A DNA stretch of 64,000 nucleotides from Prevotella sp. (GTDB lineage Bacteria > Bacteroidota > Bacteroidia > Bacteroidales > Bacteroidaceae), in contig JAFVFY010000051.1 in NCBI GenBank assembly GCA_017475265.1, forward strand, positions 1 to 64,000, given 5' to 3'. The position numbers and the translations under genes were made by a program. Below the pieces are notes generated by a model, which had not been told where the DNA came from, searched no databases, and worked only from the letters and a program-made list of their open reading frames with translations. This document shows, one piece after another, positions 1-64,000 of this stretch. Position 1 is the first letter of the stretch; every line of letters starts with the position of its first letter.

Positions 1-1
1 G

Positions 2-940
2 GACGAGGAATCTTGTGAGCAGTACCTTCGTGAAGTGCGCGAGCGTGAGGGTGTGGTTTGCTGCAAGTGTGGCAGCAAGGAGCATGAGTGGGACAACCAT
101 CACAAGCGTTGGCGTTGTAAACATTGCAAGCATGAGACGACGCTGACTGCAAATACAGTAATGCATGGCAGCAAACTGCCCCTGCTTTACTGGTTCACGG
201 CCATCCACCTTCTGACATCCACGAAGAAGACTTTCTCTGCGTTGGAGATGCAGCGCCAGCTTGGCCACAAGCGCTACCAGCCCATATGGGAGATGATGCA
301 CAAGCTCCGCTCCGTCATGGGCTTGCGTGACGGTCGCTACCAACTCAGCGAAAGCATAGAGCTTGACGAGGGGTATTTCTCCAGCGACAATGAAGTGTCG
401 AAGGACGAACCCGTAAAACGCGGAGTGGGAAGCCAGAAGAAATCAAAGGTGCTCGTCATGATTGAGAGTGAGGACGGCGTTCCCAGGCACAAGGGGCAGA
501 AGGAGAAGAAAGTCGGGCATATCAAGATGGAGGTGATAAAGGACCTTGAGGCTGACACCATAGACAAGGAGGCTGTCAAGGGGGTGGAGAAGGAAACAAA
601 AATCCTGACGGACAACATGGGCGGACATGCCCACCTGCCACAGCACTTCGACAACACCACCATCAAGACCGTTCCTGGCAAAGACGCCCCCAAAGTGCTT
701 CCCTGGGTACATGTAGCCATCGCTAACGCGAAGAGACTTATAGACGACATGTATCATGGAGTAAAGGGAAAATTCCTACAGCAGTACCTCAACGAGTTCT
801 GCTACAAGTTCAACAGGAAATACTTTGGCGACCGACTCTTTGACCGGCTTGTCCTGTGCTCTGTCTGCTACAAACCTACATTCGAGCATCAGATGTACGG
901 GTCGAAGCCCAAGGGGATGGGAACGGAAGGATGCGGATAA
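2..940 (+). CDS. IS1595-family transposase, 5' end outside the window
   Basis: DDE-superfamily transposase. The frame is open to the window edge, so the N-terminus is missing. The GTG at 35 is only an internal codon, and the residues before it (DEESCEQYLREVRERE) look like the usual IS1595 N-terminal helix. Next comes a zinc ribbon (CCKCG then CKHCKHE), then the ISXO2-like core. Counted from position 35, the candidate catalytic residues are D111 (ELDEGYF), D193 (LTDNMGG), N231 and K233 (IANAKRL), matching the DDNK pattern described for part of this family. The C-terminal part (YLNEFCYKFNRKYF) is also typical. No terminal inverted repeat could be placed downstream, so the right end of the IS is undefined. 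The reading frame is intact to its stop, so it may be active. Confidence 0.88.
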   Translation, partial: DEESCEQYLREVREREGVVCCKCGSKEHEWDNHHKRWRCKHCKHETTLTANTVMHGSKLPLLYWFTAIHLLTSTKKTFSALEMQRQLGHKRYQPIWEMMHKLRSVMGLRDGRYQLSESIELDEGYFSSDNEVSKDEPVKRGVGSQKKSKVLVMIESEDGVPRHKGQKEKKVGHIKMEVIKDLEADTIDKEAVKGVEKETKILTDNMGGHAHLPQHFDNTTIKTVPGKDAPKVLPWVHVAIANAKRLIDDMYHGVKGKFLQQYLNEFCYKFNRKYFGDRLFDRLVLCSVCYKPTFEHQMYGSKPKGMGTEGCG

Positions 941-1047
941 TCATAATGGAAATGCAACGGAGAGATATATAATAGCAACAGCAAACATTATGAGATGAGG
1001 GTTGTGGACGTACGTAAAATCACGCGAAATGAAGTCTGTCGTTACGG

Positions 1048-1153
1048 AAAATGTGATTTTTGAGCAAAAAATATGCTCGAAAATGTGATTTATATCGGGA
1101 AAAGTATTCGAAAATGTGATTTTTTGATTATATTTGCAGCCGAAAATGTGATT
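1048..1153 (+). repeat. Four phased copies of AAAATGTGATT upstream of the DUF4143 gene
   Basis: The core AAAATGTGATT begins at 1048, 1080, 1111 and 1143, so the spacings are 32, 31 and 32 bp, close to three helical turns. Each copy is preceded by CG or GG. The third copy lies just upstream of the promoter box at 1129-1136 and the fourth falls at the expected transcription start, directly before the ATG at 1156. This layout suggests operator sites on one face of the DNA, probably for control of the downstream gene. That role is inference. Confidence 0.8.
1129..1137 (+). promoter_or_regulatory. Bacteroidota -7 box TATATTTGC for the DUF4143 ATPase gene
   Basis: Matches TAnnTTTG followed by C. 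It lies 19 bp before the ATG at 1156 and is embedded among the AAAATGTGATT repeats. Confidence 0.65.
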
Positions 1154-1155
1154 AT

Positions 1156-2517
1156 ATGAGTATGGAACTGCTTAAAAGAAAGATTGACAAGTATCTTCTG
1201 GATTGGAAAAACAACCCTGAAAGGAAGCCGCTGATTGTGAAAGGCGCTCGGCAGATTGGGAAGACTGAGTCTGTCAGAGCCTTTGGTAAAGCTAACTATG
1301 AGTCAGTTATCGAGATTAACTTTGTGCTTCAGAAAAAGTTCAGAGCTATCTTTGACGCAGGCCATGAGGTAGAGACGATAATTAAGAACATCTCTTTGCT
1401 TGAACCTTCATGGGAGTTTATTCCTAACAAGACGCTGATTTTTTTCGACGAGCTACAGAAATGCCCCGACTGCGCTACCTCGCTGAAATCTTTTTGTCAG
1501 GACGGTCGATACGACGTCATCTGCTCAGGTTCAATGATGGGCATCTATTATGAGGAAATAGAATCCAATGCCGTTGGTTTTAAAGATGACTATGAAATGC
1601 ATTCTATGGACTTTGAGGAGTTTCTATGGGCAAAGGGTTATTCGACGGAACAGATAGAAGACCTCTATCAGCACATGATTGCCCTGCAGCCTTTCTCCCA
1701 ACTTGAACTTGACACGATGACCGACATTTTCCGCGACTATATGAGCCTGGGGGGAATGCCTGAGGTGGTGAAGACGTTTATCGACAACGGCCATTACGGT
1801 GGGACTCTGAAATTGCAGCGACAGTTGTTGAAAGACTACGAGGAGGATATTACAAAATATGCAAAAGAGACCGACAAAGCGAAAATCCTTGCCGTTTATA
1901 GTCACATCTCCACGTTTCTGGCTAAGGAAAACAAGAAATACCAGATTACGAAGATTGCCAAAGGTGCCAGAAGCCGGGAATACATCGGTGCTGTGGAGTG
2001 GTTGAAAGAGGCCGGTGTCATCAATGTGTGCTATTGTCTGAGCAATGTAGAGTTGCCGTTGAAAGGTAATTATGAAACAGACTACTACAAGATTTATTAT
2101 CATGACACAGGTCTGCTTATTGCATCGCTCGACGAGGAAGCACAGGAAGACCTGCGTGCCAACAAGAACTTCGGAACCTACAAAGGTGCAATCTATGAGA
2201 ACGTTATCGGCGAGATGCTCCGTAAGTCTGGTTATGAACAGCTGTATTTCTACAAGCACGAGAGTCCTTCACTTGAGATGGATTTCTTTGTGCGCGATGC
2301 TGATTCGCTGATTCCAGTAGAGGTAAAAGCCAAGGATGGGGCTACGGCTTCATTGAATAACCTTATCAAATGGGACTCTTATCCAGAAGTTAAATACGGT
2401 ATCAAACTCGGTTACAAGAACATCGGATGGAACGGTCAGTTCTATACGTTCCCTTACTTCCTTGCTTTCTTGTTGAAACGCTTCCTGAGAGAACGAGTAG
2501 AAATTATTCAAAAATAA
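1156..2517 (+). CDS. AAA ATPase with C-terminal DUF4143 domain
   Basis: 453 residues. The N-terminal AAA_14-type ATPase has a Walker A motif at residues 30-37 (GARQIGKT) and a Walker B motif around 93-99 (LIFFDELQ). The DUF4143 region fills the C-terminal half. It ends in an EMDFFV...IPVEVKA pattern (about 374-392) that resembles a PD-(D/E)XK nuclease core. These ATPases are very common, often multicopy, in Bacteroidota; their role is not established, and mobile-element or toxin-like functions have been suggested. The gene stands alone behind an iteron-like promoter region and next to a transposase. Its start is either M1 or M3 (ATG AGT ATG). Family assignment is firm; function is unknown. 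Confidence 0.9.
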   Translation: MSMELLKRKIDKYLLDWKNNPERKPLIVKGARQIGKTESVRAFGKANYESVIEINFVLQKKFRAIFDAGHEVETIIKNISLLEPSWEFIPNKTLIFFDELQKCPDCATSLKSFCQDGRYDVICSGSMMGIYYEEIESNAVGFKDDYEMHSMDFEEFLWAKGYSTEQIEDLYQHMIALQPFSQLELDTMTDIFRDYMSLGGMPEVVKTFIDNGHYGGTLKLQRQLLKDYEEDITKYAKETDKAKILAVYSHISTFLAKENKKYQITKIAKGARSREYIGAVEWLKEAGVINVCYCLSNVELPLKGNYETDYYKIYYHDTGLLIASLDEEAQEDLRANKNFGTYKGAIYENVIGEMLRKSGYEQLYFYKHESPSLEMDFFVRDADSLIPVEVKAKDGATASLNNLIKWDSYPEVKYGIKLGYKNIGWNGQFYTFPYFLAFLLKRFLRERVEIIQK

Positions 2518-2579
2518 AATTAATGAGTAATTCGTGATAAATTAATGGAAAACAACAATCATTTAACGTTATTATCAGC

Positions 2580-3494
2580 ATGAATCCGAACTACAGTAAT
2601 TACAAGCTGCACGCCAAGATGGCGGCAATGGAGAAGTTCATCAACATCGACAAGCTCATCGATGGCGACAAGAATTCCATCAAACAAATCCGTTCCTATT
2701 ACCGCATCAATAACTGGGCATACAGACGTTATCATTCGCAAGACGGCTTCATGCATTTCAGGGTTTCTCCCAACGGATGCTTCACCGATGAAGACATCTA
2801 TTACCAGCCCGATTGCGTTTCTGAGTATATCAAGCCCAACAGCGTAGTGCTGGAGCTTGGATTCGGACAGGGAGCCAATTTGCTGTATCTTGCCCACTGT
2901 CATCCCGATGCACGTTTCATTGGTGTTGACTTGTCTCCGCTGAAGAAGAAAGGCAAAGACATACCCAGCAATGTCACTACATACGAGCTGGACTACAATG
3001 ACTTGTCACAGTTTAGTGACAATTCGGTGGATGTGATGTATGCCTTTGAAACCATTGTCCATAATAGCCATAAGGAAAAGGTTTATAGTGAGGTTTATCG
3101 CGTGCTGAAGCCCGGAGGGGTGATTGTCGTCTTCGACTATGCCCTGGCTTCACGCCTGGAGACCTATGATGCCGTGGTTCAGAAGGCCATTGCCATTACT
3201 TCAAAAGGTGGCGCTTCAGCTATGATTGAATCGCAAGAAGAGCTGAACGAATGTTACGTCAAGTGTGGTCTGAAGGTGGAAAAGTGCATTAACCATACAC
3301 GTGCCACGCTGCCCGACCTGAAACGTCTGGAACGTAAGGCAGCAAAAATACTGGAACGTCCGAAGCTGGCAAGGCTGATGTTCTGGCTGCTACCTGAACA
3401 GTTCGTCACGAACATTATCATCGGCTATCTGGGTTATGATGGCGGAAATGCCGGAGTAGGGGCATATTGGGAATGGGTGCTTCAGAAACCCTGA
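2580..3494 (+). CDS. Class I SAM-dependent methyltransferase
   Basis: 304 residues. Motif I (VLELGFGQGANLL, about residues 90-102) binds SAM, followed by an acidic residue in FIGVDLSP and a post-motif DVMYAFETIVH. The core belongs to the Methyltransf_11 type. The C-terminal part (LARLMFWLLPEQFVTN) resembles lipid or sterol-type methylases, which often carry a membrane-facing helix, but the substrate cannot be read from the sequence. It converges with the RNA methylase gene on the other strand and their 3' ends overlap by 13 bp. No promoter box was recognised in the short gap after the DUF4143 gene. Confidence 0.8.
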   Translation: MNPNYSNYKLHAKMAAMEKFINIDKLIDGDKNSIKQIRSYYRINNWAYRRYHSQDGFMHFRVSPNGCFTDEDIYYQPDCVSEYIKPNSVVLELGFGQGANLLYLAHCHPDARFIGVDLSPLKKKGKDIPSNVTTYELDYNDLSQFSDNSVDVMYAFETIVHNSHKEKVYSEVYRVLKPGGVIVVFDYALASRLETYDAVVQKAIAITSKGGASAMIESQEELNECYVKCGLKVEKCINHTRATLPDLKRLERKAAKILERPKLARLMFWLLPEQFVTNIIIGYLGYDGGNAGVGAYWEWVLQKP

Positions 3495-4276
3495 CGTTGC
3501 CTCACCGCCTCATAGAGCAGGATGGCTGCGCTCACAGAAACATTGAGTGAATCGACGGTGCCAAGCATGGGGATGCAGATATGCTCCGTAGCCGCCGTGC
3601 GCCATTGTTGTGTAAGACCGTCGGCCTCAGTTCCCATGACGATGGCCACAGGACCGCGCATGTCGGTGGCATAGTAGAGGCTGGAGTCCTGCAGCTGCGC
3701 CGTCAGTATGGCAATACTATGCTCTTTCAGGAAACGGATGCACTCCTCCGAACTGCATGCCACCACTGGGACACAGAAGAAAGCCCCCAGGCTGGCACGG
3801 ATGAGGTTGGGGTTGTACAGGTCGGTCAGCGGGTCGCAGACGATGACGGCTGTGGCTCCGGCTGCATCAGCCGAACGCAGTACGGCTCCCAGGTTTCCTG
3901 GTTTCTCTACACTTTCGAGCACCACTAAGAGCGGATTATCGCCAAGGATGATGTCGGCCAGCGAGAGGCTACGCTGCCTCACTACGGCCACCACGCCCTC
4001 AGTACTGCCACGGTAGGCGATGCGTTCGTAGACGGCAGGAGTGACCTCAAAGGTCTGTTCTCCATACGTGGGCAGGGTGTCCTCACACAACTGAGGGCAG
4101 CAGTAGACCTCCTCGACCTCCATGCCCGCCTCTATGCAACGGGAAAGTTCACGGCGGCCCTCCACGACGAAGAGTCCGGAGCGTCGCCGTTCCGATGATT
4201 TCTGCTGAAGCACCAGAAGACGCTTCACACGGGCATTCTGCGTACTGCTTATCGTGTTTTCACTCATATTATTCAT
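3482..4276 (-). CDS. TrmH/SpoU-family RNA 2'-O-methyltransferase
   Basis: 264 residues. An N-terminal SpoU substrate-binding domain (about 10-90) is followed by the trefoil-knot catalytic domain. The three family motifs are visible: VEKPGNLGAVLRSADAAGA with the motif 1 Asn and Arg, VMGTEADGL (motif 2) and CIPMLGTVDSLNVSVSAA (motif 3). It probably methylates a ribose in rRNA (RlmB or TsnR-like); the exact target is unknown. The start ATG at 4276 overlaps the stop of the upstream helix-hairpin-helix gene by 8 bp, so the two are translationally coupled. An alternative Met lies at codon 4. Confidence 0.88.
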   Translation of the reverse strand: MNNMSENTISSTQNARVKRLLVLQQKSSERRRSGLFVVEGRRELSRCIEAGMEVEEVYCCPQLCEDTLPTYGEQTFEVTPAVYERIAYRGSTEGVVAVVRQRSLSLADIILGDNPLLVVLESVEKPGNLGAVLRSADAAGATAVIVCDPLTDLYNPNLIRASLGAFFCVPVVACSSEECIRFLKEHSIAILTAQLQDSSLYYATDMRGPVAIVMGTEADGLTQQWRTAATEHICIPMLGTVDSLNVSVSAAILLYEAVRQRQGF

Positions 4277-5237
4277 AGCTGATGTAAGGCTCTAGACGGG
4301 CGATGACCTCCGGCGTAAACTCAGGGAGGAGACGTAGGTCGGAAAGACTGGAGATGGAACCGTGCAAACGGCGATACTCAATAATAGCCTTTGCTTGATA
4401 GAAATTAATGTAGGGGTGTCGCTTCAGCTCATTGAGCGTGAGGCGGTTAATGGCTAGTTGTCGGGGATGTGGCTGCGACACTACCGCGAAAGCCTTAGCC
4501 TCTGGAGGCAAGTCCTCTATCTCGTCGAGCTGTTCCACGCTGACATAGCCGCCCAGTCGCTGACCATAGTCCACGATGCGGCGGGCATAGTAGCTGCCTA
4601 TGCCAGGAATGGTCTTCAGGGCCGACGTGTCGGAGAGGTTGAGGTCGATGGTCTCGCCTTCACGAAGCTTGACGGGGTATCTCAGGGCTGCGTCCTCAGA
4701 GTCGCTGTTTCCTCCATCTGACTGGCTGACACGGGACTTGCTCCTACTATTGGGGAAGAGCGTGGAAGCCGGAAGATAGTCACGGGAGATACGGATATAA
4801 GGTTCAAGTTCGCGGTATTGCTTCACGGTGAGGCCATAGAGCTGGGCGAAGTCCTCCTTACTGCGGTATATGCCTCCCGCAGCCCGGTATTTGTAGATGT
4901 TGCGCACCTGCCAGGAACTTAAGCCGAGACGGAGCAACTGTGAAGAGTCGGCAGTATTGGGGTCGAAGGGGAAAAGCTCCCTCGGACCCTCCCCCACCCC
5001 CTCCCTGTGAGGGAGGGTAGTAGTTTGACTTGCTGATGCATCTCCGCCTCGATTGTAACTACTCCCCTCTCCAGTCGGAGAGGGGCTGGGGGTGAGGCTG
5101 TCCGGAGAGGAATCTGTAGTGAGGCCGTTTCCTGTAAAATAGAGAGCACAGAGGACTATGGCAGCCAGCGAGAGCAACATGAGCAGCACCTGGCGGTCAC
5201 TCTTGTTCAGATAGAATAGTTCTCGCAGTCTCATCAT
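4269..5237 (-). CDS. Helix-hairpin-helix protein, ComEA-like, membrane anchored
   Basis: 322 residues. One N-terminal membrane segment (VLLMLLSLAAIVLCALYF, about 18-35) is followed by a linker and several helix-hairpin-helix motifs, including LGLSSWQVRNIYKYRAAGG, ALKTIPGIGSYYARRIVDYG and NELKRHPYINFYQAKAIIEY. Such domains bind DNA non-specifically; ComEA-like proteins act in DNA uptake at the envelope. Residues of roughly 47-85 (PSPTGEG...REGVGEGP) are not protein-family sequence but the translation of a GC-rich inverted-repeat element at 4981-5097. The gene lies 34 bp after dnaB, with a REP-like hairpin in the gap, and overlaps the next gene. Confidence 0.82.
   Translation of the reverse strand: MMRLRELFYLNKSDRQVLLMLLSLAAIVLCALYFTGNGLTTDSSPDSLTPSPSPTGEGSSYNRGGDASASQTTTLPHREGVGEGPRELFPFDPNTADSSQLLRLGLSSWQVRNIYKYRAAGGIYRSKEDFAQLYGLTVKQYRELEPYIRISRDYLPASTLFPNSRSKSRVSQSDGGNSDSEDAALRYPVKLREGETIDLNLSDTSALKTIPGIGSYYARRIVDYGQRLGGYVSVEQLDEIEDLPPEAKAFAVVSQPHPRQLAINRLTLNELKRHPYINFYQAKAIIEYRRLHGSISSLSDLRLLPEFTPEVIARLEPYISYE
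4981..5097. repeat. Family A GC-rich inverted-repeat element inside the helix-hairpin-helix gene
   Basis: Arms at about 4981-5025 and 5057-5097 are imperfect inverted copies of each other. Each arm also contains its own C-tract/G-tract hairpin (CCCTCCCTGTGAGGGAGGG; CCCCTCTCC...GGAGAGGGG). A centre of about 31 bp is unique. The 117 bp are read through as 39 codons without a stop. Confidence 0.75.
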
Positions 5238-5242
5238 CTATT

Positions 5243-5266
5243 GTAACGCTTGAAAGCGTTACCTAC
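5243..5266 (-). repeat. Family J REP-like hairpin with GTAG head
   Basis: On the minus strand a GTAG tetranucleotide is followed by a perfect palindrome (GTAACGCTT TC AAGCGTTAC). This head-plus-hairpin layout is that of REP sequences served by RAYT (Y1) transposases. It lies in the gap between dnaB and the helix-hairpin-helix gene. Confidence 0.65.
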
Positions 5267-5271
5267 TACTT

Positions 5272-6834
5272 TTAGAACGGCATCGGCCCGTCGGAGGGTG
5301 GCGGTGGAAGCGGGCTGTCGCCAAAGGGCGAGAAGTCGCCAGACATATTATCAGGAGCCGTACCATCGATTTTCGACCCCAGAATCTCTCCACCACCCGT
5401 TGGTGCACGATGTCCCAACCGTGAGTCCTCAGGATTCTCAAAGCGGGTGAACTCACCACGGAAGGAGAGGATGACATCGCCCGTAGCACCCTTACGATGT
5501 TTGGCTATGATAATCTGTGCCATACCGTGAAGGTCGTGACCATTATCATCCTGATAGATATGGTAGTACTCCGGACGATGCACGAAGAGCACCATGTCGG
5601 CATCCTGCTCGATGGCACCTGACTCACGCAGGTCGGAGAGCTGAGGCCGCTTACCCTCCACACCCTCACGACTCTCCACACCACGGTTGAGCTGCGAGAG
5701 GGCGAGGATGGGGATGTCAAGTTCCTTGGCCAGTCCCTTCAGCGAGCGGCTGATGGTCGACACCTCTTCCTGACGCGAAGAGAAACGCATGCCGTTAGCG
5801 TTCATCAGCTGCAGATAGTCAATCATGATGATCTTAACCCCATGCTCACGCACCAGTCGACGGGCCTTCGTACGAAGTTCAAAGACGGAGAGACCCGGCG
5901 TGTCGTCAATATAAATAGGTGCACCCATAAGGCTGTTGATACGCTTGTCAAGACGGTCCCACTCATCGGGCTGCATCTGTCCGCTCAGAATCTTTGAACC
6001 CTGAATCTCGCAGACGTTGGAGATGAGACGGTTGGTGAGCTGCACGTCCGACATTTCAAGCGAGAAGAATGCCAGCGGCACATTGTAGTCGGCAGCGATG
6101 TTCTTCGCCATCGAGAGGGCGAACGAGGTCTTACCCATGGCTGGACGTCCGGCAATGATGACGAGGTCGGAAGCCTGCCAGCCAGAGGTGATGTCATCGA
6201 GTTTATGATAACCTGTGGGAACACCCGTGAGACCGTCGGTGTTCGCGGCAGCCTTGTTGAGCACGTCGAGGGCACGCTTGATGACGGGGTCTATATGCGT
6301 GTAGTCCTTCTTCATGTTCTTCTGGGACAACTCGAAGAGCGACCCTTCGGCATGTTGCATCAGCTCGTCCACATCGATGGTCTCGTCGAAAGCCTTTGTC
6401 TCCACGTCGCTGGCAAACTGAATAAGCTGTCGGGCGAGGAACTTCTGGGCTACGATACGGGCATGATACTCCACGTGTGCCGACGAGGCCACACGGCTGG
6501 AAATCTCGGCGATGTATGCCGGACCACCGACCTCCTCCAGCCGACCGTTACGTCCTAACTGCTCGGTGACGGTGAGCACGTCAATGGGCTTCTCCGCCAT
6601 CGCCAGGTCTCTGACAGCCTCGAAGATATATTGGTTGCGCTTTTCGTAGAAGCTCTCGGGGTAGAGCATCTCGCTCACCACGGAGTAGGCATCCTTGTCG
6701 ATGAGCAGACCGCCGATGACGGCGCGCTCTACCTCTAATGCCTGAGGCTGCACGTGAGCATAGGTATTGTCGACAGGCTGCTGCTGTCTCCTATTGGAGC
6801 CTTGCCGACTGCCACTATTATTTTGTTGTGCCAT
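5272..6834 (-). CDS. dnaB: Replicative DNA helicase DnaB
   Basis: 520 residues. Hexameric 5'-3' helicase that unwinds DNA at the fork and recruits primase. The N-terminal DnaB domain (about 30-130) begins QPQALEVERAVIGGLL. The RecA-like ATPase follows with Walker A at 229-237 (GRPAMGKTS), Walker B IIMIDYLQLM, and conserved SQLNRGVE, DLRESGAIEQDADMV and IIAKHRKG blocks. The tail is rich in Gly, Pro and Ser (GDSPLPPPPSDGPMPF), as in Bacteroidales homologues. It sits 31 bp after the flavodoxin gene on the same strand and may be cotranscribed with it. Confidence 0.97.
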   Translation of the reverse strand: MAQQNNSGSRQGSNRRQQQPVDNTYAHVQPQALEVERAVIGGLLIDKDAYSVVSEMLYPESFYEKRNQYIFEAVRDLAMAEKPIDVLTVTEQLGRNGRLEEVGGPAYIAEISSRVASSAHVEYHARIVAQKFLARQLIQFASDVETKAFDETIDVDELMQHAEGSLFELSQKNMKKDYTHIDPVIKRALDVLNKAAANTDGLTGVPTGYHKLDDITSGWQASDLVIIAGRPAMGKTSFALSMAKNIAADYNVPLAFFSLEMSDVQLTNRLISNVCEIQGSKILSGQMQPDEWDRLDKRINSLMGAPIYIDDTPGLSVFELRTKARRLVREHGVKIIMIDYLQLMNANGMRFSSRQEEVSTISRSLKGLAKELDIPILALSQLNRGVESREGVEGKRPQLSDLRESGAIEQDADMVLFVHRPEYYHIYQDDNGHDLHGMAQIIIAKHRKGATGDVILSFRGEFTRFENPEDSRLGHRAPTGGGEILGSKIDGTAPDNMSGDFSPFGDSPLPPPPSDGPMPF

Positions 6835-6865
6835 GTTGTTTTGCCTGTTCCCGATAGTATGTGAA

Positions 6866-7717
6866 TTACCTGACCACCTGCGTGAATACTGGGGTTTCTC
6901 CCTCTGTAACAGTCACATAGACCTTCATCTCTCCTGCAGGAGCACCCTGGGGAGCACCCTCACGGGGAAGATCGACGGCGGTGAACAGATATTCCGTTCC
7001 TTCAGGAATGGTACGCGAAGCAACAGTCTTGGCCTGGGCGTGAATCATGGGATAGTCGCCAACGGCAGCGTTGAAGATGGCAGCTTCCTCCTCGCTCACC
7101 TCATGGGCTGCAGGGAAGGGTTCGGGCTTAATGTATTCACCCTCGACGAAACCACCAGCCTTCAGGAACTGGTCAACCTCCTTTGGCACAGCTGCCATGC
7201 GAGCAGCACGGACACCATAGCCCGGAAGAATCTCAGCATTCGGCTGTTTGGCTGCGAGGTCTTTCACGCTGGAGTCCAAACCGCCACTACCGAAAGTGCA
7301 GAAGGGAACAATCTTCTTGCCGCTCAGGTCGGTGCTGTCAAGGAAGGCTGCCACAGGAGGAGCGTAAGTACCAAACCAAACAGGATAGCCGAGGAAGATA
7401 ACATCATACTTAGAGAGGTCGGCAGCAACAGGCTTAATCTCAGGAAGAACGCCCTGCTCACGTTCCTGCATGCAGCGGCCTATCGTGGCCTGGAAATCGC
7501 CGTCATAGGGATTTACGGCAGTAATCTCCTCGATGTCGGCACCAAGGCGCGTGGCAATTTCCTGAGCCACGGTCTTCGTGTTCGATGTCTGAGAGTAGTA
7601 GAGAACGAGGATGTTGGGTTTCGATTCTTGAGTGTTGGAAGACTCTTTCTTCGAGCCGCAGGAGACTGCAGCAACCATTGCGGCCACAACGGCCAGCATC
7701 AATTTCAAGCTTTTCAT
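6866..7717 (-). CDS. Flavodoxin-domain lipoprotein
   Basis: 283 residues. The signal peptide ends in a lipobox with Cys20 (AAVSC). A flavodoxin_4-type domain follows, with the FMN phosphate loop LYYSQTSNTKTVAQ. Further conserved blocks are FLGYPVWFGTYAPPVAAFLD and CTFGSGGLDSSVKDLA. A C-terminal extension of about 90 residues ends in a small beta-rich piece (MKVYVTVTEGETPVFTQVVR). It is likely an exported electron carrier anchored in a membrane; its partner is not apparent from neighbours. A TACCTTTGC box at 7755-7764 gives a leader of about 35 nt. Confidence 0.85.
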   Translation of the reverse strand: MKSLKLMLAVVAAMVAAVSCGSKKESSNTQESKPNILVLYYSQTSNTKTVAQEIATRLGADIEEITAVNPYDGDFQATIGRCMQEREQGVLPEIKPVAADLSKYDVIFLGYPVWFGTYAPPVAAFLDSTDLSGKKIVPFCTFGSGGLDSSVKDLAAKQPNAEILPGYGVRAARMAAVPKEVDQFLKAGGFVEGEYIKPEPFPAAHEVSEEEAAIFNAAVGDYPMIHAQAKTVASRTIPEGTEYLFTAVDLPREGAPQGAPAGEMKVYVTVTEGETPVFTQVVR

Positions 7718-7754
7718 ATCAAACGTTTATAAATGATGAATAATAAAAATCGGC

Positions 7755-7764
7755 TGCAAAGGTA
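7755..7764 (-). promoter_or_regulatory. -7 box TACCTTTGCA for the flavodoxin lipoprotein gene
   Basis: Read on the minus strand, 38 bp before the ATG at 7717. Confidence 0.7.
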
Positions 7765-7817
7765 CAACTTTTTTGGAAATAAAAGTATGGTTTGGCGTTA
7801 AAAGTATCGACAGCATC

Positions 7818-9773
7818 TTATTTTAGATAGTCAGTTCTGTCAGGCCCCAGGTAGAAGCCCGTCTCTGGCGGCTGATTGTAGCCTACGTTCTCGGTGGCCA
7901 CGGAGAGGCGGTAGGGGATGTCCTGCATGAGACAGTCTATGCGATAGGGTGTGGGGATGGTAGTGGTATAAAGCCGTAGCTCGGTGCTCTCACGGTTTCG
8001 CACGATGACCTCCTCGCGCCAATCGCCCAGGATGTCGGCCTGCAAACATGGATTCGACTTCGTTCCATTGTTGAAACGCCCTTCAAAGCGTTGCAGTTCT
8101 ACCACCTTCTTATGCTCCCAGTCATATTTCGTCACCGCCTCGTGGTCGAGCAGTTCACGCAGCAGGTCTCCGTCCCACCAGATGGCAAAGTTAATGCTGA
8201 GCCGCTGACCGTTCATCCCCAGATGATTCTGATGCTGCGGGTCATCAGCATCCTTGGCCTGTCCCACTACTTCACCCTTTATGTTTCTCACGCCGTGACT
8301 CTCGGTACTCCACATCTCCACTCCGAAGTTCGTGGGGTCAACATCGGCAGCCAAGGCACGCCCAACGTCCTCGCTGCTCTTAATCTGGAAAATGATCTCA
8401 CCTGTGCGGGCATTGCGCAGTTCGCTACCATCGCGTCGGTTCTCATGACAATCCCACACTTGAAGCTCATCGCTGCTGGGGTCGAAAGCCGTCAGGTGTA
8501 AAGCATCGCCATGACCCATACCAGTATTGTAGAGTCCACGTCCGTCATTATCTACGGCCATAGAGCCGTAGGTCAGCTCATCGCAGCCGTCGCCATCGAC
8601 ATCAGCCATGCGCAAGTTGTGGTTGCCTTGCCCGGCATAGTCCTTCCATTGTGGGTAGTCGGTGTCGAAAGTCCAGCGACTCTTCAGCTCATGGCCGTCC
8701 CAGTCCCAGGCGGCAATGACACTACGGGTGTAGTAGCCCCGGCAGAAGAGTGCGCTGGCGTGCTGTCCGTCGAGATAACCCACGGCGGCGAGGTATCGCT
8801 CCGAGCGGTTGCCTCTCGTGTCGCCCCAAAGTTGCAAATCACCACGCTCAGGAATGTAAGGCTTGGTATCGAGTGCACGCCCCGTCAGTCCATCGAAGAC
8901 GGTAATATACTCCGGTCCTTTCAGTATGCGGCCTTCCCTGATTCTACGTATATTGGCTTCTGATACATAGTGTCGGTAGTCAGCGGTGCTGTCTCCGATT
9001 ACAGTACCCATGCCGTCGCGTGTGCCGTCGGCGGTCTTCACCATCAGCTCAGCACACCCGTCGCCATCAAGGTCATAGACGATGAAGGGCACGTAGTGGG
9101 CACCACTACGAATGTTTCTTCCGAGGTCAATACGCCAAAGCAGTTTACTATTTTCCGATTTCCGATTTTCGATTTGACTGCGCAACGTGTCCACAGGAAA
9201 CAGCTTGTAGCAGTCAATGAGCGTAGGGCCTGTGAAGCCGTCATGGGCATTGTCGTGGGCGTTTGAAGGTTCCCACTTCAGTATCAGCTCATACTGTCCG
9301 TCACCATCCACGTCGGCAACGCTGGCATCGTTGGCCATGTAGGTGTAGCTTCGTCCGTCAGGCGTAGTACCATCGGCGGGCTTCTCCAGTGGCAGGGGCA
9401 GATAGCCCGTCGGGGCATCCTTGCTCAGAAGGAAACGACCGTCGATGTTTCCACCTTTCACCTCATAGAGGGCGTCCTCACCCTCAAGGGGCTGTTCGTC
9501 GATGAAGAAAGATCCACCTTCTACTAATGGATGTTCATATATTTGTACCCCGTTGCGGTAGATGAGGAAAGGCTCGCCTTTCCTGTCGCTCTTCAGTATG
9601 CGCCAGCTGATGAACACCCGTCCGTCATTCTGACGCACGGCTACCACACCACGGTCAAGCCGTTCGATAACGAGCTTCGAGAAGTCATAACGCGGCTGTC
9701 CCATGACTGTGACAAAGCCGAGCACAGACAGAAGGATAATCATCGCCGTCTTTACAATAGTATTATTCATCAT
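7818..9773 (-). CDS. Rhamnogalacturonan lyase, polysaccharide lyase family 11
   Basis: 651 residues. Secreted lyase that cleaves the alternating rhamnose/galacturonate backbone of pectin rhamnogalacturonan-I by beta-elimination. A signal peptide (MMNNTIVKTAMIILLSVLGFVTVMG) is followed by an N-terminal beta domain (LDRGVVAVRQNDGRVFISWR) and the eight-bladed propeller. The propeller shows repeated calcium-type motifs such as DVDGDGQYELILKW, DLDGDGCAELMVKTADG and DVDGDGCDELTYGS. The start is placed at 9773 because the longer frame (to 9833) would start upstream of the promoter box at 9803-9811. A short family D repeat at 9146-9178 is translated in frame (IENRKSENSK). It pairs functionally with the pectinase fusion at 12682. 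Confidence 0.93.
   Translation of the reverse strand: MMNNTIVKTAMIILLSVLGFVTVMGQPRYDFSKLVIERLDRGVVAVRQNDGRVFISWRILKSDRKGEPFLIYRNGVQIYEHPLVEGGSFFIDEQPLEGEDALYEVKGGNIDGRFLLSKDAPTGYLPLPLEKPADGTTPDGRSYTYMANDASVADVDGDGQYELILKWEPSNAHDNAHDGFTGPTLIDCYKLFPVDTLRSQIENRKSENSKLLWRIDLGRNIRSGAHYVPFIVYDLDGDGCAELMVKTADGTRDGMGTVIGDSTADYRHYVSEANIRRIREGRILKGPEYITVFDGLTGRALDTKPYIPERGDLQLWGDTRGNRSERYLAAVGYLDGQHASALFCRGYYTRSVIAAWDWDGHELKSRWTFDTDYPQWKDYAGQGNHNLRMADVDGDGCDELTYGSMAVDNDGRGLYNTGMGHGDALHLTAFDPSSDELQVWDCHENRRDGSELRNARTGEIIFQIKSSEDVGRALAADVDPTNFGVEMWSTESHGVRNIKGEVVGQAKDADDPQHQNHLGMNGQRLSINFAIWWDGDLLRELLDHEAVTKYDWEHKKVVELQRFEGRFNNGTKSNPCLQADILGDWREEVIVRNRESTELRLYTTTIPTPYRIDCLMQDIPYRLSVATENVGYNQPPETGFYLGPDRTDYLK
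9146..9178. repeat. Family D repeat (ATTTTCGATT type) inside the PL11 gene
   Basis: Imperfect copies of TTTCCGATT/TTTTCGATT, the same units seen at 14570, 36250 and 38320. It is translated in frame on the minus strand. Confidence 0.55.
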
Positions 9774-9802
9774 ACTTAGGGGGAGATTTTGATTATACGC
9801 GT

Positions 9803-9811
9803 GCAAAGGTA
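9803..9811 (-). promoter_or_regulatory. -7 box TACCTTTGC for the PL11 lyase gene
   Basis: Minus strand, 30 bp upstream of the chosen ATG at 9773. It decides the start, since the upstream ATG at 9833 lies before it. Confidence 0.72.
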
Positions 9812-9925
9812 TAAAAAACTCGGATATATGCAAAGAAAATGGGCAAAAAAATGAGTCCTATCTACGATAGTAGTTACGGTATGGTAAAAAGAGTGAAAAA
9901 GTTTGTACGTTCCACATTATTTATG

Positions 9926-9934
9926 TATTTTTGC
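9926..9934 (+). promoter_or_regulatory. -7 box TATTTTTGC for dnaG
   Basis: TAnnTTTG match in the divergent gap between the PL11 gene and dnaG, about 60 bp before the dnaG start. Confidence 0.6.
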
Positions 9935-9995
9935 AGTCTGAATGAAGGCGAGGTCATCAATAGTTGGTTGATGTGACGTTCATTCAGCCATGCAA

Positions 9996-12188
9996 ATGAT
10001 TGACAGGGCGACAGTAGACAAGATTATAGACGCGGCACGCATCGTCGATGTCGTAGGAGAGTTCGTCACGCTGAGGAAGGCGGGGGTGAACTACAAGGGT
10101 CTGTGCCCTTTTCACGATGATCGTAACCCATCGTTCATGGTCTCCCCGGCGAAGAACATCTGCCACTGTTTTGTATGTGGCAAGGGTGGAACGCCCGCGA
10201 AGTTCCTCATGGAACACGAGCAGATTACCTATCCCGAAGCCCTGCGCTGGCTTGCCCGCAAATATAATATAGAAATTGTAGAGAAGGAGCTCACCGACGA
10301 GGAACGGGCGCAGCAGAACGAGCGAGAGTCGATGTTCGTTGTCAACGAGTGGGCTCGCGACTGGTTCCATGAGACGCTGAAGAACGCCCCCGACGGCATC
10401 GCCATCGGCAAGCAGTATTTCCGCAGCCGTGGCATACGCGACGACATCATTGAGAAGTTCCAACTGGGCTATTCTCCTGCCCGCCGCGACGCGCTGGCAC
10501 AGGCGGCCCTAAAGAAGGGGTTCAAGGCAGAGTTCCTGGTGAAGACAGGGCTGTGCTTCAAACCCACCCCCAACCCCTCCCGAGGGGAGGGGAGCTTAGA
10601 TACATCTACCCTTCAAAATACCAGCGAACAAAGTAACTTATCTCCCCTCCCCTTGGGAGGGGTCGGGGGTGGGTCTGCTGAATCTTTGGTTGACCGCTAC
10701 CGTGGCCGCGCCATCTTCCCCTGGCTCAACGTCAGTGGCAAGGTGGTGGCTTTCGGAGGACGTGTGCTCGACAGCCGCACGAAAGGCGTGGCACAGAAAT
10801 ACGTCAACTCCCCAGACTCGGAGATATACCACAAGGAGCGTGAACTCTACGGTATCTACCAAGCGAAGAAGGCCATCGTAAAGGAAGACCGTGTTTTTAT
10901 GGTCGAGGGCTACACCGACGTCATTGCCATGCACCAGGCAGGTATAGAAAACGTGGTGGCCAATAGCGGAACGGCCCTCAGTATCTATCAGATACGAATG
11001 CTCCACCGCTTCACCTCGAACATTACTCTATTGTACGACGGCGACGAGGCCGGCATCCATGCTGCCATGCGCGGCACCGACATGCTGCTTGCCGAGGGAA
11101 TGAACATCAAGGTGCTGCTGCTACCCGACGGCGACGATCCCGACTCCTTCGCCCGAAAGCACTCTACCGAGGAACTGAAGAAGTACATCGACGAGAACCA
11201 GACAGACTTCATCACCTTCAAGACACGCCTCACTGTTCAGAACATCTCCGACCCCGTGAAGCGCTCGGCAGGTATTGGCGGCATCGTGAAGAGCATTTCC
11301 GTCATCCCCGACCAGATACTGCGCTCCACCTACATTGCCGACTTCGCCCAGCGCATCGGTCTGAAGGAACAGACGCTGGTGGCCGAGATGAACAAATACA
11401 TCCGAGCAGATATTGAGGAGAAGGCGAAGGAAAGAGAGAGAGAAGAAAGAAGGGAAAGTGCCAACAGCCCTACCGACCCCTCTCGCGAAAGCCCCCCCCC
11501 CGACCCCTCCCAAGAGGGGGAGGGGAATATATACTCTCAAGCACAGAAAGAAGGGCAGGAAGTGACCACTCCCCTCCCCCCAGCGGGAGGTGTCGGAGGT
11601 GGGGTTTCTGGGACTTCCTCTCCCGTTGAACTCCTCCTTGTCCGCGAACTCATCCGTCACGGCGACGAAATCATCTACAAGGACATTGAGACCGACGACG
11701 GACAGAAGGTGTCGCTCACCGTGGCACAGTACATCGACTACGACCTCTCACAGGACGATCTGCAGTTCGCCTCTCCACTACACCAGCAAATACTTGCCGA
11801 GGCCGTTGCCCGTTGCCAGGACACACCAGGATTCAAGGCCGAGACCTACTTCACCAACCATCGTGACCCACAGGTGAGCAACCTTGCGGCCAGACTTGCC
11901 ATGGATCGTCATCCGCTGGGTGGACGTTTCGTATATGACTTCAACGAGCAGGACGAAGCCAAACGTCACGAGAACCTGATTACCCGGTTGCGTCCTCGGG
12001 TGCTTCACCTCGTCATGGACTACCGCCTTGACCTCGTGGAGGCCCGACTAAAAGACATACAGCAACAGTTACGACAGGTGGGAAACAACATGGAGCGCAT
12101 GATGCAACTGCTGCAAGAACATAAAGAGACAAAGGAACTGCGCGATGCCCTGGCCAAGAACCTTGGCAGCGACGTGGTGGTAAATTGA
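9996..12188 (+). CDS. dnaG: DNA primase DnaG carrying two translated repeat insertions
   Basis: 730 residues from ATG 9996 (MIDRATVDK, the usual Bacteroidales start; an ATG at 9990 is possible). Makes RNA primers at the fork. The CHC2 zinc motif is present near residues 37-61 (CPFH then CFVC). The catalytic core shows the Toprim glutamate in VFMVEGYTDVIAMHQAG and the aspartates in LLYDGDEAG. A C-terminal helicase-interaction domain follows. Two family A elements sit inside the gene: one in a core loop (KPTPNPSRGEG...LPLGGVGGGSAES), the other in the linker before the C-terminal domain (PPPDPSQEGEG...PLPPAGGVGGG). Both are read in frame, so the protein is longer than usual. Confidence 0.96.
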   Translation: MIDRATVDKIIDAARIVDVVGEFVTLRKAGVNYKGLCPFHDDRNPSFMVSPAKNICHCFVCGKGGTPAKFLMEHEQITYPEALRWLARKYNIEIVEKELTDEERAQQNERESMFVVNEWARDWFHETLKNAPDGIAIGKQYFRSRGIRDDIIEKFQLGYSPARRDALAQAALKKGFKAEFLVKTGLCFKPTPNPSRGEGSLDTSTLQNTSEQSNLSPLPLGGVGGGSAESLVDRYRGRAIFPWLNVSGKVVAFGGRVLDSRTKGVAQKYVNSPDSEIYHKERELYGIYQAKKAIVKEDRVFMVEGYTDVIAMHQAGIENVVANSGTALSIYQIRMLHRFTSNITLLYDGDEAGIHAAMRGTDMLLAEGMNIKVLLLPDGDDPDSFARKHSTEELKKYIDENQTDFITFKTRLTVQNISDPVKRSAGIGGIVKSISVIPDQILRSTYIADFAQRIGLKEQTLVAEMNKYIRADIEEKAKEREREERRESANSPTDPSRESPPPDPSQEGEGNIYSQAQKEGQEVTTPLPPAGGVGGGVSGTSSPVELLLVRELIRHGDEIIYKDIETDDGQKVSLTVAQYIDYDLSQDDLQFASPLHQQILAEAVARCQDTPGFKAETYFTNHRDPQVSNLAARLAMDRHPLGGRFVYDFNEQDEAKRHENLITRLRPRVLHLVMDYRLDLVEARLKDIQQQLRQVGNNMERMMQLLQEHKETKELRDALAKNLGSDVVVN
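10562..10674. repeat. Family A GC-rich inverted-repeat element, first copy in dnaG
   Basis: Arms of 33 bp at 10562-10594 and 10642-10674 are inverted copies with about three mismatches. The left arm begins ACCCACCCCCAACCCCTCCC. Each arm is itself a C/G-tract hairpin. The unique centre spans 47 bp. It is translated without a stop. Confidence 0.82.
11492..11604. repeat. Family A GC-rich inverted-repeat element, second copy in dnaG
   Basis: Arms at about 11492-11525 and 11570-11604 are imperfect inverted copies (CGACCCCTCCC...GGGGGAGGGG). An extra partial arm (ACCGACCCCTCTCGCGA) precedes it at about 11471-11489. The whole segment is read in frame. Confidence 0.78.
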
Positions 12189-12207
12189 TAATAGATAATA
12201 TATAAAG

Positions 12208-12558
12208 ATGTATTACATCAAAAAACGATTAGAAATCTCAGCCAGCCATAGGCTGGTGCTCGACTATGAGAGCAAGTGCTCACAACTGCATGGCCACAAC
12301 TGGGTCATAGAGCTATACTGCTGTGCCAAGGAACTGAACGAAAACGGCATGGTGGAGGACTTCACCTTCATCAAACGGAAGATTAAGGACCGACTGGACC
12401 ACCAGAACCTCAACGATGTACTCCCCTTCAATCCCACGGCAGAGAACATCGCCCGCTGGTGTGTGGAGCAGATTCCCACTTGCTATAAAGCTACCGTTCA
12501 GGAGAGCGAAGGTAACTGGGCCTGCTACGAGGAAGACTCTAGCCCCTTAGCCCCCTAA
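12208..12558 (+). CDS. queD: 6-carboxy-tetrahydropterin synthase QueD-like protein
   Basis: 116 residues of the PTPS/QueD family, which acts in the 7-deazaguanine (queuosine) pathway on dihydroneopterin triphosphate. Zinc ligands are visible in SASHRLV and in the LHGHNW pair, with the catalytic Cys just before it (ESKCSQLHGH), and a late glutamate in VQESEGNWACYEE. It starts 19 bp after dnaG. The last codons (SSPLAP and the TAA) are supplied by the family B repeat that begins at 12550, so the native C-terminus was probably changed by that insertion. No other queuosine genes are near. Confidence 0.85.
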   Translation: MYYIKKRLEISASHRLVLDYESKCSQLHGHNWVIELYCCAKELNENGMVEDFTFIKRKIKDRLDHQNLNDVLPFNPTAENIARWCVEQIPTCYKATVQESEGNWACYEEDSSPLAP

Positions 12559-12582
12559 GTTAGGGGGTTGGGGGTCTGAACA
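12550..12582. repeat. Half copy of the family B element at the queD stop
   Basis: One arm (GCCCCCTAAGTTAGGGGG, then TTGGGGGTCTGAACA) of the element found complete at 33188 and 47662. The matching inverted arm is absent. The TAA of the arm is the queD stop codon. Confidence 0.75.
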
Positions 12583-12593
12583 GACCACAGCAT

Positions 12594-12657
12594 TTGACCT
12601 TAGACCTCAGACTTTAGACTACAGACTTTTGACCTCAGACTTTAGACTACAGTAGAC
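12594..12657. repeat. Family E repeat (GACTTTAGACTACA units)
   Basis: About five imperfect units of GACTTTAGACTACA and GACCTCAGACTTT between queD and the pectinase gene. The same units fill 30947-31061. Confidence 0.7.
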
Positions 12658-12681
12658 ATTTACTAATAACTAATAACACTC

Positions 12682-15600
12682 ATGACACGGAAACTATTCT
12701 TATTTCTTGCCTTACTATTGGCCACGACCCTTGCGGCGGCCGAATGGGACAAACAGACTTATCAGCAGATAGAGCAGAGCATTGCCATGCCCCAGATTAG
12801 CGGCAAGGACTATCCCATCACTAAGTTTGACGCGAAGCCTTCTGCTTCTGCTGCTGAAAACCAGAAAGCCATTCAGAAAGCCATAGACCGTTGCTCGAAG
12901 AAAGGTGGCGGACGGGTCATCGTACCTGCTGGGCAGACATTCCTCACGGGAGCCATCGCCTTGAAGAGCCATGTGAACCTCGTCGTCGAGGAAGGGGCAA
13001 CCCTACAGTTCGCCTTTGAGCCAACACTTTATCCCATTGTGGAAACTTCATGGGAAGGCTTGGACTGCTACAACGTATCGCCCTGCGTCTACGCCTTCGA
13101 GCAGACCGACATCGCCATCACCGGCAAGGGAACCATCGATGGCAGCGCCAGCAACGACACTTGGTGGGCATGGTGCGGCGTACCACACTTCGGTTACAAG
13201 GAAGGCGGTGTCAGTCAAAGGATTGAGGCACGTCCTAGATTGCTGCGTTGTGGCGAGGATGGTGTGCCAATGAAGGACGACAAAGGGCAATGGACAAAGG
13301 AGCGCACCTTCGGCCCCAATGACGGACTTCGTCCGCAGTTGGTGAACTTCAACGGCTGCCAGCGCATACTCATGGAAGACATCACGTTGCTGCGTTCTCC
13401 GTTCTGGGTGATTCATCCCCTGAAGTCTACTGATATTACTGTTCGCCGCGTCAAGATGATTAACAACGGTCCCAACGGCGACGGCTGCGACCCGGAGTCA
13501 TGCGACCGCGTGCTCATCGAGGACTGTTTTTTCAATACCGGCGACGATTGTATCGCCATCAAGAGCGGACGTAACCGCGATGGACGGGAGAGGACCATGC
13601 CTTCGCAGAACATCATCATCCGCAACTGCACTATGCACAACGGGCATGGCGGGGTTGTCGTAGGGTCAGAGATAAGCGGCGGTTGCAAGAATGTCTTTGC
13701 ACACGACTGCATCATGGATTCCCCTCAGCTGGACCGCGTGCTGCGTATAAAGACCAACTCCTGCCGAGGCGGCATCATTGAGAATATCTACATGAAGGAC
13801 ATCAAGGTGGGAGAGTGCGGCGAGAGCGTGCTGAAAATCAACCTTGACTACGACCACAATGAGATTTGCTGCCGTGGGAACTATCCTACCGTACGCAACA
13901 TCTACATGGAAAACGTTACCAGCGAGAAGTCAAAGTACGGCGTGCAGATAATTGGTCTCGACGAGGGCACCTACATTTATGATATTGATGTAAAGAACTG
14001 TCACTTCAACGGTGTGGAGCAGGGGAACTTCCAGAGTGGGAAGGTGCGCGACGTTCGCTACGACAAACTCTTCATCAACGGCGGACTGGTCCTACAGAAG
14101 AAGCCCTATAAGCATTATTCCGAGTGGATGACCTACTCAGAAATGAAGCGTGTGCCCAAGAGCTACTTGCTCGACTTCTCGACAAAACCCAAGTGGAGCT
14201 ATGTAATGGGTATCGAACTGGAAGGCATGCTCGACACCTACCTGCGCTACGGCGGGGAGAAAATCAAGGACTATTGTCAGCTATATACCGATACGATGAT
14301 TAATGCTCAGGGCGACATCCGTGGCTACAACATCCTGGACTATAACCTCGACAACATCCGCACCGGACATTTCGTCACCCGCATGTACCAGCAATGGCCC
14401 GAAGCGAAGAACCTTCTGGCCATGCAGACCATGATGAAACAGCTGCAAGACCAGCCGCGCACCATCGCCGACAAGGTATTTTGGCACAAGGCCATCTATG
14501 CCTATCAGGTGTGGCTCGATGGTATCTTCATGGGACTGCCTTTCCGCGTGCTCACCGCCCCCATCACCGAAAAGTCGAAAGGAAAATCGAAAATCGAAAA
14601 TAAGAAAATCGAAAATATCTACGATGATGCCGTAGACCAGCTGAAAACCACCTACCAACGCACCTTCGACCCGAAGACTGGCCTGAACCGTCATGCCTAC
14701 GACGAGACGCGAAACACCTTCTGGGCCGACAAGGAGACGGGACTTTCCCAGCATTGTTGGGGACGTGCCCAGGGTTGGTACACGATGGCACTCATCGAAG
14801 TACTTGACGCCCTGCCCGAAGACTATAGCCGACGCGGTGAGGTTATTGACTTGCTGCAGAAAGATTTGGAGGCTGTGGTGAAATGGCAGGATAAGCAAAG
14901 TGGCGTGTGGTATCAGGTGATGGACTCGCCTGGACGAGAGGGGAACTACCTTGAGAGCACCTGCTCTGCCATGTTCACCTACGTGTTGCTGAAGGCTTAC
15001 CGCAAGGGATTCGTGGGAACAAAGTTCCGCGATGCCGGCATCAAGGCATACCGTGGCATCATCAACAACTTTATTCGTGTGAACGAGGACGAGACTATCT
15101 CGCTGACTAACTGCTGTTCAGTTGCCGGCCTCGGCCCTGCCGCTACCGAAGAAGTTGTGGCAGCCATGAAGAAAGTGAATCCCAAAGGCAGCGTGAAAGA
15201 GAACCGCCGTCGTGATGGTGGCTACGAATACTACCTCTCGGAGCCTATCCGCGACAACGATGCCAAGGGTCTCGGCCCCTTCATCTGGGCATCACTCGAG
15301 ATGGAGCAGATGGGCTTCGACACGGAGAACGTGCTCCAGCCCATCGACCGCAAGGCCGTTGTATCACGCAACAACCCCATCATTACCGAGGCCGACCCAC
15401 TAGCCTCGCTCACCGTGGGTAACGGACATTTCGCCACCACGGTCGACGTAACGGGCATGCAGTCGTTCCCTTTTGAGTATAGGGGTGGTGTTCCCCTGAC
15501 AGCCATGTCCGACTGGGGCTGGCATAAGTTCGAAAACACCGACGGCCTCACACCCGAGGACTCCTACAAGACTATGGACCTAGGGCACGGCCACCCCGAA

Positions 15601-17604
15601 GTATACGCTGTGGAATATAAGGCTTCCAAGGGCGCCCCCGCCCGCAACGTTGCCGCCACAGAGTATTTCCGTGTGAATCCACATCGTCTGAATCTCGGCA
15701 CCATCGGGCTTTCCTTGCCCGTCCAACTCTCTGCACTCACCGACATACGGCAGGAGCTGAAGCTCTACGACGGCATCATCGAATCATCGTTCAAGGCCGA
15801 AGGTCAGCCTGTGGAAGTAATCACCGCCGCCCATCAGAACCGCGATGCAGTCTTCTATCGCATCAAGTCGCCGCTGCTAAAGGATGGTCGTGCCAGCGTC
15901 AGCATCCGTTTCCCCTACCCTACTGGCAAGCATGCAGACGATGCCGCCGACTTCACCCACCCCGAACAACATACCTCGCGCATTATTGATTCTGATGATA
16001 ACTATGCTATCATAGAGCATACAATTGATGGAACAAGCTATTTGTTGACCCTTAGCTGGGAGGGCAATGCCGTTTTGCAAGAGACCGAACAACATTGTTT
16101 CTGCCTGTCTATCTGTGGTGATGTATTGTCTTTTCTGGCTGAGTACCAAGAATTTCCATGGGGAGAAGACCCTATTGCTGTTCCCGACAAGTTCTACTTC
16201 GAACAGAATCTCAAGACCGTCATCAAGGCCTGGAACCGCTGGTGGCAGCAAGGTGCTATCGTCGACTTCAGCCAGTGTACTGACCCGCGTGCCAAGGAAC
16301 TGGAGCGCCGCGTCGTGCTCTCGCAATACTTGACGCAGGTGAACTGCGCCAACGCCCTGCCCCCACAGGAGACCGGTCTGACCTACAACTCCTGGTTCGG
16401 CCGTCCGCACTTGGAAATGACGTGGTGGCACATGGTGGACTTCGCCCTTTGGAACCGTCCGAAGACCCTTGCTACCATCATGGACTGGTACAACGACGTT
16501 GCCTACCCCGAAGCAAAGAAGATAGCTGAACGCCAAGGCTTCAAGGGTGTCCGTTGGATGAAGATGACCGACCCTTGGGCTGGCGAAGCCCCCTCTAACA
16601 CCGGCTCCTTCCTCATCTGGCAGCAGCCACATTATATATATATGGCAGAGGAACTCTACCGCGCCAACCCGACCAAGGAGACCTTGAAGAAGTACGCCGA
16701 GCAGGTGGAAGCCACCGCCGAGTTCATGGCCGACTTCACCAGCTTAGTAGGTCACGCTTCCCAGCGTGACAATCAGAGCAAAAATACAACGCTAGGAAGC
16801 GTTGCCCACTATGACAACAAGGCCGATGCAACGCTAGGAAGCGTTGCCTACTATTCTCTCATCGGTGCCACCTCCATGCAGGAGTGCATGACAAAGGACA
16901 TTTCCTACAACCATCCTTTCGAGTTGGCCTACTGGCACTATGGCCTCAGCGTTGCCCAACAATGGCGCGAGCGCCAAGGCCTTCCCCGTCACAAAGAGTG
17001 GGACGACATCATTGCCCATCTCGCTCCCCTGCCCCTGACCAAGGACGGAATCTACACCGCCGGTCTACCTAAGGGAAAGACCGAAGGGCTGGAGTCCTTT
17101 GACCCCTTCGATACCGTAGGTTCCACTCAAACCTCAAATCTCAAACCTCAAACCTCAAATCAAGTCGAGTCCTTCGCCGAGAAGACCCGCAACGACCATC
17201 CCGCCGTCCTTGGTGTCTTCGGCCTTCTCCCCTCCAGTTCCGTATGTTGCGACTCAGTCGCAACAAACAAGACCCTCTCCTGGGTGATGGATAACTGGAA
17301 CTGGAAGACCACCTGGGGCTGGGACTATGGTATGACCGCTATGGCTGCCGCCCGTCTCGGCCAGCCCGAGACCGCCCTGAAGGCCCTCCTCATCGACACG
17401 CAGAAGAACACCTACCTGAAGAACGGTCACAACTTCCAGACCGCAGACCGCCTCCGCATCTACCTTCCTGGTAACGGAGCCTTACTGACAGCTATTGCCA
17501 TGATGTGCGCAGGATGGGACGGATGTCAGCAGTCCTACAACCCAGGTTTCCCACAAGATGGCACTTGGAACGTGCGTTGGGAAGGCCTTCAGCGAATGCA
17601 ATGA
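12682..17604 (+). CDS. Three-module pectin enzyme: GH28 + GH105 + GH65/95-like six-hairpin domain
   Basis: 1640 residues with a signal peptide (KLFLFLALLLATTLAAA). Module 1 (about 30-480) is a GH28 polygalacturonase-type beta-helix with motifs NGDGCD (near 265), GDDC (near 286), GHGG (near 321) and RIKTN (near 354). Module 2 (about 490-895) is GH105, an unsaturated galacturonyl/rhamnogalacturonyl hydrolase, with QVWLDGIFMG and CWGRAQGWYTMALIEVLD. Module 3 (about 905-1640) begins ASLTVGNGHFATTVDV. It has a six-hairpin core (NSWFGRPHLEMTWWHMVDFAL, WDYGMTAMAAARLG) recalling GH65/GH95, but the family is not certain. Together they could release and then process pectin oligosaccharides, complementing the PL11 lyase. 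Linkers contain translated repeats of families C, D and J. Confidence 0.88.
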   Translation: MTRKLFLFLALLLATTLAAAEWDKQTYQQIEQSIAMPQISGKDYPITKFDAKPSASAAENQKAIQKAIDRCSKKGGGRVIVPAGQTFLTGAIALKSHVNLVVEEGATLQFAFEPTLYPIVETSWEGLDCYNVSPCVYAFEQTDIAITGKGTIDGSASNDTWWAWCGVPHFGYKEGGVSQRIEARPRLLRCGEDGVPMKDDKGQWTKERTFGPNDGLRPQLVNFNGCQRILMEDITLLRSPFWVIHPLKSTDITVRRVKMINNGPNGDGCDPESCDRVLIEDCFFNTGDDCIAIKSGRNRDGRERTMPSQNIIIRNCTMHNGHGGVVVGSEISGGCKNVFAHDCIMDSPQLDRVLRIKTNSCRGGIIENIYMKDIKVGECGESVLKINLDYDHNEICCRGNYPTVRNIYMENVTSEKSKYGVQIIGLDEGTYIYDIDVKNCHFNGVEQGNFQSGKVRDVRYDKLFINGGLVLQKKPYKHYSEWMTYSEMKRVPKSYLLDFSTKPKWSYVMGIELEGMLDTYLRYGGEKIKDYCQLYTDTMINAQGDIRGYNILDYNLDNIRTGHFVTRMYQQWPEAKNLLAMQTMMKQLQDQPRTIADKVFWHKAIYAYQVWLDGIFMGLPFRVLTAPITEKSKGKSKIENKKIENIYDDAVDQLKTTYQRTFDPKTGLNRHAYDETRNTFWADKETGLSQHCWGRAQGWYTMALIEVLDALPEDYSRRGEVIDLLQKDLEAVVKWQDKQSGVWYQVMDSPGREGNYLESTCSAMFTYVLLKAYRKGFVGTKFRDAGIKAYRGIINNFIRVNEDETISLTNCCSVAGLGPAATEEVVAAMKKVNPKGSVKENRRRDGGYEYYLSEPIRDNDAKGLGPFIWASLEMEQMGFDTENVLQPIDRKAVVSRNNPIITEADPLASLTVGNGHFATTVDVTGMQSFPFEYRGGVPLTAMSDWGWHKFENTDGLTPEDSYKTMDLGHGHPEVYAVEYKASKGAPARNVAATEYFRVNPHRLNLGTIGLSLPVQLSALTDIRQELKLYDGIIESSFKAEGQPVEVITAAHQNRDAVFYRIKSPLLKDGRASVSIRFPYPTGKHADDAADFTHPEQHTSRIIDSDDNYAIIEHTIDGTSYLLTLSWEGNAVLQETEQHCFCLSICGDVLSFLAEYQEFPWGEDPIAVPDKFYFEQNLKTVIKAWNRWWQQGAIVDFSQCTDPRAKELERRVVLSQYLTQVNCANALPPQETGLTYNSWFGRPHLEMTWWHMVDFALWNRPKTLATIMDWYNDVAYPEAKKIAERQGFKGVRWMKMTDPWAGEAPSNTGSFLIWQQPHYIYMAEELYRANPTKETLKKYAEQVEATAEFMADFTSLVGHASQRDNQSKNTTLGSVAHYDNKADATLGSVAYYSLIGATSMQECMTKDISYNHPFELAYWHYGLSVAQQWRERQGLPRHKEWDDIIAHLAPLPLTKDGIYTAGLPKGKTEGLESFDPFDTVGSTQTSNLKPQTSNQVESFAEKTRNDHPAVLGVFGLLPSSSVCCDSVATNKTLSWVMDNWNWKTTWGWDYGMTAMAAARLGQPETALKALLIDTQKNTYLKNGHNFQTADRLRIYLPGNGALLTAIAMMCAGWDGCQQSYNPGFPQDGTWNVRWEGLQRMQ
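14570..14621. repeat. Family D repeat (GAAAATCGAAAATC) inside the pectinase gene
   Basis: Units of GAAAATC(GAAAATC) and AAGAAAATC are translated as a Lys/Glu/Asn/Ile-rich loop (KSKIENKKIEN) within the GH105 module. Confidence 0.7.
16745..16851. repeat. Three family J REP-like hairpins inside the pectinase gene
   Basis: Palindromes at 16751-16770 (GTCACGCTTCCCAGCGTGAC), about 16787-16804 and 16828-16847 (both with ACGCTAGGAAGCGT). The first is preceded by TAGTAG. The third, read on the minus strand, is preceded by GTAG, and the second by GTGG. All three match the dnaB-downstream copy at 5243 in core and head, and all are translated (DATLGSVAYYS). Confidence 0.72.
17124..17166. repeat. Family C repeat (CTCAAAC units) inside the pectinase gene
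   Basis: Units of CTCAAAC/CTCAAAT, translated as [13 protein letters not shown] in the third module. Confidence 0.72.
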
Positions 17605-17614
17605 TAATCAACGT

Positions 17615-17746
17615 TTTAGAAAGTCCGGCACTTTCCCAGAGACAAAACGGCTTTTTCCCATAGAGAAAACGGCTTTCTCTAGTAGAGAAAACGGCTTTCT
17701 CTCATAGACAAAACGGCTTTCTCTGATAGAGAAAACCGTTTTCTTT
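17615..17746. repeat. 22 bp tandem array of small hairpins (family H), six units
   Basis: Units begin at 17615, 17637, 17659, 17681, 17703 and 17725, exactly 22 bp apart. The core GAGAAAACGGCTTTCTCT forms a hairpin of 6-7 bp with a short ACGGC loop. The first and last units are diverged. The array lies between the convergent 3' ends of the pectinase and buk genes. The same unit recurs at 48717-48804. Confidence 0.88.
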
Positions 17747-17764
17747 GCTTCAAACGACGGCTTA

Positions 17765-18826
17765 TTACTTGTAAACCTTGATTTCCTGCTCCCCTCGCAT
17801 GGCGCGCAACGCGTTCATTGCCAAGGCAGTAAGCTCATCTTCACCAGGATAAATGAAGATGGGAGCGAGGAAACTGAGCCGACGTTGCAACCCGTCCGTG
17901 ACGTATTTGCTATGGGCAATGGCCCCAGTAAGGATGATGGCATCCACCTGACCATCGGTTGCGGGGGCGACAGATGCCAGCCATCGGGCAATGTTGTAGA
18001 CCATTGCGTCGAGAATCAGTTTGGCTTTCTCGTCGCCTTCGGCAATACGCCGTTCCACCTCCCTCACGTCATTGGTGCCCAGGTGAGCCGTCAATCCGCT
18101 ATGACCATTTATCTTACGCAGCATTTCCGCTTCCGTATACTGTCCGCTATAGCAAAGCTTCACCAGCTGAGCCGTCGGCAACATGCCAGCCCTTGACGGC
18201 GAGAAAGGCCCGTCGCCACTCAGGGCATTGCTACATTCTATAGCCCTTCCATGATGGTGCATGGCGAAAGAAATGCCGCTACCCATGTGGCAGACGATGA
18301 GGTCTTGCTCCTCGTACTTCACCCCGTGCTCACGGCAGTATCGCTTGGCTATCTCCCGCTGGTTCAGGGCATGCCAGATGGTCTGGTGGGGCAGTTCGGG
18401 CAGTCCGGTGATGCGTGCCACGTCATCGAGCTCGTCCACCACGCCGGGGTCAACGGTGAAGGCTCGACAACCCTTTATCTCGCGAGCCATGCTCAGCGCC
18501 ATGAGCGACCCAAGGTTACAGGCATGTTGCAGACGGGGGTGCATGGTGTCCTCGATGACCTTCTCGTTCAGCTCGTAAACGCCGCTTTCTATCGGCTTCA
18601 CCAGTCCGCCACGGCCTACGATGACGTCGAAATCCATAGCTATGCCCTGCCGTTGGAGCTCCTCCGTAACCTTATCTTTGCGGTAGTCATACTCGTCCAT
18701 AATGTACGGATATCGGCACAACTCATCGTATGGATGGTTGAGCGTGGCGTGCATCATCAGCTGCTCATCGTGAAACACTCCTACCTTTGTGGAAATCATT
18801 CCCGGATTGATTGCAAGTATCTTCAT
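17765..18826 (-). CDS. buk: Butyrate kinase
   Basis: 353 residues of the acetokinase family (ASKHA fold). Interconverts butyryl phosphate plus ADP with butyrate plus ATP, or acts on branched-chain acyl phosphates. Conserved pieces include AINPGMISTKVGVF, VGRGGLVKPIESG, VCHMGSGISFAMHHHG, GDGPFSPSRAGMLPT and NGHSGLTAHLGTNDVREVE. In the first phosphate-binding motif the family-typical STSTK is MISTK here. The usual partner, phosphotransbutyrylase, is not adjacent: the upstream neighbour is a small gene on the other strand. A TATCTTTG box at 18866-18873 lies about 40 bp before the start. Confidence 0.93.
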   Translation of the reverse strand: MKILAINPGMISTKVGVFHDEQLMMHATLNHPYDELCRYPYIMDEYDYRKDKVTEELQRQGIAMDFDVIVGRGGLVKPIESGVYELNEKVIEDTMHPRLQHACNLGSLMALSMAREIKGCRAFTVDPGVVDELDDVARITGLPELPHQTIWHALNQREIAKRYCREHGVKYEEQDLIVCHMGSGISFAMHHHGRAIECSNALSGDGPFSPSRAGMLPTAQLVKLCYSGQYTEAEMLRKINGHSGLTAHLGTNDVREVERRIAEGDEKAKLILDAMVYNIARWLASVAPATDGQVDAIILTGAIAHSKYVTDGLQRRLSFLAPIFIYPGEDELTALAMNALRAMRGEQEIKVYK

Positions 18827-18865
18827 AGCATTGACTTAAATTAATCGGTTTTTCGTAATTTGGCT

Positions 18866-18873
18866 CAAAGATA
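18866..18873 (-). promoter_or_regulatory. -7 box TATCTTTG for buk
   Basis: Minus strand, about 40 bp before the ATG at 18826. Confidence 0.6.
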
Positions 18874-18936
18874 GTAAAAAAATCTATACGAGCAAAAGAA
18901 TTTTGGTTTTTTCTTTGTCAATTCAATTTTTTTTAG

Positions 18937-18944
18937 TAACTTTG
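18937..18944 (+). promoter_or_regulatory. -7 box TAACTTTG for the small gene at 18975
   Basis: TAnnTTTG match 30 bp before the ATG. Confidence 0.65.
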
Positions 18945-18974
18945 GCGATGTAAATTCTTAAATCTTTACAAATT

Positions 18975-19244
18975 ATGAAAAACAAGAGAACATTAAAGCG
19001 GACAATCAACCTGATATGCGGCGAGCTGCTTGCCGAGGCCGTAGCCGCGTCGCTCTACGGTAATGACAAGCACAAGGCTGGCGATGACTCCCTGTTCTAC
19101 AGCATCATGCAGATGCAGCGCAACTACATCTGCCGCGTTTCTCACCCCGAGCCAGGAATGACAGCAAAGCGCTACTTCCAAGACCTGAGGAGGAAATTCT
19201 CGGCTGAGGTCAGCGAAACCGTAGATCACATTAACAACCTGTAA
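18975..19244 (+). CDS. Small conserved-looking protein, function unknown
   Basis: 89 residues, not recognised. It is basic at the start (MKNKRTLKRTINLICGELL) and predicted largely helical, with one moderately hydrophobic helix (ELLAEAVAASLYG) and no signal peptide. It has its own promoter box 30 bp upstream and good codon structure, so it is probably a real gene. A long inverted repeat (family I) begins just after its stop and separates it from the acyltransferase gene. Confidence 0.7.
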   Translation: MKNKRTLKRTINLICGELLAEAVAASLYGNDKHKAGDDSLFYSIMQMQRNYICRVSHPEPGMTAKRYFQDLRRKFSAEVSETVDHINNL

Positions 19245-19248
19245 TACA

Positions 19249-19393
19249 GGGAGTGAAAGGGGAGTGAACAGGAGTGAAAGGGGAGTGAAAGGGACGATAC
19301 TTCGACCCTCAATATCCCCTTAACCTCCATAACACAAGAGTAACATCCCTTTCACTCCCCTTTCACTCCTCTTTCACTCCCCTTTCACTCCCC
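19249..19393. repeat. Family I long inverted repeat between the small gene and the acyltransferase gene
   Basis: Left arm 19249-19294 is four units of GGGAGTGAAAG type. Right arm 19346-19393 is four units of CTTTCACTCCCC type. The arms are nearly perfect inverted copies of about 46 bp around a 51 bp centre. The right arm ends 7 bp before the ATG at 19401, so a transcript would carry a long hairpin right at the start codon. Confidence 0.88.
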
Positions 19394-19400
19394 TACTATT

Positions 19401-19958
19401 ATGTGGCAGAAATTTTGTAAATGGCTCTTGTATAAACGCATGGGATGGAGACTGGACATAGACCAGCCACATCCCGCGAAGTACATTATCTGTTTGGCAC
19501 CTCACACCAGCAACTGGGACTTCCTCCTAGGCCAGCTCTATAACGGTGCCGAGGGCATGGGCAACAACTTCCTGATGAAGAAGGAATGGTTTGCCTGGCC
19601 GTTGGGTGTGCTCTTCCGTCGTCTGGGCGGCATACCCGTCTACCGTCAGAAGCACACAAGTCTGACCGATGCCCTGGCAGAAACAGCCAAACAGGCAGAG
19701 ACCTTCCGACTCTGCATAACGCCCGAGGGCACTCGCTCACGTGTGGAAGAGTGGAAACGCGGATTCTATTTCATCGCCATGAAAGCACAACTGCCCATTC
19801 TGCTCTACGGTGTGGACTACGAGCGGAAGCTCATCCAGTGCACCAAGACTATCATCCCGTCGGGTGATGTGGATCGCGACATGCGTGAGATCAAACTCTA
19901 TTTCAAGGACTTTCATGGCAAATATCCTGAGAAATTCACAACAGGAATACTTTATTGA
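19401..19958 (+). CDS. PlsC-type 1-acyl-glycerol-3-phosphate acyltransferase
   Basis: 185 residues. Membrane-associated acyltransferase of phospholipid synthesis or of a related lipid. The catalytic H-x4-D motif is PHTSNWDFLLG, and the phosphate-binding block is FRLCITPEGTRSRVEEWKRGFYFIA. It is shorter than classical PlsC proteins and without a clear N-terminal membrane helix, as in many Bacteroidota homologues. The ATG is directly preceded by the family I inverted repeat, and a 22 bp array starts about 110 bp after the stop. Confidence 0.86.
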   Translation: MWQKFCKWLLYKRMGWRLDIDQPHPAKYIICLAPHTSNWDFLLGQLYNGAEGMGNNFLMKKEWFAWPLGVLFRRLGGIPVYRQKHTSLTDALAETAKQAETFRLCITPEGTRSRVEEWKRGFYFIAMKAQLPILLYGVDYERKLIQCTKTIIPSGDVDRDMREIKLYFKDFHGKYPEKFTTGILY

Positions 19959-20068
19959 ACGCAGAGCCGAAGAGGATAAAGAGCATCCTTTGTGGAATTA
20001 TTAGAAGGCACAAAGAGCAGCCAAGCCGCTTTAAGAGCACGAAGAGGGACATTTGCGAGCTAGATACC

Positions 20069-20310
20069 AAACCAAAAGCTATGGGTTTGTTCAGCAAAAG
20101 CTATGGTTTTGTTTAGCATAGGGATATGGTTTTGCTGAGCTAACCTGCTGACGAGGCTGAGCTAACCTGCTGACGAGGCTGAGCTAACCTGCGAACTTAG
20201 AACATCTAACCTGCGAACTTACTATATCTAACCCACGCACTTACCACAGCTAGCCCACGCACTTACTTCAGCAAAAGCCTATAGGTATGTTCAACAAAAG
20301 TACCGTTTCG
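20069..20310. repeat. 22 bp periodic array (family H) with drifting sequence, about eleven units
   Basis: Units can be laid out from 20069 at exact 22 bp steps (20091, 20113, 20135, 20157, 20179 and so on to about 20308). The two units at 20135 and 20157 are identical (core GAGCTAACCTGCTGACGAGG). The sequence changes gradually along the array, from CAAAAGCTATGG-type through AGCTAACCTGC-type to CTAACCCACGCACTT-type and back to CAGCAAAAG-type. It fills much of the 559 bp gap between the acyltransferase gene and the next promoter. Confidence 0.85.
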
Positions 20311-20403
20311 TAGAAAACGGACAAAAAACATGATATACAATTAGAATCTTAAACATATATGAAAAAAACTGCTCACAATGAACGTTATTTGCAAAAAAAT
20401 GCG

Positions 20404-20412
20404 TAACTTTGC
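20404..20412 (+). promoter_or_regulatory. -7 box TAACTTTGC for the golvesin/amidase-like gene
   Basis: TAnnTTTG match, giving a leader of about 100 nt before the GTG at 20518. Confidence 0.68.
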
Positions 20413-20419
20413 CGCGTGT

Positions 20420-20467
20420 AGCGCGGTCACCTGCCCGATGCTATAGGACGCAGGAAGCGTCACCGCT
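20420..20467 (+). promoter_or_regulatory. Possible structured leader hairpin
   Basis: In the leader, AGC(GC)GGT pairs with ACCGCT at 20462-20467, and CCTGC at 20430-20434 pairs with GCAGG at 20450-20454. This gives a two-part stem with a 15 nt loop. No known riboswitch class was recognised. Confidence 0.35.
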
Positions 20468-20517
20468 CAGTAACGTAACTTATTTTAGAAATCGACAAAA
20501 GAATTTTGGAGATCCTT

Positions 20518-23124
20518 GTGAACAGAGTTTTATTTTTTTCCCTTTTTCTTCTTTCCGTCCGTCCTTCCTTCGGACAGACATACTGGGGCAATACCGATTA
20601 CCGTGGCGAACCGTGGGTGAAATGCACGTCGCGCCCTTATACGATAGAGCGTGGTCTCGAGGGAAGGCATATCACCCTCTGGGCCAGTCACGGCCGATAC
20701 TATGACAATTCCAAGTACGAGTGGCGTTGGCAGCGGCCTGCTCTCTTCGGAACCACCGAAGACCTCTTCACGCAGACCATCGTCGTGCCCTACCTCATTC
20801 CGATGTTGGAGAACGCCGGAGCCGTGGTGTTCACGCCCCGTGAGCGGGATTGGCAGCGACATGAGGTCATCGTGGACAATGACGACCGCCACACATCTTT
20901 TATATATTATAGGGAGGAGAGCCAGCGCACGCCGTGGGTCGATGCGCCCTTCCGTGGCTTTGCCTATCATGGCGAGAGGCTGAAAGAGGGCGATACCCCC
21001 TTTGAGGCAGGGACAGCACGGCAATGTGAAGCTACGCGAAACAAGTCAAGACATAGCAAGGTGAGCTATCAGCCCCAGATTCCTGAGTCAGGACGATACG
21101 CGGTCTACGTGAGTTACCAGACGACGGAAGAGAGTGTGGACGATGCCCATTACACCGTGTGGCACCAGGGACAGCAAACAGAATTTAGCGTAAACCAGCA
21201 GATGGGCGGCGGAACGTGGGTGTACCTCGGCACCTTCGACTTCGACAAGGGTTGCTCAGAGCAGAACCGCGTAGTACTCTCGAACTACAGTTCCAGCAAG
21301 GGTGTGGTCACAACCGATGCCGTTCGTTTCGGCGGAGGCATGGGCAATATTGAGCGAGGAGGGCAGACGAGTGGGATGCCCCGTTGTCTGGAGGGTGCAC
21401 GCTACTGGGCCCAATGGGCCGGTATGCCGCCGAGCGTCTATAGTTCAAAGAATGGCGAGAACGACTATGCCGACGACATCAATGCCCGTTCGCTGATGCT
21501 TAACGAACTGTGCGGCGGCAGCGTCTTTGCTCCCGACAGCATCGGACGCAAGGTTCCCATAGAACTTTCACTAGCCATTCATAGCGATGCCGGACATACC
21601 GACACGGGACTTGGCGTATATGGCTCGCTTGCCATCTGCACAACCCAGAAGGGTGACAGCCTGTTGGCCGCAGGGAAGAGCCGGCAGATGAGCTTCGACC
21701 TGGCCAGCAGCATCCTTGACAACGTCACAACAGACCTGAGCTACACCTACGGACAATGGGAGGCAAGGGCACTCTACGACCGTAACTACTCGGAGACTCG
21801 CGTGCCCATTGTGCCCAGCGCCATCCTGGAAACGCTGTCACACCAGAACTTCGGCGACATGAGATATGCACAAGACCCGAACTTCCGCTTTACCCTTGCC
21901 CGCTCCATCTACAAGACTTTGCTGCGCTATATATCTGAACGTCACAACCTTCCTTACGTCGTACAGCCATTACCGCCCGACCGTTTCCACATAGAGTTCA
22001 CCGGCAAGGAGGGCGAGGTGTGCATCTCTTGGCGAGGAATAGAGGTCCCTACCCCATTCTCTCATAAAGGTGGAGAGGAGAAGCCTACGGGCTATGTGCT
22101 CTACATGGCCATAGACGACGGTGGCTATGACAACGGCACGCTGCTGCGCGGCTCGTCATGTAATGTGAGACTTATCCCCAACATGCTCTACCGTTTCCGC
22201 GTGACAGCCATCAACGACGGCGGCCAGAGCTTCCCGACGGAAGAGCTAACGGTTCTCTATACCCCTGGGGCTAAACGGACAATCCTCGTGGTGAACGGTT
22301 TCCACCGCCTCTCCTCGCCCGCCATTGCCGCCAACGGACAGGGCTTCGACCTCAAAGAAGACCTGGGCGTGACCTATGGACGTACTGCCGGATGGCTGGG
22401 ACTACAGCGTGTGTTCGACGAGAAACGGCTGGGAATAGAGGACTCAACGGGACTGGGGTTCACTACCAACGAGCTGGAAGGCCGCTTCATCGCGGGCAAC
22501 ACCTTCGACTATGTGCGGAAACATGCCGAAGCCATTCGTCATGCCGGAAAATTCAACATCGTCAGCGCGTCGGCACAAGCCGTCGAGGCATACGACCTGC
22601 ATCTCAAGCAATATGACGCCATCGACCTGCTGTTGGGTCTGGAACGCAACGACGGACACAGTCTCATATCCTACAAGACCTTCAGCCCCACGATGCAATT
22701 ACTGCTGAATGACTACACGATGCACGGCGGACGACTGCTCGTCAGCGGGGCTTACATCGGTAGCGATATGCTTTCAGTAAAGGAAAAGCTATTCCTAGCT
22801 AACGTACTGAAAATAAGCTTTGAAGGAGTAAACATCGACACCTTGTCTACCATTGGTGGTCTTGGACAGCACTTTGGCATTTATCGCCAGCCAAACGAGC
22901 TACACTATGCCGCCCATCATACCGATATTCTCATGCCCGCAAATTCAGCAAACACTCAGCAAACCTTCCCCGCTATGGTCTATGCTGACGGCACAAGTGC
23001 TGCAGTTGCATACCAAGGTAAGGACTATCGCGCGTTTACCATGGGCTTCCCCTTCGAGTGCATTCGTGATGACAAGATGCGTAATAAAATAATGTACGGA
23101 ATACTCAGATTCCTGCTGCCTTAA
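20518..23124 (+). CDS. Exported golvesin-domain protein with amidase-like region (often called xanthan lyase)
   Basis: 868 residues. The start is placed at GTG 20518, which gives a clean signal peptide (NRVLFFSLFLLSVRPSFG) with GGAG about 6 bp upstream; a TTG at 20506 is the longer alternative. Around 190-290 lies a golvesin C-terminal-like beta domain (GRYAVYVSYQTTEESVDDAHYTV). Then come blocks resembling zinc N-acetylmuramoyl-L-alanine amidases: AIHSDAGHTDTGLG, and ILETLSHQNFGDMRYAQDPN, where a conserved Glu and His are in place. A fibronectin-like segment (YRFRVTAINDGGQSFPTEEL) and a C-terminal domain of unknown type follow. Bacteroidales homologues are commonly named xanthan lyase, but the sequence argues more for peptidoglycan or glycan binding and cleavage. 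Confidence 0.72.
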   Translation: MNRVLFFSLFLLSVRPSFGQTYWGNTDYRGEPWVKCTSRPYTIERGLEGRHITLWASHGRYYDNSKYEWRWQRPALFGTTEDLFTQTIVVPYLIPMLENAGAVVFTPRERDWQRHEVIVDNDDRHTSFIYYREESQRTPWVDAPFRGFAYHGERLKEGDTPFEAGTARQCEATRNKSRHSKVSYQPQIPESGRYAVYVSYQTTEESVDDAHYTVWHQGQQTEFSVNQQMGGGTWVYLGTFDFDKGCSEQNRVVLSNYSSSKGVVTTDAVRFGGGMGNIERGGQTSGMPRCLEGARYWAQWAGMPPSVYSSKNGENDYADDINARSLMLNELCGGSVFAPDSIGRKVPIELSLAIHSDAGHTDTGLGVYGSLAICTTQKGDSLLAAGKSRQMSFDLASSILDNVTTDLSYTYGQWEARALYDRNYSETRVPIVPSAILETLSHQNFGDMRYAQDPNFRFTLARSIYKTLLRYISERHNLPYVVQPLPPDRFHIEFTGKEGEVCISWRGIEVPTPFSHKGGEEKPTGYVLYMAIDDGGYDNGTLLRGSSCNVRLIPNMLYRFRVTAINDGGQSFPTEELTVLYTPGAKRTILVVNGFHRLSSPAIAANGQGFDLKEDLGVTYGRTAGWLGLQRVFDEKRLGIEDSTGLGFTTNELEGRFIAGNTFDYVRKHAEAIRHAGKFNIVSASAQAVEAYDLHLKQYDAIDLLLGLERNDGHSLISYKTFSPTMQLLLNDYTMHGGRLLVSGAYIGSDMLSVKEKLFLANVLKISFEGVNIDTLSTIGGLGQHFGIYRQPNELHYAAHHTDILMPANSANTQQTFPAMVYADGTSAAVAYQGKDYRAFTMGFPFECIRDDKMRNKIMYGILRFLLP

Positions 23125-23187
23125 TGAACCAATGAAGGGCCAATAGAGATTTTCCTATGAAAATTTGGCTATGAAACAGAAAAGCAG

Positions 23188-23196
23188 TACCTTTGC
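23188..23196 (+). promoter_or_regulatory. -7 box TACCTTTGC for tyrS
   Basis: 16 bp before the ATG at 23212, giving a very short leader. Confidence 0.7.
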
Positions 23197-23211
23197 ACCC
23201 GAATTGAACAA

Positions 23212-24543
23212 ATGAACAATAAAACGATGAGAAAAAACTTTGTAGAAGAGCTCCGCTGGCGCGGAATGTTGGCACAGATAATGCCTGGAACTGAAGAACT
23301 GTTGCAGAAGGAGATGGTCACTGCCTATCTGGGTACTGACCCTACCGCCGATTCACTCCATATAGGTCACCTTTGCGGAATCATGATGCTTCGTCACCTG
23401 CAGCGTTGCGGACATCGCCCCATCATCCTCGTTGGCGGTGCCACGGGAATGATTGGCGACCCATCAGGAAAGAGCCAGGAGCGTAATCTCCTGAACGACG
23501 AGACCCTGCGCCACAACCAAGAGTGCATCAAGGCTCAGGTGGCTAAGTTCCTGGACTTTGAAGCCTCCCCCAACCCCTCTGAAGGAGGGGAGAGCAATAA
23601 AGCGCTGATGGTGAACAACTACGACTGGATGAAGGACTTCACTTTCCTTGATTTTGCGAGGGAGGTGGGTAAGCATATCACCGTGAACTACATGATGGCC
23701 AAGGACAGCGTGCAGCAGCGCCTCAACGGAACAGCACGTGACGGTCTCTCATTTACCGAGTTCACCTACCAGCTCCTACAGGGCTACGACTTCCTCTATC
23801 TCTATCAGCACTATGGCTGTAAGCTGCAGCTCGGCGGCAACGACCAATGGGGTAATATGACTACCGGCACGGAACTTATCCGTCGTACGCTGGGCAGCGA
23901 GGTGGAAACCTTTGCCCTGACCTGCCCACTCATCACGAAGAGCGATGGCAAGAAGTTTGGCAAGACCGAGAGCGGAAACATCTGGCTCGACCCCAAGCGC
24001 ACCACTCCCTATCGCTTCTACCAGTTCTGGCTCAACGTCAGCGACGAGGACGCCGAGCGTTACATCAAGATTTTCACCTCGTTGGAGAAGGATGTCATCG
24101 ATGCCCTCGTCGAGGAGCATAAGCAAGACCCAGGACGTCGTGTGCTGCAAAAGCGTCTGGCAGAGGAGGTTACGATTATGGTTCACTCGCAGGAAGCCCT
24201 CGACATGGCCATTGAAGCCTCGAACATTCTCTTCGGAAAAGCCACGAAGGAAGCACTGGAGAAGCTCGACGAACAGACCTTCCTCGACGTGTTCGACGGC
24301 GTTCCGCAGTTCACCGTTGCTAAGGATCAGCTGGGGCAAGTTGCATCTGAACTGTTCACCCAGACGGCACAGGTATTTGCCAGCAAGCGAGAGTTCCGCG
24401 ACTTCCTCAAGAGTGGTGCTTTGCAGCTGAACAAGGAGAAATTGGCAGAAGACCGTGCCATCGTTGCCGGCGACCTCATTGACGGAAAGTATCTGCTCGT
24501 ACAGCGCGGAAAGAAGAATTACTTCCTCGTCAGCGTTGTGTAA
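23212..24543 (+). CDS. tyrS: Tyrosyl-tRNA synthetase
   Basis: 443 residues. Charges tRNA-Tyr. It is a class I enzyme with the HIGH motif at residues 50-53 (LHIGHLCG), [14 protein letters not shown], and the KMSKS equivalent KFGKT near 247. A C-terminal S4-like RNA-binding domain follows ([17 protein letters not shown]). A loop between KFLDF and LMVNNYDW reads [15 protein letters not shown]; it is the translation of one family A repeat arm at 23563-23594. A second possible start is M6 (23227). It is a stand-alone transcription unit behind a TACCTTTGC box. Confidence 0.97.
23563..23594. repeat. Single family A arm inside tyrS
   Basis: GCCTCCCCCAACCCCTCT followed by GAAGGAGGGGAGAG: one GC-rich hairpin arm without its inverted partner, translated in frame. 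Confidence 0.68.
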
Positions 24544-24642
24544 ACGAAAAGAAGAAGTATTTCCGAAATGTTGGAAAATGCTAAAAACAACGGATAAATT
24601 GTAATAATAAAAAAAAAAATCCGTTATTTCCGAAATTATAAG

Positions 24643-24651
24643 TACTTTTGC
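24643..24651 (+). promoter_or_regulatory. -7 box TACTTTTGC for the CapD-like gene
   Basis: About 40 bp before the ATG at 24692. Confidence 0.68.
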
Positions 24652-24691
24652 AAGGTATTATTGGTACTTCACGAAAACATTGAGTGCGCCG

Positions 24692-26635
24692 ATGGGTTAC
24701 CTAAATAAAATTGCCAACTGGTATTTCTCCCGGAGTGCCCTGCCCTTTTGGGGAATATTGCTGATAGACAACCTCATCGTCTACGGAACGTACATTTTCA
24801 TGTACCTGTTCTTTGATATTCATGAACGGTCTCTATCAAACATCGGGTATTTGACACTTAACATTCTGGTATTCCTCATCTTCTACAATTTAGCTTTCCG
24901 TATCTTCCGTACTTATTCAGGCATCCTCCGCTATTCCTCATTCGTAGATTTACAGCGTGTAGGCTATGCCATGTTGCTTGGCACAACGCTTTCATACGCT
25001 TTCTACCGCCTCATGGCTTCCCTCCATGTTGGTGCTTTCTCGTTCATTTCCGGTCGACAGATTGTCGCTTCGTTCGTCGGAGGAACTCTTGCATTGTGGG
25101 TGCTTCGCATGGGTGTGAAGATGCTTTATGACATCCTCTTTGCATCCCAGCGTGCCAAGCGCACTTACATCTTTGGTGTGAAAAACGACGGCATAGCCAT
25201 TGCAAAGCATATACGAAGCGAAAAACCCATGCACTTTCATCTGAAGGGTTTTGCTACTGTGGAGAAAGATATGGACGGACATGTGCTCATGGGTGTAAAG
25301 GTGCGTATGGCCAATCTGGATTTAGTGGAAAAGATGAAAGCCGACCGCATTGAGGCTCTTATCGTTTCGCCCTACCGTCTTGTCGACTTCCGCAACAGCC
25401 AAGACCTGCAAGATGCACTCATGAAAGCAGGTATACGGATTTATGTTACGCAAGGTGCCAAGGAGCTTGACGACAATGTTGAGGGGCTGCAAGATGTCCC
25501 CCCACAGATTGATGGCACTCCCCAGTTGCGCGAGATAAGCATCGAAGACTTACTGCCCCGCAATGAGATTCAGGTAGACATGAAGGCCGTTGGCAAGCTG
25601 TTACGCGGCAAGTGCATCATGATTACCGGTTCTGCTGGAAGCATCGGAAGTGAGATGGTGCGCCAGATAGCTATCTATGAACCCTCGGAACTGGTGCTTA
25701 TCGACCAGGCAGAGACTCCCCAGCACGACGTGCGTCTGATGATGGCTGCCAACTGGCCAAAGATAAAAGCCCACACCATCGTAGCCAGCATCTGCGAACG
25801 TGACTACATGGATACCCTTTTCCGTCTGTACAAGCCGGAATATGTGTTCCATGCCGCAGCCTACAAGCATGTGCCTATGATGGAAGACAACCCCAGCGAG
25901 AGTGTTCGCAACAACATTATCGGAACGCGTATCATTGCCGATTTGTCCGTGAAATACGGCGTGAAGAAGTTCGTGATGATTTCTACCGATAAGGCTGTCA
26001 ATCCCACAAACGTCATGGGATGCTCGAAACGTATCTGCGAAATCTACGTCCAGAGCCTCGACAAGGCTATCAAAGACGGAAAGATAGAGGGTAAGACACA
26101 GTTCGTCACTACCCGTTTCGGCAACGTGCTCGGTAGCAACGGTTCCGTCATTCCGCTCTTCAAGGAGCAGATAAAGAAGGGTGGCCCGATTACCGTCACC
26201 GATCCCAATATCATCCGTTACTTCATGCTTATTCCCGAAGCCTGCAAGCTGGTGCTCGAGGCTGGTACGCAAGGAAAGGGTGGAGAAATCTTTGTCTTCG
26301 ACATGGGTCAGCCTGTAAAGATTGCAGATTTGGCACAACGAATGATAATGCTCAGTGGCGCAAAGAACGTAGAGATAAAGTTCACTGGTCTACGTCCAGG
26401 CGAGAAGCTCTACGAAGAAGTGCTCAACGAAGAGGAGACCACCAAGCCCTCGTTCCATAAGAAGATACGTATTGCTATGGTTCGCGAGTACGATTATGAT
26501 AATGTGTGCCAAGAAATAGAAGAATTGTACGAGACCAGCAAGCACTTTGCCGACATGGAAACAGTAGCAAAGATGAAGGGCATTGTGCCGGAGTATAAGA
26601 GTAACAACTCCGTCTACAGCAAGCTTGACAAATAA
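24692..26635 (+). CDS. CapD/FlaA1-type NDP-sugar 4,6-dehydratase, membrane bound
   Basis: 647 residues. Likely a UDP-sugar 4,6-dehydratase (WbpM/PglF group) that starts synthesis of a deoxy-amino sugar for surface polysaccharide. Four N-terminal membrane segments (about 15-130) precede a CoA-binding-like domain and the Rossmann SDR domain. The SDR domain has MITGSAGSIGSE (near 310-320), HAAAYKHVPMME and TNVMGCSKR. In the last, Met replaces the usual catalytic Tyr, as is known in this group. The start is ATG 24692; the frame also extends to a TTG at 24680. A rho-independent-like terminator follows. Confidence 0.93.
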   Translation: MGYLNKIANWYFSRSALPFWGILLIDNLIVYGTYIFMYLFFDIHERSLSNIGYLTLNILVFLIFYNLAFRIFRTYSGILRYSSFVDLQRVGYAMLLGTTLSYAFYRLMASLHVGAFSFISGRQIVASFVGGTLALWVLRMGVKMLYDILFASQRAKRTYIFGVKNDGIAIAKHIRSEKPMHFHLKGFATVEKDMDGHVLMGVKVRMANLDLVEKMKADRIEALIVSPYRLVDFRNSQDLQDALMKAGIRIYVTQGAKELDDNVEGLQDVPPQIDGTPQLREISIEDLLPRNEIQVDMKAVGKLLRGKCIMITGSAGSIGSEMVRQIAIYEPSELVLIDQAETPQHDVRLMMAANWPKIKAHTIVASICERDYMDTLFRLYKPEYVFHAAAYKHVPMMEDNPSESVRNNIIGTRIIADLSVKYGVKKFVMISTDKAVNPTNVMGCSKRICEIYVQSLDKAIKDGKIEGKTQFVTTRFGNVLGSNGSVIPLFKEQIKKGGPITVTDPNIIRYFMLIPEACKLVLEAGTQGKGGEIFVFDMGQPVKIADLAQRMIMLSGAKNVEIKFTGLRPGEKLYEEVLNEEETTKPSFHKKIRIAMVREYDYDNVCQEIEELYETSKHFADMETVAKMKGIVPEYKSNNSVYSKLDK

Positions 26636-26658
26636 ACCGGCGACAAGTTAATAACCAA

Positions 26659-26691
26659 ACAAAGCCCAAGGTCGTTAACCTTGGGCTTTGT
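26659..26691. terminator. Bidirectional hairpin terminator between the CapD-like gene and def
   Basis: A perfect 13 bp stem (ACAAAGCCCAAGG with its complement at 26679-26691) around a 7 bp loop lies between two convergent genes. T-rich sequence follows on the plus strand. Confidence 0.8.
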
Positions 26692-26720
26692 CATTTATAC
26701 AGAATAGGTTTATCTCAGCT

Positions 26721-27281
26721 TTATCTCCTCGCTGGCTTTGTCTTGTAGCCACAACGATAGCGACCTTGAGTGAGTGCCTTCAGCTTACTCTTTATCAGTT
26801 GTTTGCGGAGTGGAGAAATACGGTCTATGAACATCTTGCCCTCCAAGTGGTCGAACTCATGCTGCATACAACGGGCAAGATAACCTTCTACCCATTCGTC
26901 ATGAGGCTGGAAATTCTCGTCAACCCATTGCACTCGGATGCGAGTGGGGCGTGTTACCTTTTCGTGAATGGCAGGCAGGGAGAGACAGCCCTCCTCCGAC
27001 GTTGAAGTCTTGGAATCATCTAACTCCACGATATGGGCGTTGATGTAGGTGCCCTTAAAGTCCTTATACTCAGGATAATCCTCAGCCAGCGGGTTCAGGT
27101 CGATAACGACGACGCGTATGTCCTGCCCTATCTGTGGTGCAGCAAGACCGATTCCTTCTGACTCAGCCAGCGTCTCCCACATGTCGGCAAGCAGTTCTTT
27201 CAGGCCTGGATGGTCGGGCGTTATGTCCTGTGCCACCTTACGAAGCACCGGCTGCCCATATATATAAATAGGTAATACCAT
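26721..27281 (-). CDS. def: Peptide deformylase
   Basis: 186 residues. Removes the formyl group from nascent proteins. All three metalloenzyme motifs are present: [10 protein letters not shown] (43-52), EEGCLS with Cys99, and HEFDH (141-145) with the two metal His and the catalytic Glu. It starts after an AT-rich repeat tract (27281-27351) and lies about 95 bp downstream of ruvX on the same strand, so the three genes at 28308-26721 probably form one unit. Confidence 0.97.
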
Positions 27282-27351
27282 TTGACAATTTGACTATTTA
27301 CTATTTGACTATTTTGACTATTTAGCTATTTATTATTTACAATTTACAATT
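27281..27351. repeat. Family F repeat (AAATAGTCAAATAGT type) upstream of def
   Basis: Imperfect units of TTTGACTATTTACTATT fill most of the gap between def and ruvX. The same units are translated in the GH2 gene at 61253-61304. Confidence 0.7.
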
Positions 27352-27376
27352 GAAAAGCGGTAACAAATATCGGTTC

Positions 27377-27799
27377 TTAACTTCTCACCTCTCTGGCCCG
27401 CATATAATCCTGGAGGAGGATGGTGGCGCTGATTTCGTCTACGAGGGCTTTATCCTGACGAGCCTTCTTGCGTAGGCCACCATCGAGCATCGCCTGATGG
27501 GCAAGTACGGAGGTGAAGCGCTCATCATAAAGCTCGATGGGAATCTGCGGCATGGCTTTTCTCCATCGGCGCACGAATTGCATCACCCTTTCCCAGTTCT
27601 CGCTGGGCTGCCCGTTTGTCTGGCGAGGCTCCCCTATCACTATCCGTTCCACCTGCTCACGTGAAGTGTAGTCCTTCAGATAGTCGAACAGTTCACCAGT
27701 AGCGACAGTCACCAATCCGCCCGCAATAATCTGGAGCGAATCGGTGACTGCCAGTCCGGTTCGTTTACGTCCGTAATCTATGGACAGGATCCTAGCCAA
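27377..27799 (-). CDS. ruvX: YqgF/RuvX putative Holliday-junction resolvase or pre-16S rRNA nuclease
   Basis: 140 residues with an RNase H-like fold. The N-terminal SIDYGRKRTGLAVTD carries the first catalytic Asp, followed by VIGEPRQTNGQPSENW and LYDERFTSVLA, and a final Asp in KALVDEISATILLQDYM. E. coli YqgF matures the 5' end of 16S rRNA; the resolvase role is older and less certain. It lies 8 bp after the SPOR lipoprotein gene and upstream of def. Confidence 0.93.
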   Translation of the reverse strand: MARILSIDYGRKRTGLAVTDSLQIIAGGLVTVATGELFDYLKDYTSREQVERIVIGEPRQTNGQPSENWERVMQFVRRWRKAMPQIPIELYDERFTSVLAHQAMLDGGLRKKARQDKALVDEISATILLQDYMRAREVRS

Positions 27800-27807
27800 G
27801 GCGCATC

Positions 27808-28308
27808 TTAACGAGTGAAGTAGAGCAGCCAGGCATCGGGATAGGTCGAACGCAGATTGTCACGACTACGCACGGCATCGGGCTTGTTGGAGAATGTCGA
27901 TGCCACGACGCGGTACATGTTACGGTCGTCGTTCTTTACTATCTGGGCATTGTAACCCTGGCCACGCAGTTTCTGCTGCAGCCCCTCGGCATTGGCAATA
28001 ACCGAGAACGAGCCTACCACGACGCTGTAGTCGCTCAGTCCCTCACCGCTGACTACCGTCACACGCTCCTGACGTACAGACACATTGTCATAGTTGTCAG
28101 TAACCGTTGTCTGGTTAGCGGGCTTCGTCACCACAGGTGTCACAACGGGTGTCTCAGTCTGCTGATATTCCGTGGCCTGCACCTGCTGCTGGGCAGCTTG
28201 AGCCTGAGCTTTCTCGTAAGCCTTCTTGTAGGCACTCTCGCTGGACTTGCAACTTGTGAAAGAAATGGCGAGGCAGAGACCTGCGCACAATAAGATGTTC
28301 TTCTTCAT
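27808..28308 (-). CDS. SPOR-domain lipoprotein
   Basis: 166 residues. A signal peptide with lipobox (LAISFTSC) is followed by an Ala/Gln-rich helical stretch (AYEKAQAQAAQQQVQA), a Thr/Val/Pro linker and a C-terminal SPOR domain (YSVVVGSFSVIANAEGLQQKLRGQGYNAQIV). SPOR domains bind septal peptidoglycan lacking stem peptides, so a role at division sites is likely. It is the first gene of the group with ruvX and def. Confidence 0.88.
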   Translation of the reverse strand: MKKNILLCAGLCLAISFTSCKSSESAYKKAYEKAQAQAAQQQVQATEYQQTETPVVTPVVTKPANQTTVTDNYDNVSVRQERVTVVSGEGLSDYSVVVGSFSVIANAEGLQQKLRGQGYNAQIVKNDDRNMYRVVASTFSNKPDAVRSRDNLRSTYPDAWLLYFTR

Positions 28309-28478
28309 AATTTCTAATTGCTTAATAAATATGTGTTGATGAATTTTTCTGCGCGAAATTACTAAAAATAGCCGAAACTCAAGTTGTTTTAGGACATAAA
28401 CTTTGTTAAATAGCCCTTTTTATAACGCTTTTAACAAAAAATCGCACACTTTATGCGGTCTTTTCCAAGAAATAGTCG

Positions 28479-28487
28479 TACTTTTGC
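28479..28487 (+). promoter_or_regulatory. -7 box TACTTTTGC for the YtxH operon
   Basis: About 68 bp before the ATG at 28555, in the divergent gap with the SPOR lipoprotein gene. Confidence 0.68.
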
Positions 28488-28554
28488 AAAACGAAGATAA
28501 GGACTTTGTTTTTGACTAAAGACCAAAGAACATAACTTTTATTACTTAATTAAT

Positions 28555-28773
28555 ATGGACAACAACATGAAAGGACTTGGTTATCTTGGCGCATTCCTTG
28601 GCGGCGCACTCGCTGGGGCAGCATTAGGCATTCTGGTGGCTCCCGAAAAGGGCAGCACCACACGTGAGAAAATCTCAGGAACCATCGACGAGTTCCTCAA
28701 GAAGCACAACATCAAGCTCAACCGCAAGGATGTGGGCGACCTCATTGACGATCTCGAAGACGCAGCTGAGTAA
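28555..28773 (+). CDS. YtxH-domain small protein
   Basis: 72 residues. A Gly/Ala-rich hydrophobic N-terminal segment (LGYLGAFLGGALAGAALGILVAPEKGSTTREKI) matches the YtxH/gas-vesicle-like family and is followed by an amphipathic helix. Members are often stress-linked membrane-associated proteins. Its stop overlaps the next ATG (TAATG), the first of two such couplings in this three-gene operon. Confidence 0.88.
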   Translation: MDNNMKGLGYLGAFLGGALAGAALGILVAPEKGSTTREKISGTIDEFLKKHNIKLNRKDVGDLIDDLEDAAE

Positions 28774-29120
28774 TGCTATCGAGTGACAAGAACGTTGAGA
28801 CGCTGACTCAACTTATTGAGATGCTGAAGCACAACATTGAGTTGCGCACAGAGTATGTGCGACTCGATGTCACGGCCAGAGTGGTGCGCCTATTAGGTGC
28901 TGCCACGCTGGCCGTACTCCTTTTTATTCTATTATTGGCCGTTGTACTTTTCGCCTCATTGTCAGTCGTGACGTGGCTGGCCAGTTCCTGGGGCATGACG
29001 ACGGCACTTGCCGCTGCCGCAGGTTTCTATGCAGTTGTATTCCTGCTCGTCTATGCCTGCCGTAAGTCTTGGATAGAACGGCCGCTGGTACGATTCCTCT
29101 CCACAATATTGTTAGAATAA
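28773..29120 (+). CDS. Phage-holin-like (holin-X family) membrane protein
   Basis: 115 residues. Two hydrophobic helices (about 35-60 and 68-90) follow an N-terminal amphipathic region (NVETLTQLIEMLKHNIELRTEYV). This matches the holin-X-like proteins that regularly follow YtxH genes in Bacteroidales. No evidence ties it to a phage here. The start overlaps the YtxH stop and its own stop overlaps the next ATG. Confidence 0.78.
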   Translation: MLSSDKNVETLTQLIEMLKHNIELRTEYVRLDVTARVVRLLGAATLAVLLFILLLAVVLFASLSVVTWLASSWGMTTALAAAAGFYAVVFLLVYACRKSWIERPLVRFLSTILLE

Positions 29121-29386
29121 TGAAGAGAAAGGAAAATAAAACGATATCATACGGTTCCATCGAGCAGATGCAGCAACGCAAAGAGCAGCTGCACGAGGTT
29201 ATTTCATTGGAGAACAAGGAGATACGTCGCTTGTGGACTCAGCTCACCAGTGAGGACAAGCACGCTTCCAGAGGCGAACAGATAGCCACTTTCGTTTCCT
29301 ACGGCGTGATGGCCTACGATGGCATTATGATGCTTCGCAAGCTTAAGCGCGGCTATGGCAGTCTGCTCAACATTTTCCGTCGTTGA
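29120..29386 (+). CDS. Small protein of the YtxH operon, function unknown
   Basis: 88 residues starting at ATG 29120 (TAATG overlap with the previous stop); a longer frame upstream is not needed. The first half is charged and probably coiled-coil (SIEQMQQRKEQLHEVISLENKEIRRLW). The second half contains a weakly hydrophobic segment and ends in basic residues (LRKLKRGYGSLLNIFRR). It is regularly the third member of this gene set in related bacteria. Confidence 0.78.
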   Translation: MKRKENKTISYGSIEQMQQRKEQLHEVISLENKEIRRLWTQLTSEDKHASRGEQIATFVSYGVMAYDGIMMLRKLKRGYGSLLNIFRR

Positions 29387-29475
29387 CACGACATCGCCCC
29401 AAGGTCATATTAGGGGTTATTTATTTAATAATGTGAAATTACCGCCATTTCTTTTGCCGTTACACCAAGTTTTCG

Positions 29476-29484
29476 TACCTTTGC
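29476..29484 (+). promoter_or_regulatory. -7 box TACCTTTGC for thrC
   Basis: 20 bp before the ATG at 29504. Confidence 0.72.
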
Positions 29485-29503
29485 ACGCGAAAACGACGTA
29501 AAC

Positions 29504-30946
29504 ATGCAATATTATAGCACCAACCACCAGGCCCCTTTGGCCGATTTACGCAAGGCCGTCGTCAAAGGACTGGCCGAAGACCGTGGGCTTTACATGCCCA
29601 AGAAGATTCACAAGCTGCCGAAAGCATTCCTCGAGGACATGCCCTCCATGAAGTTCCGAGACATTGCCTACAACGTGGCTGCCGCCTTCTTCGGCGACGA
29701 CGTGGACAATGACGCACTCCAAGACTTGGTATACGACACCCTTTCCTTCGACTGTCCCATCGTGAAGGTCGAAGAGAACATCTATGCACTTGAGCTGTTC
29801 CATGGCCCGACCTTGGCTTTTAAAGACGTGGGCGCAAGGTTCATGGCAAGGCTGCTACAGTACTTTTTGAGAATGGAGAATGGAGATTTGAGATTTGAGA
29901 TGTCTGAATCACAAAACTCAAAACTCAAAACTCAAACCTCAAATCAAGTGAACGTTCTCGTGGCTACTAGCGGCGATACCGGATCGGCTGTGGCCAACGG
30001 CTTCCTCGGCGTGGAGGGTATTCACGTCTACGTGCTCTATCCCAAGGGAAAGGTGAGCCCCATCCAGGAGTGCCAGTTCACTACGCTGGGCAAGAACATT
30101 ACGGCAGTAGAGGTGGACGGCGTCTTCGACGATTGTCAGGCACTGGTCAAGAGCGCCTTCATGGACAAGGAGCTGAACGAGCACATGATGCTCACCTCGG
30201 CCAACTCCATCAACGTGGCCCGCTTCCTGCCTCAGGCGTTCTATTACTTTAATGCGGTGGCACGTCTGTTGAGAGTTCAGAGTTCAGAGTTGAGAGACTT
30301 TACATCTGATAACAACGGTAAAGTCTCTGAACACTCAACTCTCAACTCTCAACCAGTTATCTGTGTTCCCTCCGGCAATTTCGGCAACATCTGTGCCGCC
30401 CTCTTCGGTCACCAGATGGGTATGCCCGTCAAGCGGTTCATCGCTGCGAACAACGCCAACGACGTGTTCTACAACTACTTGCAGACGGGTGTCTATACCC
30501 CGCAACCGAGCATTCAGACACTGGCAAACGCTATGGACGTGGGCGACCCGTCGAACTTCGCACGCATCATAGACCTCTACAGCAAGGGCGGAAAGCTCTC
30601 GCCTGAAGAGACCCATCGCAAGATTACGAAGCTCATCAGCGGAGCCACCTATACCGACGACCAGATACGTCAGACCATGCGCCAGTGCTATAAAGAGACG
30701 GGCTACATACTCGACCCGCACGGTGCTTGCGGCTATCAAGCCCTGAAAGACCAACTGAAGCCTGGCGAGGTAGGCATCTTCTGCGAGACGGCCCATCCAG
30801 CAAAGTTCAAGGAGAAGGTAGACGAAATCCTGGGTATCGACGTCGAAATACCCGACCGTCTGGCCGCCTTCATGAAGGGCGAGAAGCAGAGCGTCCCCAT
30901 GACGAAGGACTTCGAGGACTTCAAGCGCTACCTTTTGACAGAATAA
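29504..30946 (+). CDS. thrC: Threonine synthase with two translated hairpin insertions
   Basis: 480 residues. PLP enzyme that converts O-phosphohomoserine to threonine. The PLP lysine lies in HGPTLAFKDVGARF, and the phosphate-binding loop is VATSGDTGSAVANGF. Further conserved blocks are LTSANSINVARFLPQ and VPSGNFGNICAALFG. Two segments interrupt family sequence: RMENGDLRFEMSESQNSKLKTQTSNQ between LLQYFL and VNVLVATSGD, and RVQSSELRDFTSDNN...HSTLNSQ between NAVARLL and PVICVPSGN. Both are translations of family C hairpin elements. The frame is intact and the catalytic regions are preserved, so the enzyme is probably active. Confidence 0.96.
   Translation: MQYYSTNHQAPLADLRKAVVKGLAEDRGLYMPKKIHKLPKAFLEDMPSMKFRDIAYNVAAAFFGDDVDNDALQDLVYDTLSFDCPIVKVEENIYALELFHGPTLAFKDVGARFMARLLQYFLRMENGDLRFEMSESQNSKLKTQTSNQVNVLVATSGDTGSAVANGFLGVEGIHVYVLYPKGKVSPIQECQFTTLGKNITAVEVDGVFDDCQALVKSAFMDKELNEHMMLTSANSINVARFLPQAFYYFNAVARLLRVQSSELRDFTSDNNGKVSEHSTLNSQPVICVPSGNFGNICAALFGHQMGMPVKRFIAANNANDVFYNYLQTGVYTPQPSIQTLANAMDVGDPSNFARIIDLYSKGGKLSPEETHRKITKLISGATYTDDQIRQTMRQCYKETGYILDPHGACGYQALKDQLKPGEVGIFCETAHPAKFKEKVDEILGIDVEIPDRLAAFMKGEKQSVPMTKDFEDFKRYLLTE
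29866..29946. repeat. Family C hairpin element, first copy in thrC
   Basis: A left arm of TTTGAGA-type units (29866-29899) faces a right arm of CTCAAAA-type units (about 29911-29946) around a centre of about 11 bp. It is read through in frame. Confidence 0.75.
30268..30353. repeat. Family C hairpin element, second copy in thrC
   Basis: 36 bp arms at 30268-30303 and 30318-30353 are inverted copies with about four mismatches, around a 14 bp centre. The C at 30285 where the partner arm predicts G turns a TGA into TCA in the thrC frame. Confidence 0.85.
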
Positions 30947-31061
30947 GACTTTAGGACTTCAGACTACAGACTTTAGACTACAGACTTTAGGACTACAGAC
31001 TACAGACTTTAGGACTACAGACTTTAGATTTTAGACTACAGACTTTAGACTACAGACAGAA
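30947..31061. repeat. Family E repeat tract between thrC and the ferredoxin oxidoreductase operon
   Basis: About eight imperfect copies of the GACTACAGACTTTAG unit fill nearly the whole 139 bp gap. No promoter box was recognised for the operon that follows. Confidence 0.82.
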
Positions 31062-31085
31062 CCAAACTAAATAAATAAAGCAATC

Positions 31086-31313
31086 ATGGCAAAAATGAAA
31101 GGTGCTATCGTCGTTGACACGACGCGGTGCAAAGGCTGCTCACTATGTATCGTGGCCTGTCCGTGCAAAGTCATCGAGATGGCAGGAAAAGTCAATGTGC
31201 ACGGCTACCCCTATGTGGAGCCTAAGAACATGGACTCGTGTGTGGGTTGCGCTTCGTGCGCTATCGTATGCCCTGACGGGTGTATCACTGTTTACCGTAA
31301 AAAAGTTGAATAG
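31086..31313 (+). CDS. 2-oxoacid:ferredoxin oxidoreductase delta (ferredoxin) subunit
   Basis: 75 residues with two 4Fe-4S motifs, CKGCSLCIVACPC and CVGCASCAIVCPD. Small electron-carrying subunit of a four-subunit 2-oxoacid (2-oxoglutarate or branched-chain 2-oxoacid) ferredoxin oxidoreductase. It is followed after 2 bp by the alpha subunit, in the order delta-alpha-beta-gamma. Confidence 0.92.
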   Translation: MAKMKGAIVVDTTRCKGCSLCIVACPCKVIEMAGKVNVHGYPYVEPKNMDSCVGCASCAIVCPDGCITVYRKKVE

Positions 31314-31315
31314 GA

Positions 31316-32410
31316 ATGGCTGAAGAAAGAGAAGTTGTATTAATGAAAGGCAACGAGGCTATTGCCCGTGCTGCCATTCGTTGCGGCGTGGACGGCTATT
31401 TTGGCTATCCCATCACCCCGCAGAGTGAAGTAATCGAGACGCTGGCCGAGCTGAAGCCTTGGGAGACCACTGGTATGCAGGTAGTGCAGGCCGAGAGCGA
31501 GCTGGCTTCCATCTATATGGTCTATGGCGCTGCCGGAGCCGGCAAGAAGGCCATGACCTCGTCATCATCGCCCGGTGTGGCCCTCATGCAGGAGGGTATC
31601 ACCTACCTGGCTGGTGCTGAGCTGCCCGCACTCATCGTGAACGTGCAACGTGGTGGTCCCGGACTGGGTACAATTCAGCCTTCACAGGGCGACTATTTCC
31701 AGGCTACTCGTGGCGGTGGCAATGGTGACTACCAGACCATCGTGCTTGCCCCTGCCTCGGTTCAGGAAATGGCCGACTTCGTAGACCTGGCTTTCGAGCT
31801 GGCCTTCAAGTATCGTAACCCCGCCATGATTCTCTCTGATGGTGTTATCGGACAGATGATGGAAAAAGTGGTTCTTCCGCCCTTTAAGCCCCGTCGCACC
31901 GACGAGGAAGTCATCGCGCAATGTCCCTGGGCTTCGACGGGAAAGACAAAAGACCGACAGCGCAACGTCATCACCTCGCTGGAACTGAAGCCTGAAATCA
32001 TGGAGCAGCGCAACCTGCACCTGCAGGCCAAGTATGCCGAGATTCGTGAAAAGGAGGTACGCTACGAGACACAGCTCATGGACGATGCAGAATACATGAT
32101 TGTTGCTTTCGGCTCTGCCGCCCGTATCGCCGAGAAGAGCGTCGAGCTGGCCCGTGCCGAAGGTATCAAGGTGGGACTCTTCCGTCCCATCACCGTCTGG
32201 CCCTTCCCAACTAAGCAGATTGCCACAATGGCACAAGGCAAGAAGGGTGTGTTGGTTGTAGAAATCAACGCCGGACAGATGGTGCAGGATGTACGCTTGG
32301 CCATCAACGGTGCCGAGCCTGTTGAGCACTTCGGACGCCTTGGAGGTATCGTGCCCGACCCAGAGGAAATCGTTAGCGCTTTGAAAGCAAAGCTAATGAA
32401 TAACGAATAA
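31316..32410 (+). CDS. vorB: 2-oxoacid:ferredoxin oxidoreductase alpha subunit (VorB/KorA type)
   Basis: 364 residues. Pyrimidine-type half and C-terminal domain of the oxidative decarboxylase that makes acyl-CoA and reduced ferredoxin. Conserved are MKGNEAIARAAIRCGVDGYFGYPITPQSEV, the TSSSSPGVALMQEG loop, and RPITVWPFPTKQI. Substrate specificity (3-methyl-2-oxobutanoate versus 2-oxoglutarate) is not readable, so the symbol follows common Bacteroidales naming. It lies 12 bp upstream of the beta subunit gene. Confidence 0.92.
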   Translation: MAEEREVVLMKGNEAIARAAIRCGVDGYFGYPITPQSEVIETLAELKPWETTGMQVVQAESELASIYMVYGAAGAGKKAMTSSSSPGVALMQEGITYLAGAELPALIVNVQRGGPGLGTIQPSQGDYFQATRGGGNGDYQTIVLAPASVQEMADFVDLAFELAFKYRNPAMILSDGVIGQMMEKVVLPPFKPRRTDEEVIAQCPWASTGKTKDRQRNVITSLELKPEIMEQRNLHLQAKYAEIREKEVRYETQLMDDAEYMIVAFGSAARIAEKSVELARAEGIKVGLFRPITVWPFPTKQIATMAQGKKGVLVVEINAGQMVQDVRLAINGAEPVEHFGRLGGIVPDPEEIVSALKAKLMNNE

Positions 32411-32422
32411 AGAATAAAGATT

Positions 32423-33187
32423 ATGGAAGAGAACAAGATTATAGCACCAGAAAACCTGGTATACAAGAAACCGTCGCTCCTGAACGACAACAACATGCAC
32501 TACTGTCCGGGATGCTCTCACGGCGTGGTGCACAAGCTCATCGCTGAGGTCATCGAGGAGATGGGCCTGGAGGAGAAGGCAGTAGGTGTAAGCCCTGTGG
32601 GTTGCGCCGTCTTCGCGTACAATTATATTGATATAGACTGGCAGGAGGCTGCCCACGGACGTGCTCCCGCATTGGCCACTGGCATCAAGCGTTGCTGGCC
32701 CGACCGACTGGTATTCACCTATCAGGGTGACGGCGACCTGGCTTGTATTGGTACCTGTGAGACCATACATGCCTTGAACCGTGGCGAGAACATCGTCATC
32801 ATCTTTGTCAACAATGCCATCTATGGCATGACAGGCGGACAGATGGCTCCCACCACGCTCATCGGCCAGAAGACCGCCACCTGCCCTTACGGCCGTGACC
32901 CGAAGCTGCATGGTTATCCCCTGAAGATGGCCGATATCGCTGCCGGGCTTGAGGGCACCTGCTACGTCACCCGTCAGTCGGTGGAGAGCGTCGCCAGCAT
33001 CAACAAGGCAAAGAAAGCCCTTCGCAAGGCTTTCCAGGCTTCGATGGACGGCAAAGGAAGCTCGCTTGTAGAGTTCGTAAGCACCTGCAATAGCGGCTGG
33101 AAGCTCACTCCCCAGCAGGCCAATGAATGGATGAAGGAACACATGTTCCCCTTCTACCCGAAGGGAGACTTAAAGGATACTATCTAA
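32423..33187 (+). CDS. 2-oxoacid:ferredoxin oxidoreductase beta (TPP-binding) subunit
   Basis: 254 residues. Binds thiamine diphosphate: YCPGCSHGVVHKLIAEV, then YQGDGDLACIGTCETIHALNRGENIVIIFVNNAIYGMTGGQM, which contains the GDG...N TPP/Mg motif. The family B palindromic element starts directly after its stop codon and separates it from the gamma gene. Confidence 0.93.
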   Translation: MEENKIIAPENLVYKKPSLLNDNNMHYCPGCSHGVVHKLIAEVIEEMGLEEKAVGVSPVGCAVFAYNYIDIDWQEAAHGRAPALATGIKRCWPDRLVFTYQGDGDLACIGTCETIHALNRGENIVIIFVNNAIYGMTGGQMAPTTLIGQKTATCPYGRDPKLHGYPLKMADIAAGLEGTCYVTRQSVESVASINKAKKALRKAFQASMDGKGSSLVEFVSTCNSGWKLTPQQANEWMKEHMFPFYPKGDLKDTI

Positions 33188-33306
33188 GCCCCCTAAGTTT
33201 GGGGGTTGGGGGTCTGAACAAGCGCAGACGCCCTTCGAAGTATTAATATAGATTAATGGGTCTGATGCCCGCTTGTTCAGACCCCCACCCCCCTAACTTA
33301 GGGGGC
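33188..33306. repeat. Complete family B palindromic element inside the oxidoreductase operon
   Basis: 37 bp arms at 33188-33224 and 33270-33306 are inverted copies with about two mismatches (arm: GCCCCCTAAGTT, GGGGGTTGGGGGTCTG, AACAAGCG). The centre of 45 bp differs from that of the copy at 47662. The first part of each arm is itself a hairpin (CCCCCTAAnTTnGGGGG). It lies between the beta and gamma genes. Confidence 0.88.
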
Positions 33307-33313
33307 TACGAAG

Positions 33314-33859
33314 ATGAAGAAAGAAATTATCATAGCCGGTTTCGGCGGCCAGGGTGTCCTCTCAATGGGCAAAATCCTGGCATATAGCGGTCTGATGGAA
33401 GACAAAGAGGTTACCTGGATGCCCGCCTACGGCCCTGAGCAGCGCGGCGGTACGGCCAATGTCACCGTTATCGTCAGCGACGACCGTATCTCGTCACCCA
33501 TCCTCAGCAAGTACGATATCGCCATCGTGCTCAACCAGCCCTCATTGGAGAAGTTCGAGCCGAAGCTGAAGCCCGGCGGCATACTCATCTACGACAGCTA
33601 CGGCATTATCAACCCGCCGACGCGCAAGGACATTACTGTCTACAAGATTGACGCCATGGACAAGGCTGCCGAGATGAAGAACGGCAAAATCTTCAACATG
33701 ATTGTCCTCGGCGGTCTGCTGAAGGTTGCTCCCGTCGTAGGTATGGGCGGCGTGGAGAAAGCCCTGAAGAAGACCCTTCCCGAGCGTCACCACAATCTCA
33801 TCCCGCTGAACATGCAGGCACTTGAGGAAGGCGGAAAGATTATTGAAGAGGTGAAATAA
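33314..33859 (+). CDS. 2-oxoacid:ferredoxin oxidoreductase gamma subunit
   Basis: 181 residues: KKEIIIAGFGGQGVLSMGKILAYSGLMEDKEVTWMPAYGPEQRGGTANVTVIVSD is the typical gamma start (given here only as a family match), followed by LNQPSLEKFEPKLKPGGILIYDS. It completes the four-subunit enzyme; the beta-to-gamma gap is enlarged by the family B element, which leaves 7 bp before this ATG. Confidence 0.92.
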   Translation: MKKEIIIAGFGGQGVLSMGKILAYSGLMEDKEVTWMPAYGPEQRGGTANVTVIVSDDRISSPILSKYDIAIVLNQPSLEKFEPKLKPGGILIYDSYGIINPPTRKDITVYKIDAMDKAAEMKNGKIFNMIVLGGLLKVAPVVGMGGVEKALKKTLPERHHNLIPLNMQALEEGGKIIEEVK

Positions 33860-33878
33860 CGACGAACGTATTGTCTTT

Positions 33879-34781
33879 GTGAAGAAATTCCTGTCATACG
33901 TTTGCCTAACCTTACTAGCCCTCGTCATCATTGACGTGCTCTATGGTTTTGCGATGGAGAAGTTGTCGGGAAACCGATACGTTTCTTCAATAGACCACAT
34001 AAGGGAAGCCCACGAGGATATTGCCATCATTGGCTCCTCGCGGGCTAACCATCATTATGACCCGCAGCTGCTCTCAGACAGTCTGAACCTCACGGCCTAC
34101 AACTACGGTATTGAGGGGCTCAACATCTTAGCCGACAAGGCCGTACTTTCCATGCTCATCAACCAGTCGGAGAAGAAGCCGCAGATGGTCATTCTCGACC
34201 TCTCGGAGTCAGACATCTGCGATGTTCAGGGCTGGAACACCGAGCATCTGAGCCTCCTTTATCCTTACGCCGATGTTTCTGCCGTTGATAGCCTGTTCGC
34301 CGACGTCATAGACCCTCGCGAGTATTTCTTCGTGCGATATTCCAAGCTCTACCGTCACAACTCGAATATCCTGGACTATCTCAAGCCCAAGCGCGCCAAG
34401 GGTCAGCGGCATGAGAATGGTTTCACGCCTTTGGAAGGAACTTGGTCAGGCGAGCCCTTGGAACCGACTACCGGCTATGATGTTAGCCCGCAGAAGCTGG
34501 ACTATCTGGAACGTTGCATCAAGCTTTGTGCCGACAACGACGTGCTCCTTGTGCTCTCCACCTCGCCAAACTATAACCGTCTGCCAAAGGAACGTAATTG
34601 GATTAGGGCTATAGAAAAGGTGGCACATGAGCACCACCTAACCTATCTTTACCACGAGCAAGATGCTGAGTTCCTCTCACATCCTGACTGGTTCAACGAA
34701 CCCTATCACCTTAATGCCGAAGGGGCAGAAATCTTTACCCGGAAGATTATTCCCGAGCTGCCCTGCTCTCATCAGGACTGA
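33879..34781 (+). CDS. Membrane-anchored SGNH-like protein, function unknown
   Basis: 300 residues from a GTG start. One N-terminal membrane anchor (FLSYVCLTLLALVIIDVLYGFAM) precedes an extracytoplasmic domain with an SGNH-like first block (DIAIIGSSRANHHYDPQLL). It also has a final PYHLNAEGAEIFTRKI, where the Asp/His dyad may sit (DWFNEPYHLNAEG). This resembles the DUF1574/AlgX-type SGNH proteins that modify surface polysaccharides. It begins 19 bp after the gamma subunit gene and its end overlaps sufE, on the other strand, by 10 bp. Confidence 0.7.
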   Translation: MKKFLSYVCLTLLALVIIDVLYGFAMEKLSGNRYVSSIDHIREAHEDIAIIGSSRANHHYDPQLLSDSLNLTAYNYGIEGLNILADKAVLSMLINQSEKKPQMVILDLSESDICDVQGWNTEHLSLLYPYADVSAVDSLFADVIDPREYFFVRYSKLYRHNSNILDYLKPKRAKGQRHENGFTPLEGTWSGEPLEPTTGYDVSPQKLDYLERCIKLCADNDVLLVLSTSPNYNRLPKERNWIRAIEKVAHEHHLTYLYHEQDAEFLSHPDWFNEPYHLNAEGAEIFTRKIIPELPCSHQD

Positions 34782-35206
34782 CCGATTTTTGTCTGAAAGG
34801 CCAAGGCATAGAGGTGTATCTGCTTAATCATTGCCAACAGACCATTGCTTCGCGTGGGTGAAAGATGCTCACGCAGGCCTATGCGGTCGATGAAGTAGAG
34901 GTCGGCACTGAGGATGTCCTTAGGCGTCTGCTCGTCGAACACACGTATAAGCAACGCCACGATTCCCTTTACTATCAATGCATCGCTCTCAGCCTGGAAG
35001 TGTATGCGCTCTCCGTCGAAGTCGGCCCGCAACCACACGCGGCTCTGACAACCGTCAATGAGGTTCTGCTCCGTCTTGTATTTCTCGTCAAGGGGTTCCT
35101 GCTGACCAGCTATGTCAATGAGCAGCTGGTAGCGGTCCATCCAGTCGTCGAAGTCCTGAAACTCCTCGATGATTTCGTCTTGTCTTTCGTTAATTGTTTC
35201 CACCAT
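34772..35206 (-). CDS. sufE: SufE-family iron-sulfur assembly protein
   Basis: 144 residues. Accepts sulfur from SufS on a conserved Cys, here in NLIDGCQSRVWL. Other family features are the N-terminal EIIEEFQDFDDWMDRYQLLIDIA and the C-terminal LREHLSPTRSNGLLAMI. No sufS or sufBCD gene is in the window. It converges with the SGNH-like gene. Confidence 0.93.
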   Translation of the reverse strand: MVETINERQDEIIEEFQDFDDWMDRYQLLIDIAGQQEPLDEKYKTEQNLIDGCQSRVWLRADFDGERIHFQAESDALIVKGIVALLIRVFDEQTPKDILSADLYFIDRIGLREHLSPTRSNGLLAMIKQIHLYALAFQTKIGQS

Positions 35207-35209
35207 TTG

Positions 35210-35247
35210 TATTTACTATTTACGGATTTTCTATTTACGATTTTATA
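35210..35247. repeat. Family D/F AT-rich repeat between DUF2752 gene and sufE
   Basis: Imperfect units of TATTTACTATTTACGGATTTT, continuous with the type at 36250 and 38320. They fill the gap between the two genes. Confidence 0.5.
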
Positions 35248-35619
35248 CTAAAGGTCATAGACATTCCTGATGACGAACCACGCCAGGAATGTTACGATAT
35301 AGAATCCCAGCATGTAGCGATGTCCGAGCACATGCCCTACCCTACTCTTCGTCCTTCCTGCCGGCATTACCTTTTCAATAACGAGTGCCAGCACGTATGG
35401 AATGGTAAGTACCAGCCAGTAGTTATAGGCCAAGGCCTCGGCAAAGCGTCCGTGAAGGGCGGCATGAGCAGCCCGCATCAATCCGCAGCCGGGACAACTG
35501 AGGCCCGTGAACTGTTTCACCAGGCAATGTGGCATCCACTTGTAGTCAATAGGGTTGAACATGTATAAAATGCCCAACCCTAAGACTATCAGCAAAATGT
35601 AAAGTGCTTTTCTCCTCAA
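35248..35619 (-). CDS. DUF2752 membrane protein
   Basis: 123 residues with three hydrophobic segments. The family signature is present: FTGLSCPGCGLMRAAHAALHGRFAEALAYN. The function of DUF2752 is not known. It lies 4 bp downstream of the DUF975 gene and is probably cotranscribed with it. Confidence 0.88.
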   Translation of the reverse strand: MRRKALYILLIVLGLGILYMFNPIDYKWMPHCLVKQFTGLSCPGCGLMRAAHAALHGRFAEALAYNYWLVLTIPYVLALVIEKVMPAGRTKSRVGHVLGHRYMLGFYIVTFLAWFVIRNVYDL

Positions 35620-35623
35620 CTTA

Positions 35624-36244
35624 TTAATATACGACTTCCCGTGTCTCTGCCTTCAGGTCCTCATAGTAGTGAGCCAGCGTGGTGTACATATAAGGCTCAA
35701 GGAACAAGAAACCGAAGCCACAGGTCAACGTGGCGAGGATAATCCATCCGAGGAAGCTAAGCCAAAGCATAAACAGCTCCATCTTGTGACCCTTCATCAT
35801 TTCCATGCTACGCTTCATTGCATCTGTAGCGCTCACCTGGGGGTTGTCCTTCAGGATGAAGGAAGTCTGCGAAAACATCAATGCGACGATAACACCAGGC
35901 ACGATGAGCAACGCTAAGCCGATGGCCTCGCAAATAAACACGAGGAGCCCTGTCAGAAAGATGCGCACAAAGTCATTGTAACCGTCGAAGAGCCGACCGT
36001 AGCTGATGTCACTATTGCGGATAAGACGGAGGAAATACACAGCAAAACCCCAACTCAGAGGCAGACACAACAATGCCCAGATGCCTTGCGCTCCCATACC
36101 GGTGTATGGGTCAAAGGGGAGACTCACTATGGAGGCAACACCTCCAGAGATGAGAAGATAGAAGATTGTGGCAATGACACCCTCCACCCATTTTCCTTCG
36201 AGCGACTTCAGCGCCCGGTCCTTGTAAGTTTGATTGTTTCCCAT
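35624..36244 (-). CDS. DUF975-family integral membrane protein
   Basis: 206 residues with about five membrane segments. Family features are KDRALKSLEGKW at the start, FFSWGF-like LSWGFAVYFLRLIRN, and SFILKDNPQVSATDAMKRSMEMMKGHKMELFMLWLSFLGW. Function is unknown. It forms a pair with the DUF2752 gene. Confidence 0.87.
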   Translation of the reverse strand: MGNNQTYKDRALKSLEGKWVEGVIATIFYLLISGGVASIVSLPFDPYTGMGAQGIWALLCLPLSWGFAVYFLRLIRNSDISYGRLFDGYNDFVRIFLTGLLVFICEAIGLALLIVPGVIVALMFSQTSFILKDNPQVSATDAMKRSMEMMKGHKMELFMLWLSFLGWIILATLTCGFGFLFLEPYMYTTLAHYYEDLKAETREVVY

Positions 36245-36249
36245 AATGA

Positions 36250-36285
36250 TGATTTTCGATTTACTGATTTTCGATTTACGATTTG
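36250..36285. repeat. Family D repeat upstream of the DUF975 gene
   Basis: Units of GATTTTCGATTTAC, followed by a short ACTCTTAACTACTAACTCC tract to about 36325 that reaches the 3' end of ilvE. Confidence 0.6.
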
Positions 36286-36319
36286 TTTGTCAGATTAACT
36301 CTTAACTACTAACTCCTAA

Positions 36320-37336
36320 CTACTCAATCACCACGGTCGTCCATCCGTGCTGGTCCTCAATCTCACCGTACTGAATACCACGCAGGGTGTCGTAGAGCTT
36401 CTTCGAGACGGGGCCGGGCTTGTCGCCGAAGGAATAGCGCTTGCCGGTATCGAGGTCATCGATATAGCTGATAGGCGAAATGACGGCAGCCGTACCGCAG
36501 GCACCTGCTTCCTCGAAGGTCTCCAGCTCCTCCTCGGGAATAGGCCGACGCTCCACCTTCAGCCCCAAATCCTCTGCTACCTGCATCAACGACTTGTTCG
36601 TGATAGAGGGCAGAATCGAGGTCGATTTCGGTGTAACATACGTATTATCCTTGATGCCGAAGAAGTTGGCCGCACCACACTCGTCCATATACTTCTTCTC
36701 CTTCGCGTCGAGGTAGAACTCACAGGCGTAGCCCTTCTCGTGAGCCAGGTTATTGGCAAAGAGCGAGGCGGCATAGTTACCACCCACCTTGTACTTACCC
36801 GTTCCGAGCGGAGCCGAGCGGTCGTAGTCGCGAATGATGACGTAGGGATTGGCGGCGAAGCCTCCCTTGAAGTACGGGCCAACGGGCGTGACGAAGATGA
36901 GGAAGCAATATTCCTTGGCAGGATGCACACCCACCTGGGCGCTTGTACCGATGAGCAGCGGGCGAATGTAGAGCGTAGCACCACTCTCGTAGGTGGGAAT
37001 CCACTCCTGATTCAGGCGCACCACCTTCTTCACCATCTCGCAGAACAGCTCCGTCGACACCTCCGGCATCAAAATGCCCCGGCAGGTCGACTGCAGGCGG
37101 GCAGCGTTCTCTTCCATGCGGAACACACGCACCTTGCCGTCCTTGCAACGATAAGCCTTCAGGCCCTCGAAAGCCTCCTGACCGTAGTGCAGGCACGTAG
37201 CGGCCATGTGCAGTTTCAGATACTCGTCGGAGCAGACCTCAATCTCTCCCCATTTACCGTCGCGATAGTAGCAACGCACATTGTAGTCGGTCTTCATGTA
37301 GCCAAACGACAGACTACCCCAGTCTAAGTTCTTCAT
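36320..37336 (-). CDS. ilvE: Branched-chain amino acid aminotransferase
   Basis: 338 residues. PLP aminotransferase for the last step of Val, Leu and Ile synthesis (or first of their breakdown). Conserved blocks are CLHYGQEAFEGLKAYR, LYIRPLLIGTSAQVGVHPA, the PLP lysine region GTGKYKVGGNYAASL, and FEEAGACGTAAVISPI. It has its own promoter box at 37367-37375 and is divergent from the transketolase genes. It could supply the branched 2-oxoacids used by the oxidoreductase at 31-34 kb. Confidence 0.96.
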   Translation of the reverse strand: MKNLDWGSLSFGYMKTDYNVRCYYRDGKWGEIEVCSDEYLKLHMAATCLHYGQEAFEGLKAYRCKDGKVRVFRMEENAARLQSTCRGILMPEVSTELFCEMVKKVVRLNQEWIPTYESGATLYIRPLLIGTSAQVGVHPAKEYCFLIFVTPVGPYFKGGFAANPYVIIRDYDRSAPLGTGKYKVGGNYAASLFANNLAHEKGYACEFYLDAKEKKYMDECGAANFFGIKDNTYVTPKSTSILPSITNKSLMQVAEDLGLKVERRPIPEEELETFEEAGACGTAAVISPISYIDDLDTGKRYSFGDKPGPVSKKLYDTLRGIQYGEIEDQHGWTTVVIE

Positions 37337-37366
37337 ATCAATAATTGTTTATCGATTAATCGTAGT

Positions 37367-37375
37367 GCAAAGGTA
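37367..37375 (-). promoter_or_regulatory. -7 box TACCTTTGC for ilvE
   Basis: Minus strand, 31 bp before the ATG at 37336. Confidence 0.72.
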
Positions 37376-37437
37376 GGTATTTTTCTGTTATCACCAAACT
37401 TTTTCTGCTTTTTTAGCTTATTTACATGAAATTTTCT

Positions 37438-37446
37438 TACCTTTGC
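37438..37446 (+). promoter_or_regulatory. -7 box TACCTTTGC for the transketolase genes
   Basis: 29 bp before the ATG at 37475. Confidence 0.72.
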
Positions 37447-37474
37447 ATCCAGAAATCCCAACTAATCGTTAATC

Positions 37475-38296
37475 ATGGATGCTATAGAACTAAAACAGAA
37501 ATCAGAAGAACTCAGATTGAAACTTATCAATCTGGTACACTCAGGAGGCACAGGCCACATCGGCGGCGACCTCTCGGTGCTCAATGTGCTGACCGTGCTC
37601 TACTATCACACGTTGAACGTAGACCCGAAGAACCCCACGATGCCCGACCGCGACCGCTTCGTACTGAGCAAGGGCCACTGCGCGGAGGCGTTCTACTGCG
37701 TGCTCTGCGACAAGGGCTTTATCGGCAAGGACGAACTCGAACAGTATGGTAAGGACTTCGCCCACCTTGGCGGACACCCCGACAGGACGATTCCTGGCGT
37801 AGAGCTGAACACAGGTGCCCTGGGCCATGGACTTTCAGCAGGAGTAGGTATGGCACTGGCTGCGAAGATGCAGCGCGCTCACTATAAGACCTACGTGGTG
37901 ATGGGCGATGGCGAACAGGCCGAAGGTTCCATCTACGAGGCTGCGATGGCTGCCCATAAATATCGTCTGGACAACCTGGTAGCAATCATCGACCGCAACG
38001 GTCTTCAGATTTCCGGCTCTACAGAGGACGTAATGCCGCTGGAAAGCATCCGTGACCGTTGGGAAGCCTTCGGATGGGATGTGAAAGAGATTAACGGCGA
38101 CGACATCCGCCAGATTGTCAATGCCCTGGATGACATCAACTTCAACAGCTGCCGGCCACATCTTATTATCTCCGACACGACAAAGGGTTTCGGCATCTCG
38201 TATATGGAGAATGTAGCGAAGTGGCATCATGGCGTGCCCAACCAGGAACAGTACGAGACGGCCCTGAAGGAGTTAGGAGCGAGAACAAAAGAGTGA
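37475..38296 (+). CDS. Transketolase, N-terminal (TPP-binding) subunit
   Basis: 273 residues. Carries the thiamine-diphosphate half of transketolase (pentose phosphate pathway): HSGGTGHIGGDLSVLNVL, LSKGHCAEAFY, LGHGLSAGVGMALAAKM and the TPP motif GDGEQAEGSIYEAAMAAHKYRLDN. The enzyme is split over two genes, as in many archaea and some bacteria. The second half starts 105 bp downstream, after a family D repeat tract. Confidence 0.93.
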   Translation: MDAIELKQKSEELRLKLINLVHSGGTGHIGGDLSVLNVLTVLYYHTLNVDPKNPTMPDRDRFVLSKGHCAEAFYCVLCDKGFIGKDELEQYGKDFAHLGGHPDRTIPGVELNTGALGHGLSAGVGMALAAKMQRAHYKTYVVMGDGEQAEGSIYEAAMAAHKYRLDNLVAIIDRNGLQISGSTEDVMPLESIRDRWEAFGWDVKEINGDDIRQIVNALDDINFNSCRPHLIISDTTKGFGISYMENVAKWHHGVPNQEQYETALKELGARTKE

Positions 38297-38319
38297 ATAA
38301 TTAGCTACCACCTGAACTA

Positions 38320-38399
38320 ACAAATCGTAAATCGAAATCCGTAAATCGAAAATCGAAAATCCGTAAATCGAAAATCGAAAATCCGTAAATCGAAAATCC
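38320..38399. repeat. Family D repeat tract between the transketolase genes
   Basis: About eight units of AAATCG(A)AAATCC type, e.g. GTAAATCGAAAATCGAAAAT, fill the gap right up to the ATG at 38402. Confidence 0.82.
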
Positions 38400-38401
38400 C
38401 T

Positions 38402-39352
38402 ATGATGAAAGCAGCAAACAAGATACCTTGCCGCAAGAGCTTCACAGACACTTTGCTCGAGAAGGCACGCGAGGACAAGCAGATAGTAGCCGTTACGTCG
38501 GATGCCAGTGGCTCAGCCACGCTGACCGACTTTGCCAAGGCCCTGCCGGAGCAGTTCGTCGAGGTGGGCATTGCCGAGCAGAACGCCGTAGGCGTGTCAG
38601 CCGGACTGGCCTCCACAGGTATGAAAGTCTTTATCTTTGGCCCCGCCTGTTTCTATGTGGCCCGCGCGCTGGAGCAGGTGAAGGTCGACTTGGCCTATTC
38701 GCAGATGCCGGTGAAGATTTGCGGCGTGAGCGGTGGCGTGGCCTACAGTCAGCTGGGAGCGACTCACCACAGCCTACACGACATTGCCGTATTGCGCACG
38801 TTCCCTGGCATGGAGGTCTACCTACCCTGCGATGTGCGTCAGACCCGCAAGCTGGTGGAGAAACTGATTGACCACCCGAAGCCGGCCTATATCCGCGTGG
38901 GACGCAACGCCGTGCCTGATGTCTACGAGAACGATGACTTCGACTTTGAGCTTGGCAAGGCCAACACGCTGATGGAGGGCAACGACCTGACCATCATCGG
39001 CACAGGCGAGACGGTGGTCCATTGTCTGGAGGCGGGACGTATGTTGAAGGAACAGGGCATCAACGCCCGTGTGCTCGATATGCACAGCATAAAGCCCTTC
39101 GACAAGGAGGCCGTGCTGAAAGCCGCCCGTGAGACTGGCCGCATCGTGACTGCCGAGGAGCATAGCATCTATGGTGGTCTGGGCGCCATCGTGGCAGAGA
39201 TTACGGCGCAGGAGTGTCCTGTAAGGATGAAGATTCTCGGTGTTCCCGACGAAAACGTCATTCACGCCAAGCCGCTGACCGTATTCCGCCACTACGGATT
39301 CGACTATCAGGGCATCTACGAAGCAGCACTATCGTTGTTAAAAATTCTTTAA
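38402..39352 (+). CDS. Transketolase, C-terminal subunit
   Basis: 316 residues. Pyrimidine-binding and C-terminal halves: VAVTSDASGSATLTDF, QFVEVGIAEQNAVGVSAGLAS with the catalytic Glu, YSQLGATHHSLHDIAVLRTFPGMEV, and AEEHSIYGGLGAIVAEI. It completes the split enzyme. The start is M1 or M2 (ATGATG); both are directly preceded by the repeat tract. Confidence 0.93.
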   Translation: MMKAANKIPCRKSFTDTLLEKAREDKQIVAVTSDASGSATLTDFAKALPEQFVEVGIAEQNAVGVSAGLASTGMKVFIFGPACFYVARALEQVKVDLAYSQMPVKICGVSGGVAYSQLGATHHSLHDIAVLRTFPGMEVYLPCDVRQTRKLVEKLIDHPKPAYIRVGRNAVPDVYENDDFDFELGKANTLMEGNDLTIIGTGETVVHCLEAGRMLKEQGINARVLDMHSIKPFDKEAVLKAARETGRIVTAEEHSIYGGLGAIVAEITAQECPVRMKILGVPDENVIHAKPLTVFRHYGFDYQGIYEAALSLLKIL

Positions 39353-39378
39353 CACTTGCTCTATTGCTGCAAAATGCC

Positions 39379-39387
39379 TAACTTTGC
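39379..39387 (+). promoter_or_regulatory. -7 box TAACTTTGC for the beta-barrel gene
   Basis: 36 bp before the ATG at 39423. Confidence 0.68.
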
Positions 39388-39422
39388 AGAGGTTTTATTA
39401 ACAATGACTTAACGCAACAAAA

Positions 39423-40178
39423 ATGAAGAAAATGTTATTAATGGCATTCTTGGCTATCGGAATGACGACCAATGCCGAGACGATTGTGGACGACGACAGC
39501 GACGAGAAGTCCGTGAGTAAGAGCCTTATAGACCTCGGTCAGGGTAAGGACGAGAACGACCGCTGGACGATGCACGCCTTCCTGGGCGTGAACGTGCCGA
39601 CAGGTGCGCCCGAAGACATGAAGTTCGCCCCGTTCCGCTCGTGGGAGTTCAACTGGACGATTCTCCAGTATGACTACACGCCGAAGAACTGGAAGACAAC
39701 GTTCTCAGTCGGTCTGGGATTCAACTGGAGAGCCTACACGCTGAAGGGCCACGACCAGTATTTCGTGAAGTACTCAGACGGCTGGATTTCAACCGTGAGC
39801 ACGAAGGTGATAAGAGGCGGTGAGGGAGTGTATGACATCCTAGGCTACGACACGAAGAACCTCTCGTCGAACATCCACACCACGTCGCTTTCCTTCCCCC
39901 TGCTCGTCAGGCAGCGCTTCCACAAGAACTTCGCCGTCTCGGTAGGTGCTCAGATAAACTGGAACTTCTGGGGCCGCATCCACACCTACTATGAGTACGA
40001 TGACCACCAGATTGACGACTACACGAAGAAAATCGGCCAGCGCGACATCTCGGTCGACGTGCTTGGAATCGTAGACTTCGGCAAGATTGGCATCTACTGC
40101 AAGTACTCTCCGATGAGCGTCCTGGAAAAAGACCGTGGACCCAAGTTCCAGTCGCTGGCCTTCGGTATCTACCTCTAA
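39423..40178 (+). CDS. Outer membrane beta-barrel-like protein, unknown role
   Basis: 251 residues with a signal peptide (KKMLLMAFLAIGMTTNA). The mature part alternates aromatic and polar residues in beta strands (FSVGLGFNWRAYTL, VSVGAQINWNFWGRIHTYYEYDD, LGIVDFGKIGIYCKYSPM) and ends with a strand closing in a hydrophobic residue (FQSLAFGIYL). This fits a porin-type or OmpA-like barrel of about eight to ten strands. No specific family is recognised. Confidence 0.72.
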   Translation: MKKMLLMAFLAIGMTTNAETIVDDDSDEKSVSKSLIDLGQGKDENDRWTMHAFLGVNVPTGAPEDMKFAPFRSWEFNWTILQYDYTPKNWKTTFSVGLGFNWRAYTLKGHDQYFVKYSDGWISTVSTKVIRGGEGVYDILGYDTKNLSSNIHTTSLSFPLLVRQRFHKNFAVSVGAQINWNFWGRIHTYYEYDDHQIDDYTKKIGQRDISVDVLGIVDFGKIGIYCKYSPMSVLEKDRGPKFQSLAFGIYL

Positions 40179-40223
40179 ACTCTCAACTCTCAACCCTCAA
40201 CTCTCAACTCTGACCCCTGAACC
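40177..40223. repeat. Family C repeat between the beta-barrel gene and xseB
   Basis: CTCAACT/CTCAACC units, five or six of them. They supply the stop codon and last residues (QGSELRVEG) of xseB on the minus strand. Confidence 0.78.
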
Positions 40224-40417
40224 TTGAGGATTTCCTCTTCTGTCTTGGTCAGCTTGTCTTTGCAGAATTTAATGAGTTGCTGTGCGGTCTTCAGCTGCAC
40301 AGCAATTTCGTCTATACTGTACTCGTCGTTCTCCATCTTGCGCACGATGGACTGGAGCTGGGAAAAGGCTTCTTCGTATTTCATTTCTTTTGATATATGG
40401 ACGTTATTTTTTGACAT
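40190..40417 (-). CDS. xseB: Exonuclease VII small subunit
   Basis: 75 residues. Regulatory or structural helical subunit that binds XseA: KYEEAFSQLQSIVRKMENDEYSIDEIAVQLKTAQQLIKFCKDKLTKTEEEILKV is the whole family core. The following QGSELRVEG and the TGA are the translation of a family C repeat, so the C-terminus has been rewritten by the repeat. It lies 133 bp downstream of xseA. Confidence 0.9.
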   Translation of the reverse strand: MSKNNVHISKEMKYEEAFSQLQSIVRKMENDEYSIDEIAVQLKTAQQLIKFCKDKLTKTEEEILKVQGSELRVEG

Positions 40418-40550
40418 AAGGAACCGACACAGATAAAAACCATTCGTCTTGTTTTTCTCTGTATTTCTTGTTTTTCTCTGTATTTCTAATTAACTAAAGG
40501 AAAGAATATCATTTGGCAACTTCTAAATAACAGTTCATAAGAACATTTTT

Positions 40551-41867
40551 TTATTGGACGATGGAGGTGACGTGGCCATTGGCCAGACGGGTTTCAAGGA
40601 TGTCGCCGGAGGTTAGGGATTGGGCGTCTTTTACTGCCTTGCCGTCTTTGAGGGTGATGCTGTAACCACGTTGTAGGAGGAGGTCGGGGTCGAGACTTCT
40701 GGCTTTCTCTTCGAGAAGTTGTAGGCGGTGTTTCTCCGTAAGCAGACGGCGGTCGATGACGATGGGCAGACGGGTCTTTATATTGTCCAGTTTGCCATTA
40801 TCGCTGATGATGCGCTGGCGAATGGAGGAGCTGAGACGGGAGGTGAGGGCGTCGAGACGGGCTTCATGACGGGTCTTGAGCTTGGAGAAGAGTTGCGGGA
40901 GGATGCTGGACAAGGCTGCCAGTTGAGAGGTGTAGGCCGTGAGCTTCAACCTGGTGTGGCGGGCTATGCGGTCTTGGGCATCATCGATGGCATCGAGCAC
41001 GGCCTGGGCATGGGCGATGAGGAAGGCAGCGGCGGCAGTAGGGGTCTTTACACACGTGTGGCTCACCATGTCGAGGATGCTCTCGTCGCGGTCGTGACCA
41101 ATGCCGGTGATAATGGGCAAAGGAAACTGAGCGACGTTCTCGGCAAGGGCAAGGGTATCGAAGCCGGAGAGGTCGGCGGTGGCACCACCACCACGGATGA
41201 TGACCACACAATCATATCTCTCAACACTCAACTCTAACCTCTCAACACTCTTATAAATATTGTTGAGGGCTGCGATGATGCTCTGCTCTACTTGGTCGCC
41301 CTGCATGGTTGCAGGGAAGAGCTGGATGCGAAAGGCAAAGGGCGAGTCGGCCAGCTGGTTGACGAAGTCGCCATAACCAGCGGCGGTGGCACTCGAAATA
41401 ACAGCGATGTTGAGACAACAGAGGGGCAGCTCCAGCGACTTCTGCATATCGAAGATGCCCTCGGCCTTCAGCTGGGCGATGATTTCCTGTCGGCGGCGTG
41501 CCATGTCGCCAAGGGTGTACGTGGGGTCGATATCTGTGACTATCCACGAGAAACCGAAAGCCTCATGAAATTGGGCGTAGACCTTCAGCCTGACCTTCAT
41601 ACCAGCATGCAGACGTTGGCCTGTGGCGCGCTCAAACATCGGCTGGAGCATCAGCCATTGTGTACGCCAGCACTTCGCCTGGGCACGGGCAATGGGCACG
41701 CGCTGGGTAGCGTTGGTGGCCTCGTACTGAATCAGCTCCATGTAGCAATGGCCACGACTCTCACGGCACTCCGAAAGCTCTGCCTCAACCCAATATTCTC
41801 GGTTGAGGGTACGCTCGATGGTCTGCCGAACGAGGCTGTTGAGTTCAAAGAGGGAAAGGGCAGTCAC
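40551..41867 (-). CDS. xseA: Exonuclease VII large subunit
   Basis: 438 residues from GTG 41867 (TALSLFELNSLVRQTI). Degrades single-stranded DNA from both ends together with XseB. It has an OB-fold N-terminal domain (YWVEAELSECRESRGHCYMEL) and the catalytic domain with VISSATAAGYGDF, VIIRGGGATADLSGFD, ITGIGHDRDESILD and CVKTPTAAAAFL. The start is set by a TACTTTTGC box at 41891-41899; a frame extending to an ATG at 41963 would start upstream of it. NIYKSVERLELSVERYD contains a translated family C repeat (41217-41251) just before the RGGG motif. Confidence 0.93.
   Translation of the reverse strand: MTALSLFELNSLVRQTIERTLNREYWVEAELSECRESRGHCYMELIQYEATNATQRVPIARAQAKCWRTQWLMLQPMFERATGQRLHAGMKVRLKVYAQFHEAFGFSWIVTDIDPTYTLGDMARRRQEIIAQLKAEGIFDMQKSLELPLCCLNIAVISSATAAGYGDFVNQLADSPFAFRIQLFPATMQGDQVEQSIIAALNNIYKSVERLELSVERYDCVVIIRGGGATADLSGFDTLALAENVAQFPLPIITGIGHDRDESILDMVSHTCVKTPTAAAAFLIAHAQAVLDAIDDAQDRIARHTRLKLTAYTSQLAALSSILPQLFSKLKTRHEARLDALTSRLSSSIRQRIISDNGKLDNIKTRLPIVIDRRLLTEKHRLQLLEEKARSLDPDLLLQRGYSITLKDGKAVKDAQSLTSGDILETRLANGHVTSIVQ
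41217..41251. repeat. Family C repeat inside xseA
   Basis: ATCTCTCAACACTCAACTCT-type units on the plus strand, read on the minus strand as SVERLELSVERYD. Here the GTTGAG orientation is the coding strand, yet no stop arises because of substitutions. Confidence 0.65.
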
Positions 41868-41890
41868 AGCACTATTGTCACATTCTGCCC

Positions 41891-41899
41891 GCAAAAGTA
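41891..41899 (-). promoter_or_regulatory. -7 box TACTTTTGC for xseA
   Basis: Minus strand, 23 bp before the GTG at 41867. It excludes the longer upstream start. Confidence 0.68.
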
Positions 41900-41999
41900 C
41901 GAAAAAAGAACGAAACGACAAAGAAAAAAGCTTGTCAATCGTCTTTTCTTTATTAATTTTCAAAATAAAGATCTACTTTAGCGCTCACTAACCAAATAA

Positions 42000-42448
42000 T
42001 GCAACTTTTCTCACGAACTTTTTTTAAAAACACTATACATTCCTACATTTCTCTTATAACTTACACATATACAGAGTATTATACCATGTATAGACCATAC
42101 ATTTTTGAGTGCCACTATACACAGGCATAGAACGGACTTTATCAACATATTTGACGGAGGAATGTAGTAACAATAACCGACCTTTGATTCAGTTTCTCCC
42201 GTGGAAACTGTTTGTTTCTGCCGTAGAAACAAATTGTTTCCACGGCAGAAACAAACAGAAACAAACTGATTATCTGACACTTAGATGCGTTATTGTGGTT
42301 ACTATCCTACGTCTTTTCTCAATTTGTGTATAGAGCTTATCAATTATGTATGCTCTATACATAACCTAAACCATTTATATTTAGATATTTACATTAAAAA
42401 TGTAGGAATGTATAGTGTTTTTAAAAAAAGTTCGTGAGAAAATTTGCA
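42000..42448. mobile_element. Non-coding element bounded by 51 bp inverted repeats (MITE-like)
   Basis: The left end 42000-42050 (TGCAACTTTTCTCACGAACT...) and the right end 42398-42448 are inverted copies with one mismatch (50 of 51). The 449 bp between the outer ends hold no plausible gene. They contain several TGTATAG/CTATACA motifs and a three-unit 22 bp hairpin array at 42192-42257. No target duplication is obvious at the flanks. It could be a non-autonomous transposon or a structured RNA locus. Confidence 0.78.
42192..42257. repeat. 22 bp array (family H) at the centre of the inverted-repeat element
   Basis: Three units begin at 42192, 42214 and 42236, each a small hairpin of the GTTTCTnCCGTAGAAAC kind. 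A partial fourth follows at 42258. Confidence 0.78.
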
Positions 42449-42528
42449 CAACAGTTCGCTGAAGCTTATCATGACACTCGGATTCAATATCTCCAAGTGA
42501 ACATTGGTACACTTGAGCTTCAAATATT

Positions 42529-42708
42529 TCACTTTTCGTATGATTCCAAAGAGTCTTCTAAGATGCTCTTCATATAATTTGCGGCCTTCTCGGGCGAAAG
42601 GATTCTCACGCCATTGCCGTAGCTCATGAATACAGAAAACATCTTAGGGAACTCATCACCAAGCCACGTGACTCTGTCAATCTCAATCAATCTGTCAAAG
42701 AACTCACT
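42529..42708 (-). pseudogene. Possible remnant of a WYL-domain regulator (C-terminus only)
   Basis: On the minus strand an open stretch of about 59 codons (from an in-frame TAG at 42709-42711 to the TGA at 42529) reads FFDRLIEIDRVTWLGDEFPK, then MFSVFMSYGNGVRILSPEKA, then ANYMKSILEDSLESYEK. This looks like the end of a WYL-type transcription regulator (the typical final EVLEPxxLRExMxxxLxxxxxLY pattern). No start or N-terminal part remains; the inverted-repeat element lies 80 bp away. Assignment is tentative. Confidence 0.42.
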
Positions 42709-42771
42709 CTATTTTGAATATTTATACCTAACGCGATTTTATCGCATCAGTAGTATTTCTAGATTACAATG

Positions 42772-43812
42772 TTATAGTTCCTTCTCTTTGAGCAAAATCT
42801 TCCCGTTCTTCTTTACCAGCAGGAACTTATAATAGAAGGGAAAACTATCAGGAAGGGACTCGACCTCAGTATAGCCTGCAACGTACTCAAAACCATCGTT
42901 GAAAAAGGTGTAACAATCTCCCTCTTCGTCGTAACTACCGCCATAGATGACAAGTTCCGGCTTTTCACCCATATTTGAAGACGCTTTCCACGACGCATAG
43001 CGGTAGGTGCCGTCATCCGTCTCGTCAACACGGACAATATATTTCTCCGTCCTGAAGTATTTGGCAAGTCGCTTATAGCTGCTAAGAGAGGCATGCAGTC
43101 CCTTGTGTGGCACCTCTCCTTTGTCGACAAACTCCATTCCGTCGAATGTGTAAAGCGTGTACCTGTCGGTGGCGATGGGGATGTCATCGTCATCAGTACA
43201 GAGTGTGATGGGTACATATAGGCTCTTAGTTTCGGTATCGTAATCAAACAGCCAGTCCTCACCCTCTTCATCGGTAGCAGAGTTCCATCCTCTTATGAAG
43301 TAATTGGTTTCCATGCCACATTCGTCGAGATCGTCACTGGCATCATACACGCTAACGTTCCTCAATGTGTCATGGTCAATGGCGAAACCGTCCATCCACA
43401 TATAGCCGTCATCACTCGTCGCGTGACGGCTTGTCTTCACAATGTAATATGTGGAACCATCATCTTTCTTTATAGAGCGGATGTAATGCACCCTCCAAGC
43501 ACATTGCCCATCCACACCCAAGTCTAAGACTTTTGAGCCTCCGTCACTAGTCCTGTATTGGCATAGCACTCCGTAAATAAGCATCATCCCGCGTAAGCAA
43601 GTGTCCCAACAGTAGAACTTCAGGTTACCGTCCTCTGAGACGCATGTTTGCACATTCGTATTTTCACCTTTTAGGATAGAGTCCAATGGCAGCCACAAAG
43701 AGTCTGCCTGTTCCGCAACAGATCCTGTTACGGACAAAACGCCGTTACCCTTGTTCTGACATGAGCAGAACAGGGACAAAACAATCAAGGTTGATAAATA
43801 ACAGTTTCTCAA
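42772..43812 (-). CDS. Lipoprotein of unknown function
   Basis: 346 residues from TTG 43812, giving a lipoprotein signal (NCYLSTLIVLSLFCSC) with Cys near residue 18; the open frame extends further but would overlap the protease gene. The mature part is rich in Asp, Tyr and Ser and probably beta-structured (DGFAIDHDTLRNVSVYDASDDLDECGMETNYFIRG). No domain is recognised. It is the last gene of a minus-strand group with the two proteases (8 bp after the subtilase stop). Confidence 0.66.
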   Translation of the reverse strand: MRNCYLSTLIVLSLFCSCQNKGNGVLSVTGSVAEQADSLWLPLDSILKGENTNVQTCVSEDGNLKFYCWDTCLRGMMLIYGVLCQYRTSDGGSKVLDLGVDGQCAWRVHYIRSIKKDDGSTYYIVKTSRHATSDDGYMWMDGFAIDHDTLRNVSVYDASDDLDECGMETNYFIRGWNSATDEEGEDWLFDYDTETKSLYVPITLCTDDDDIPIATDRYTLYTFDGMEFVDKGEVPHKGLHASLSSYKRLAKYFRTEKYIVRVDETDDGTYRYASWKASSNMGEKPELVIYGGSYDEEGDCYTFFNDGFEYVAGYTEVESLPDSFPFYYKFLLVKKNGKILLKEKEL

Positions 43813-43819
43813 ATTTTCA

Positions 43820-45220
43820 TCATTTAAGCGGTAATCGGTATGCTTCCCAGAAGTCTGGGATACCATAGCCATAGATGTTTGTGGGTTCGGTGTACTGGTC
43901 GGAGCAACGGCGGACGAGGTCTATGATTTCGAGGGCCGTAAGGTTGCGGTGGGCTTGCCAGAGACAGGCTACGAGGCCGCAGACGACGGGCGTGGAGAAC
44001 GATGTGCCCATGTCGTGCATCAGGGTGCCGCGACCAGAAATGAGTGCCGCTGGTGCTCCCTGTGCTACCACGTCGGGTTTTACACGTCCGTCTTGCGAGG
44101 GGCCAATGCTGCAGAAGGTGGCGATACGACGTTCCTTGTTGATGGCTCCCACGGTAAGAATGTCGGGGGCATCGGCGGGCACGCCGATTTTCTTCCATTG
44201 TCCCATGCCGCTATTGCCCGCCGAATTGCAGAGCACGATGCCCTTGCGGGCAAGCATCGAGGCGGTCTGAGAGACGAAGGCCGTCTTGCCGTCGAGGTCC
44301 TGCAGACGGTAGGAACAGAGGTCGTTGTCGTAATTGTTGTAGCCCAGAGAAGAGTTGATGATGTCCACGCCCAAGGAGTCGGCCATCTCGGCAGCCATTG
44401 TCCAGAAGTCCTCTTCCACGGGTTGCTCCGTCAATGGGTCTTCACATCTAAGGAGCCAGTAGGTAGCCTCCGTAGCCGTCCCCATGACCACCTCTGGAGC
44501 CTGTGCGGCAAGGGCTGAGAATACCTTCGTGCCGTGGTCTATCTGATGTATAGGATTCAGCGGGAGCTTAGAACCAAGCGGGGCGGGTACGAAATCCCTG
44601 ACTCCTGCTAAGCGTGCCTCGCTCAATGCCGGGATGCGGTCGTAGTTCTGGAAGCCTCCGTCAAGGATGGCAATCATCATGCCCTGCCCACGAAAGCCCG
44701 CGTCATGGAGACGGTCGCCATGAAGCATCTCTATCTGCGGACGAGCCATGCCCAGCGGGTCGTTCTTCACCGAGTCCCACTTGTTGAACTCCTCATGAAC
44801 CCTCGGCTTCACTCTTGTCATCTTGTCAATACTGTCAGGGGCAACGAACACGCATCGGCTCCCGGTCACTATCGGCTGACTGGCCAGCCGCTCCAAGAGC
44901 AGGGAGTCCTTCGAGCGCACCAGTACAGTGTTGTGCCAACGGCTTGTGCCCAGCACCTCGGCACCGTCCACCTCAAATTGCTTGACGTAACGATGACAAA
45001 CGGGCAGGTCGGTGGAGTCGAGTGGCAGGTTCTGACGTGCACGCCGCTCCAGGCTCCTGCGAGACAGGAACCTGTGGGGACGCTCCAGGGAATAAGTAGT
45101 AGCCGCCTTGTCACGCAGGGTGTACCTATATATATAATATCGGGCACCAGGATATTTCACCTTGGCGAAACAAGACGAGCCAAACGTCAGGAACAGCAGT
45201 AACAGAAGGATGTTTCTCAC
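43820..45220 (-). CDS. Secreted S8 (subtilisin-like) serine protease
   Basis: 466 residues with a signal peptide (NILLLLLFLTFGSSCFA). An N-terminal inhibitor-like region contains FLSRRSLERRARQNLPLDSTDLPV, characteristic of Bacteroidota S8 proteases. The catalytic triad is Asp187 (AILDGGF), His229 (DHGTKV) and Ser407 (GTSFSTP), with the oxyanion Asn in NSAGNSG. It is likely exported to the periplasm or cell surface. The gene starts 5 bp after the C1 peptidase stop. Confidence 0.93.
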   Translation of the reverse strand: MRNILLLLLFLTFGSSCFAKVKYPGARYYIYRYTLRDKAATTYSLERPHRFLSRRSLERRARQNLPLDSTDLPVCHRYVKQFEVDGAEVLGTSRWHNTVLVRSKDSLLLERLASQPIVTGSRCVFVAPDSIDKMTRVKPRVHEEFNKWDSVKNDPLGMARPQIEMLHGDRLHDAGFRGQGMMIAILDGGFQNYDRIPALSEARLAGVRDFVPAPLGSKLPLNPIHQIDHGTKVFSALAAQAPEVVMGTATEATYWLLRCEDPLTEQPVEEDFWTMAAEMADSLGVDIINSSLGYNNYDNDLCSYRLQDLDGKTAFVSQTASMLARKGIVLCNSAGNSGMGQWKKIGVPADAPDILTVGAINKERRIATFCSIGPSQDGRVKPDVVAQGAPAALISGRGTLMHDMGTSFSTPVVCGLVACLWQAHRNLTALEIIDLVRRCSDQYTEPTNIYGYGIPDFWEAYRLPLK

Positions 45221-45225
45221 TCCCC

Positions 45226-46626
45226 TTACTCGTCAAGCATGAACAACGGGTCTTCAGGCATGACCATTACGGGCTCGGTCTGCCAGGCTTGCATCACCTT
45301 TGCCGGAACGTAGTCGACGGGCACGACGAGACGGAACATGTACTCACGGAACCAGCGGTCAGTCATAATCAGACACCCCTGCTGACCCCACGAGGCTCCC
45401 CAAGAGTTCTCCACCTTCCACTTCGTGGCCTTTCCCTTCTTGTCGAGGTCAACGGCGCAAAGCGTCATGGCGTGAGTAGAGCCACTATCGAAGGTCGAGA
45501 TACGCTCAGCCTTGTCCATGCCGAAGGTTGTTCCGAAGAGTGAGCCATAGTCGAAGTTCTCCGTGTCGGCATAGCCACGCTTGCGGTCGAGCATCTTTCC
45601 CACGTCGTAAGAGCTGTAGAGCTTGTGGCCGGCACGTAGCGTTGCAATGGCCATCTCCTCGATGTCGTCCATAGGCAGGTTCACGTACTTCCAGTTGTGG
45701 CCGTCGTAGGTGTGGCGGTCAAGTTCCACCTCGAAGGTCTTGTAGTAAGGGCGGCGCGGGTCGTTCATCACCATGATGAACGTGCCGTTGAGCTTATCGC
45801 CCACCACCTTCTTGTAGAACTTCTGAGGCGTATATTCCTCAGCCTCACCTACGGCGTTCCCCTTCTTCGAGCGGAAGGTGTAGGTGAACTTATGCGGCGG
45901 CTCGCCGATGGTATACTGCAGCATGTGGTAAATCTGGCAGAGCATGCGCGTCTTGGCCTTCTCAATGCTGCCCTCCTTCTTGCCCTTCTGCACCATCTCG
46001 CGAAGCTGAAGTCCGTACTCACGAAGCTTTGAAGCGATGAGTTGACGAGCCTTCGACGTATTGTCGGAGGCGAACGACTCAGGCATAGCCTCACGGGGCA
46101 CCAGACCATACTTGTCGGCCAGGTCGGCAACGCCACAGAACGTTCCACCATCGCTAATCGGATAGTGGAAGAAGAACTGAACACGCTGGTCATCGATGGG
46201 CTTCATGCCGTTGTCTATGCAGCCCTGGAGCATGAGGTTGGCCTTCTCCAGCTGGTCGTAGAAGAAGAGGTAGGCCTGCGAGAACTCCACCTCCACCGAA
46301 TCGGTCTTGAGCAGGTAGTCGCCACGCAGCACGTTCATGCCCGAGAACATCCAGCAGCGGCCAGATTGTTGCTGGTCGGTAATACTCTGCTTCTTCGTCT
46401 CGATGCTGAAGTGCGTATCGATTGCACCGGCGTTCTCGTGGTTCACGGCCACGTTGTCGATGGCGTTGGCGGCGATAGCGTTCATCAGGGCCTTGTCGGC
46501 GGGTGTGAGCTGCTGCTCCTTCTCTATCTCGCGGAGCATCTTGTCAGAGATACCGCCTTCACGTGTCTGTGCCTGGGACGCAAATATAGGTAGACACAAA
46601 CCAATATACAATAATATATATTTCAT
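45226..46626 (-). CDS. Exported C1-family peptidase (aminopeptidase C / bleomycin hydrolase type)
   Basis: 466 residues from ATG 46626, chosen for its signal peptide (KYILLYIGLCLPIFASQA); an upstream ATG at 46668 would add 14 non-signal residues. The papain-type catalytic residues are Cys91 (QQSGRCWMFSG), His385 (GSTHAMTL) and Asn407 (VENSWGASWG). Length and motif spacing fit the PepC/bleomycin hydrolase group, whose members trim peptides from the N-terminus; an exported version is usual in Bacteroidales. It begins just after a 22-24 bp repeat array. Confidence 0.93.
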   Translation of the reverse strand: MKYILLYIGLCLPIFASQAQTREGGISDKMLREIEKEQQLTPADKALMNAIAANAIDNVAVNHENAGAIDTHFSIETKKQSITDQQQSGRCWMFSGMNVLRGDYLLKTDSVEVEFSQAYLFFYDQLEKANLMLQGCIDNGMKPIDDQRVQFFFHYPISDGGTFCGVADLADKYGLVPREAMPESFASDNTSKARQLIASKLREYGLQLREMVQKGKKEGSIEKAKTRMLCQIYHMLQYTIGEPPHKFTYTFRSKKGNAVGEAEEYTPQKFYKKVVGDKLNGTFIMVMNDPRRPYYKTFEVELDRHTYDGHNWKYVNLPMDDIEEMAIATLRAGHKLYSSYDVGKMLDRKRGYADTENFDYGSLFGTTFGMDKAERISTFDSGSTHAMTLCAVDLDKKGKATKWKVENSWGASWGQQGCLIMTDRWFREYMFRLVVPVDYVPAKVMQAWQTEPVMVMPEDPLFMLDE

Positions 46627-46647
46627 TATTTTCTTACACTTTACACT

Positions 46648-46792
46648 AATTGAGATAAATACTTTCACAAATTAGGATAAATATTGGCACTAATTTGGAT
46701 AAATACTTTTCATAATTTGTGAGATAGATTTATCACAATTAGTGTGAAAGTATTTATCCCAATTAGTGTGAAGACATTCATCCTAATTAGTA
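46648..46792. repeat. 22-24 bp array (family H-like) between the zinc-ribbon and C1 peptidase genes
   Basis: GATAAAT cores at 46654, 46676 and 46698 are 22 bp apart. AGTGTG/AGTATT cores at 46741, 46765 and 46789 are 24 bp apart and in the opposite orientation (ATTAGTGTGAA against TTCACAAATTAGG). The two halves are therefore inverted relative to each other. Confidence 0.78.
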
Positions 46793-46793
46793 T

Positions 46794-47654
46794 TTAGTCC
46801 ATGTCGTTAGCGTCAGTGGCTTTCTTCGAGGAAGCAGTCTTACGGGCAGTAGCAGTACGCTTGCGGGCGGCCTTCTTATCATCGACAACTACTGGTTTTT
46901 CAATCTTCACGCCAGCCAGTTCGGGGTCGATGAGGATGCGTCCGCAATACTCGCAGACGATGATTTTCTTGTGCATCTTGATGTCGAGCTGACGCTGGGG
47001 CGGAATCTTGTTGAAGCAGCCGCCACAGGCATCACGCTGCACGTAAACGATACCCAGACCGTTGCGGGCATTCTTACGGATGCGCTTGAACGAGGTGAGC
47101 AGGCGCGGCTCAATCTTCGACTCATAGTCGTGGGCCTTGTCCCTGAGGCGCTCCTCCTCGGTACGAGTCTCCTCGATGATCTCGTCGAGCTCGCCGCGCT
47201 TCAGCTCCAGGTCGCCGGCCTTCTCATCATACTGCTCTTTGGTCTGAGCCAGCTCCTCCTGCTTCTCAGCAATGCGGGCCTCGGCCTCCTTAATCTTTTT
47301 GTTGCACAATTCAATCTCCAGCGTCTGGAACTCAATCTCCTTGTAGAGCGTGTCATACTCACGGTTGTTGCGAACGATGTCGAGCTGGCTCTTGTAGCGG
47401 TCCACGTTGGCCTGGGCTTCGATGATTTCGCCCTTCTTCTGCGAAATAGCGCGCTCGAACTCGCCAATCTCGTTCTGTATGCGCTCAATACGTGTGGTGA
47501 GACCTTCAATCTCAGCCTCCAGGTCTTCCACCTCGAGGGGCAGTTCACCACGCAATGCTTTCTTCTCGTCGATGGCCGACAGGGCCGTCTGCAACTGGTA
47601 GAGGGTTTTCAGGCGCTCTTCTACCGTCAAATCTGTAGGATCTTTCTTTGCCAT
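46794..47654 (-). CDS. Coiled-coil protein with C4 zinc ribbon
   Basis: 286 residues. A long coiled coil (about 40-185, many Glu, Lys and Leu heptads) is followed by a C-terminal zinc ribbon (ACGGCFNKIPPQRQLDIKMH then IIVCEYCGRIL) and a basic tail. This matches the CT398/DUF164-type family, which is linked to Nif3 proteins in most bacteria. Here too it follows the Nif3 gene, with a family B element between them. Confidence 0.9.
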   Translation of the reverse strand: MAKKDPTDLTVEERLKTLYQLQTALSAIDEKKALRGELPLEVEDLEAEIEGLTTRIERIQNEIGEFERAISQKKGEIIEAQANVDRYKSQLDIVRNNREYDTLYKEIEFQTLEIELCNKKIKEAEARIAEKQEELAQTKEQYDEKAGDLELKRGELDEIIEETRTEEERLRDKAHDYESKIEPRLLTSFKRIRKNARNGLGIVYVQRDACGGCFNKIPPQRQLDIKMHKKIIVCEYCGRILIDPELAGVKIEKPVVVDDKKAARKRTATARKTASSKKATDANDMD

Positions 47655-47661
47655 TTTATTT

Positions 47662-47792
47662 GCCCCCTAAGTTAGGGGGATGGGGGTCTGAACAAGCGTT
47701 TATGCAAACCCGTTTAAGATGATGATTACTATGTTTATAGGGATTGGAAGCCTGCGCTTGTTCAGACCCCCAACCCCCTAACTTAGGGGAGC
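47662..47792. repeat. Complete family B palindromic element between nif3 and the zinc-ribbon gene
   Basis: Arms of about 37 bp at 47662-47698 and 47755-47792 are inverted copies (CCCCCTAAGTTAGGGGG, then GGGGGTCTGAACAAGCG) and match the 33188 element. The centre of about 56 bp is unrelated to it. It touches the last base of the nif3 stop codon. Confidence 0.88.
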
Positions 47793-48577
47793 TAAATATA
47801 CACTATTGGATTAGTCTTTGTCTCAGCTATACAGCACTTCACACCTGGGCACTCACGCTCTATGATGTCACGGAACACCTCGGACGTGAACTGCTCGCTC
47901 TGGTAGTGGCCGATGACGCAAATCTGTATCTCCTGCTCATGGCCGAAGAAGACATGATAGTGCATCTCACCCGTGAGGAAGGCGTCGGCACCCTGGGCAA
48001 TGGCCTCGTCGAGCAGGAAGTCACCGGCTCCTCCACAGATGGCCACCTTACGGACAGGACGTTGCAGCACCTCGTTACACTGGGCACACTCCACGCCGAA
48101 GGTCTGCTTCACCTGTTCGATGAACTTCAGAGCCTCCTTGGGCTGACGCAACAGTCCCGTAACCCCGCTGCCACAACTGATGTCGCCCACCGTCTTACGG
48201 GCGAAGAAGTCCACGTCAGTAAGACCCAGCTTCTCGGCAATCTTCCAGTTCACACCATCGCGGGCATTATCCATGTTGGTGTGCATGGAGACGATGGCGA
48301 TGTCCTGCTTGATGGCCATTCTCACCACTCGCTGCACATCGTTCTGGTCGGCCACCTGCTTCAGCCCACGAAAGAGCAGAGGGTGATGGCTCACCACAAG
48401 ATTGCAGCCGCGACGGACGGCCTCCTCGATAACATCGGGGGTGACGTCCAGACACAATAATGCCCCTGAAACCTCCGCCTCTGTCAATCCAATCTGCAGG
48501 CCAGCATTGTCCCAGCTTTCCTGCAGCGGCAGGGGCGCGAATTGTTCAAGGGCGTCGAGCACTTGCTGTATTTTCAC
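47792..48577 (-). CDS. Nif3-like dinuclear metal-binding protein
   Basis: 261 residues. NIF3/YbgI-family hexamer that binds two metals; the role is uncertain (GTP cyclohydrolase 1 type 2 is a common label). Metal ligands are in VVSHHPLLF, SMHTNMDNARDGVN and the C-terminal GHYQSEQFT. It is preceded by a TACCTTTGC box at 48621-48629 and forms an operon with the zinc-ribbon gene. Confidence 0.92.
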   Translation of the reverse strand: MKIQQVLDALEQFAPLPLQESWDNAGLQIGLTEAEVSGALLCLDVTPDVIEEAVRRGCNLVVSHHPLLFRGLKQVADQNDVQRVVRMAIKQDIAIVSMHTNMDNARDGVNWKIAEKLGLTDVDFFARKTVGDISCGSGVTGLLRQPKEALKFIEQVKQTFGVECAQCNEVLQRPVRKVAICGGAGDFLLDEAIAQGADAFLTGEMHYHVFFGHEQEIQICVIGHYQSEQFTSEVFRDIIERECPGVKCCIAETKTNPIVYI

Positions 48578-48620
48578 GCTTCTTGTCGTATTTGTTTTCC
48601 AGAACTATCGTTCTGAGGCT

Positions 48621-48629
48621 GCAAAGGTA
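48621..48629 (-). promoter_or_regulatory. -7 box TACCTTTGC for the nif3 operon
   Basis: Minus strand, 44 bp before the ATG at 48577. Confidence 0.7.
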
Positions 48630-48716
48630 ACTATTTTTTTGAATACCTGCAAGTTTTTTCCTAACTTTTACAGATTTTACGGATATTTATTTATCTTCAT
48701 GCTGAAATAAATGTCT

Positions 48717-48804
48717 CAAAGAGAAAACGGCTTTCTCTGGTAGAGAAAACGGCTTTCTCTGGTAGAGAAAACGGCTTTCTCTATAAGACAAAACGGCTTT
48801 GTTT
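48717..48804. repeat. 22 bp tandem array of small hairpins (family H), four units
   Basis: Units begin at 48717, 48739, 48761 and 48783, exactly 22 bp apart, with the same core GAGAAAACGGCTTTCTCT as at 17615-17746, 31 kb away. The array lies just 3' of the U32 gene and upstream of the nif3 promoter. Confidence 0.9.
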
Positions 48805-48834
48805 CTGACTAACTGAAACCTAATGTAGACGAGG

Positions 48835-50655
48835 CTATGCATTAATGACCATCATCACACAATTCTTGCAATCGAAGTGCAGGCGGAAACGCCGGCCATT
48901 GGCAAGAGTGAGGAAGAGCGGTTCGTGCCAGTTGGGAGATGTCCCCCCGTGCTTCACACAATGACCGAGGGCAAAACGAAGACAATGCCGGCATTGCATG
49001 AGTACGCTCTCACCCTGTGGCTCCTGAAGTTCAAAGGCGGGTATGGTTTTGACGCCCAGTGCTTCATAGAATTGGCGAGAGAGATGATTGGCAACGTTGA
49101 GCTGAAGGCTGTCCGCTGGGGCAAGAATGGGCTTAATGGGGAGAATGGGGTTGATGGGGTCAGGGAGGGTAGGCTTGTCGAGGCTTTTCCTACGCAACTC
49201 TGACAAGCGGCTGGCGGGAATGAAAAAGTCGAAGTCTTCAGGAAGACGCACCTCGATACATTCGTATGGGGTATTGCCCAGTTTCGACAGTTCACGTACG
49301 ATGTTGTCATGCTGTGGTTTCTGTGCCAGCTGGTGTTCACAGACGATGCTGCCCGACATCTGATGACGTCCATCATCGACGATGAGCTGGTAACCGTCAG
49401 GGGTGACGTCAAGGGTCATCGTGACGGGAATCTTACGCTCGCTGCTCTTTGCCGAGAGCAGACGTTCCATCTGCTGGTCGTTATTACGATAAAGACTCAT
49501 GCCCTTTCGCAAAGATAAGGGTAGTCGTCCCGCCACTACAAGTCGGTTGCCTTCGGCCCTGTTCACTCGGAAACCCTGCAACTGGCGGTCAGCATCGATA
49601 AAGCAAAGTCCGTCGCCGTTAGCAAAAGAGGCAGTCCCCGCAACACGAAGCTCCGAACCTTGGGGACGCAGGTCTTTCACCGTGCCCACAAACTCGCCCA
49701 TTGCTTTCGGAGTGTCAGGAGAATAGATGTCGGGCTGTCGTCCATGAAGGAAATAGGTGGTGTAGCCTCGGTTGAAAGTCTTGCGCAGGTCGGGGGTGAA
49801 GGTATAGCGGCATCGGCCTAGGGAAGCGCGTTCGTACTGCTCAGGATGGCGGTTGATGAATCGGTCGAGCAACTGACTGTAGGCAGCTGTGGTGTTCTTC
49901 ACGTAGGCCATATCCTTCAGCCGACCCTCTATCTTAAACGATGTAGCCCCAGCCTCGATAAGTTCCTCCAGGTGCTGGCTCTGATTGAGGTCTTTAAGCG
50001 ACAGCAGATAACGGTCATGCTGCAACGTGCGCCCGTCGGAGTCCACCAGATTATACTTCATACGGCACAACTGGGCACACTCGCCACGATTAGCCGAACG
50101 GTGGAAGCAATGCTGCGAGGCATAGCAAAGTCCGCTGTAGCTCACGCAAAGGGCGCCATGCACGAACACCTCCAGCTCTACATCAGGCACACGGCGATGA
50201 ATATCTGCAATCTCCTCTACCGACAGTTCCCGGGCAAGCACCACGCGGCTTGCCCCAAGGGAACGAAGCCACTCAACCTTTTCAGCAGTACGGTTATCGG
50301 TCTGCGTCGAGGCATGAAGTTGCAGAGGCAATTGCTCTTCCTTCACAATGAGCGGCACGGCCATGTCCTGAAAGAGCACGGCATCGGCACCCGCCTCGGC
50401 CAGCTGACGCAACAACTGACGGAGTGCAGGAAGCTCGTCATCAAAGATAATGGTGTTGACGGTGACGTATACCCGAGCGTCGTACTGGTGGGCATAGCTG
50501 CACAACTGGGCTATATCCTCGACGCTATTACCCGCTGCTGCCCGTGCTCCAAAACTGGGAGGACCGATATACACGGCATCTGCTCCGTGGTCAATGGCGG
50601 CCATGCCGCAAGCTAGGTCACGGGCAGGGGAGAGCAGTTCCAGTCGTCGTTTCAT
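48835..50655 (-). CDS. U32-family protein with DUF3656 (RlhA-like)
   Basis: 606 residues. Begins [28 protein letters not shown]. The U32 core contains [18 protein letters not shown] and [16 protein letters not shown] (conserved Cys set) and [15 protein letters not shown]. The C-terminal region is DUF3656-like with cysteines in [12 protein letters not shown] and FDCKNC. The architecture is that of E. coli RlhA, which hydroxylates 23S rRNA C2501, so an RNA-modification role is more likely than proteolysis. A repeat-derived loop ([14 protein letters not shown], family G) lies before the last cysteines. Its start overlaps the hisC stop by 4 bp. Confidence 0.88.
49117..49170. repeat. Family G repeat (ATTAAGCCCATT type) inside the U32 gene
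   Basis: Units of AATGGGCTTAATGGGGAG on the plus strand, translated on the minus strand as [13 protein letters not shown]. The same units form the leuC-leuD gap at 63540-63609. Confidence 0.7.
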
Positions 50656-51689
50656 TTGTATTGCCTCAGCGCACCGAACAATTCGTTGTTCTCACCTCGC
50701 GTGCCGATAGTGATGCGCAGACAGTTCTTGCACAACTTCACACGATTGCGGTTACGCACGATGATGCCCTGCTCCACAAGGTAGTCATAGATGCCCTGGG
50801 CATCGGTGACGCGGGCGAGGAAGAAGTTGGCATCCGTAGGATAGACCTTCTCGCATATAGGCAACTGGGCAAAGGCTTCCACCATGCGGCCACGTTCCTG
50901 AAGAATCATGTTCACCCACCGCTCCACGTCAAAACGGTTGTCGAGCACCTTCATGGCTTGCTGTTGCGTGAGCAGGTTCACGTTGTAGGGATATTTCACC
51001 TTGTTCATCAGGGCGATGATTTCCTTCGAGGCAAAGGCCATGCCCAGACGGATGGCTGCCGATGCCCAAGCCTTGCTCATGGTGTTGAGCACAATGAGGT
51101 TGGGATATTTCAGCAGCTCATAACGCAAGGGACGCTCACGGGAGAAGTCGCTGTAGGCCTCGTCGACGATGACGATACCCTGGAAGCGCGTCAGCACATT
51201 AACAATCTCCTGACGGTCAATGGTATTGCCCGTGGGGTTGTTGGGGCTGCATATCCAGATGATCTTGGTGTTCTCATCGCAGGCAGCCAACAGCTTGTCG
51301 GCCTTTATCTGGAACTGCTCGTCGAGCAGCACGGGACGATACTCAACATCGTTGATGTCGGCACATACACAATACATGCCGTAGGTAGGCTCTATGGCCA
51401 CCACATTGTCGATGCCCGGACGGCAGAAGATGCGGTAAGGCAGGTCGATGGCCTCGTCGCTACCGTTGCCCAGGAAGGTGTAGTCGGCGGGGATGCCCTT
51501 CACTGCCTCAATCTTCTTCTTCAGTTCTGCCTGAAGAGGGTCGGGATAGCGGTTCAGCGGGTTTCCGTAGGGATTCTCGTTAGCATCGAGAAACACATGA
51601 GCCGTGTGACCGGAATACTCGTTGCGGGCACTACTATAGGGAGCAAGGCTCCAGATGTTGGGGCGGGTGAGGTCTTTGAGGGGCTTCAT
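50652..51689 (-). CDS. hisC: Histidinol-phosphate aminotransferase
   Basis: 345 residues. PLP enzyme of histidine synthesis. Begins with the Bacteroidales-type [21 protein letters not shown]. Conserved are [58 protein letters not shown] and [17 protein letters not shown] with the PLP lysine. Third gene of hisG-hisD-hisC; a family C repeat lies between hisD and this gene. Confidence 0.96.
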
Positions 51690-51696
51690 TGATTGC

Positions 51697-51734
51697 GATT
51701 TGAGGTTTGAGGTTTGAGATTTGAGGTTTGAGGT
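51697..51734. repeat. Family C repeat between hisD and hisC
   Basis: Five units of TTTGAGG/TTTGAGA type on the plus strand (CCTCAAA on the coding strand) fill the 45 bp gap. Confidence 0.78.
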
Positions 51735-53039
51735 TCACGAAGATTGGAGGGACCTTATTCTAAGAGTCATCGCGTTCTTATGGGCTTGCAACTGTTCCGC
51801 CTCAGCCATCTGCTCCACGGCAGGACCAATGTTCAATACCCCCTCTTCGGTAAGTGCCTGGAAAGTGACCTTGCGGCAGTAACTATCAAGGTTCACGCCG
51901 CTGTAGGCCGTGGCATATCCATGGGTTGGAAGTGTGTGATTAGTACCGCTGGCATAGTCTCCGGCACTCTCGCAAGCATACTTTCCTAGGAACACACTTC
52001 CGGCATTGACCACCTTACCGGCCAGCATGAGCCAGTCGTCAGTACCAATAATCAGGTGTTCAGGAGCGTAGAGATTCGAGAGTTCCATAGCCTCTTCCTT
52101 GTCGTGTACAAGCACGAGACGGCTATTCTCAAGTGCCTGAGCAGCAATATCTTTACGTGGAAGTGCTTCAAGTTGACATTTCACCTCTTCCTGGACCTTG
52201 TTCAGCATATCCTCGCAGGTGGTGATAAGCAACACTTGCGAGTCAACGCCATGCTCGGCCTGTGACAACAAGTCGGCGGCAACAAAGGAGGGGACGGAAG
52301 TAGCGTCGGCCACTACACAAACCTCACTAGGCCCGGCGGGCATGTCGATGGCCACATCGCCTAATGACACCTGTTGCTTGGCAGCCATGACATACTGATT
52401 GCCAGGGCCGAAGATCTTGTAAACCTTGGGAACACTCTCCGTGCCGTAAGCCATTGCACCGATGGCCTGAACACCTCCCACTTTGAAAATCTTGCTCACT
52501 CCCGCAATACGTGCAGCAACAAGAATGGCGGGATGAATGGATAGCTTTGTCTTTTCATCCCGATAGGTTGGCGGTGTACAAAGAACTATTTCACGACATC
52601 CTGCAATCTGTGCCGGAGTGGCAAGCATCAGCACCGTTGAAAAGAGTGGTGCCGTACCACCAGGGATATAAAGACCCACTTTCTCAATGGGCAGGCTGCG
52701 CTGCGAGCAAACAACGCCCAGCGTGGTCTGCACCTTGATAGGATTAAAGAACTGTGCCTCGTGAAATGTTCGTATATTACTGTATGCCAGTATTATGGAA
52801 TCCTTTAGTTTGGGTGACACAAGAGCCTCTGCCTCGGCCATCTCCTCCTCGGTAACTACCAACGAGTCAAGCTTTACATGGTCGAAACGCTCCTCATATT
52901 CCTTCACAGCCTCGTCGCCACGTTGCTGAACATCGGCAAGCACGTTACAGACGGTTGCCTGCAGCTGGGCATTGTCAAGATGTGGACGACGGACAATCTC
53001 TGCCCATTGTTCCTTTCCGGGATATTTGTATACTTTCAT
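51735..53039 (-). CDS. hisD: Histidinol dehydrogenase
   Basis: 434 residues. Zinc enzyme that oxidises L-histidinol to histidine with NAD. Conserved blocks are VGLYIPGGTAPLFSTVLMLATPAQIAGC, KVGGVQAIGAMAYGTESVP, GPGNQYVMAAKQQV, DMPAGPSEVCVVAD, LLSQAEHGVDSQ and NHTLPTHGYATAYSGV with zinc ligands. It begins one base after the hisG stop. Confidence 0.97.
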   Translation of the reverse strand: MKVYKYPGKEQWAEIVRRPHLDNAQLQATVCNVLADVQQRGDEAVKEYEERFDHVKLDSLVVTEEEMAEAEALVSPKLKDSIILAYSNIRTFHEAQFFNPIKVQTTLGVVCSQRSLPIEKVGLYIPGGTAPLFSTVLMLATPAQIAGCREIVLCTPPTYRDEKTKLSIHPAILVAARIAGVSKIFKVGGVQAIGAMAYGTESVPKVYKIFGPGNQYVMAAKQQVSLGDVAIDMPAGPSEVCVVADATSVPSFVAADLLSQAEHGVDSQVLLITTCEDMLNKVQEEVKCQLEALPRKDIAAQALENSRLVLVHDKEEAMELSNLYAPEHLIIGTDDWLMLAGKVVNAGSVFLGKYACESAGDYASGTNHTLPTHGYATAYSGVNLDSYCRKVTFQALTEEGVLNIGPAVEQMAEAEQLQAHKNAMTLRIRSLQSS

Positions 53040-53040
53040 C

Positions 53041-53892
53041 TCAGAGAATCATTTTTTCTATCGGTGTAACGAGGATGCCCTGTGCACCAAGTTCCTTCAA
53101 TTGGCCAATAATCTCCCAGAACCTTTTCTCCTCAAGGACTGTGTGCACAGAGCACCACTCAGAGTCAGCCAAAGGAATAATGGTAGGACTCTTCAATCCA
53201 GGGAGCACGCTGATAATCTCCTCCAGCCGGGCCTTCGGAGCGTTCATGCGAACATATTTCTTATCCTCTGCCTGGCGAACAGCCTCAAAGCGGAAGAGCA
53301 TCTGGCTAAGGATGTCGCGCTTCTCCTGCTCCATCTTCGGATAGCCAATCAACAGGGCCTCGCTCTGCATGACCGTCTCTACCTCGCGCAGATTATTGCT
53401 TACAAGTGTGGAACCACTACTTACAATATCGAAGATGGCATCGGCCAAGCCTATGCCCGGACTAATCTCCACACTACCCGTAATGACATGCACGTCGGCC
53501 TGTATGTTCTTCTCGCGGAGGAAGTTACGCAGGATAACGGGATAGCTCGTGGCGATGGTCTTTCCATTGAACCACTGCAATCCCTGATAATCGGTCTCCT
53601 TAGGAATGGCCAGCGACAGGCGACACTTGCTAAAGCCGAGACGGGAGACAATATCTGCCTCGGCACCACGCTCCACATATTCATTCTCGCCCACCACGCC
53701 GATGTCGGCAACACCTGAAGCAACGCTCTGAGGAATATCATCATCGCGCAGGTAAAGCACCTCCAGAGGGAAGTTGTGTGCAGCTACTAGCAGCGTGCGC
53801 TTCGTAGCACTTACCTTGATATCGGCCTCCGTGAGCAGCTGCATGGTATCGTCATAGAGACGACCTTTCGATTGTACGGCAATTCTTAACAT
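53041..53892 (-). CDS. hisG: ATP phosphoribosyltransferase, long form
   Basis: 283 residues. First enzyme of histidine synthesis. It has LRIAVQSKGRLYDDTMQLL, the catalytic-domain block ISPGIGLADAIFDIVSSGSTL (phosphate loop), and a C-terminal HisG_C regulatory domain (KSPTIIPLADSEWCSVHTVL) for histidine feedback, which marks the long form not needing HisZ. It opens the his operon behind a TAATTTTGC box. Confidence 0.96.
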   Translation of the reverse strand: MLRIAVQSKGRLYDDTMQLLTEADIKVSATKRTLLVAAHNFPLEVLYLRDDDIPQSVASGVADIGVVGENEYVERGAEADIVSRLGFSKCRLSLAIPKETDYQGLQWFNGKTIATSYPVILRNFLREKNIQADVHVITGSVEISPGIGLADAIFDIVSSGSTLVSNNLREVETVMQSEALLIGYPKMEQEKRDILSQMLFRFEAVRQAEDKKYVRMNAPKARLEEIISVLPGLKSPTIIPLADSEWCSVHTVLEEKRFWEIIGQLKELGAQGILVTPIEKMIL

Positions 53893-53931
53893 CTCAATTA
53901 TTTCGATTTATGATTTGGGGTGCAAAATTAC

Positions 53932-53940
53932 GCATATTTT
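53932..53940 (-). promoter_or_regulatory. -7 box TAATTTTGC for the his operon
   Basis: Minus strand, 40 bp before the hisG ATG at 53892. No leader peptide rich in His was seen between them. Confidence 0.65.
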
Positions 53941-54059
53941 CCCTAATAGCCAAATAAATAAGAATTATTTACATTTGACAAATGACGTTCTTAACCACTT
54001 TTGACCACATATTGCCAAATTTTATATCATATTTTTTTGGTCATATCGGAAAAAAATAT

Positions 54060-54068
54060 TACCTTTGC
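54060..54068 (+). promoter_or_regulatory. -7 box TACCTTTGC for the BspA-like gene
   Basis: About 97 bp before the chosen ATG at 54165. Confidence 0.68.
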
Positions 54069-54164
54069 GGCCGCAAAACCTTTAAAACCTTATAATCTGC
54101 CCAAAGGCAAGTATCAATAACATTTAAAACATACGCTTTGAACCTTGATATCTGTAATGACAGT

Positions 54165-55559
54165 ATGAAAAAAGTAACATCTTTATTCTTATTTGTTTTC
54201 CTCCCTCTGATGTCCAAAGCTTTCGTAGGTGATGTCGTGTTCAATGGCATCAAGTATTTTATTATCACCGACACACCGAGAGCTGAAGTAATAGCAAACA
54301 ATTATTCAGGCGATATCGTGATTCCTTCCACGATAGAATACAATGGTGTGGTATGCAATGTGACTAAGATAGGAGACAAGGCTTTCCAAAATTGCAGAGG
54401 CCTGACCTCCATTACGCTTCCTGACAGCTTGATGAGTATAGGTGAGTATGCTTTCGAGAATTGCCAAAGCTTAACCACCATAACCATACCCAACGGCGTG
54501 ACATACATCAACAAGTTTGCGTTCCAGTTTTGCAACAATCTGACCTCGGTCACGATCCCCCCAAGTGTTACTGAAATTGAGAAAGGTGCTTTCAATGAAT
54601 GTCACGGTTTAACCGCTGTTCATATTTCTGATTTGGAAGCTTGGTTTAAAATAACATTTGGTAGTGGAGCAGCTAACCCTATTAGTCAGGCACATCATTT
54701 ATTCTTGAATGGAGAAGAAGTTAGAGACTTAATAATTCCCAACAGCGTGACGAGTATAGGGAAATTTACTTTTTATAATTGCAGCAGCCTGACTTCAGTA
54801 GCTATCAGTAACAGCGTAACCTCGATTCTTAAATCTGCTTTCTATAATTGTTCTAACTTAACTTCTGTGACAATCTCCAGTAATCTGACGTATTTAGGTG
54901 ATTACGCATTTTCTAATTGTCATAGCCTTAAGTCTGTCGAGATTCCCAACAGAGTTATTACCATTAGTGATTATGCTTTTTCAGAATGTTATGCCTTAAC
55001 TTCCGCAACCATCGGTAGTGGTATTAAGAGCATTGGAAATGAGGCTTTTGGTCATTGCAATGAACTGGAAGATGTGTATTGCCTGGCAGTGAAGGTTCCA
55101 AACATAAATACTACTGCTTTTCAGGACTCTCTTATAGACCATGCCACTCTCCACGTGCCATATACATCATTAGAAGCTTATAAAACAACAGTTCCTTGGA
55201 ATAACTTCACGAATATCGTTTCCATAAACAACTTTGGTTCATCATCGGTGACCCCAAAGTGCGATAAGCCAACAGTCGTATTTAAGAATGGCAAGTTCAC
55301 TATTGAGTGCGCCACTCCCAATGCGACTTTCTCCAGCCACTTGACTGCGGATGTCGATGAGCACTACGAAGGCAACGAGGTGGTTATGAAGAATACAAGC
55401 ATCACCTATATACTCACCGTCTATGCTTCTGCCCCTGGATACGAAATTTCCGAGCCTACCGTTGTCTCCATAGCCATAGATAAGAGTGATATGAATTATG
55501 ACGGTTGGGTAGATGTTGCAGACATAGCCACCCTCAGCGACAAGATGGCAAGACAATAA
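54165..55559 (+). CDS. BspA-like leucine-rich repeat surface protein with dockerin-like end
   Basis: 464 residues from ATG 54165, giving the signal peptide KKVTSLFLFVFLPLMSKA. About nine LRR_5 (Treponema pallidum/BspA-type) repeats of 23-24 residues follow, each of the kind VTSIGKFTFYNCSSLTSVAI (about residues 60-330). Then comes a beta-domain (about 365-440), and a C-terminal DMNYDGWVDVADIATLSDKM that looks like a single dockerin-type calcium loop. BspA proteins bind host proteins or other bacteria. It stands alone and convergent to dnaE. The AT-rich codons differ from neighbouring genes, which hints at later acquisition. Confidence 0.88.
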   Translation: MKKVTSLFLFVFLPLMSKAFVGDVVFNGIKYFIITDTPRAEVIANNYSGDIVIPSTIEYNGVVCNVTKIGDKAFQNCRGLTSITLPDSLMSIGEYAFENCQSLTTITIPNGVTYINKFAFQFCNNLTSVTIPPSVTEIEKGAFNECHGLTAVHISDLEAWFKITFGSGAANPISQAHHLFLNGEEVRDLIIPNSVTSIGKFTFYNCSSLTSVAISNSVTSILKSAFYNCSNLTSVTISSNLTYLGDYAFSNCHSLKSVEIPNRVITISDYAFSECYALTSATIGSGIKSIGNEAFGHCNELEDVYCLAVKVPNINTTAFQDSLIDHATLHVPYTSLEAYKTTVPWNNFTNIVSINNFGSSSVTPKCDKPTVVFKNGKFTIECATPNATFSSHLTADVDEHYEGNEVVMKNTSITYILTVYASAPGYEISEPTVVSIAIDKSDMNYDGWVDVADIATLSDKMARQ

Positions 55560-55581
55560 TAATCATGCCTATAGTCGTGGG

Positions 55582-58500
55582 TTAGTTGATTTTGTAATCG
55601 AGGGCCTCTGTGCGCTCTATATAGTCTATGAGGTGATGCTTCACGTCCACCATCTTGTTTTGTGAGCGCAGCAGCACATGGTGCTTGCCAGTACTGTCAC
55701 GCAGCTGGATGAAGAGCTTGGTCTTGCCGGGATGCTCGGCGATGATTTCGCTCAGGTCGGCCACTATCTCGTCGTTGAGCTTATCGGTGTTCATCTGAAT
55801 GGTGATGCGGTCGATGGCTTTTTCCTTGACTGACTGCATGTACTCAATGTTTTGTATCTTCAGCTGTTTCTGGTCACTGTCGCGGAATCGCTGCTGCATC
55901 TTCGCGGTGATATAGATACTGGCACCCTCGGTGAACATGCCGTTCCAGCGTCCCCAGTCCATGCCAAAGAGGGCTAGCTCGCCACTTCCGTCGAAGTCCT
56001 CGATGGTGACGAAACCGCATGGCTGACCACTCTTGTCAAAACGTGTGCGCACGCCGGTGACGATACCTCCGAGGGTAACATCTTCTCGGTCGTAGAGGGC
56101 TACGGCTCGGTCGGCCAGCTCCTGGCAATGGGCGTTGCAAAGGTTGTCGAGTATTATCTTGTATTCGTCGAGGGGGTGGGCGGAGAGATAGATGCCCACG
56201 AGGTCGCGCTCCTTGTTCAGCCGCTCGATGTCACTCCAGCGCACGTCGGTCTTGGGAACGGGAGGCGTGGCAATCTCTATGCTGTCGAAGCCTCCGAAGA
56301 GGGAGTTCTGTGCCTCGGCCTTTGCCTGCTGGTACATTTGTCCGTAGCGCACGATGGTGTCGAGGAACGCCTCACCCTTGGCGTTCTCGGCGAAGTACAC
56401 CTCGCGGCGGATGCCGAAGCTGTCGAAGCCGCCGCTCAGGGCGAGCGACTCATAGCCCTTTCGGTTCAGGCTGGTGTTTGGCACACGCTGGGCAAAGTCG
56501 AAGATGTTCTTGTAGGGGCCATCCTTCTCGCGCTCGCGGATGATGGCTTCGGCGGCACCATCGCCAAGACCCTTGATAGCGGCCAGTCCGAAGCGTATCT
56601 CACCTTTCTTGTTTACACCGAACTTCAAGTACGACTCGTTGACGTCAGGGCCGAGAGTAGCGATACCCATCTGCTTACACTCGTCCATGAGCTTGGTGAT
56701 TTCCGTAATTTGGTCGCGGCGGCGCGTCATGATGGCGGCCATGAACTCAGCTGGATAATTGGCCTTCATGTAGGCCGTCTGGTAGGCCACCCACGAGTAG
56801 CAGGCGGCGTGACTCTTGTTGAAGGCATACGAAGCGAAGTCCTCCCAGTCTTTCCATATCTTGTCAAGCACAGCCGGGTCGTGTCCGTTCTTCTTGCCGC
56901 CCTCGATGAACTTTGGCTTCATGGCATTGACAATCTCAATCTTCTTCTTACCCATGGCCTTACGCAGGGCATCGCTCTCACCACGGGTGAAGTCGGCCAA
57001 CTGACGCGACAGCAGCATCACCTGCTCCTGATAGACGGTGATACCGTACGTATCCTTCAGGTACTTCTCCATGCAGGGAATGGGATAGGTGATTGCCTCA
57101 CGGCCATGCTTGCGGTCGATGAACTGCGGGATGTATTTCATAGGGCCGGGGCGGTAGAGGGCGTTCATGGCTATGAGGTCCTCGAAGACGGTGGGCTTAA
57201 GCTCGCGCAAGTATTTCTGCATACCGGCAGACTCGAACTGGAAGGTGCCTATGGTACGACCCTGCTGGTAAAGTTCGTAGGTCTTGGGGTCGTCGATGGG
57301 TATGTTGTCCAGGTCTACGTCGATGCCCAGCGTCTGCTTGACATTTGCGCAGGCCTCCTTCAACTCGGAAAGGGTCTTCAGGCCGAGGAAGTCCATTTTG
57401 ATGAGGCCAGTCGACTCAATGACGTGACCGTCGTACTGCGTGCAGTTGGTCTTGGTGTCCTTGAAGTCGGGGTCGTCGGCGGTGCTCACAGGCACCCAGT
57501 CGCTGATGGGATCGCGACAGATGATGAAACCGCAGGCGTGGATGCCCGTTCCTCGGACGGTTCCCTCAAGCATCTTGGCGTACTTGATGGTGTTGGCCAA
57601 CTGGGGGTTAGTGGAACTCTCGGCCTCCTGCAGCTCGCGTACGGCGCGTATGGCGTTCGTCAGGTTCATCTTCGGCGTCTTTCCGTCGACGTCGGGCAGT
57701 CGGTCGGGGATGGCCTTGCACAGGCGGTTCGACTCGGCCAGGGGCAGTTCTTCGACGCGGGCTACGTCCTTGATGCTGTTCTTCGTGGCCATCGAGGCGT
57801 AGGTGATGATGTGTGCGCAGTTCTCATGACCGTACTTGTCCTCCACCCACTTCAACACACGACCACGGCCGTCGTCATCGAAGTCGGTATCAATATCAGG
57901 CAAGGAAATACGGTCGGGATTGAGGAAACGCTCGAACAGCAGGTCGTATTTCAGCGGGTCTATCTTCGTGATGCCCAGACAGTAGGCTACCACACTTCCG
58001 GCAGCACTTCCACGACCAGGGCCTACCATCACGTCAAGCTCGTCGCGGGCGGAGTTGATGAAGTCCTGCACGATGAGGAAGTAGCCGGGGAAACCCATCG
58101 TTTTCATGATGTGGAGCTCGAACTTCACACGTTCCTCCACTTCCTGTGGCAATGGGTCGCCATAGCGGGCCTTTGCGCCTTTATAGGCCAACAACGCCAA
58201 GTAGTCGGCCTCGAACTTGATACGGTAGATTTTGTCGTAACCTCCCAGCTTGGCAATCTTCTTGTCGGCCACGTCGGCAGGTAGTGGATTCTCGCCGTTC
58301 TCGTCGGTGGTGAACTCACGGTAAAGGTCATCCTCGCTGAACTTCTTGCGCCATTCCTCCTCCGTGCCGAAACTTTCGGGAATGGGGAAGAAGGGCATGA
58401 TGGGGTCGTGGTCGAGCGAGTATATTTCCACCTTGTCGAGAATCTCCAAGGTATTGCTCAAGGCTTCGGGGATGTCGGCGAACACCTCGTTCATCTCCGC

Positions 58501-59307
58501 ACGGGTCTTGAACCACTCCTGCTTGGTGTAGAGCATACGCGTAGGGTCGTCGAGCTTCTTGCCCGTAGAGAGACAGAGCAGGTGATCGTGGGCCTCCGCG
58601 TTCTCCTCGTCTACAAAGTGCGCATCGTTGGTGCAGACAAGCTTGATGCCATACTCATGTGCCAGTTCTATCAAGACTTTGTTGGCCTGCTGCTGCAGGG
58701 GGAAGGTCTCGCGGTTGGCACGCAGCGAGGGGTCTTTCACCTCGTGGCGCATCAGCTCCAGGTAGTAGTCATCACCAAAGAGGTCCTTGTACCACTCTAT
58801 GGCCTCGCGTGCTCCGGCCATGTCGCCGTTGAGAATCTTCTTGGGCACCTCACCGGCAATACAAGCCGAACAGACGATAAGCCCCTCGTGGTAGCGCTCC
58901 AGGTCGGCGCGGTCAGTACGGGGACGCATGTAGTAGCCGTCAGTCCATGAGTTACTGACCAGCTTGATGAGGTTCTTGTAGCCCTTGTAGTTCTTCGCCA
59001 GAACGATGAGGTGGTAACCGCTCTGGTCCTGTTTACCGTTCTTCTGTTCCTTGGGGCCGTAGCGGGCAACGTACATCTCGCAGCCAAAGATGGGCTTGAA
59101 GGGTTCCAGCCCGTCCTTCTTACGCTGTTTGTTCACGCCGTTGCAGATGTCGTGGAACTCTTTGATGCCGAACATGTCACCGTGGTCGGTGACGGCCATG
59201 CCTTTCATGCCGTCTTTCACAGCCTTGTCTACCAGTCGCTTAATGCTCGACTGACCGTCGAGAATACTATAATAAGTATGTACGTGTAGGTGTATGAAGT
59301 CTTCCAT
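55582..59307 (-). CDS. dnaE: DNA polymerase III alpha subunit
   Basis: 1241 residues from ATG 59307 (EDFIHLHVHTYYSILDG). Main replicative polymerase. It has an N-terminal PHP domain (HLHVHTYYSILDGQSS, AVTDHGDMFGI). The Pol III palm carries the catalytic aspartates in VGPGRGSAAGSVVAYCLGI and LPDIDTDFDDDGRG. A helix-hairpin-helix block (GLAAIKGLGDGAAEAII) and an OB fold (VTLGGIVTGVRTRFDKSGQPCGF) complete it. The start is downstream of a TACCTTTGC box at 59340-59348; the TTG at 59343 lies within that box. A family C repeat makes up the 5' leader. Confidence 0.96.
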   Translation of the reverse strand: MEDFIHLHVHTYYSILDGQSSIKRLVDKAVKDGMKGMAVTDHGDMFGIKEFHDICNGVNKQRKKDGLEPFKPIFGCEMYVARYGPKEQKNGKQDQSGYHLIVLAKNYKGYKNLIKLVSNSWTDGYYMRPRTDRADLERYHEGLIVCSACIAGEVPKKILNGDMAGAREAIEWYKDLFGDDYYLELMRHEVKDPSLRANRETFPLQQQANKVLIELAHEYGIKLVCTNDAHFVDEENAEAHDHLLCLSTGKKLDDPTRMLYTKQEWFKTRAEMNEVFADIPEALSNTLEILDKVEIYSLDHDPIMPFFPIPESFGTEEEWRKKFSEDDLYREFTTDENGENPLPADVADKKIAKLGGYDKIYRIKFEADYLALLAYKGAKARYGDPLPQEVEERVKFELHIMKTMGFPGYFLIVQDFINSARDELDVMVGPGRGSAAGSVVAYCLGITKIDPLKYDLLFERFLNPDRISLPDIDTDFDDDGRGRVLKWVEDKYGHENCAHIITYASMATKNSIKDVARVEELPLAESNRLCKAIPDRLPDVDGKTPKMNLTNAIRAVRELQEAESSTNPQLANTIKYAKMLEGTVRGTGIHACGFIICRDPISDWVPVSTADDPDFKDTKTNCTQYDGHVIESTGLIKMDFLGLKTLSELKEACANVKQTLGIDVDLDNIPIDDPKTYELYQQGRTIGTFQFESAGMQKYLRELKPTVFEDLIAMNALYRPGPMKYIPQFIDRKHGREAITYPIPCMEKYLKDTYGITVYQEQVMLLSRQLADFTRGESDALRKAMGKKKIEIVNAMKPKFIEGGKKNGHDPAVLDKIWKDWEDFASYAFNKSHAACYSWVAYQTAYMKANYPAEFMAAIMTRRRDQITEITKLMDECKQMGIATLGPDVNESYLKFGVNKKGEIRFGLAAIKGLGDGAAEAIIREREKDGPYKNIFDFAQRVPNTSLNRKGYESLALSGGFDSFGIRREVYFAENAKGEAFLDTIVRYGQMYQQAKAEAQNSLFGGFDSIEIATPPVPKTDVRWSDIERLNKERDLVGIYLSAHPLDEYKIILDNLCNAHCQELADRAVALYDREDVTLGGIVTGVRTRFDKSGQPCGFVTIEDFDGSGELALFGMDWGRWNGMFTEGASIYITAKMQQRFRDSDQKQLKIQNIEYMQSVKEKAIDRITIQMNTDKLNDEIVADLSEIIAEHPGKTKLFIQLRDSTGKHHVLLRSQNKMVDVKHHLIDYIERTEALDYKIN

Positions 59308-59308
59308 A

Positions 59309-59337
59309 AAGAATTGAGAGTTGAGAATTGAGATTGG
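59309..59337. repeat. Family C repeat forming the dnaE leader
   Basis: Four units of GAATTGAGAGTTGAGA type lie between the promoter box and the ATG of dnaE, so nearly the entire leader is repeat. Confidence 0.75.
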
Positions 59338-59339
59338 CG

Positions 59340-59348
59340 GCAAAGGTA
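59340..59348 (-). promoter_or_regulatory. -7 box TACCTTTGC for dnaE
   Basis: Minus strand, 33 bp before the ATG at 59307. Confidence 0.72.
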
Positions 59349-59424
59349 CGAATAAAATGCGAACTGAACAAAAACGCTAACTTATTTTAGCATCCATACG
59401 CATTGTCGTTTCAGGAAAAATGCC

Positions 59425-59433
59425 TAACTTTGC
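59425..59433 (+). promoter_or_regulatory. -7 box TAACTTTGC for the GH2 gene
   Basis: Only 7 bp before the ATG at 59441, so the transcript is nearly leaderless. It excludes the upstream in-frame ATG at 59420. Confidence 0.65.
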
Positions 59434-59440
59434 CCCCGTT

Positions 59441-62101
59441 ATGCGACTGACTCTATTTTTTATCATCTGTCTTTTGTCATTTTGCCATGTAGCGGCGCAG
59501 TCCGTGGCCGGGCTTTTCCCTTTGGATGGTAGTGGCCGCGTGGTTTATAACTTCAACGAGGGATGGCGTTTCTTGCTTGGCGATGCAGAGGGAGCAGAAG
59601 CCGTAGATTTTGATGACAGAGCATGGCCTGTGGTTTGTGCTCCACATACTGTACAGCTGGTGCCCGCCGAGGCCAGCGGAGGACGCAACTATCAAGGGCC
59701 GTGCTGGTATAGGAAGCATTTCATTATGCCCAGCGACATGAAGGGAAAGCAGGTCGTGGTACATTTCGAGGGCATCATGGGTAAGCAGCAGGTCTACGTC
59801 AACGGACAAATGGTGAAGGAACATCTGGGAGGATATCTGCCCATCAACATCGACCTCTCGGCCTTTGACGTTAAGGCTGGCGATAGCTGTCTCATAGCCG
59901 TAAGAGCCGATAATAGCGACGACAAGAACTATCCTCCGGGCAAAAAACAAAGCCAGCTCGACTTTGCCTACCACGGGGGAATGTATCGTGACGTGTGGCT
60001 CTTGGGGCTCTCGCCGGTTCATATTACCGACCCTTTGGAACGTGGAGAAGTGGCAGGAGGAGGCGTGTTCCTGCATTATGATAATATCTCGGAAAAGAGT
60101 GCGGAGGTGTTTATTGATGTGGAGATCAAAAAGACCCTCCCCCGGCTCCACCCTGTAGGGAGGGGAGTAGTTACCTCTGAGGTGACTGCTACTATAAAGG
60201 ATGCGGAAGGGAATGTTGTAAAAACCTTGAAACAGAAACTCACGCTGCGTGAGGGGGAATGTAAAACAGCAAGGTTGAATACTACCCTCAAGAATCCTCA
60301 TCTTTGGAGTCCCGAGAGTCCCTATTTATATAATGTAGAACTAAAAGTAACTACTCCCCTCTCCCCTTGGAGAGAGGCTGGGGCTGAGGCCGATGGTGGC
60401 ATCATCCGCATGGGCATCCGCAAGGCAGAGTTCCGAGGCAAGGATGGTTTCTGGCTCAACGGCAAGCCCTATCACCAGCTTGTGGGAGGCAACCGTCATC
60501 AGGACTTTGCATACGTTGGTAATGCCTTGCCCAACTCTCAGCAATGGCGTGACGCCTTTTGGTTGAAAGAGGCTGGTATGGACATCATCCGTGCTGCCCA
60601 CTACCCGCAAGACCCATCGTTTATGGATGCCTGCGACGAACTGGGACTCTTCGTCATCGTGCCCACGCCCGGTTGGCAGTATTGGAACAAGGCTCCAGAG
60701 TGGGGCGAGATGGTTCATCAGAATACCCGCGACATCATCCGTCGTGACCGTAACCACCCCTGTGTGCTGATGTGGGAGCCTATCCTCAACGAGACCCGCT
60801 ACCCCGAGGACTTCGCCCTGAAAGCCCTTCAGATAACGCGCAAGGAGTTCCCCTACCCCGGCCTTCCTGTTGCTGCTGCCGACCTGAACTCTGCTGGGGT
60901 AAAGGAGAACTACGACGTGCTCTACGACTGGGCAGACAATGTGGATAAAGGCAATTATGACAATGTTGACAAGTGTATCTTCACCCGCGAATGGGGCGAG
61001 TATGTCGATGACTGGTATGCCCATAACGCCATCAACCGTGCTGCCCGAGGCTGGGGCGAGCATGCCATGCTTACGGCTGCCCTCTCGTTGGCTGATACCT
61101 ACGGGATGATGTATCATGGCCAGCGACAGTTCATTGGAGGCTGCCAGTGGCATCCCTTCGACCACCAGCGTGGCTATCATCCCGATGCTTATCTTGGCGG
61201 TATCTACGACGCCTTCCGACAGAAGAAATATGCCTTCGAGATGTTCCGCTCACAAATAGCAAATAGTAAATCGTCAAATAGTAAATCGTCAAATAGTAAA
61301 TTGCCTCATCTCTTTATCGCCCATGAACTGACCCAGTTCTCCCCTAATGACGTAACCATCTTCTCGAATTGCGACAGCGTTCGCCTGACAGCTCTCAACG
61401 GATGGAAGACAGCTACCCTACCCGTCATCCACGACCCTAACGGCATCCCCAATGCGCCCGTCACCTTTACCGGTTTCTGGGACTTCTGGAAAGCCCGAGA
61501 ACAGAGCTATACCAACCGCTCGTGGCAGAACGTGAAGCTGGTGGCAGAGGGGATTGTCGGCGACAGCGTGGTATGCCGTGTGGAGAAGATGCCTTCACGC
61601 CGTTCTACAAAGTTGCGCCTCTATGCCGACGAGATGGGCCGACAGCTTGTTGCCGACGGTAGTGACTTCATCGTCGTGGTGGCCGAGGTGACCGACGATA
61701 ATGGTAACGTGCGCCGCCTGGCACGTGAGAGCATCACCTTTACCGTAGAGGGTGAAGGCAGCATTATCGGCGATGCCTCGATAGGTGCTAACCCGAGAGC
61801 AGTTGAATGGGGAAGCGCCCCTGTGCTTGTCCGCAGCACCCACAAGGCAGGAAAGATTACCATCATCGCCCGTCCTACCTACGAAGGTGTGCACGCTCCT
61901 ACTGCCGACACGTTGACCATAGAAAGCATTTCCCCGCTGCTGCCTTCGTGCTACACAGAAAAGCCCACAACCCTCAAATCTCAACCCTCAACCCTCAACT
62001 CTCAACCCTCAAATCTCAAATCTCCCACTATGTCCGATGCCGAGCGTCGCCGCTCCTTGGAAGAGGTGGAACGTCAGCAACAGGACTTCGGAATTCAATA
62101 A
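59441..62101 (+). CDS. Glycoside hydrolase family 2 enzyme (beta-galactosidase-like)
   Basis: 886 residues with a signal peptide ([17 protein letters not shown]). A GH2 sugar-binding domain ([16 protein letters not shown]), an immunoglobulin-like domain ([18 protein letters not shown]) and the TIM barrel follow. The barrel has [14 protein letters not shown] and [20 protein letters not shown], with the acid/base Glu after Asn, and [12 protein letters not shown] with the likely nucleophile. A DUF4982-like beta region and an Ig-like domain complete it. Probably a periplasmic beta-galactosidase or related exo-enzyme acting on plant glycans. Several loops are repeat-derived (families A, F and C). 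Its stop is 8 bp from leuC. Confidence 0.9.
60134..60172. repeat. Family A arm in the GH2 gene, left
   Basis: ACCCTCCCCCGGCTCC followed by AGGGAGGGGAGTAGTT: one GC-rich arm, translated as [13 protein letters not shown]. Confidence 0.66.
60349..60389. repeat. Family A arm in the GH2 gene, right and inverted
   Basis: AACTACTCCCCTCTCC followed by AGAGAGGCTGGGGCTGAGG: the inverted partner type of the arm at 60134. It is 176 bp away, with native GH2 sequence in between. Confidence 0.66.
61253..61304. repeat. Family F repeat in the GH2 gene
   Basis: Three units of AAATAGTAAATCGTC type, translated as [14 protein letters not shown]. Confidence 0.75.
61967..62026. repeat. Family C repeat near the end of the GH2 gene
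   Basis: Eight units of CTCAAAT/CTCAACC type, translated as [19 protein letters not shown], just before the final 30 codons. Confidence 0.8.
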
Positions 62102-62109
62102 ATACCAAT

Positions 62110-63537
62110 ATGAAAACTCTATTCGACAAAATCTGGGATGCCCACGTGGTACAGAACGTGCCCGATGGCCCCACACAACTGTACATTGACCGTCTCTACT
62201 GTCATGAAGTAACGTCGCCACAGGCCTTCGACGGGATGCGACAACGTGGTCTGCGCTGTTTCCGTCCGGAGAAGATTGTCTGTATGCCCGACCACAACAC
62301 TCCCACCCACAACCAGGACAAGCCCATCGCCGACCCAGTAAGCCGCAAGCAGGTAGACGCGCTGGCAAAGAACGCGGCAGACTTCGGCCTGAAGCACTTC
62401 GGCATGTTCTCAAAGGACAACGGCATCATCCACGTCGTAGGCCCGGAGAAGGGTCTCTCATTGCCCGGCATGACCATCATCTGCGGAGACAGCCATACCT
62501 CGACCCACGGGGCTATGGGAGCAGTAGCCTTCGGCATAGGTACCACCGAGGTGGAGATGGTGCTGGCCTCTCAATGCATCCTCCAGCAAAAGCCCAAGTC
62601 CATGCGCATCACCATCGACGGACAGCTTGCCAAGGGTGTCACAGCCAAGGACGTGGCCCTCTACCTCATAGCACAACTCACCACCAGCGGAGCCACGGGC
62701 TACTTCGTGGAGTATGCCGGAGAGGTGGTACGCCACATGTCGATGGAGGGACGGCTGACCCTCTGCAACCTCTCCATAGAGATGGGCGCACGAGGAGGTT
62801 TTATAGCCCCCGATGAAAAGACATTCGACTATCTGAAAGATCGTGAGTATGCCCCCAAGGGCGAGGAATGGGACAAGGCCATAGCCTACTGGCACACCTT
62901 GAAGAGCGACGATGATGCCGTATTTGATAAAGAACTGGTTTTCAACGCAGAAGATATTGAACCCCGCATCACTTATGGAACCAATCCCGGCATGGGAATC
63001 GGGATAACAGAGAGTATCCCCTCAAATCTCAACTCTCAACCCTCAAATCTCAACTCTCAACCCTCAACTCTCAACTCTCAACCCTCAAATCTCAAATCCC
63101 TCGAATACATGGGCTTCAAGCCTGGAGAGAAATTGCTGGGCAAGAAGGTTGACTACGTCTTCCTTGGAGCCTGCACCAACGGTCGCATAGAGGACTTCCG
63201 TGCCTTTGCCTCCTTGGTAAAAGGTAGGCAGAAATCTCCCGACGTTGTTGCCTGGCTTGTACCCGGCTCATGGGCCGTCAGCCAGCAGATTCATGACGAG
63301 GGGCTCGACACCATCCTTCAGGAGGCTGGCTTTGAAATCCGTCAGCCCGGCTGCTCTGCCTGTCTGGCCATGAACGACGACAAGGTTCCAGCCGGCAAGC
63401 TCTGCGTGAGCACCTCTAACCGCAACTTTGAGGGGCGCCAAGGTCCCGGCAGCCGTACCATCCTTGCCAGTCCCCTTACCGCTGCCGCTGCCGCCATCAC
63501 AGGAGTCATCACCGACCCCAGAACCTTATTCATATAG
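62110..63537 (+). CDS. leuC: 3-isopropylmalate dehydratase large subunit
   Basis: 475 residues from ATG 62110 ([14 protein letters not shown]). Fe-S enzyme that isomerises 2- to 3-isopropylmalate in leucine synthesis. Cluster cysteines lie in [11 protein letters not shown] and [11 protein letters not shown]; other blocks are [12 protein letters not shown] and [16 protein letters not shown] 7-residue repeat ([25 protein letters not shown]) interrupts the loop before [20 protein letters not shown]; it is a translated family C tract. The open frame also extends upstream over the GH2 end, which is ignored here. Confidence 0.96.
63018..63103. repeat. Family C repeat (7 bp units, 21 bp period) inside leuC
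   Basis: About twelve units of CTCAAAT, CTCAACT and CTCAACC. Three units make a 21 bp period, so the tract gives a 7-residue protein repeat in any of the three plus-strand frames without a stop codon. Confidence 0.85.
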
Positions 63538-63539
63538 GC

Positions 63540-63609
63540 TCCCCCTTCATCCCCATTAAGCCCATTAAACCCATTCACCCCATAAAACCCATTCCCCCCA
63601 TCACCCCCC
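63540..63609. repeat. Family G repeat in the leuC-leuD gap
   Basis: Five to six units of CCCATTAAGCCCATTAAA type fill the 72 bp gap right up to the leuD ATG. Confidence 0.78.
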
Positions 63610-64000
63610 ATGAAGCAGAAATTCAATATCATCACCTCCACCTGTGTTCCTCTCCCCATTGAGAACGTGGACACCGACCAGATCATCCCCGCCCGTTTCC
63701 TAAAAGCCACCGACAAGGAAGGCTTCGGAGTCAACCTCTTCCGTGACTGGTGTTACCTCCCCGACGGCACAGAGAATCCCGACTTCGTGCTCAACGACCC
63801 TCGTTTCCGCGATGCCGTCATCCTCGTTGCTGGCCGTAACTTCGGCTCTGGCAGCAGCCGTGAGCATGCCGCCTGGGCCATAGCGGGCTATGGTTTCCGT
63901 GTGGTCATCAGCTCGTTCTTCGCCGACATACACAAGCAGAACGAACTGAACAACTTCGTCCTCCCCGTACAGGTCAGCGAAGACTTCCTCCAAGAGCTGT
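63610..64000 (+). CDS. leuD: 3-isopropylmalate dehydratase small subunit, 3' end outside the window
   Basis: The visible 130 residues begin [20 protein letters not shown], then [52 protein letters not shown] and [17 protein letters not shown]. This is the swivel-domain subunit that pairs with LeuC. The Ser-rich GSGSSREHA substrate-binding motif is intact. The gene runs off the window end. Confidence 0.95.

Follow-up and report, generated by a model that had tools for sequence, protein, structure and literature searches.

Palindromic elements inserted in frame in a Prevotella dnaG gene and their possible link to DUF559 nuclease genes

Two elements in the primase gene and their family in the source genome

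The window, i.e., the whole analyzed stretch of 64,000 nucleotides from Prevotella sp. (contig JAFVFY010000051.1), contains an intact frame for DNA primase, in which two palindromic elements, E1 and E2, are embedded (Table 1). The source genome (G000) is a 4.75 Mb assembly of 135 contigs. Pfam matches of the DnaG protein comprise Zn_ribbon_DnaG, DNAG_N, Toprim, and DnaB_bind. Each arm of E1 and E2 is a REP-like unit, consisting of the hairpin CCCCTCCC..GGGAGGGG and an outward-pointing tail GGGGGTGGG. The arms of E1 are 45 nt long, 87% complementary and 29 nt apart, and the 111-nt core of this element (10563-10673) is translated as PTPNPSRGEG..SPLPLGGVGGG. The arms of E2 are 38 nt long, 79% complementary (8 mismatches), and separated by 43 nt. 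The top inverted-repeat score of dnaG was 27, the maximum over 200 dinucleotide shuffles was 14, and removal of both elements lowered the score to 10; hence, the palindromes are not due to chance.

Table 1. Coordinates of dnaG, its palindromic elements, and type-B palindromes in the window.
Feature	Position	Strand	Basis
dnaG, DNA primase, intact 732-aa frame hosting E1 and E2	9990..12188	+	ORF list, Pfam
E1, in-frame palindromic element in DNAG_N domain	10559..10677	.	inverted-repeat search, Pfam
E1 left arm (hairpin and outward C-rich tail)	10559..10603	.	
E1 right arm	10633..10677	.	
E2, in-frame element in linker preceding the C-terminal region	11489..11607	.	inverted-repeat search, Pfam
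E2 left arm	11489..11526	.	
E2 right arm	11570..11607	.	
Type-B arm overlapping the 3' end of ORF 12208-12558	12551..12580	+	
Type-B palindrome pair (hairpin outward), between two ORFs	33187..33307	.	
Type-B palindrome pair, apparently intergenic	47664..47789	.	

The original prediction, made from the sequence of the window alone, that the primase gene carries two palindromic elements in frame was borne out, E1 and E2 being inverted repeats within an open gene of 732 codons. The 33-nt arms proposed for E1 (10562-10594/10642-10674) are indeed palindromic, with two mismatches rather than about three; calling the arms near-intact is justified for E1 and generous for E2. E1 splits the DNAG_N domain, which is seen as two stretches in the Pfam scan (profile positions 1-65 and 67-128). 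E2 is located downstream of the DnaB_bind match (418-460), in a stretch whose length varies among relatives. Extra residues at the E1 site are lacking in 26 of 29 aligned DnaG proteins of relatives, and three (L039-L041) contain other filler there. Members of the same family were nevertheless detected in other genomes, G075 having one at the E1 site, and G023 and G171 having one each at the E2 site.

A search with the arm pattern (up to three mismatches) retrieved 45 copies from the source genome, and none with the reversed-pattern decoy. Most arms form outward-facing pairs; the sites inspected contained 8 single arms and 20 pairs, among them E2 and C67a, both with more diverged arms, and an exact-pair search added one further pair on C62. 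Of the 20 pairs, half are located well inside a long frame (ten pairs, all in phase 0). Hosts of these pairs besides dnaG, as identified by Pfam, encode PPDK_N, UvrA, TRCF/Mfd, PIF1-like helicase, Lon, and GH3 proteins; the remaining two encode an InlB-repeat protein and a protein whose GH20-like match is weak, falling below the cut-off. The other ten pairs, which are mostly longer and AT-rich between the arms, were found near frame ends, in short frames, or where no long frame is present. E1 is 90% identical to the UvrA copy over 111 nt, and the loop of E2 is similar to that of the C74 / InlB-repeat copy elsewhere in the genome, so the elements appear to be copies of one another. A family dispersed in this manner and residing in frame in several essential and housekeeping genes agrees with the selfish-like character ascribed to the inserts earlier.

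Retention in open frames and sites of insertion

Exact arm pairs of 96-126 nt were identified in 28 of 200 genomes of the genus, 112 pairs in sum, the decoy giving none. Of these, 84 distinct pairs were examined and 28 were left out; the first set contained 74 pairs (75 places, one of which was removed as lying at a contig end), and ten were added, one for each genome otherwise not covered. Sixty-four of the 84 elements (56/74 and 8/10) are embedded in an open frame that extends for 60 or more codons on each side, such a frame not being equivalent to a proven gene, as Pfam confirmation of hosts was limited to the source-genome copies. When insertion of the same elements into the same loci was simulated at random, 379 of 1105 placements (34%) were in frame (p=4e-13 vs. 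56/74); random 111-nt segments fell within open frames in 758 of 1105 cases. The elements are thus located in frames about as often as any other DNA, and they are in frame far beyond what blind insertion yields. These data support the dependence of their retention on an open frame. A single reading phase for all in-gene copies, which held in the source genome, was rejected for the genus, where phases 0, 1, and 2 account for 38, 23, and 3 of 64 elements (32, 22, and 2 of the 56 from the first set). The modal element length is 111 nt (27/74), and in-frame copies of 109 and 110 nt are mostly read in phase 1, bases at the border completing them to 111; no explanation for the length peak was found among the 74 elements.

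The original prediction held that the elements are selected to be translatable, and it is their frame-dependent retention that stands. Among 22 in-gene phase-0 copies of 111 nt, the changes at codon positions 1, 2, and 3 number 573, 567, and 578, respectively (67 non-independent pairs at 72% identity or more). Equal change over the three positions argues against selection for the encoded peptide; at the protein level, the insert is tolerated rather than conserved. Moreover, the loops between the arms differ freely, and phase 0 is not common to all copies, some being in phase 1 or 2. Taken together, these observations suggest that "translatable" means stop-free, in frame, and tolerated by a linker, a property for which survivorship seems to account.

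Alignments with orthologs from up to six relatives demonstrated that the insert often replaces a variable loop of the host: some 13-16 residues in Lon, PMDGGDP-like residues in GH3, and about 10 residues in PPDK. The source-genome insert is absent from all relatives compared for Lon (5/5), GH3 (6/6), PPDK (5/5), and the Pif1-like protein (3/3). The UvrA and Mfd linkers of relatives hold other fillers; among three relatives, one Mfd contains a same-family element with a different reading phase, a second Mfd contains a repeat of another kind, and two of five UvrA relatives have other repeat-like inserts. No target duplication was evident in the six host alignments, made with relatives that are not closely related, which display loop replacement or filler. 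Several sites recur across species, namely the Mfd linker (five copies in one cluster, and an additional one in G099, L337, identified by eye), the DnaG E2 site (three), and the DnaG E1 site (two).

Such recurrence, as well as the presence of replication and repair proteins (DnaG, UvrA, Mfd, Pif1-like) among the source-genome hosts, could suggest that the inserts are adaptive linkers or modifiers of DnaG, UvrA, and Mfd activity, as has been speculated for REPs in repair genes. However, the codon positions reveal no bias, Lon, GH3, PPDK, and a surface protein are found among the hosts as well, and the same linkers are occupied by unrelated fillers in some relatives, which makes an adaptive role very improbable.

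DUF559 genes nested between palindromes

A DUF559 gene (PF04480, E=1.8e-31), the single PF04480 match in the source genome, was found between two arms of the E1/E2 family at C99 (L080 3994-4469). Its frame runs through the right arm into IspF (YgbB), forming one frame of 297 aa. DUF559 is present in 121 of 200 genomes of the genus. Two sets of loci were analyzed: 71 genus loci (31 given and 40 chosen from the listed places), of which 62 score, and 80 loci in named genomes taken from 553 relatives, of which 67 score. In total, 125 of 146 distinct loci have palindromes across both flanks (score >12), L212, which has no right flank, being counted as a miss. Control placements scored above 12 in 0 of 145 cases with 300-nt flanks and in 4 of 264 with 400-nt flanks, three of these four falling in DUF559 loci. 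Many loci are kin by descent (10 with IspF, 9 with Gmk, 8 with a synthetase), and the 146 loci therefore do not represent 146 independent insertions.

DUF559 was detected in 36 of 38 genomes with at least five arms and in 85 of 162 others (p=2.5e-7, uncorrected for phylogeny); the two arm-rich genomes with no DUF559 match, G116 and G117, are both incomplete (55% and 73%). The corresponding numbers for the RAYT domain are 25 of 38 and 86 of 162 (p=0.20, likewise uncorrected). The latter comparison bears on the possibility that E1 and E2 are ordinary REP/BIME-like palindromes moved by a RAYT (Y1/HUH transposase) and kept by chance in linkers. An inverted doublet of REP-like hairpins does resemble REP dimers, intragenic REPs are described in the consulted part of PMC3733652, and the source genome has three Y1_Tnp matches. 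However, the repeat that flanks its best RAYT locus (L035) is a different one, this locus contains no arm cores, the best flanking repeat of ten Y1_Tnp loci of the genus is never of the E1/E2 type, with one arm core within 3.3 kb in L196, and arm number is not tracked by RAYT presence in the 200 genomes. Given the different flanking repeats and the lack of correlation, we consider this explanation improbable and reject RAYT as the mobilizer of the family.

Divergence of the arms is correlated with that of the nuclease (Mantel r=0.47; permutations gave at most 0.18). Where one genome has several DUF559 genes, their arms differ; in 19 of 23 cases, the similarity between same-genome arms is lower than that to the arms of the closest DUF559 elsewhere (mean 0.31 vs. 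0.51), and in the other 4 of 23 the nearest protein elsewhere has no closer arm than the same-genome loci. Simple linkage would also produce the correlation of arm and nuclease divergence. DUF559 genes change at codon positions 1, 2, and 3 in proportions of 25/17/58% (186 pairs), and the ExD(G/C)..H motif is kept in 146/146 loci, two of which (L229 and L265) contain stops. The nuclease is thus under purifying selection, and the short inserts are not. Comparison of the DUF559 profile with PDB yielded 3hrl (E=4.7e-29) and 3r3p, "Mobile intron protein" (E=2.1e-8), which we take to be I-Bth0305I.

By open frame, the 146 DUF559 loci were classified as internal (22), fused in front of (21) or behind (7) another protein, and standing alone (96). 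Sixteen of the 22 internal ones were scanned with Pfam, and in 13, according to our reading of the Pfam tables, host domains are present on both sides of DUF559; the hosts are LeuRS, a class I synthetase (presumably of the ValRS/IleRS type, judging by its motifs), RecG, an ABC-F-type ATPase, MazG, DegT, GH31, and MmeI. The three remaining hosts comprise an AAA_11 helicase, a SpoIID-containing protein, and an amino-acid kinase, the last of which is more aptly regarded as a fusion. IspF, Gmk, and SpoU are among the fusion partners, and clustering of the flanks suggests further members of the fusion and host groups. A scoring palindrome is retained in 13 of the 22 internal loci. The RecG loop preceding the MTATPIPR motif is occupied by a short element in G088 and by DUF559 in two Flavobacteria loci (L251 and L264), the identity of the loop being judged from the C-terminal flank. 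By sequence, the RecG site is thus a bridge between the short elements and the DUF559 elements.

An in-frame DUF559 insert was also found in the single-contig genome G133. This observation is relevant to the suggestion that the inserts result from misassembly, or that they are removed by splicing or bypassed, which might be entertained because the source assembly is fragmented into 135 contigs. The occurrence of family members at the corresponding DnaG and Mfd positions of other genomes argues against an artefact as well. The Rfam search for intron RNA at gathering thresholds gave 0 matches in 11 sources, and scanning of the host proteins with Pfam, at E-value limits of 1e-3, 1e-5, and 1e-10, revealed no intein/Hint domain, so intron or intein splicing is without support. 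This explanation as a whole appears extremely improbable.

A third possibility, the main alternative to the origin proposed below, is that the palindromes are an independent repeat family mobilized by another agent, and that DUF559 is a homing-type parasite which targets them and resides within them but does not move the short copies. It agrees with the homology of DUF559 to a homing nuclease, and with the presence of one nested DUF559 copy against 45 arms in the source genome. The second palindrome type, which is related to the first, is also of relevance. Type-B arms number 100 in the source genome, where the sole DUF559 is the type-1 one, and in G055 and G060 there are DUF559 genes with type-B-like arms on their flanks. 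Such arms can therefore rise in number or persist with no resident cognate nuclease, which fits either this third possibility or a past, lost nuclease. On the other hand, DUF559 presence tracks arm number, and DUF559 elements with arms occupy protein linkers themselves, the RecG site hosting a short element as well. We consider it unlikely that DUF559 is such a passenger.

The distribution of DUF559 extends beyond the genus, as it was found in 170 of 296 genomes across the phylum. Among 30 Bacteroidota loci outside the genus, at least one of which (L393) apparently coincides with L255, 14 score and 11 are internal; by this ungapped test, the link with palindromes is weaker there. In the plasmid set (Alphaproteobacteria, Cyanobacteria, and Deinococcus), comprising 14 of 51 records chosen among environmental bacteria, 10 of 14 DUF559 loci score, one of them (L433) also in one control; controls scored in 1 of 28 same-locus placements and in 14 of 182 combinations of mismatched, G/C-rich flanks. 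The arm of the Qipengyuania citrea plasmid DUF559 is nearly identical to that of the dnaG element. Paired CGTC-like repeats, as judged by a provisional CGTC consensus, were not seen flanking the 14 plasmid loci.

Proposed origin of the elements and known systems

The explanation that we consider most probable takes E1 and E2 for short, non-autonomous copies of a mobile element with palindromic arms, the full form of which contains DUF559 between the same two arms. As expected of MITE-like elements, the terminal arms are common to E1/E2 and to the C99 DUF559 element, the latter being the putative autonomous form. From the homology to a homing nuclease we infer cutting and repair-mediated copying: the DUF559 nuclease would cut such sites or DNA close to them, and repair would then copy the element in, often with replacement of a part of the host linker. 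Short copies would originate from loss of the nuclease gene or would be mobilized in trans; mobilization by DUF559 is thus a prediction from sequence comparison. In-gene copies would survive if they are stop-free, in frame, and located in a tolerant linker, and the survivors would be translated within the host protein. More tentatively, at somewhat less than even confidence, we propose a widespread class of elements in which a homing-type DUF559 resides between cognate G-rich palindromes and spreads in frame, along with nuclease-free offspring, into linkers of essential proteins, forcing the host to translate it.

The palindrome-nested nuclease, found in frame in LeuRS and RecG, is a concrete enzyme candidate for in-gene palindromes, and the nesting points to a role of this widely distributed "domain of unknown function." The proposed mechanism would account for the odd proline/glycine-rich linkers of Bacteroidota proteins and would provide selfish DNA with a way of adding linkers and domains to essential proteins; if it is true, the parasite even supplies the N-terminus of IspF or Gmk.

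Several known systems share features with these elements. First, the Rickettsia palindromic elements (RPEs) and the Wolbachia WPEs are described, in the consulted parts of PMC3767692 and PMC10969869, as in-frame palindromic elements of 100-150 bp in unrelated genes, inserted in solvent-exposed parts of proteins; these parts name no mobilizer. The likeness to E1/E2 concerns the size, the in-frame location in unrelated genes, and the presence of different inserts at possible hotspot sites. In contrast to RPEs, the arms of E1/E2 are G/C-rich, with the hairpin and tail given above, the phylum is different, and a nuclease gene is nested; E1 contains neither CGTC nor GACG and is set apart from the RPE families by description.

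Second, GTAG and CGTC REPs occur inside replication and repair genes, and CGTC REPs "apparently lack a dedicated transposase" and are not associated with transposase genes, according to the part of PMC3733652 consulted. As far as that part extends, CGTC REPs resemble our elements in being hairpin units that are mostly inverted dimers, intragenic, and in many cases located in replication and repair genes; the differences are the absence of the CGTC tag from E1, the longer arms, and the association with DUF559. REPtrons (RAYT with GTAG REPs), described in the same paper, likewise combine an enzyme gene between cognate palindromes with many short genomic copies. However, the enzyme here is a PD-(D/E)XK nuclease and not an HUH tyrosine transposase, many copies are in frame in genes, and the GTAG tag is absent from the E1 arms.

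Third, a DUF559 gene has been assigned to the EDxHD family (PMC9403480), which includes homing endonucleases such as I-Bth0305I (PMC3943268, PMC9403480; consulted in part). The 3r3p profile match and the acidic ExD(G/C)..H motif in all 146 DUF559 proteins are in line with this assignment. Unlike EDxHD homing genes, DUF559 was found with no intron or intein detected around it, is flanked by palindromes, and apparently stays translated in the host protein. Fourth, the sections consulted report DUF559 fused to a SPOUT methyltransferase (PMC1829167) and describe Caulobacter VsrA as DUF559, a Vsr-like nuclease (PMC12907096). Here, too, DUF559 is fused to or stands freely near housekeeping genes; in those sections, neither palindromes nor the mobility of short copies is mentioned.

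In the open-access literature searched, we found no report that connects DUF559 with palindromic elements. Within that literature, in-frame palindromes are known, as is DUF559 as an EDxHD/Vsr-like nuclease and a fusion partner; what is apparently new is the link between them, and, if it is true, the same logic might provide the missing mobilizer of other in-gene palindromes, e.g., RPEs.

Arm structure and apparently shared insertion sites

Each arm strand of the E1/E2 family, the palindromic elements carried in frame by dnaG, contains four G-runs arranged as GGGAGGGG-NN-GGGGGTGGG, in the E1 core as well as in other arms; by its base sequence, such a strand could form a G-quadruplex besides the hairpin. 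Several repeat families seem to use the same tolerant linker sites, as in relatives the corresponding linkers of UvrA (L305 and L309), Mfd (L299) and DnaG (L040) hold other in-frame repeat inserts, which look unrelated to the E1/E2 family. DNAG_N matches were also found in two more long frames of the same genome (L001 and L002, 986 and 1058 aa, on contigs C134 and C3), probably primases of mobile elements.

Other repeats of the genome

The related type-B palindrome looks recently active, since 56 of its 100 arm copies in this genome are identical. No DUF559 nuclease gene with type-B arms was found in this genome; in genomes G055 and G060 of the genus, DUF559 genes (L115 and L181, respectively) are flanked by arms similar to type B. 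Around the genome's best RAYT transposase (Y1_Tnp; L035, contig C37) lies another long repeat, which contains GCCCCGAAGGGGCGACA units and is a REP system separate from the E1/E2 family. Further strong inverted repeats of the window belong to other sequence types, with units such as GGAGTGAAAGGGGAGTGAA and GTTGAGAGTTCAGAG.

Palindromic and inverted repeats in the window
Feature	Positions
E1 core, four G-runs per arm strand	10563-10673
Type-B palindrome pair	33187-33307
Type-B palindrome pair	47664-47789
Type-B arm	12551-12580
Other inverted repeat	19249-19392
Other inverted repeat	30268-30353
Other inverted repeat	42153-42313
Other inverted repeat	46639-46773
Other inverted repeat	17664-17749

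DUF559 neighbourhoods and fusions

DUF559 is fused in front of the host protein in the IspF cluster (L093 and cluster of 10 loci) and the Gmk cluster (9 loci). In L093, an ATG is not evident at the usual IspF start, and therefore the nuclease frame may supply the IspF N-terminus. Two DUF559 genes on Sphingomonas parapaucimobilis plasmids (L422 and L427) lie one between a GatB/YqeY gene and dnaG and one between sufB and sufC, and both have short G/C-rich palindromes on their flanks.
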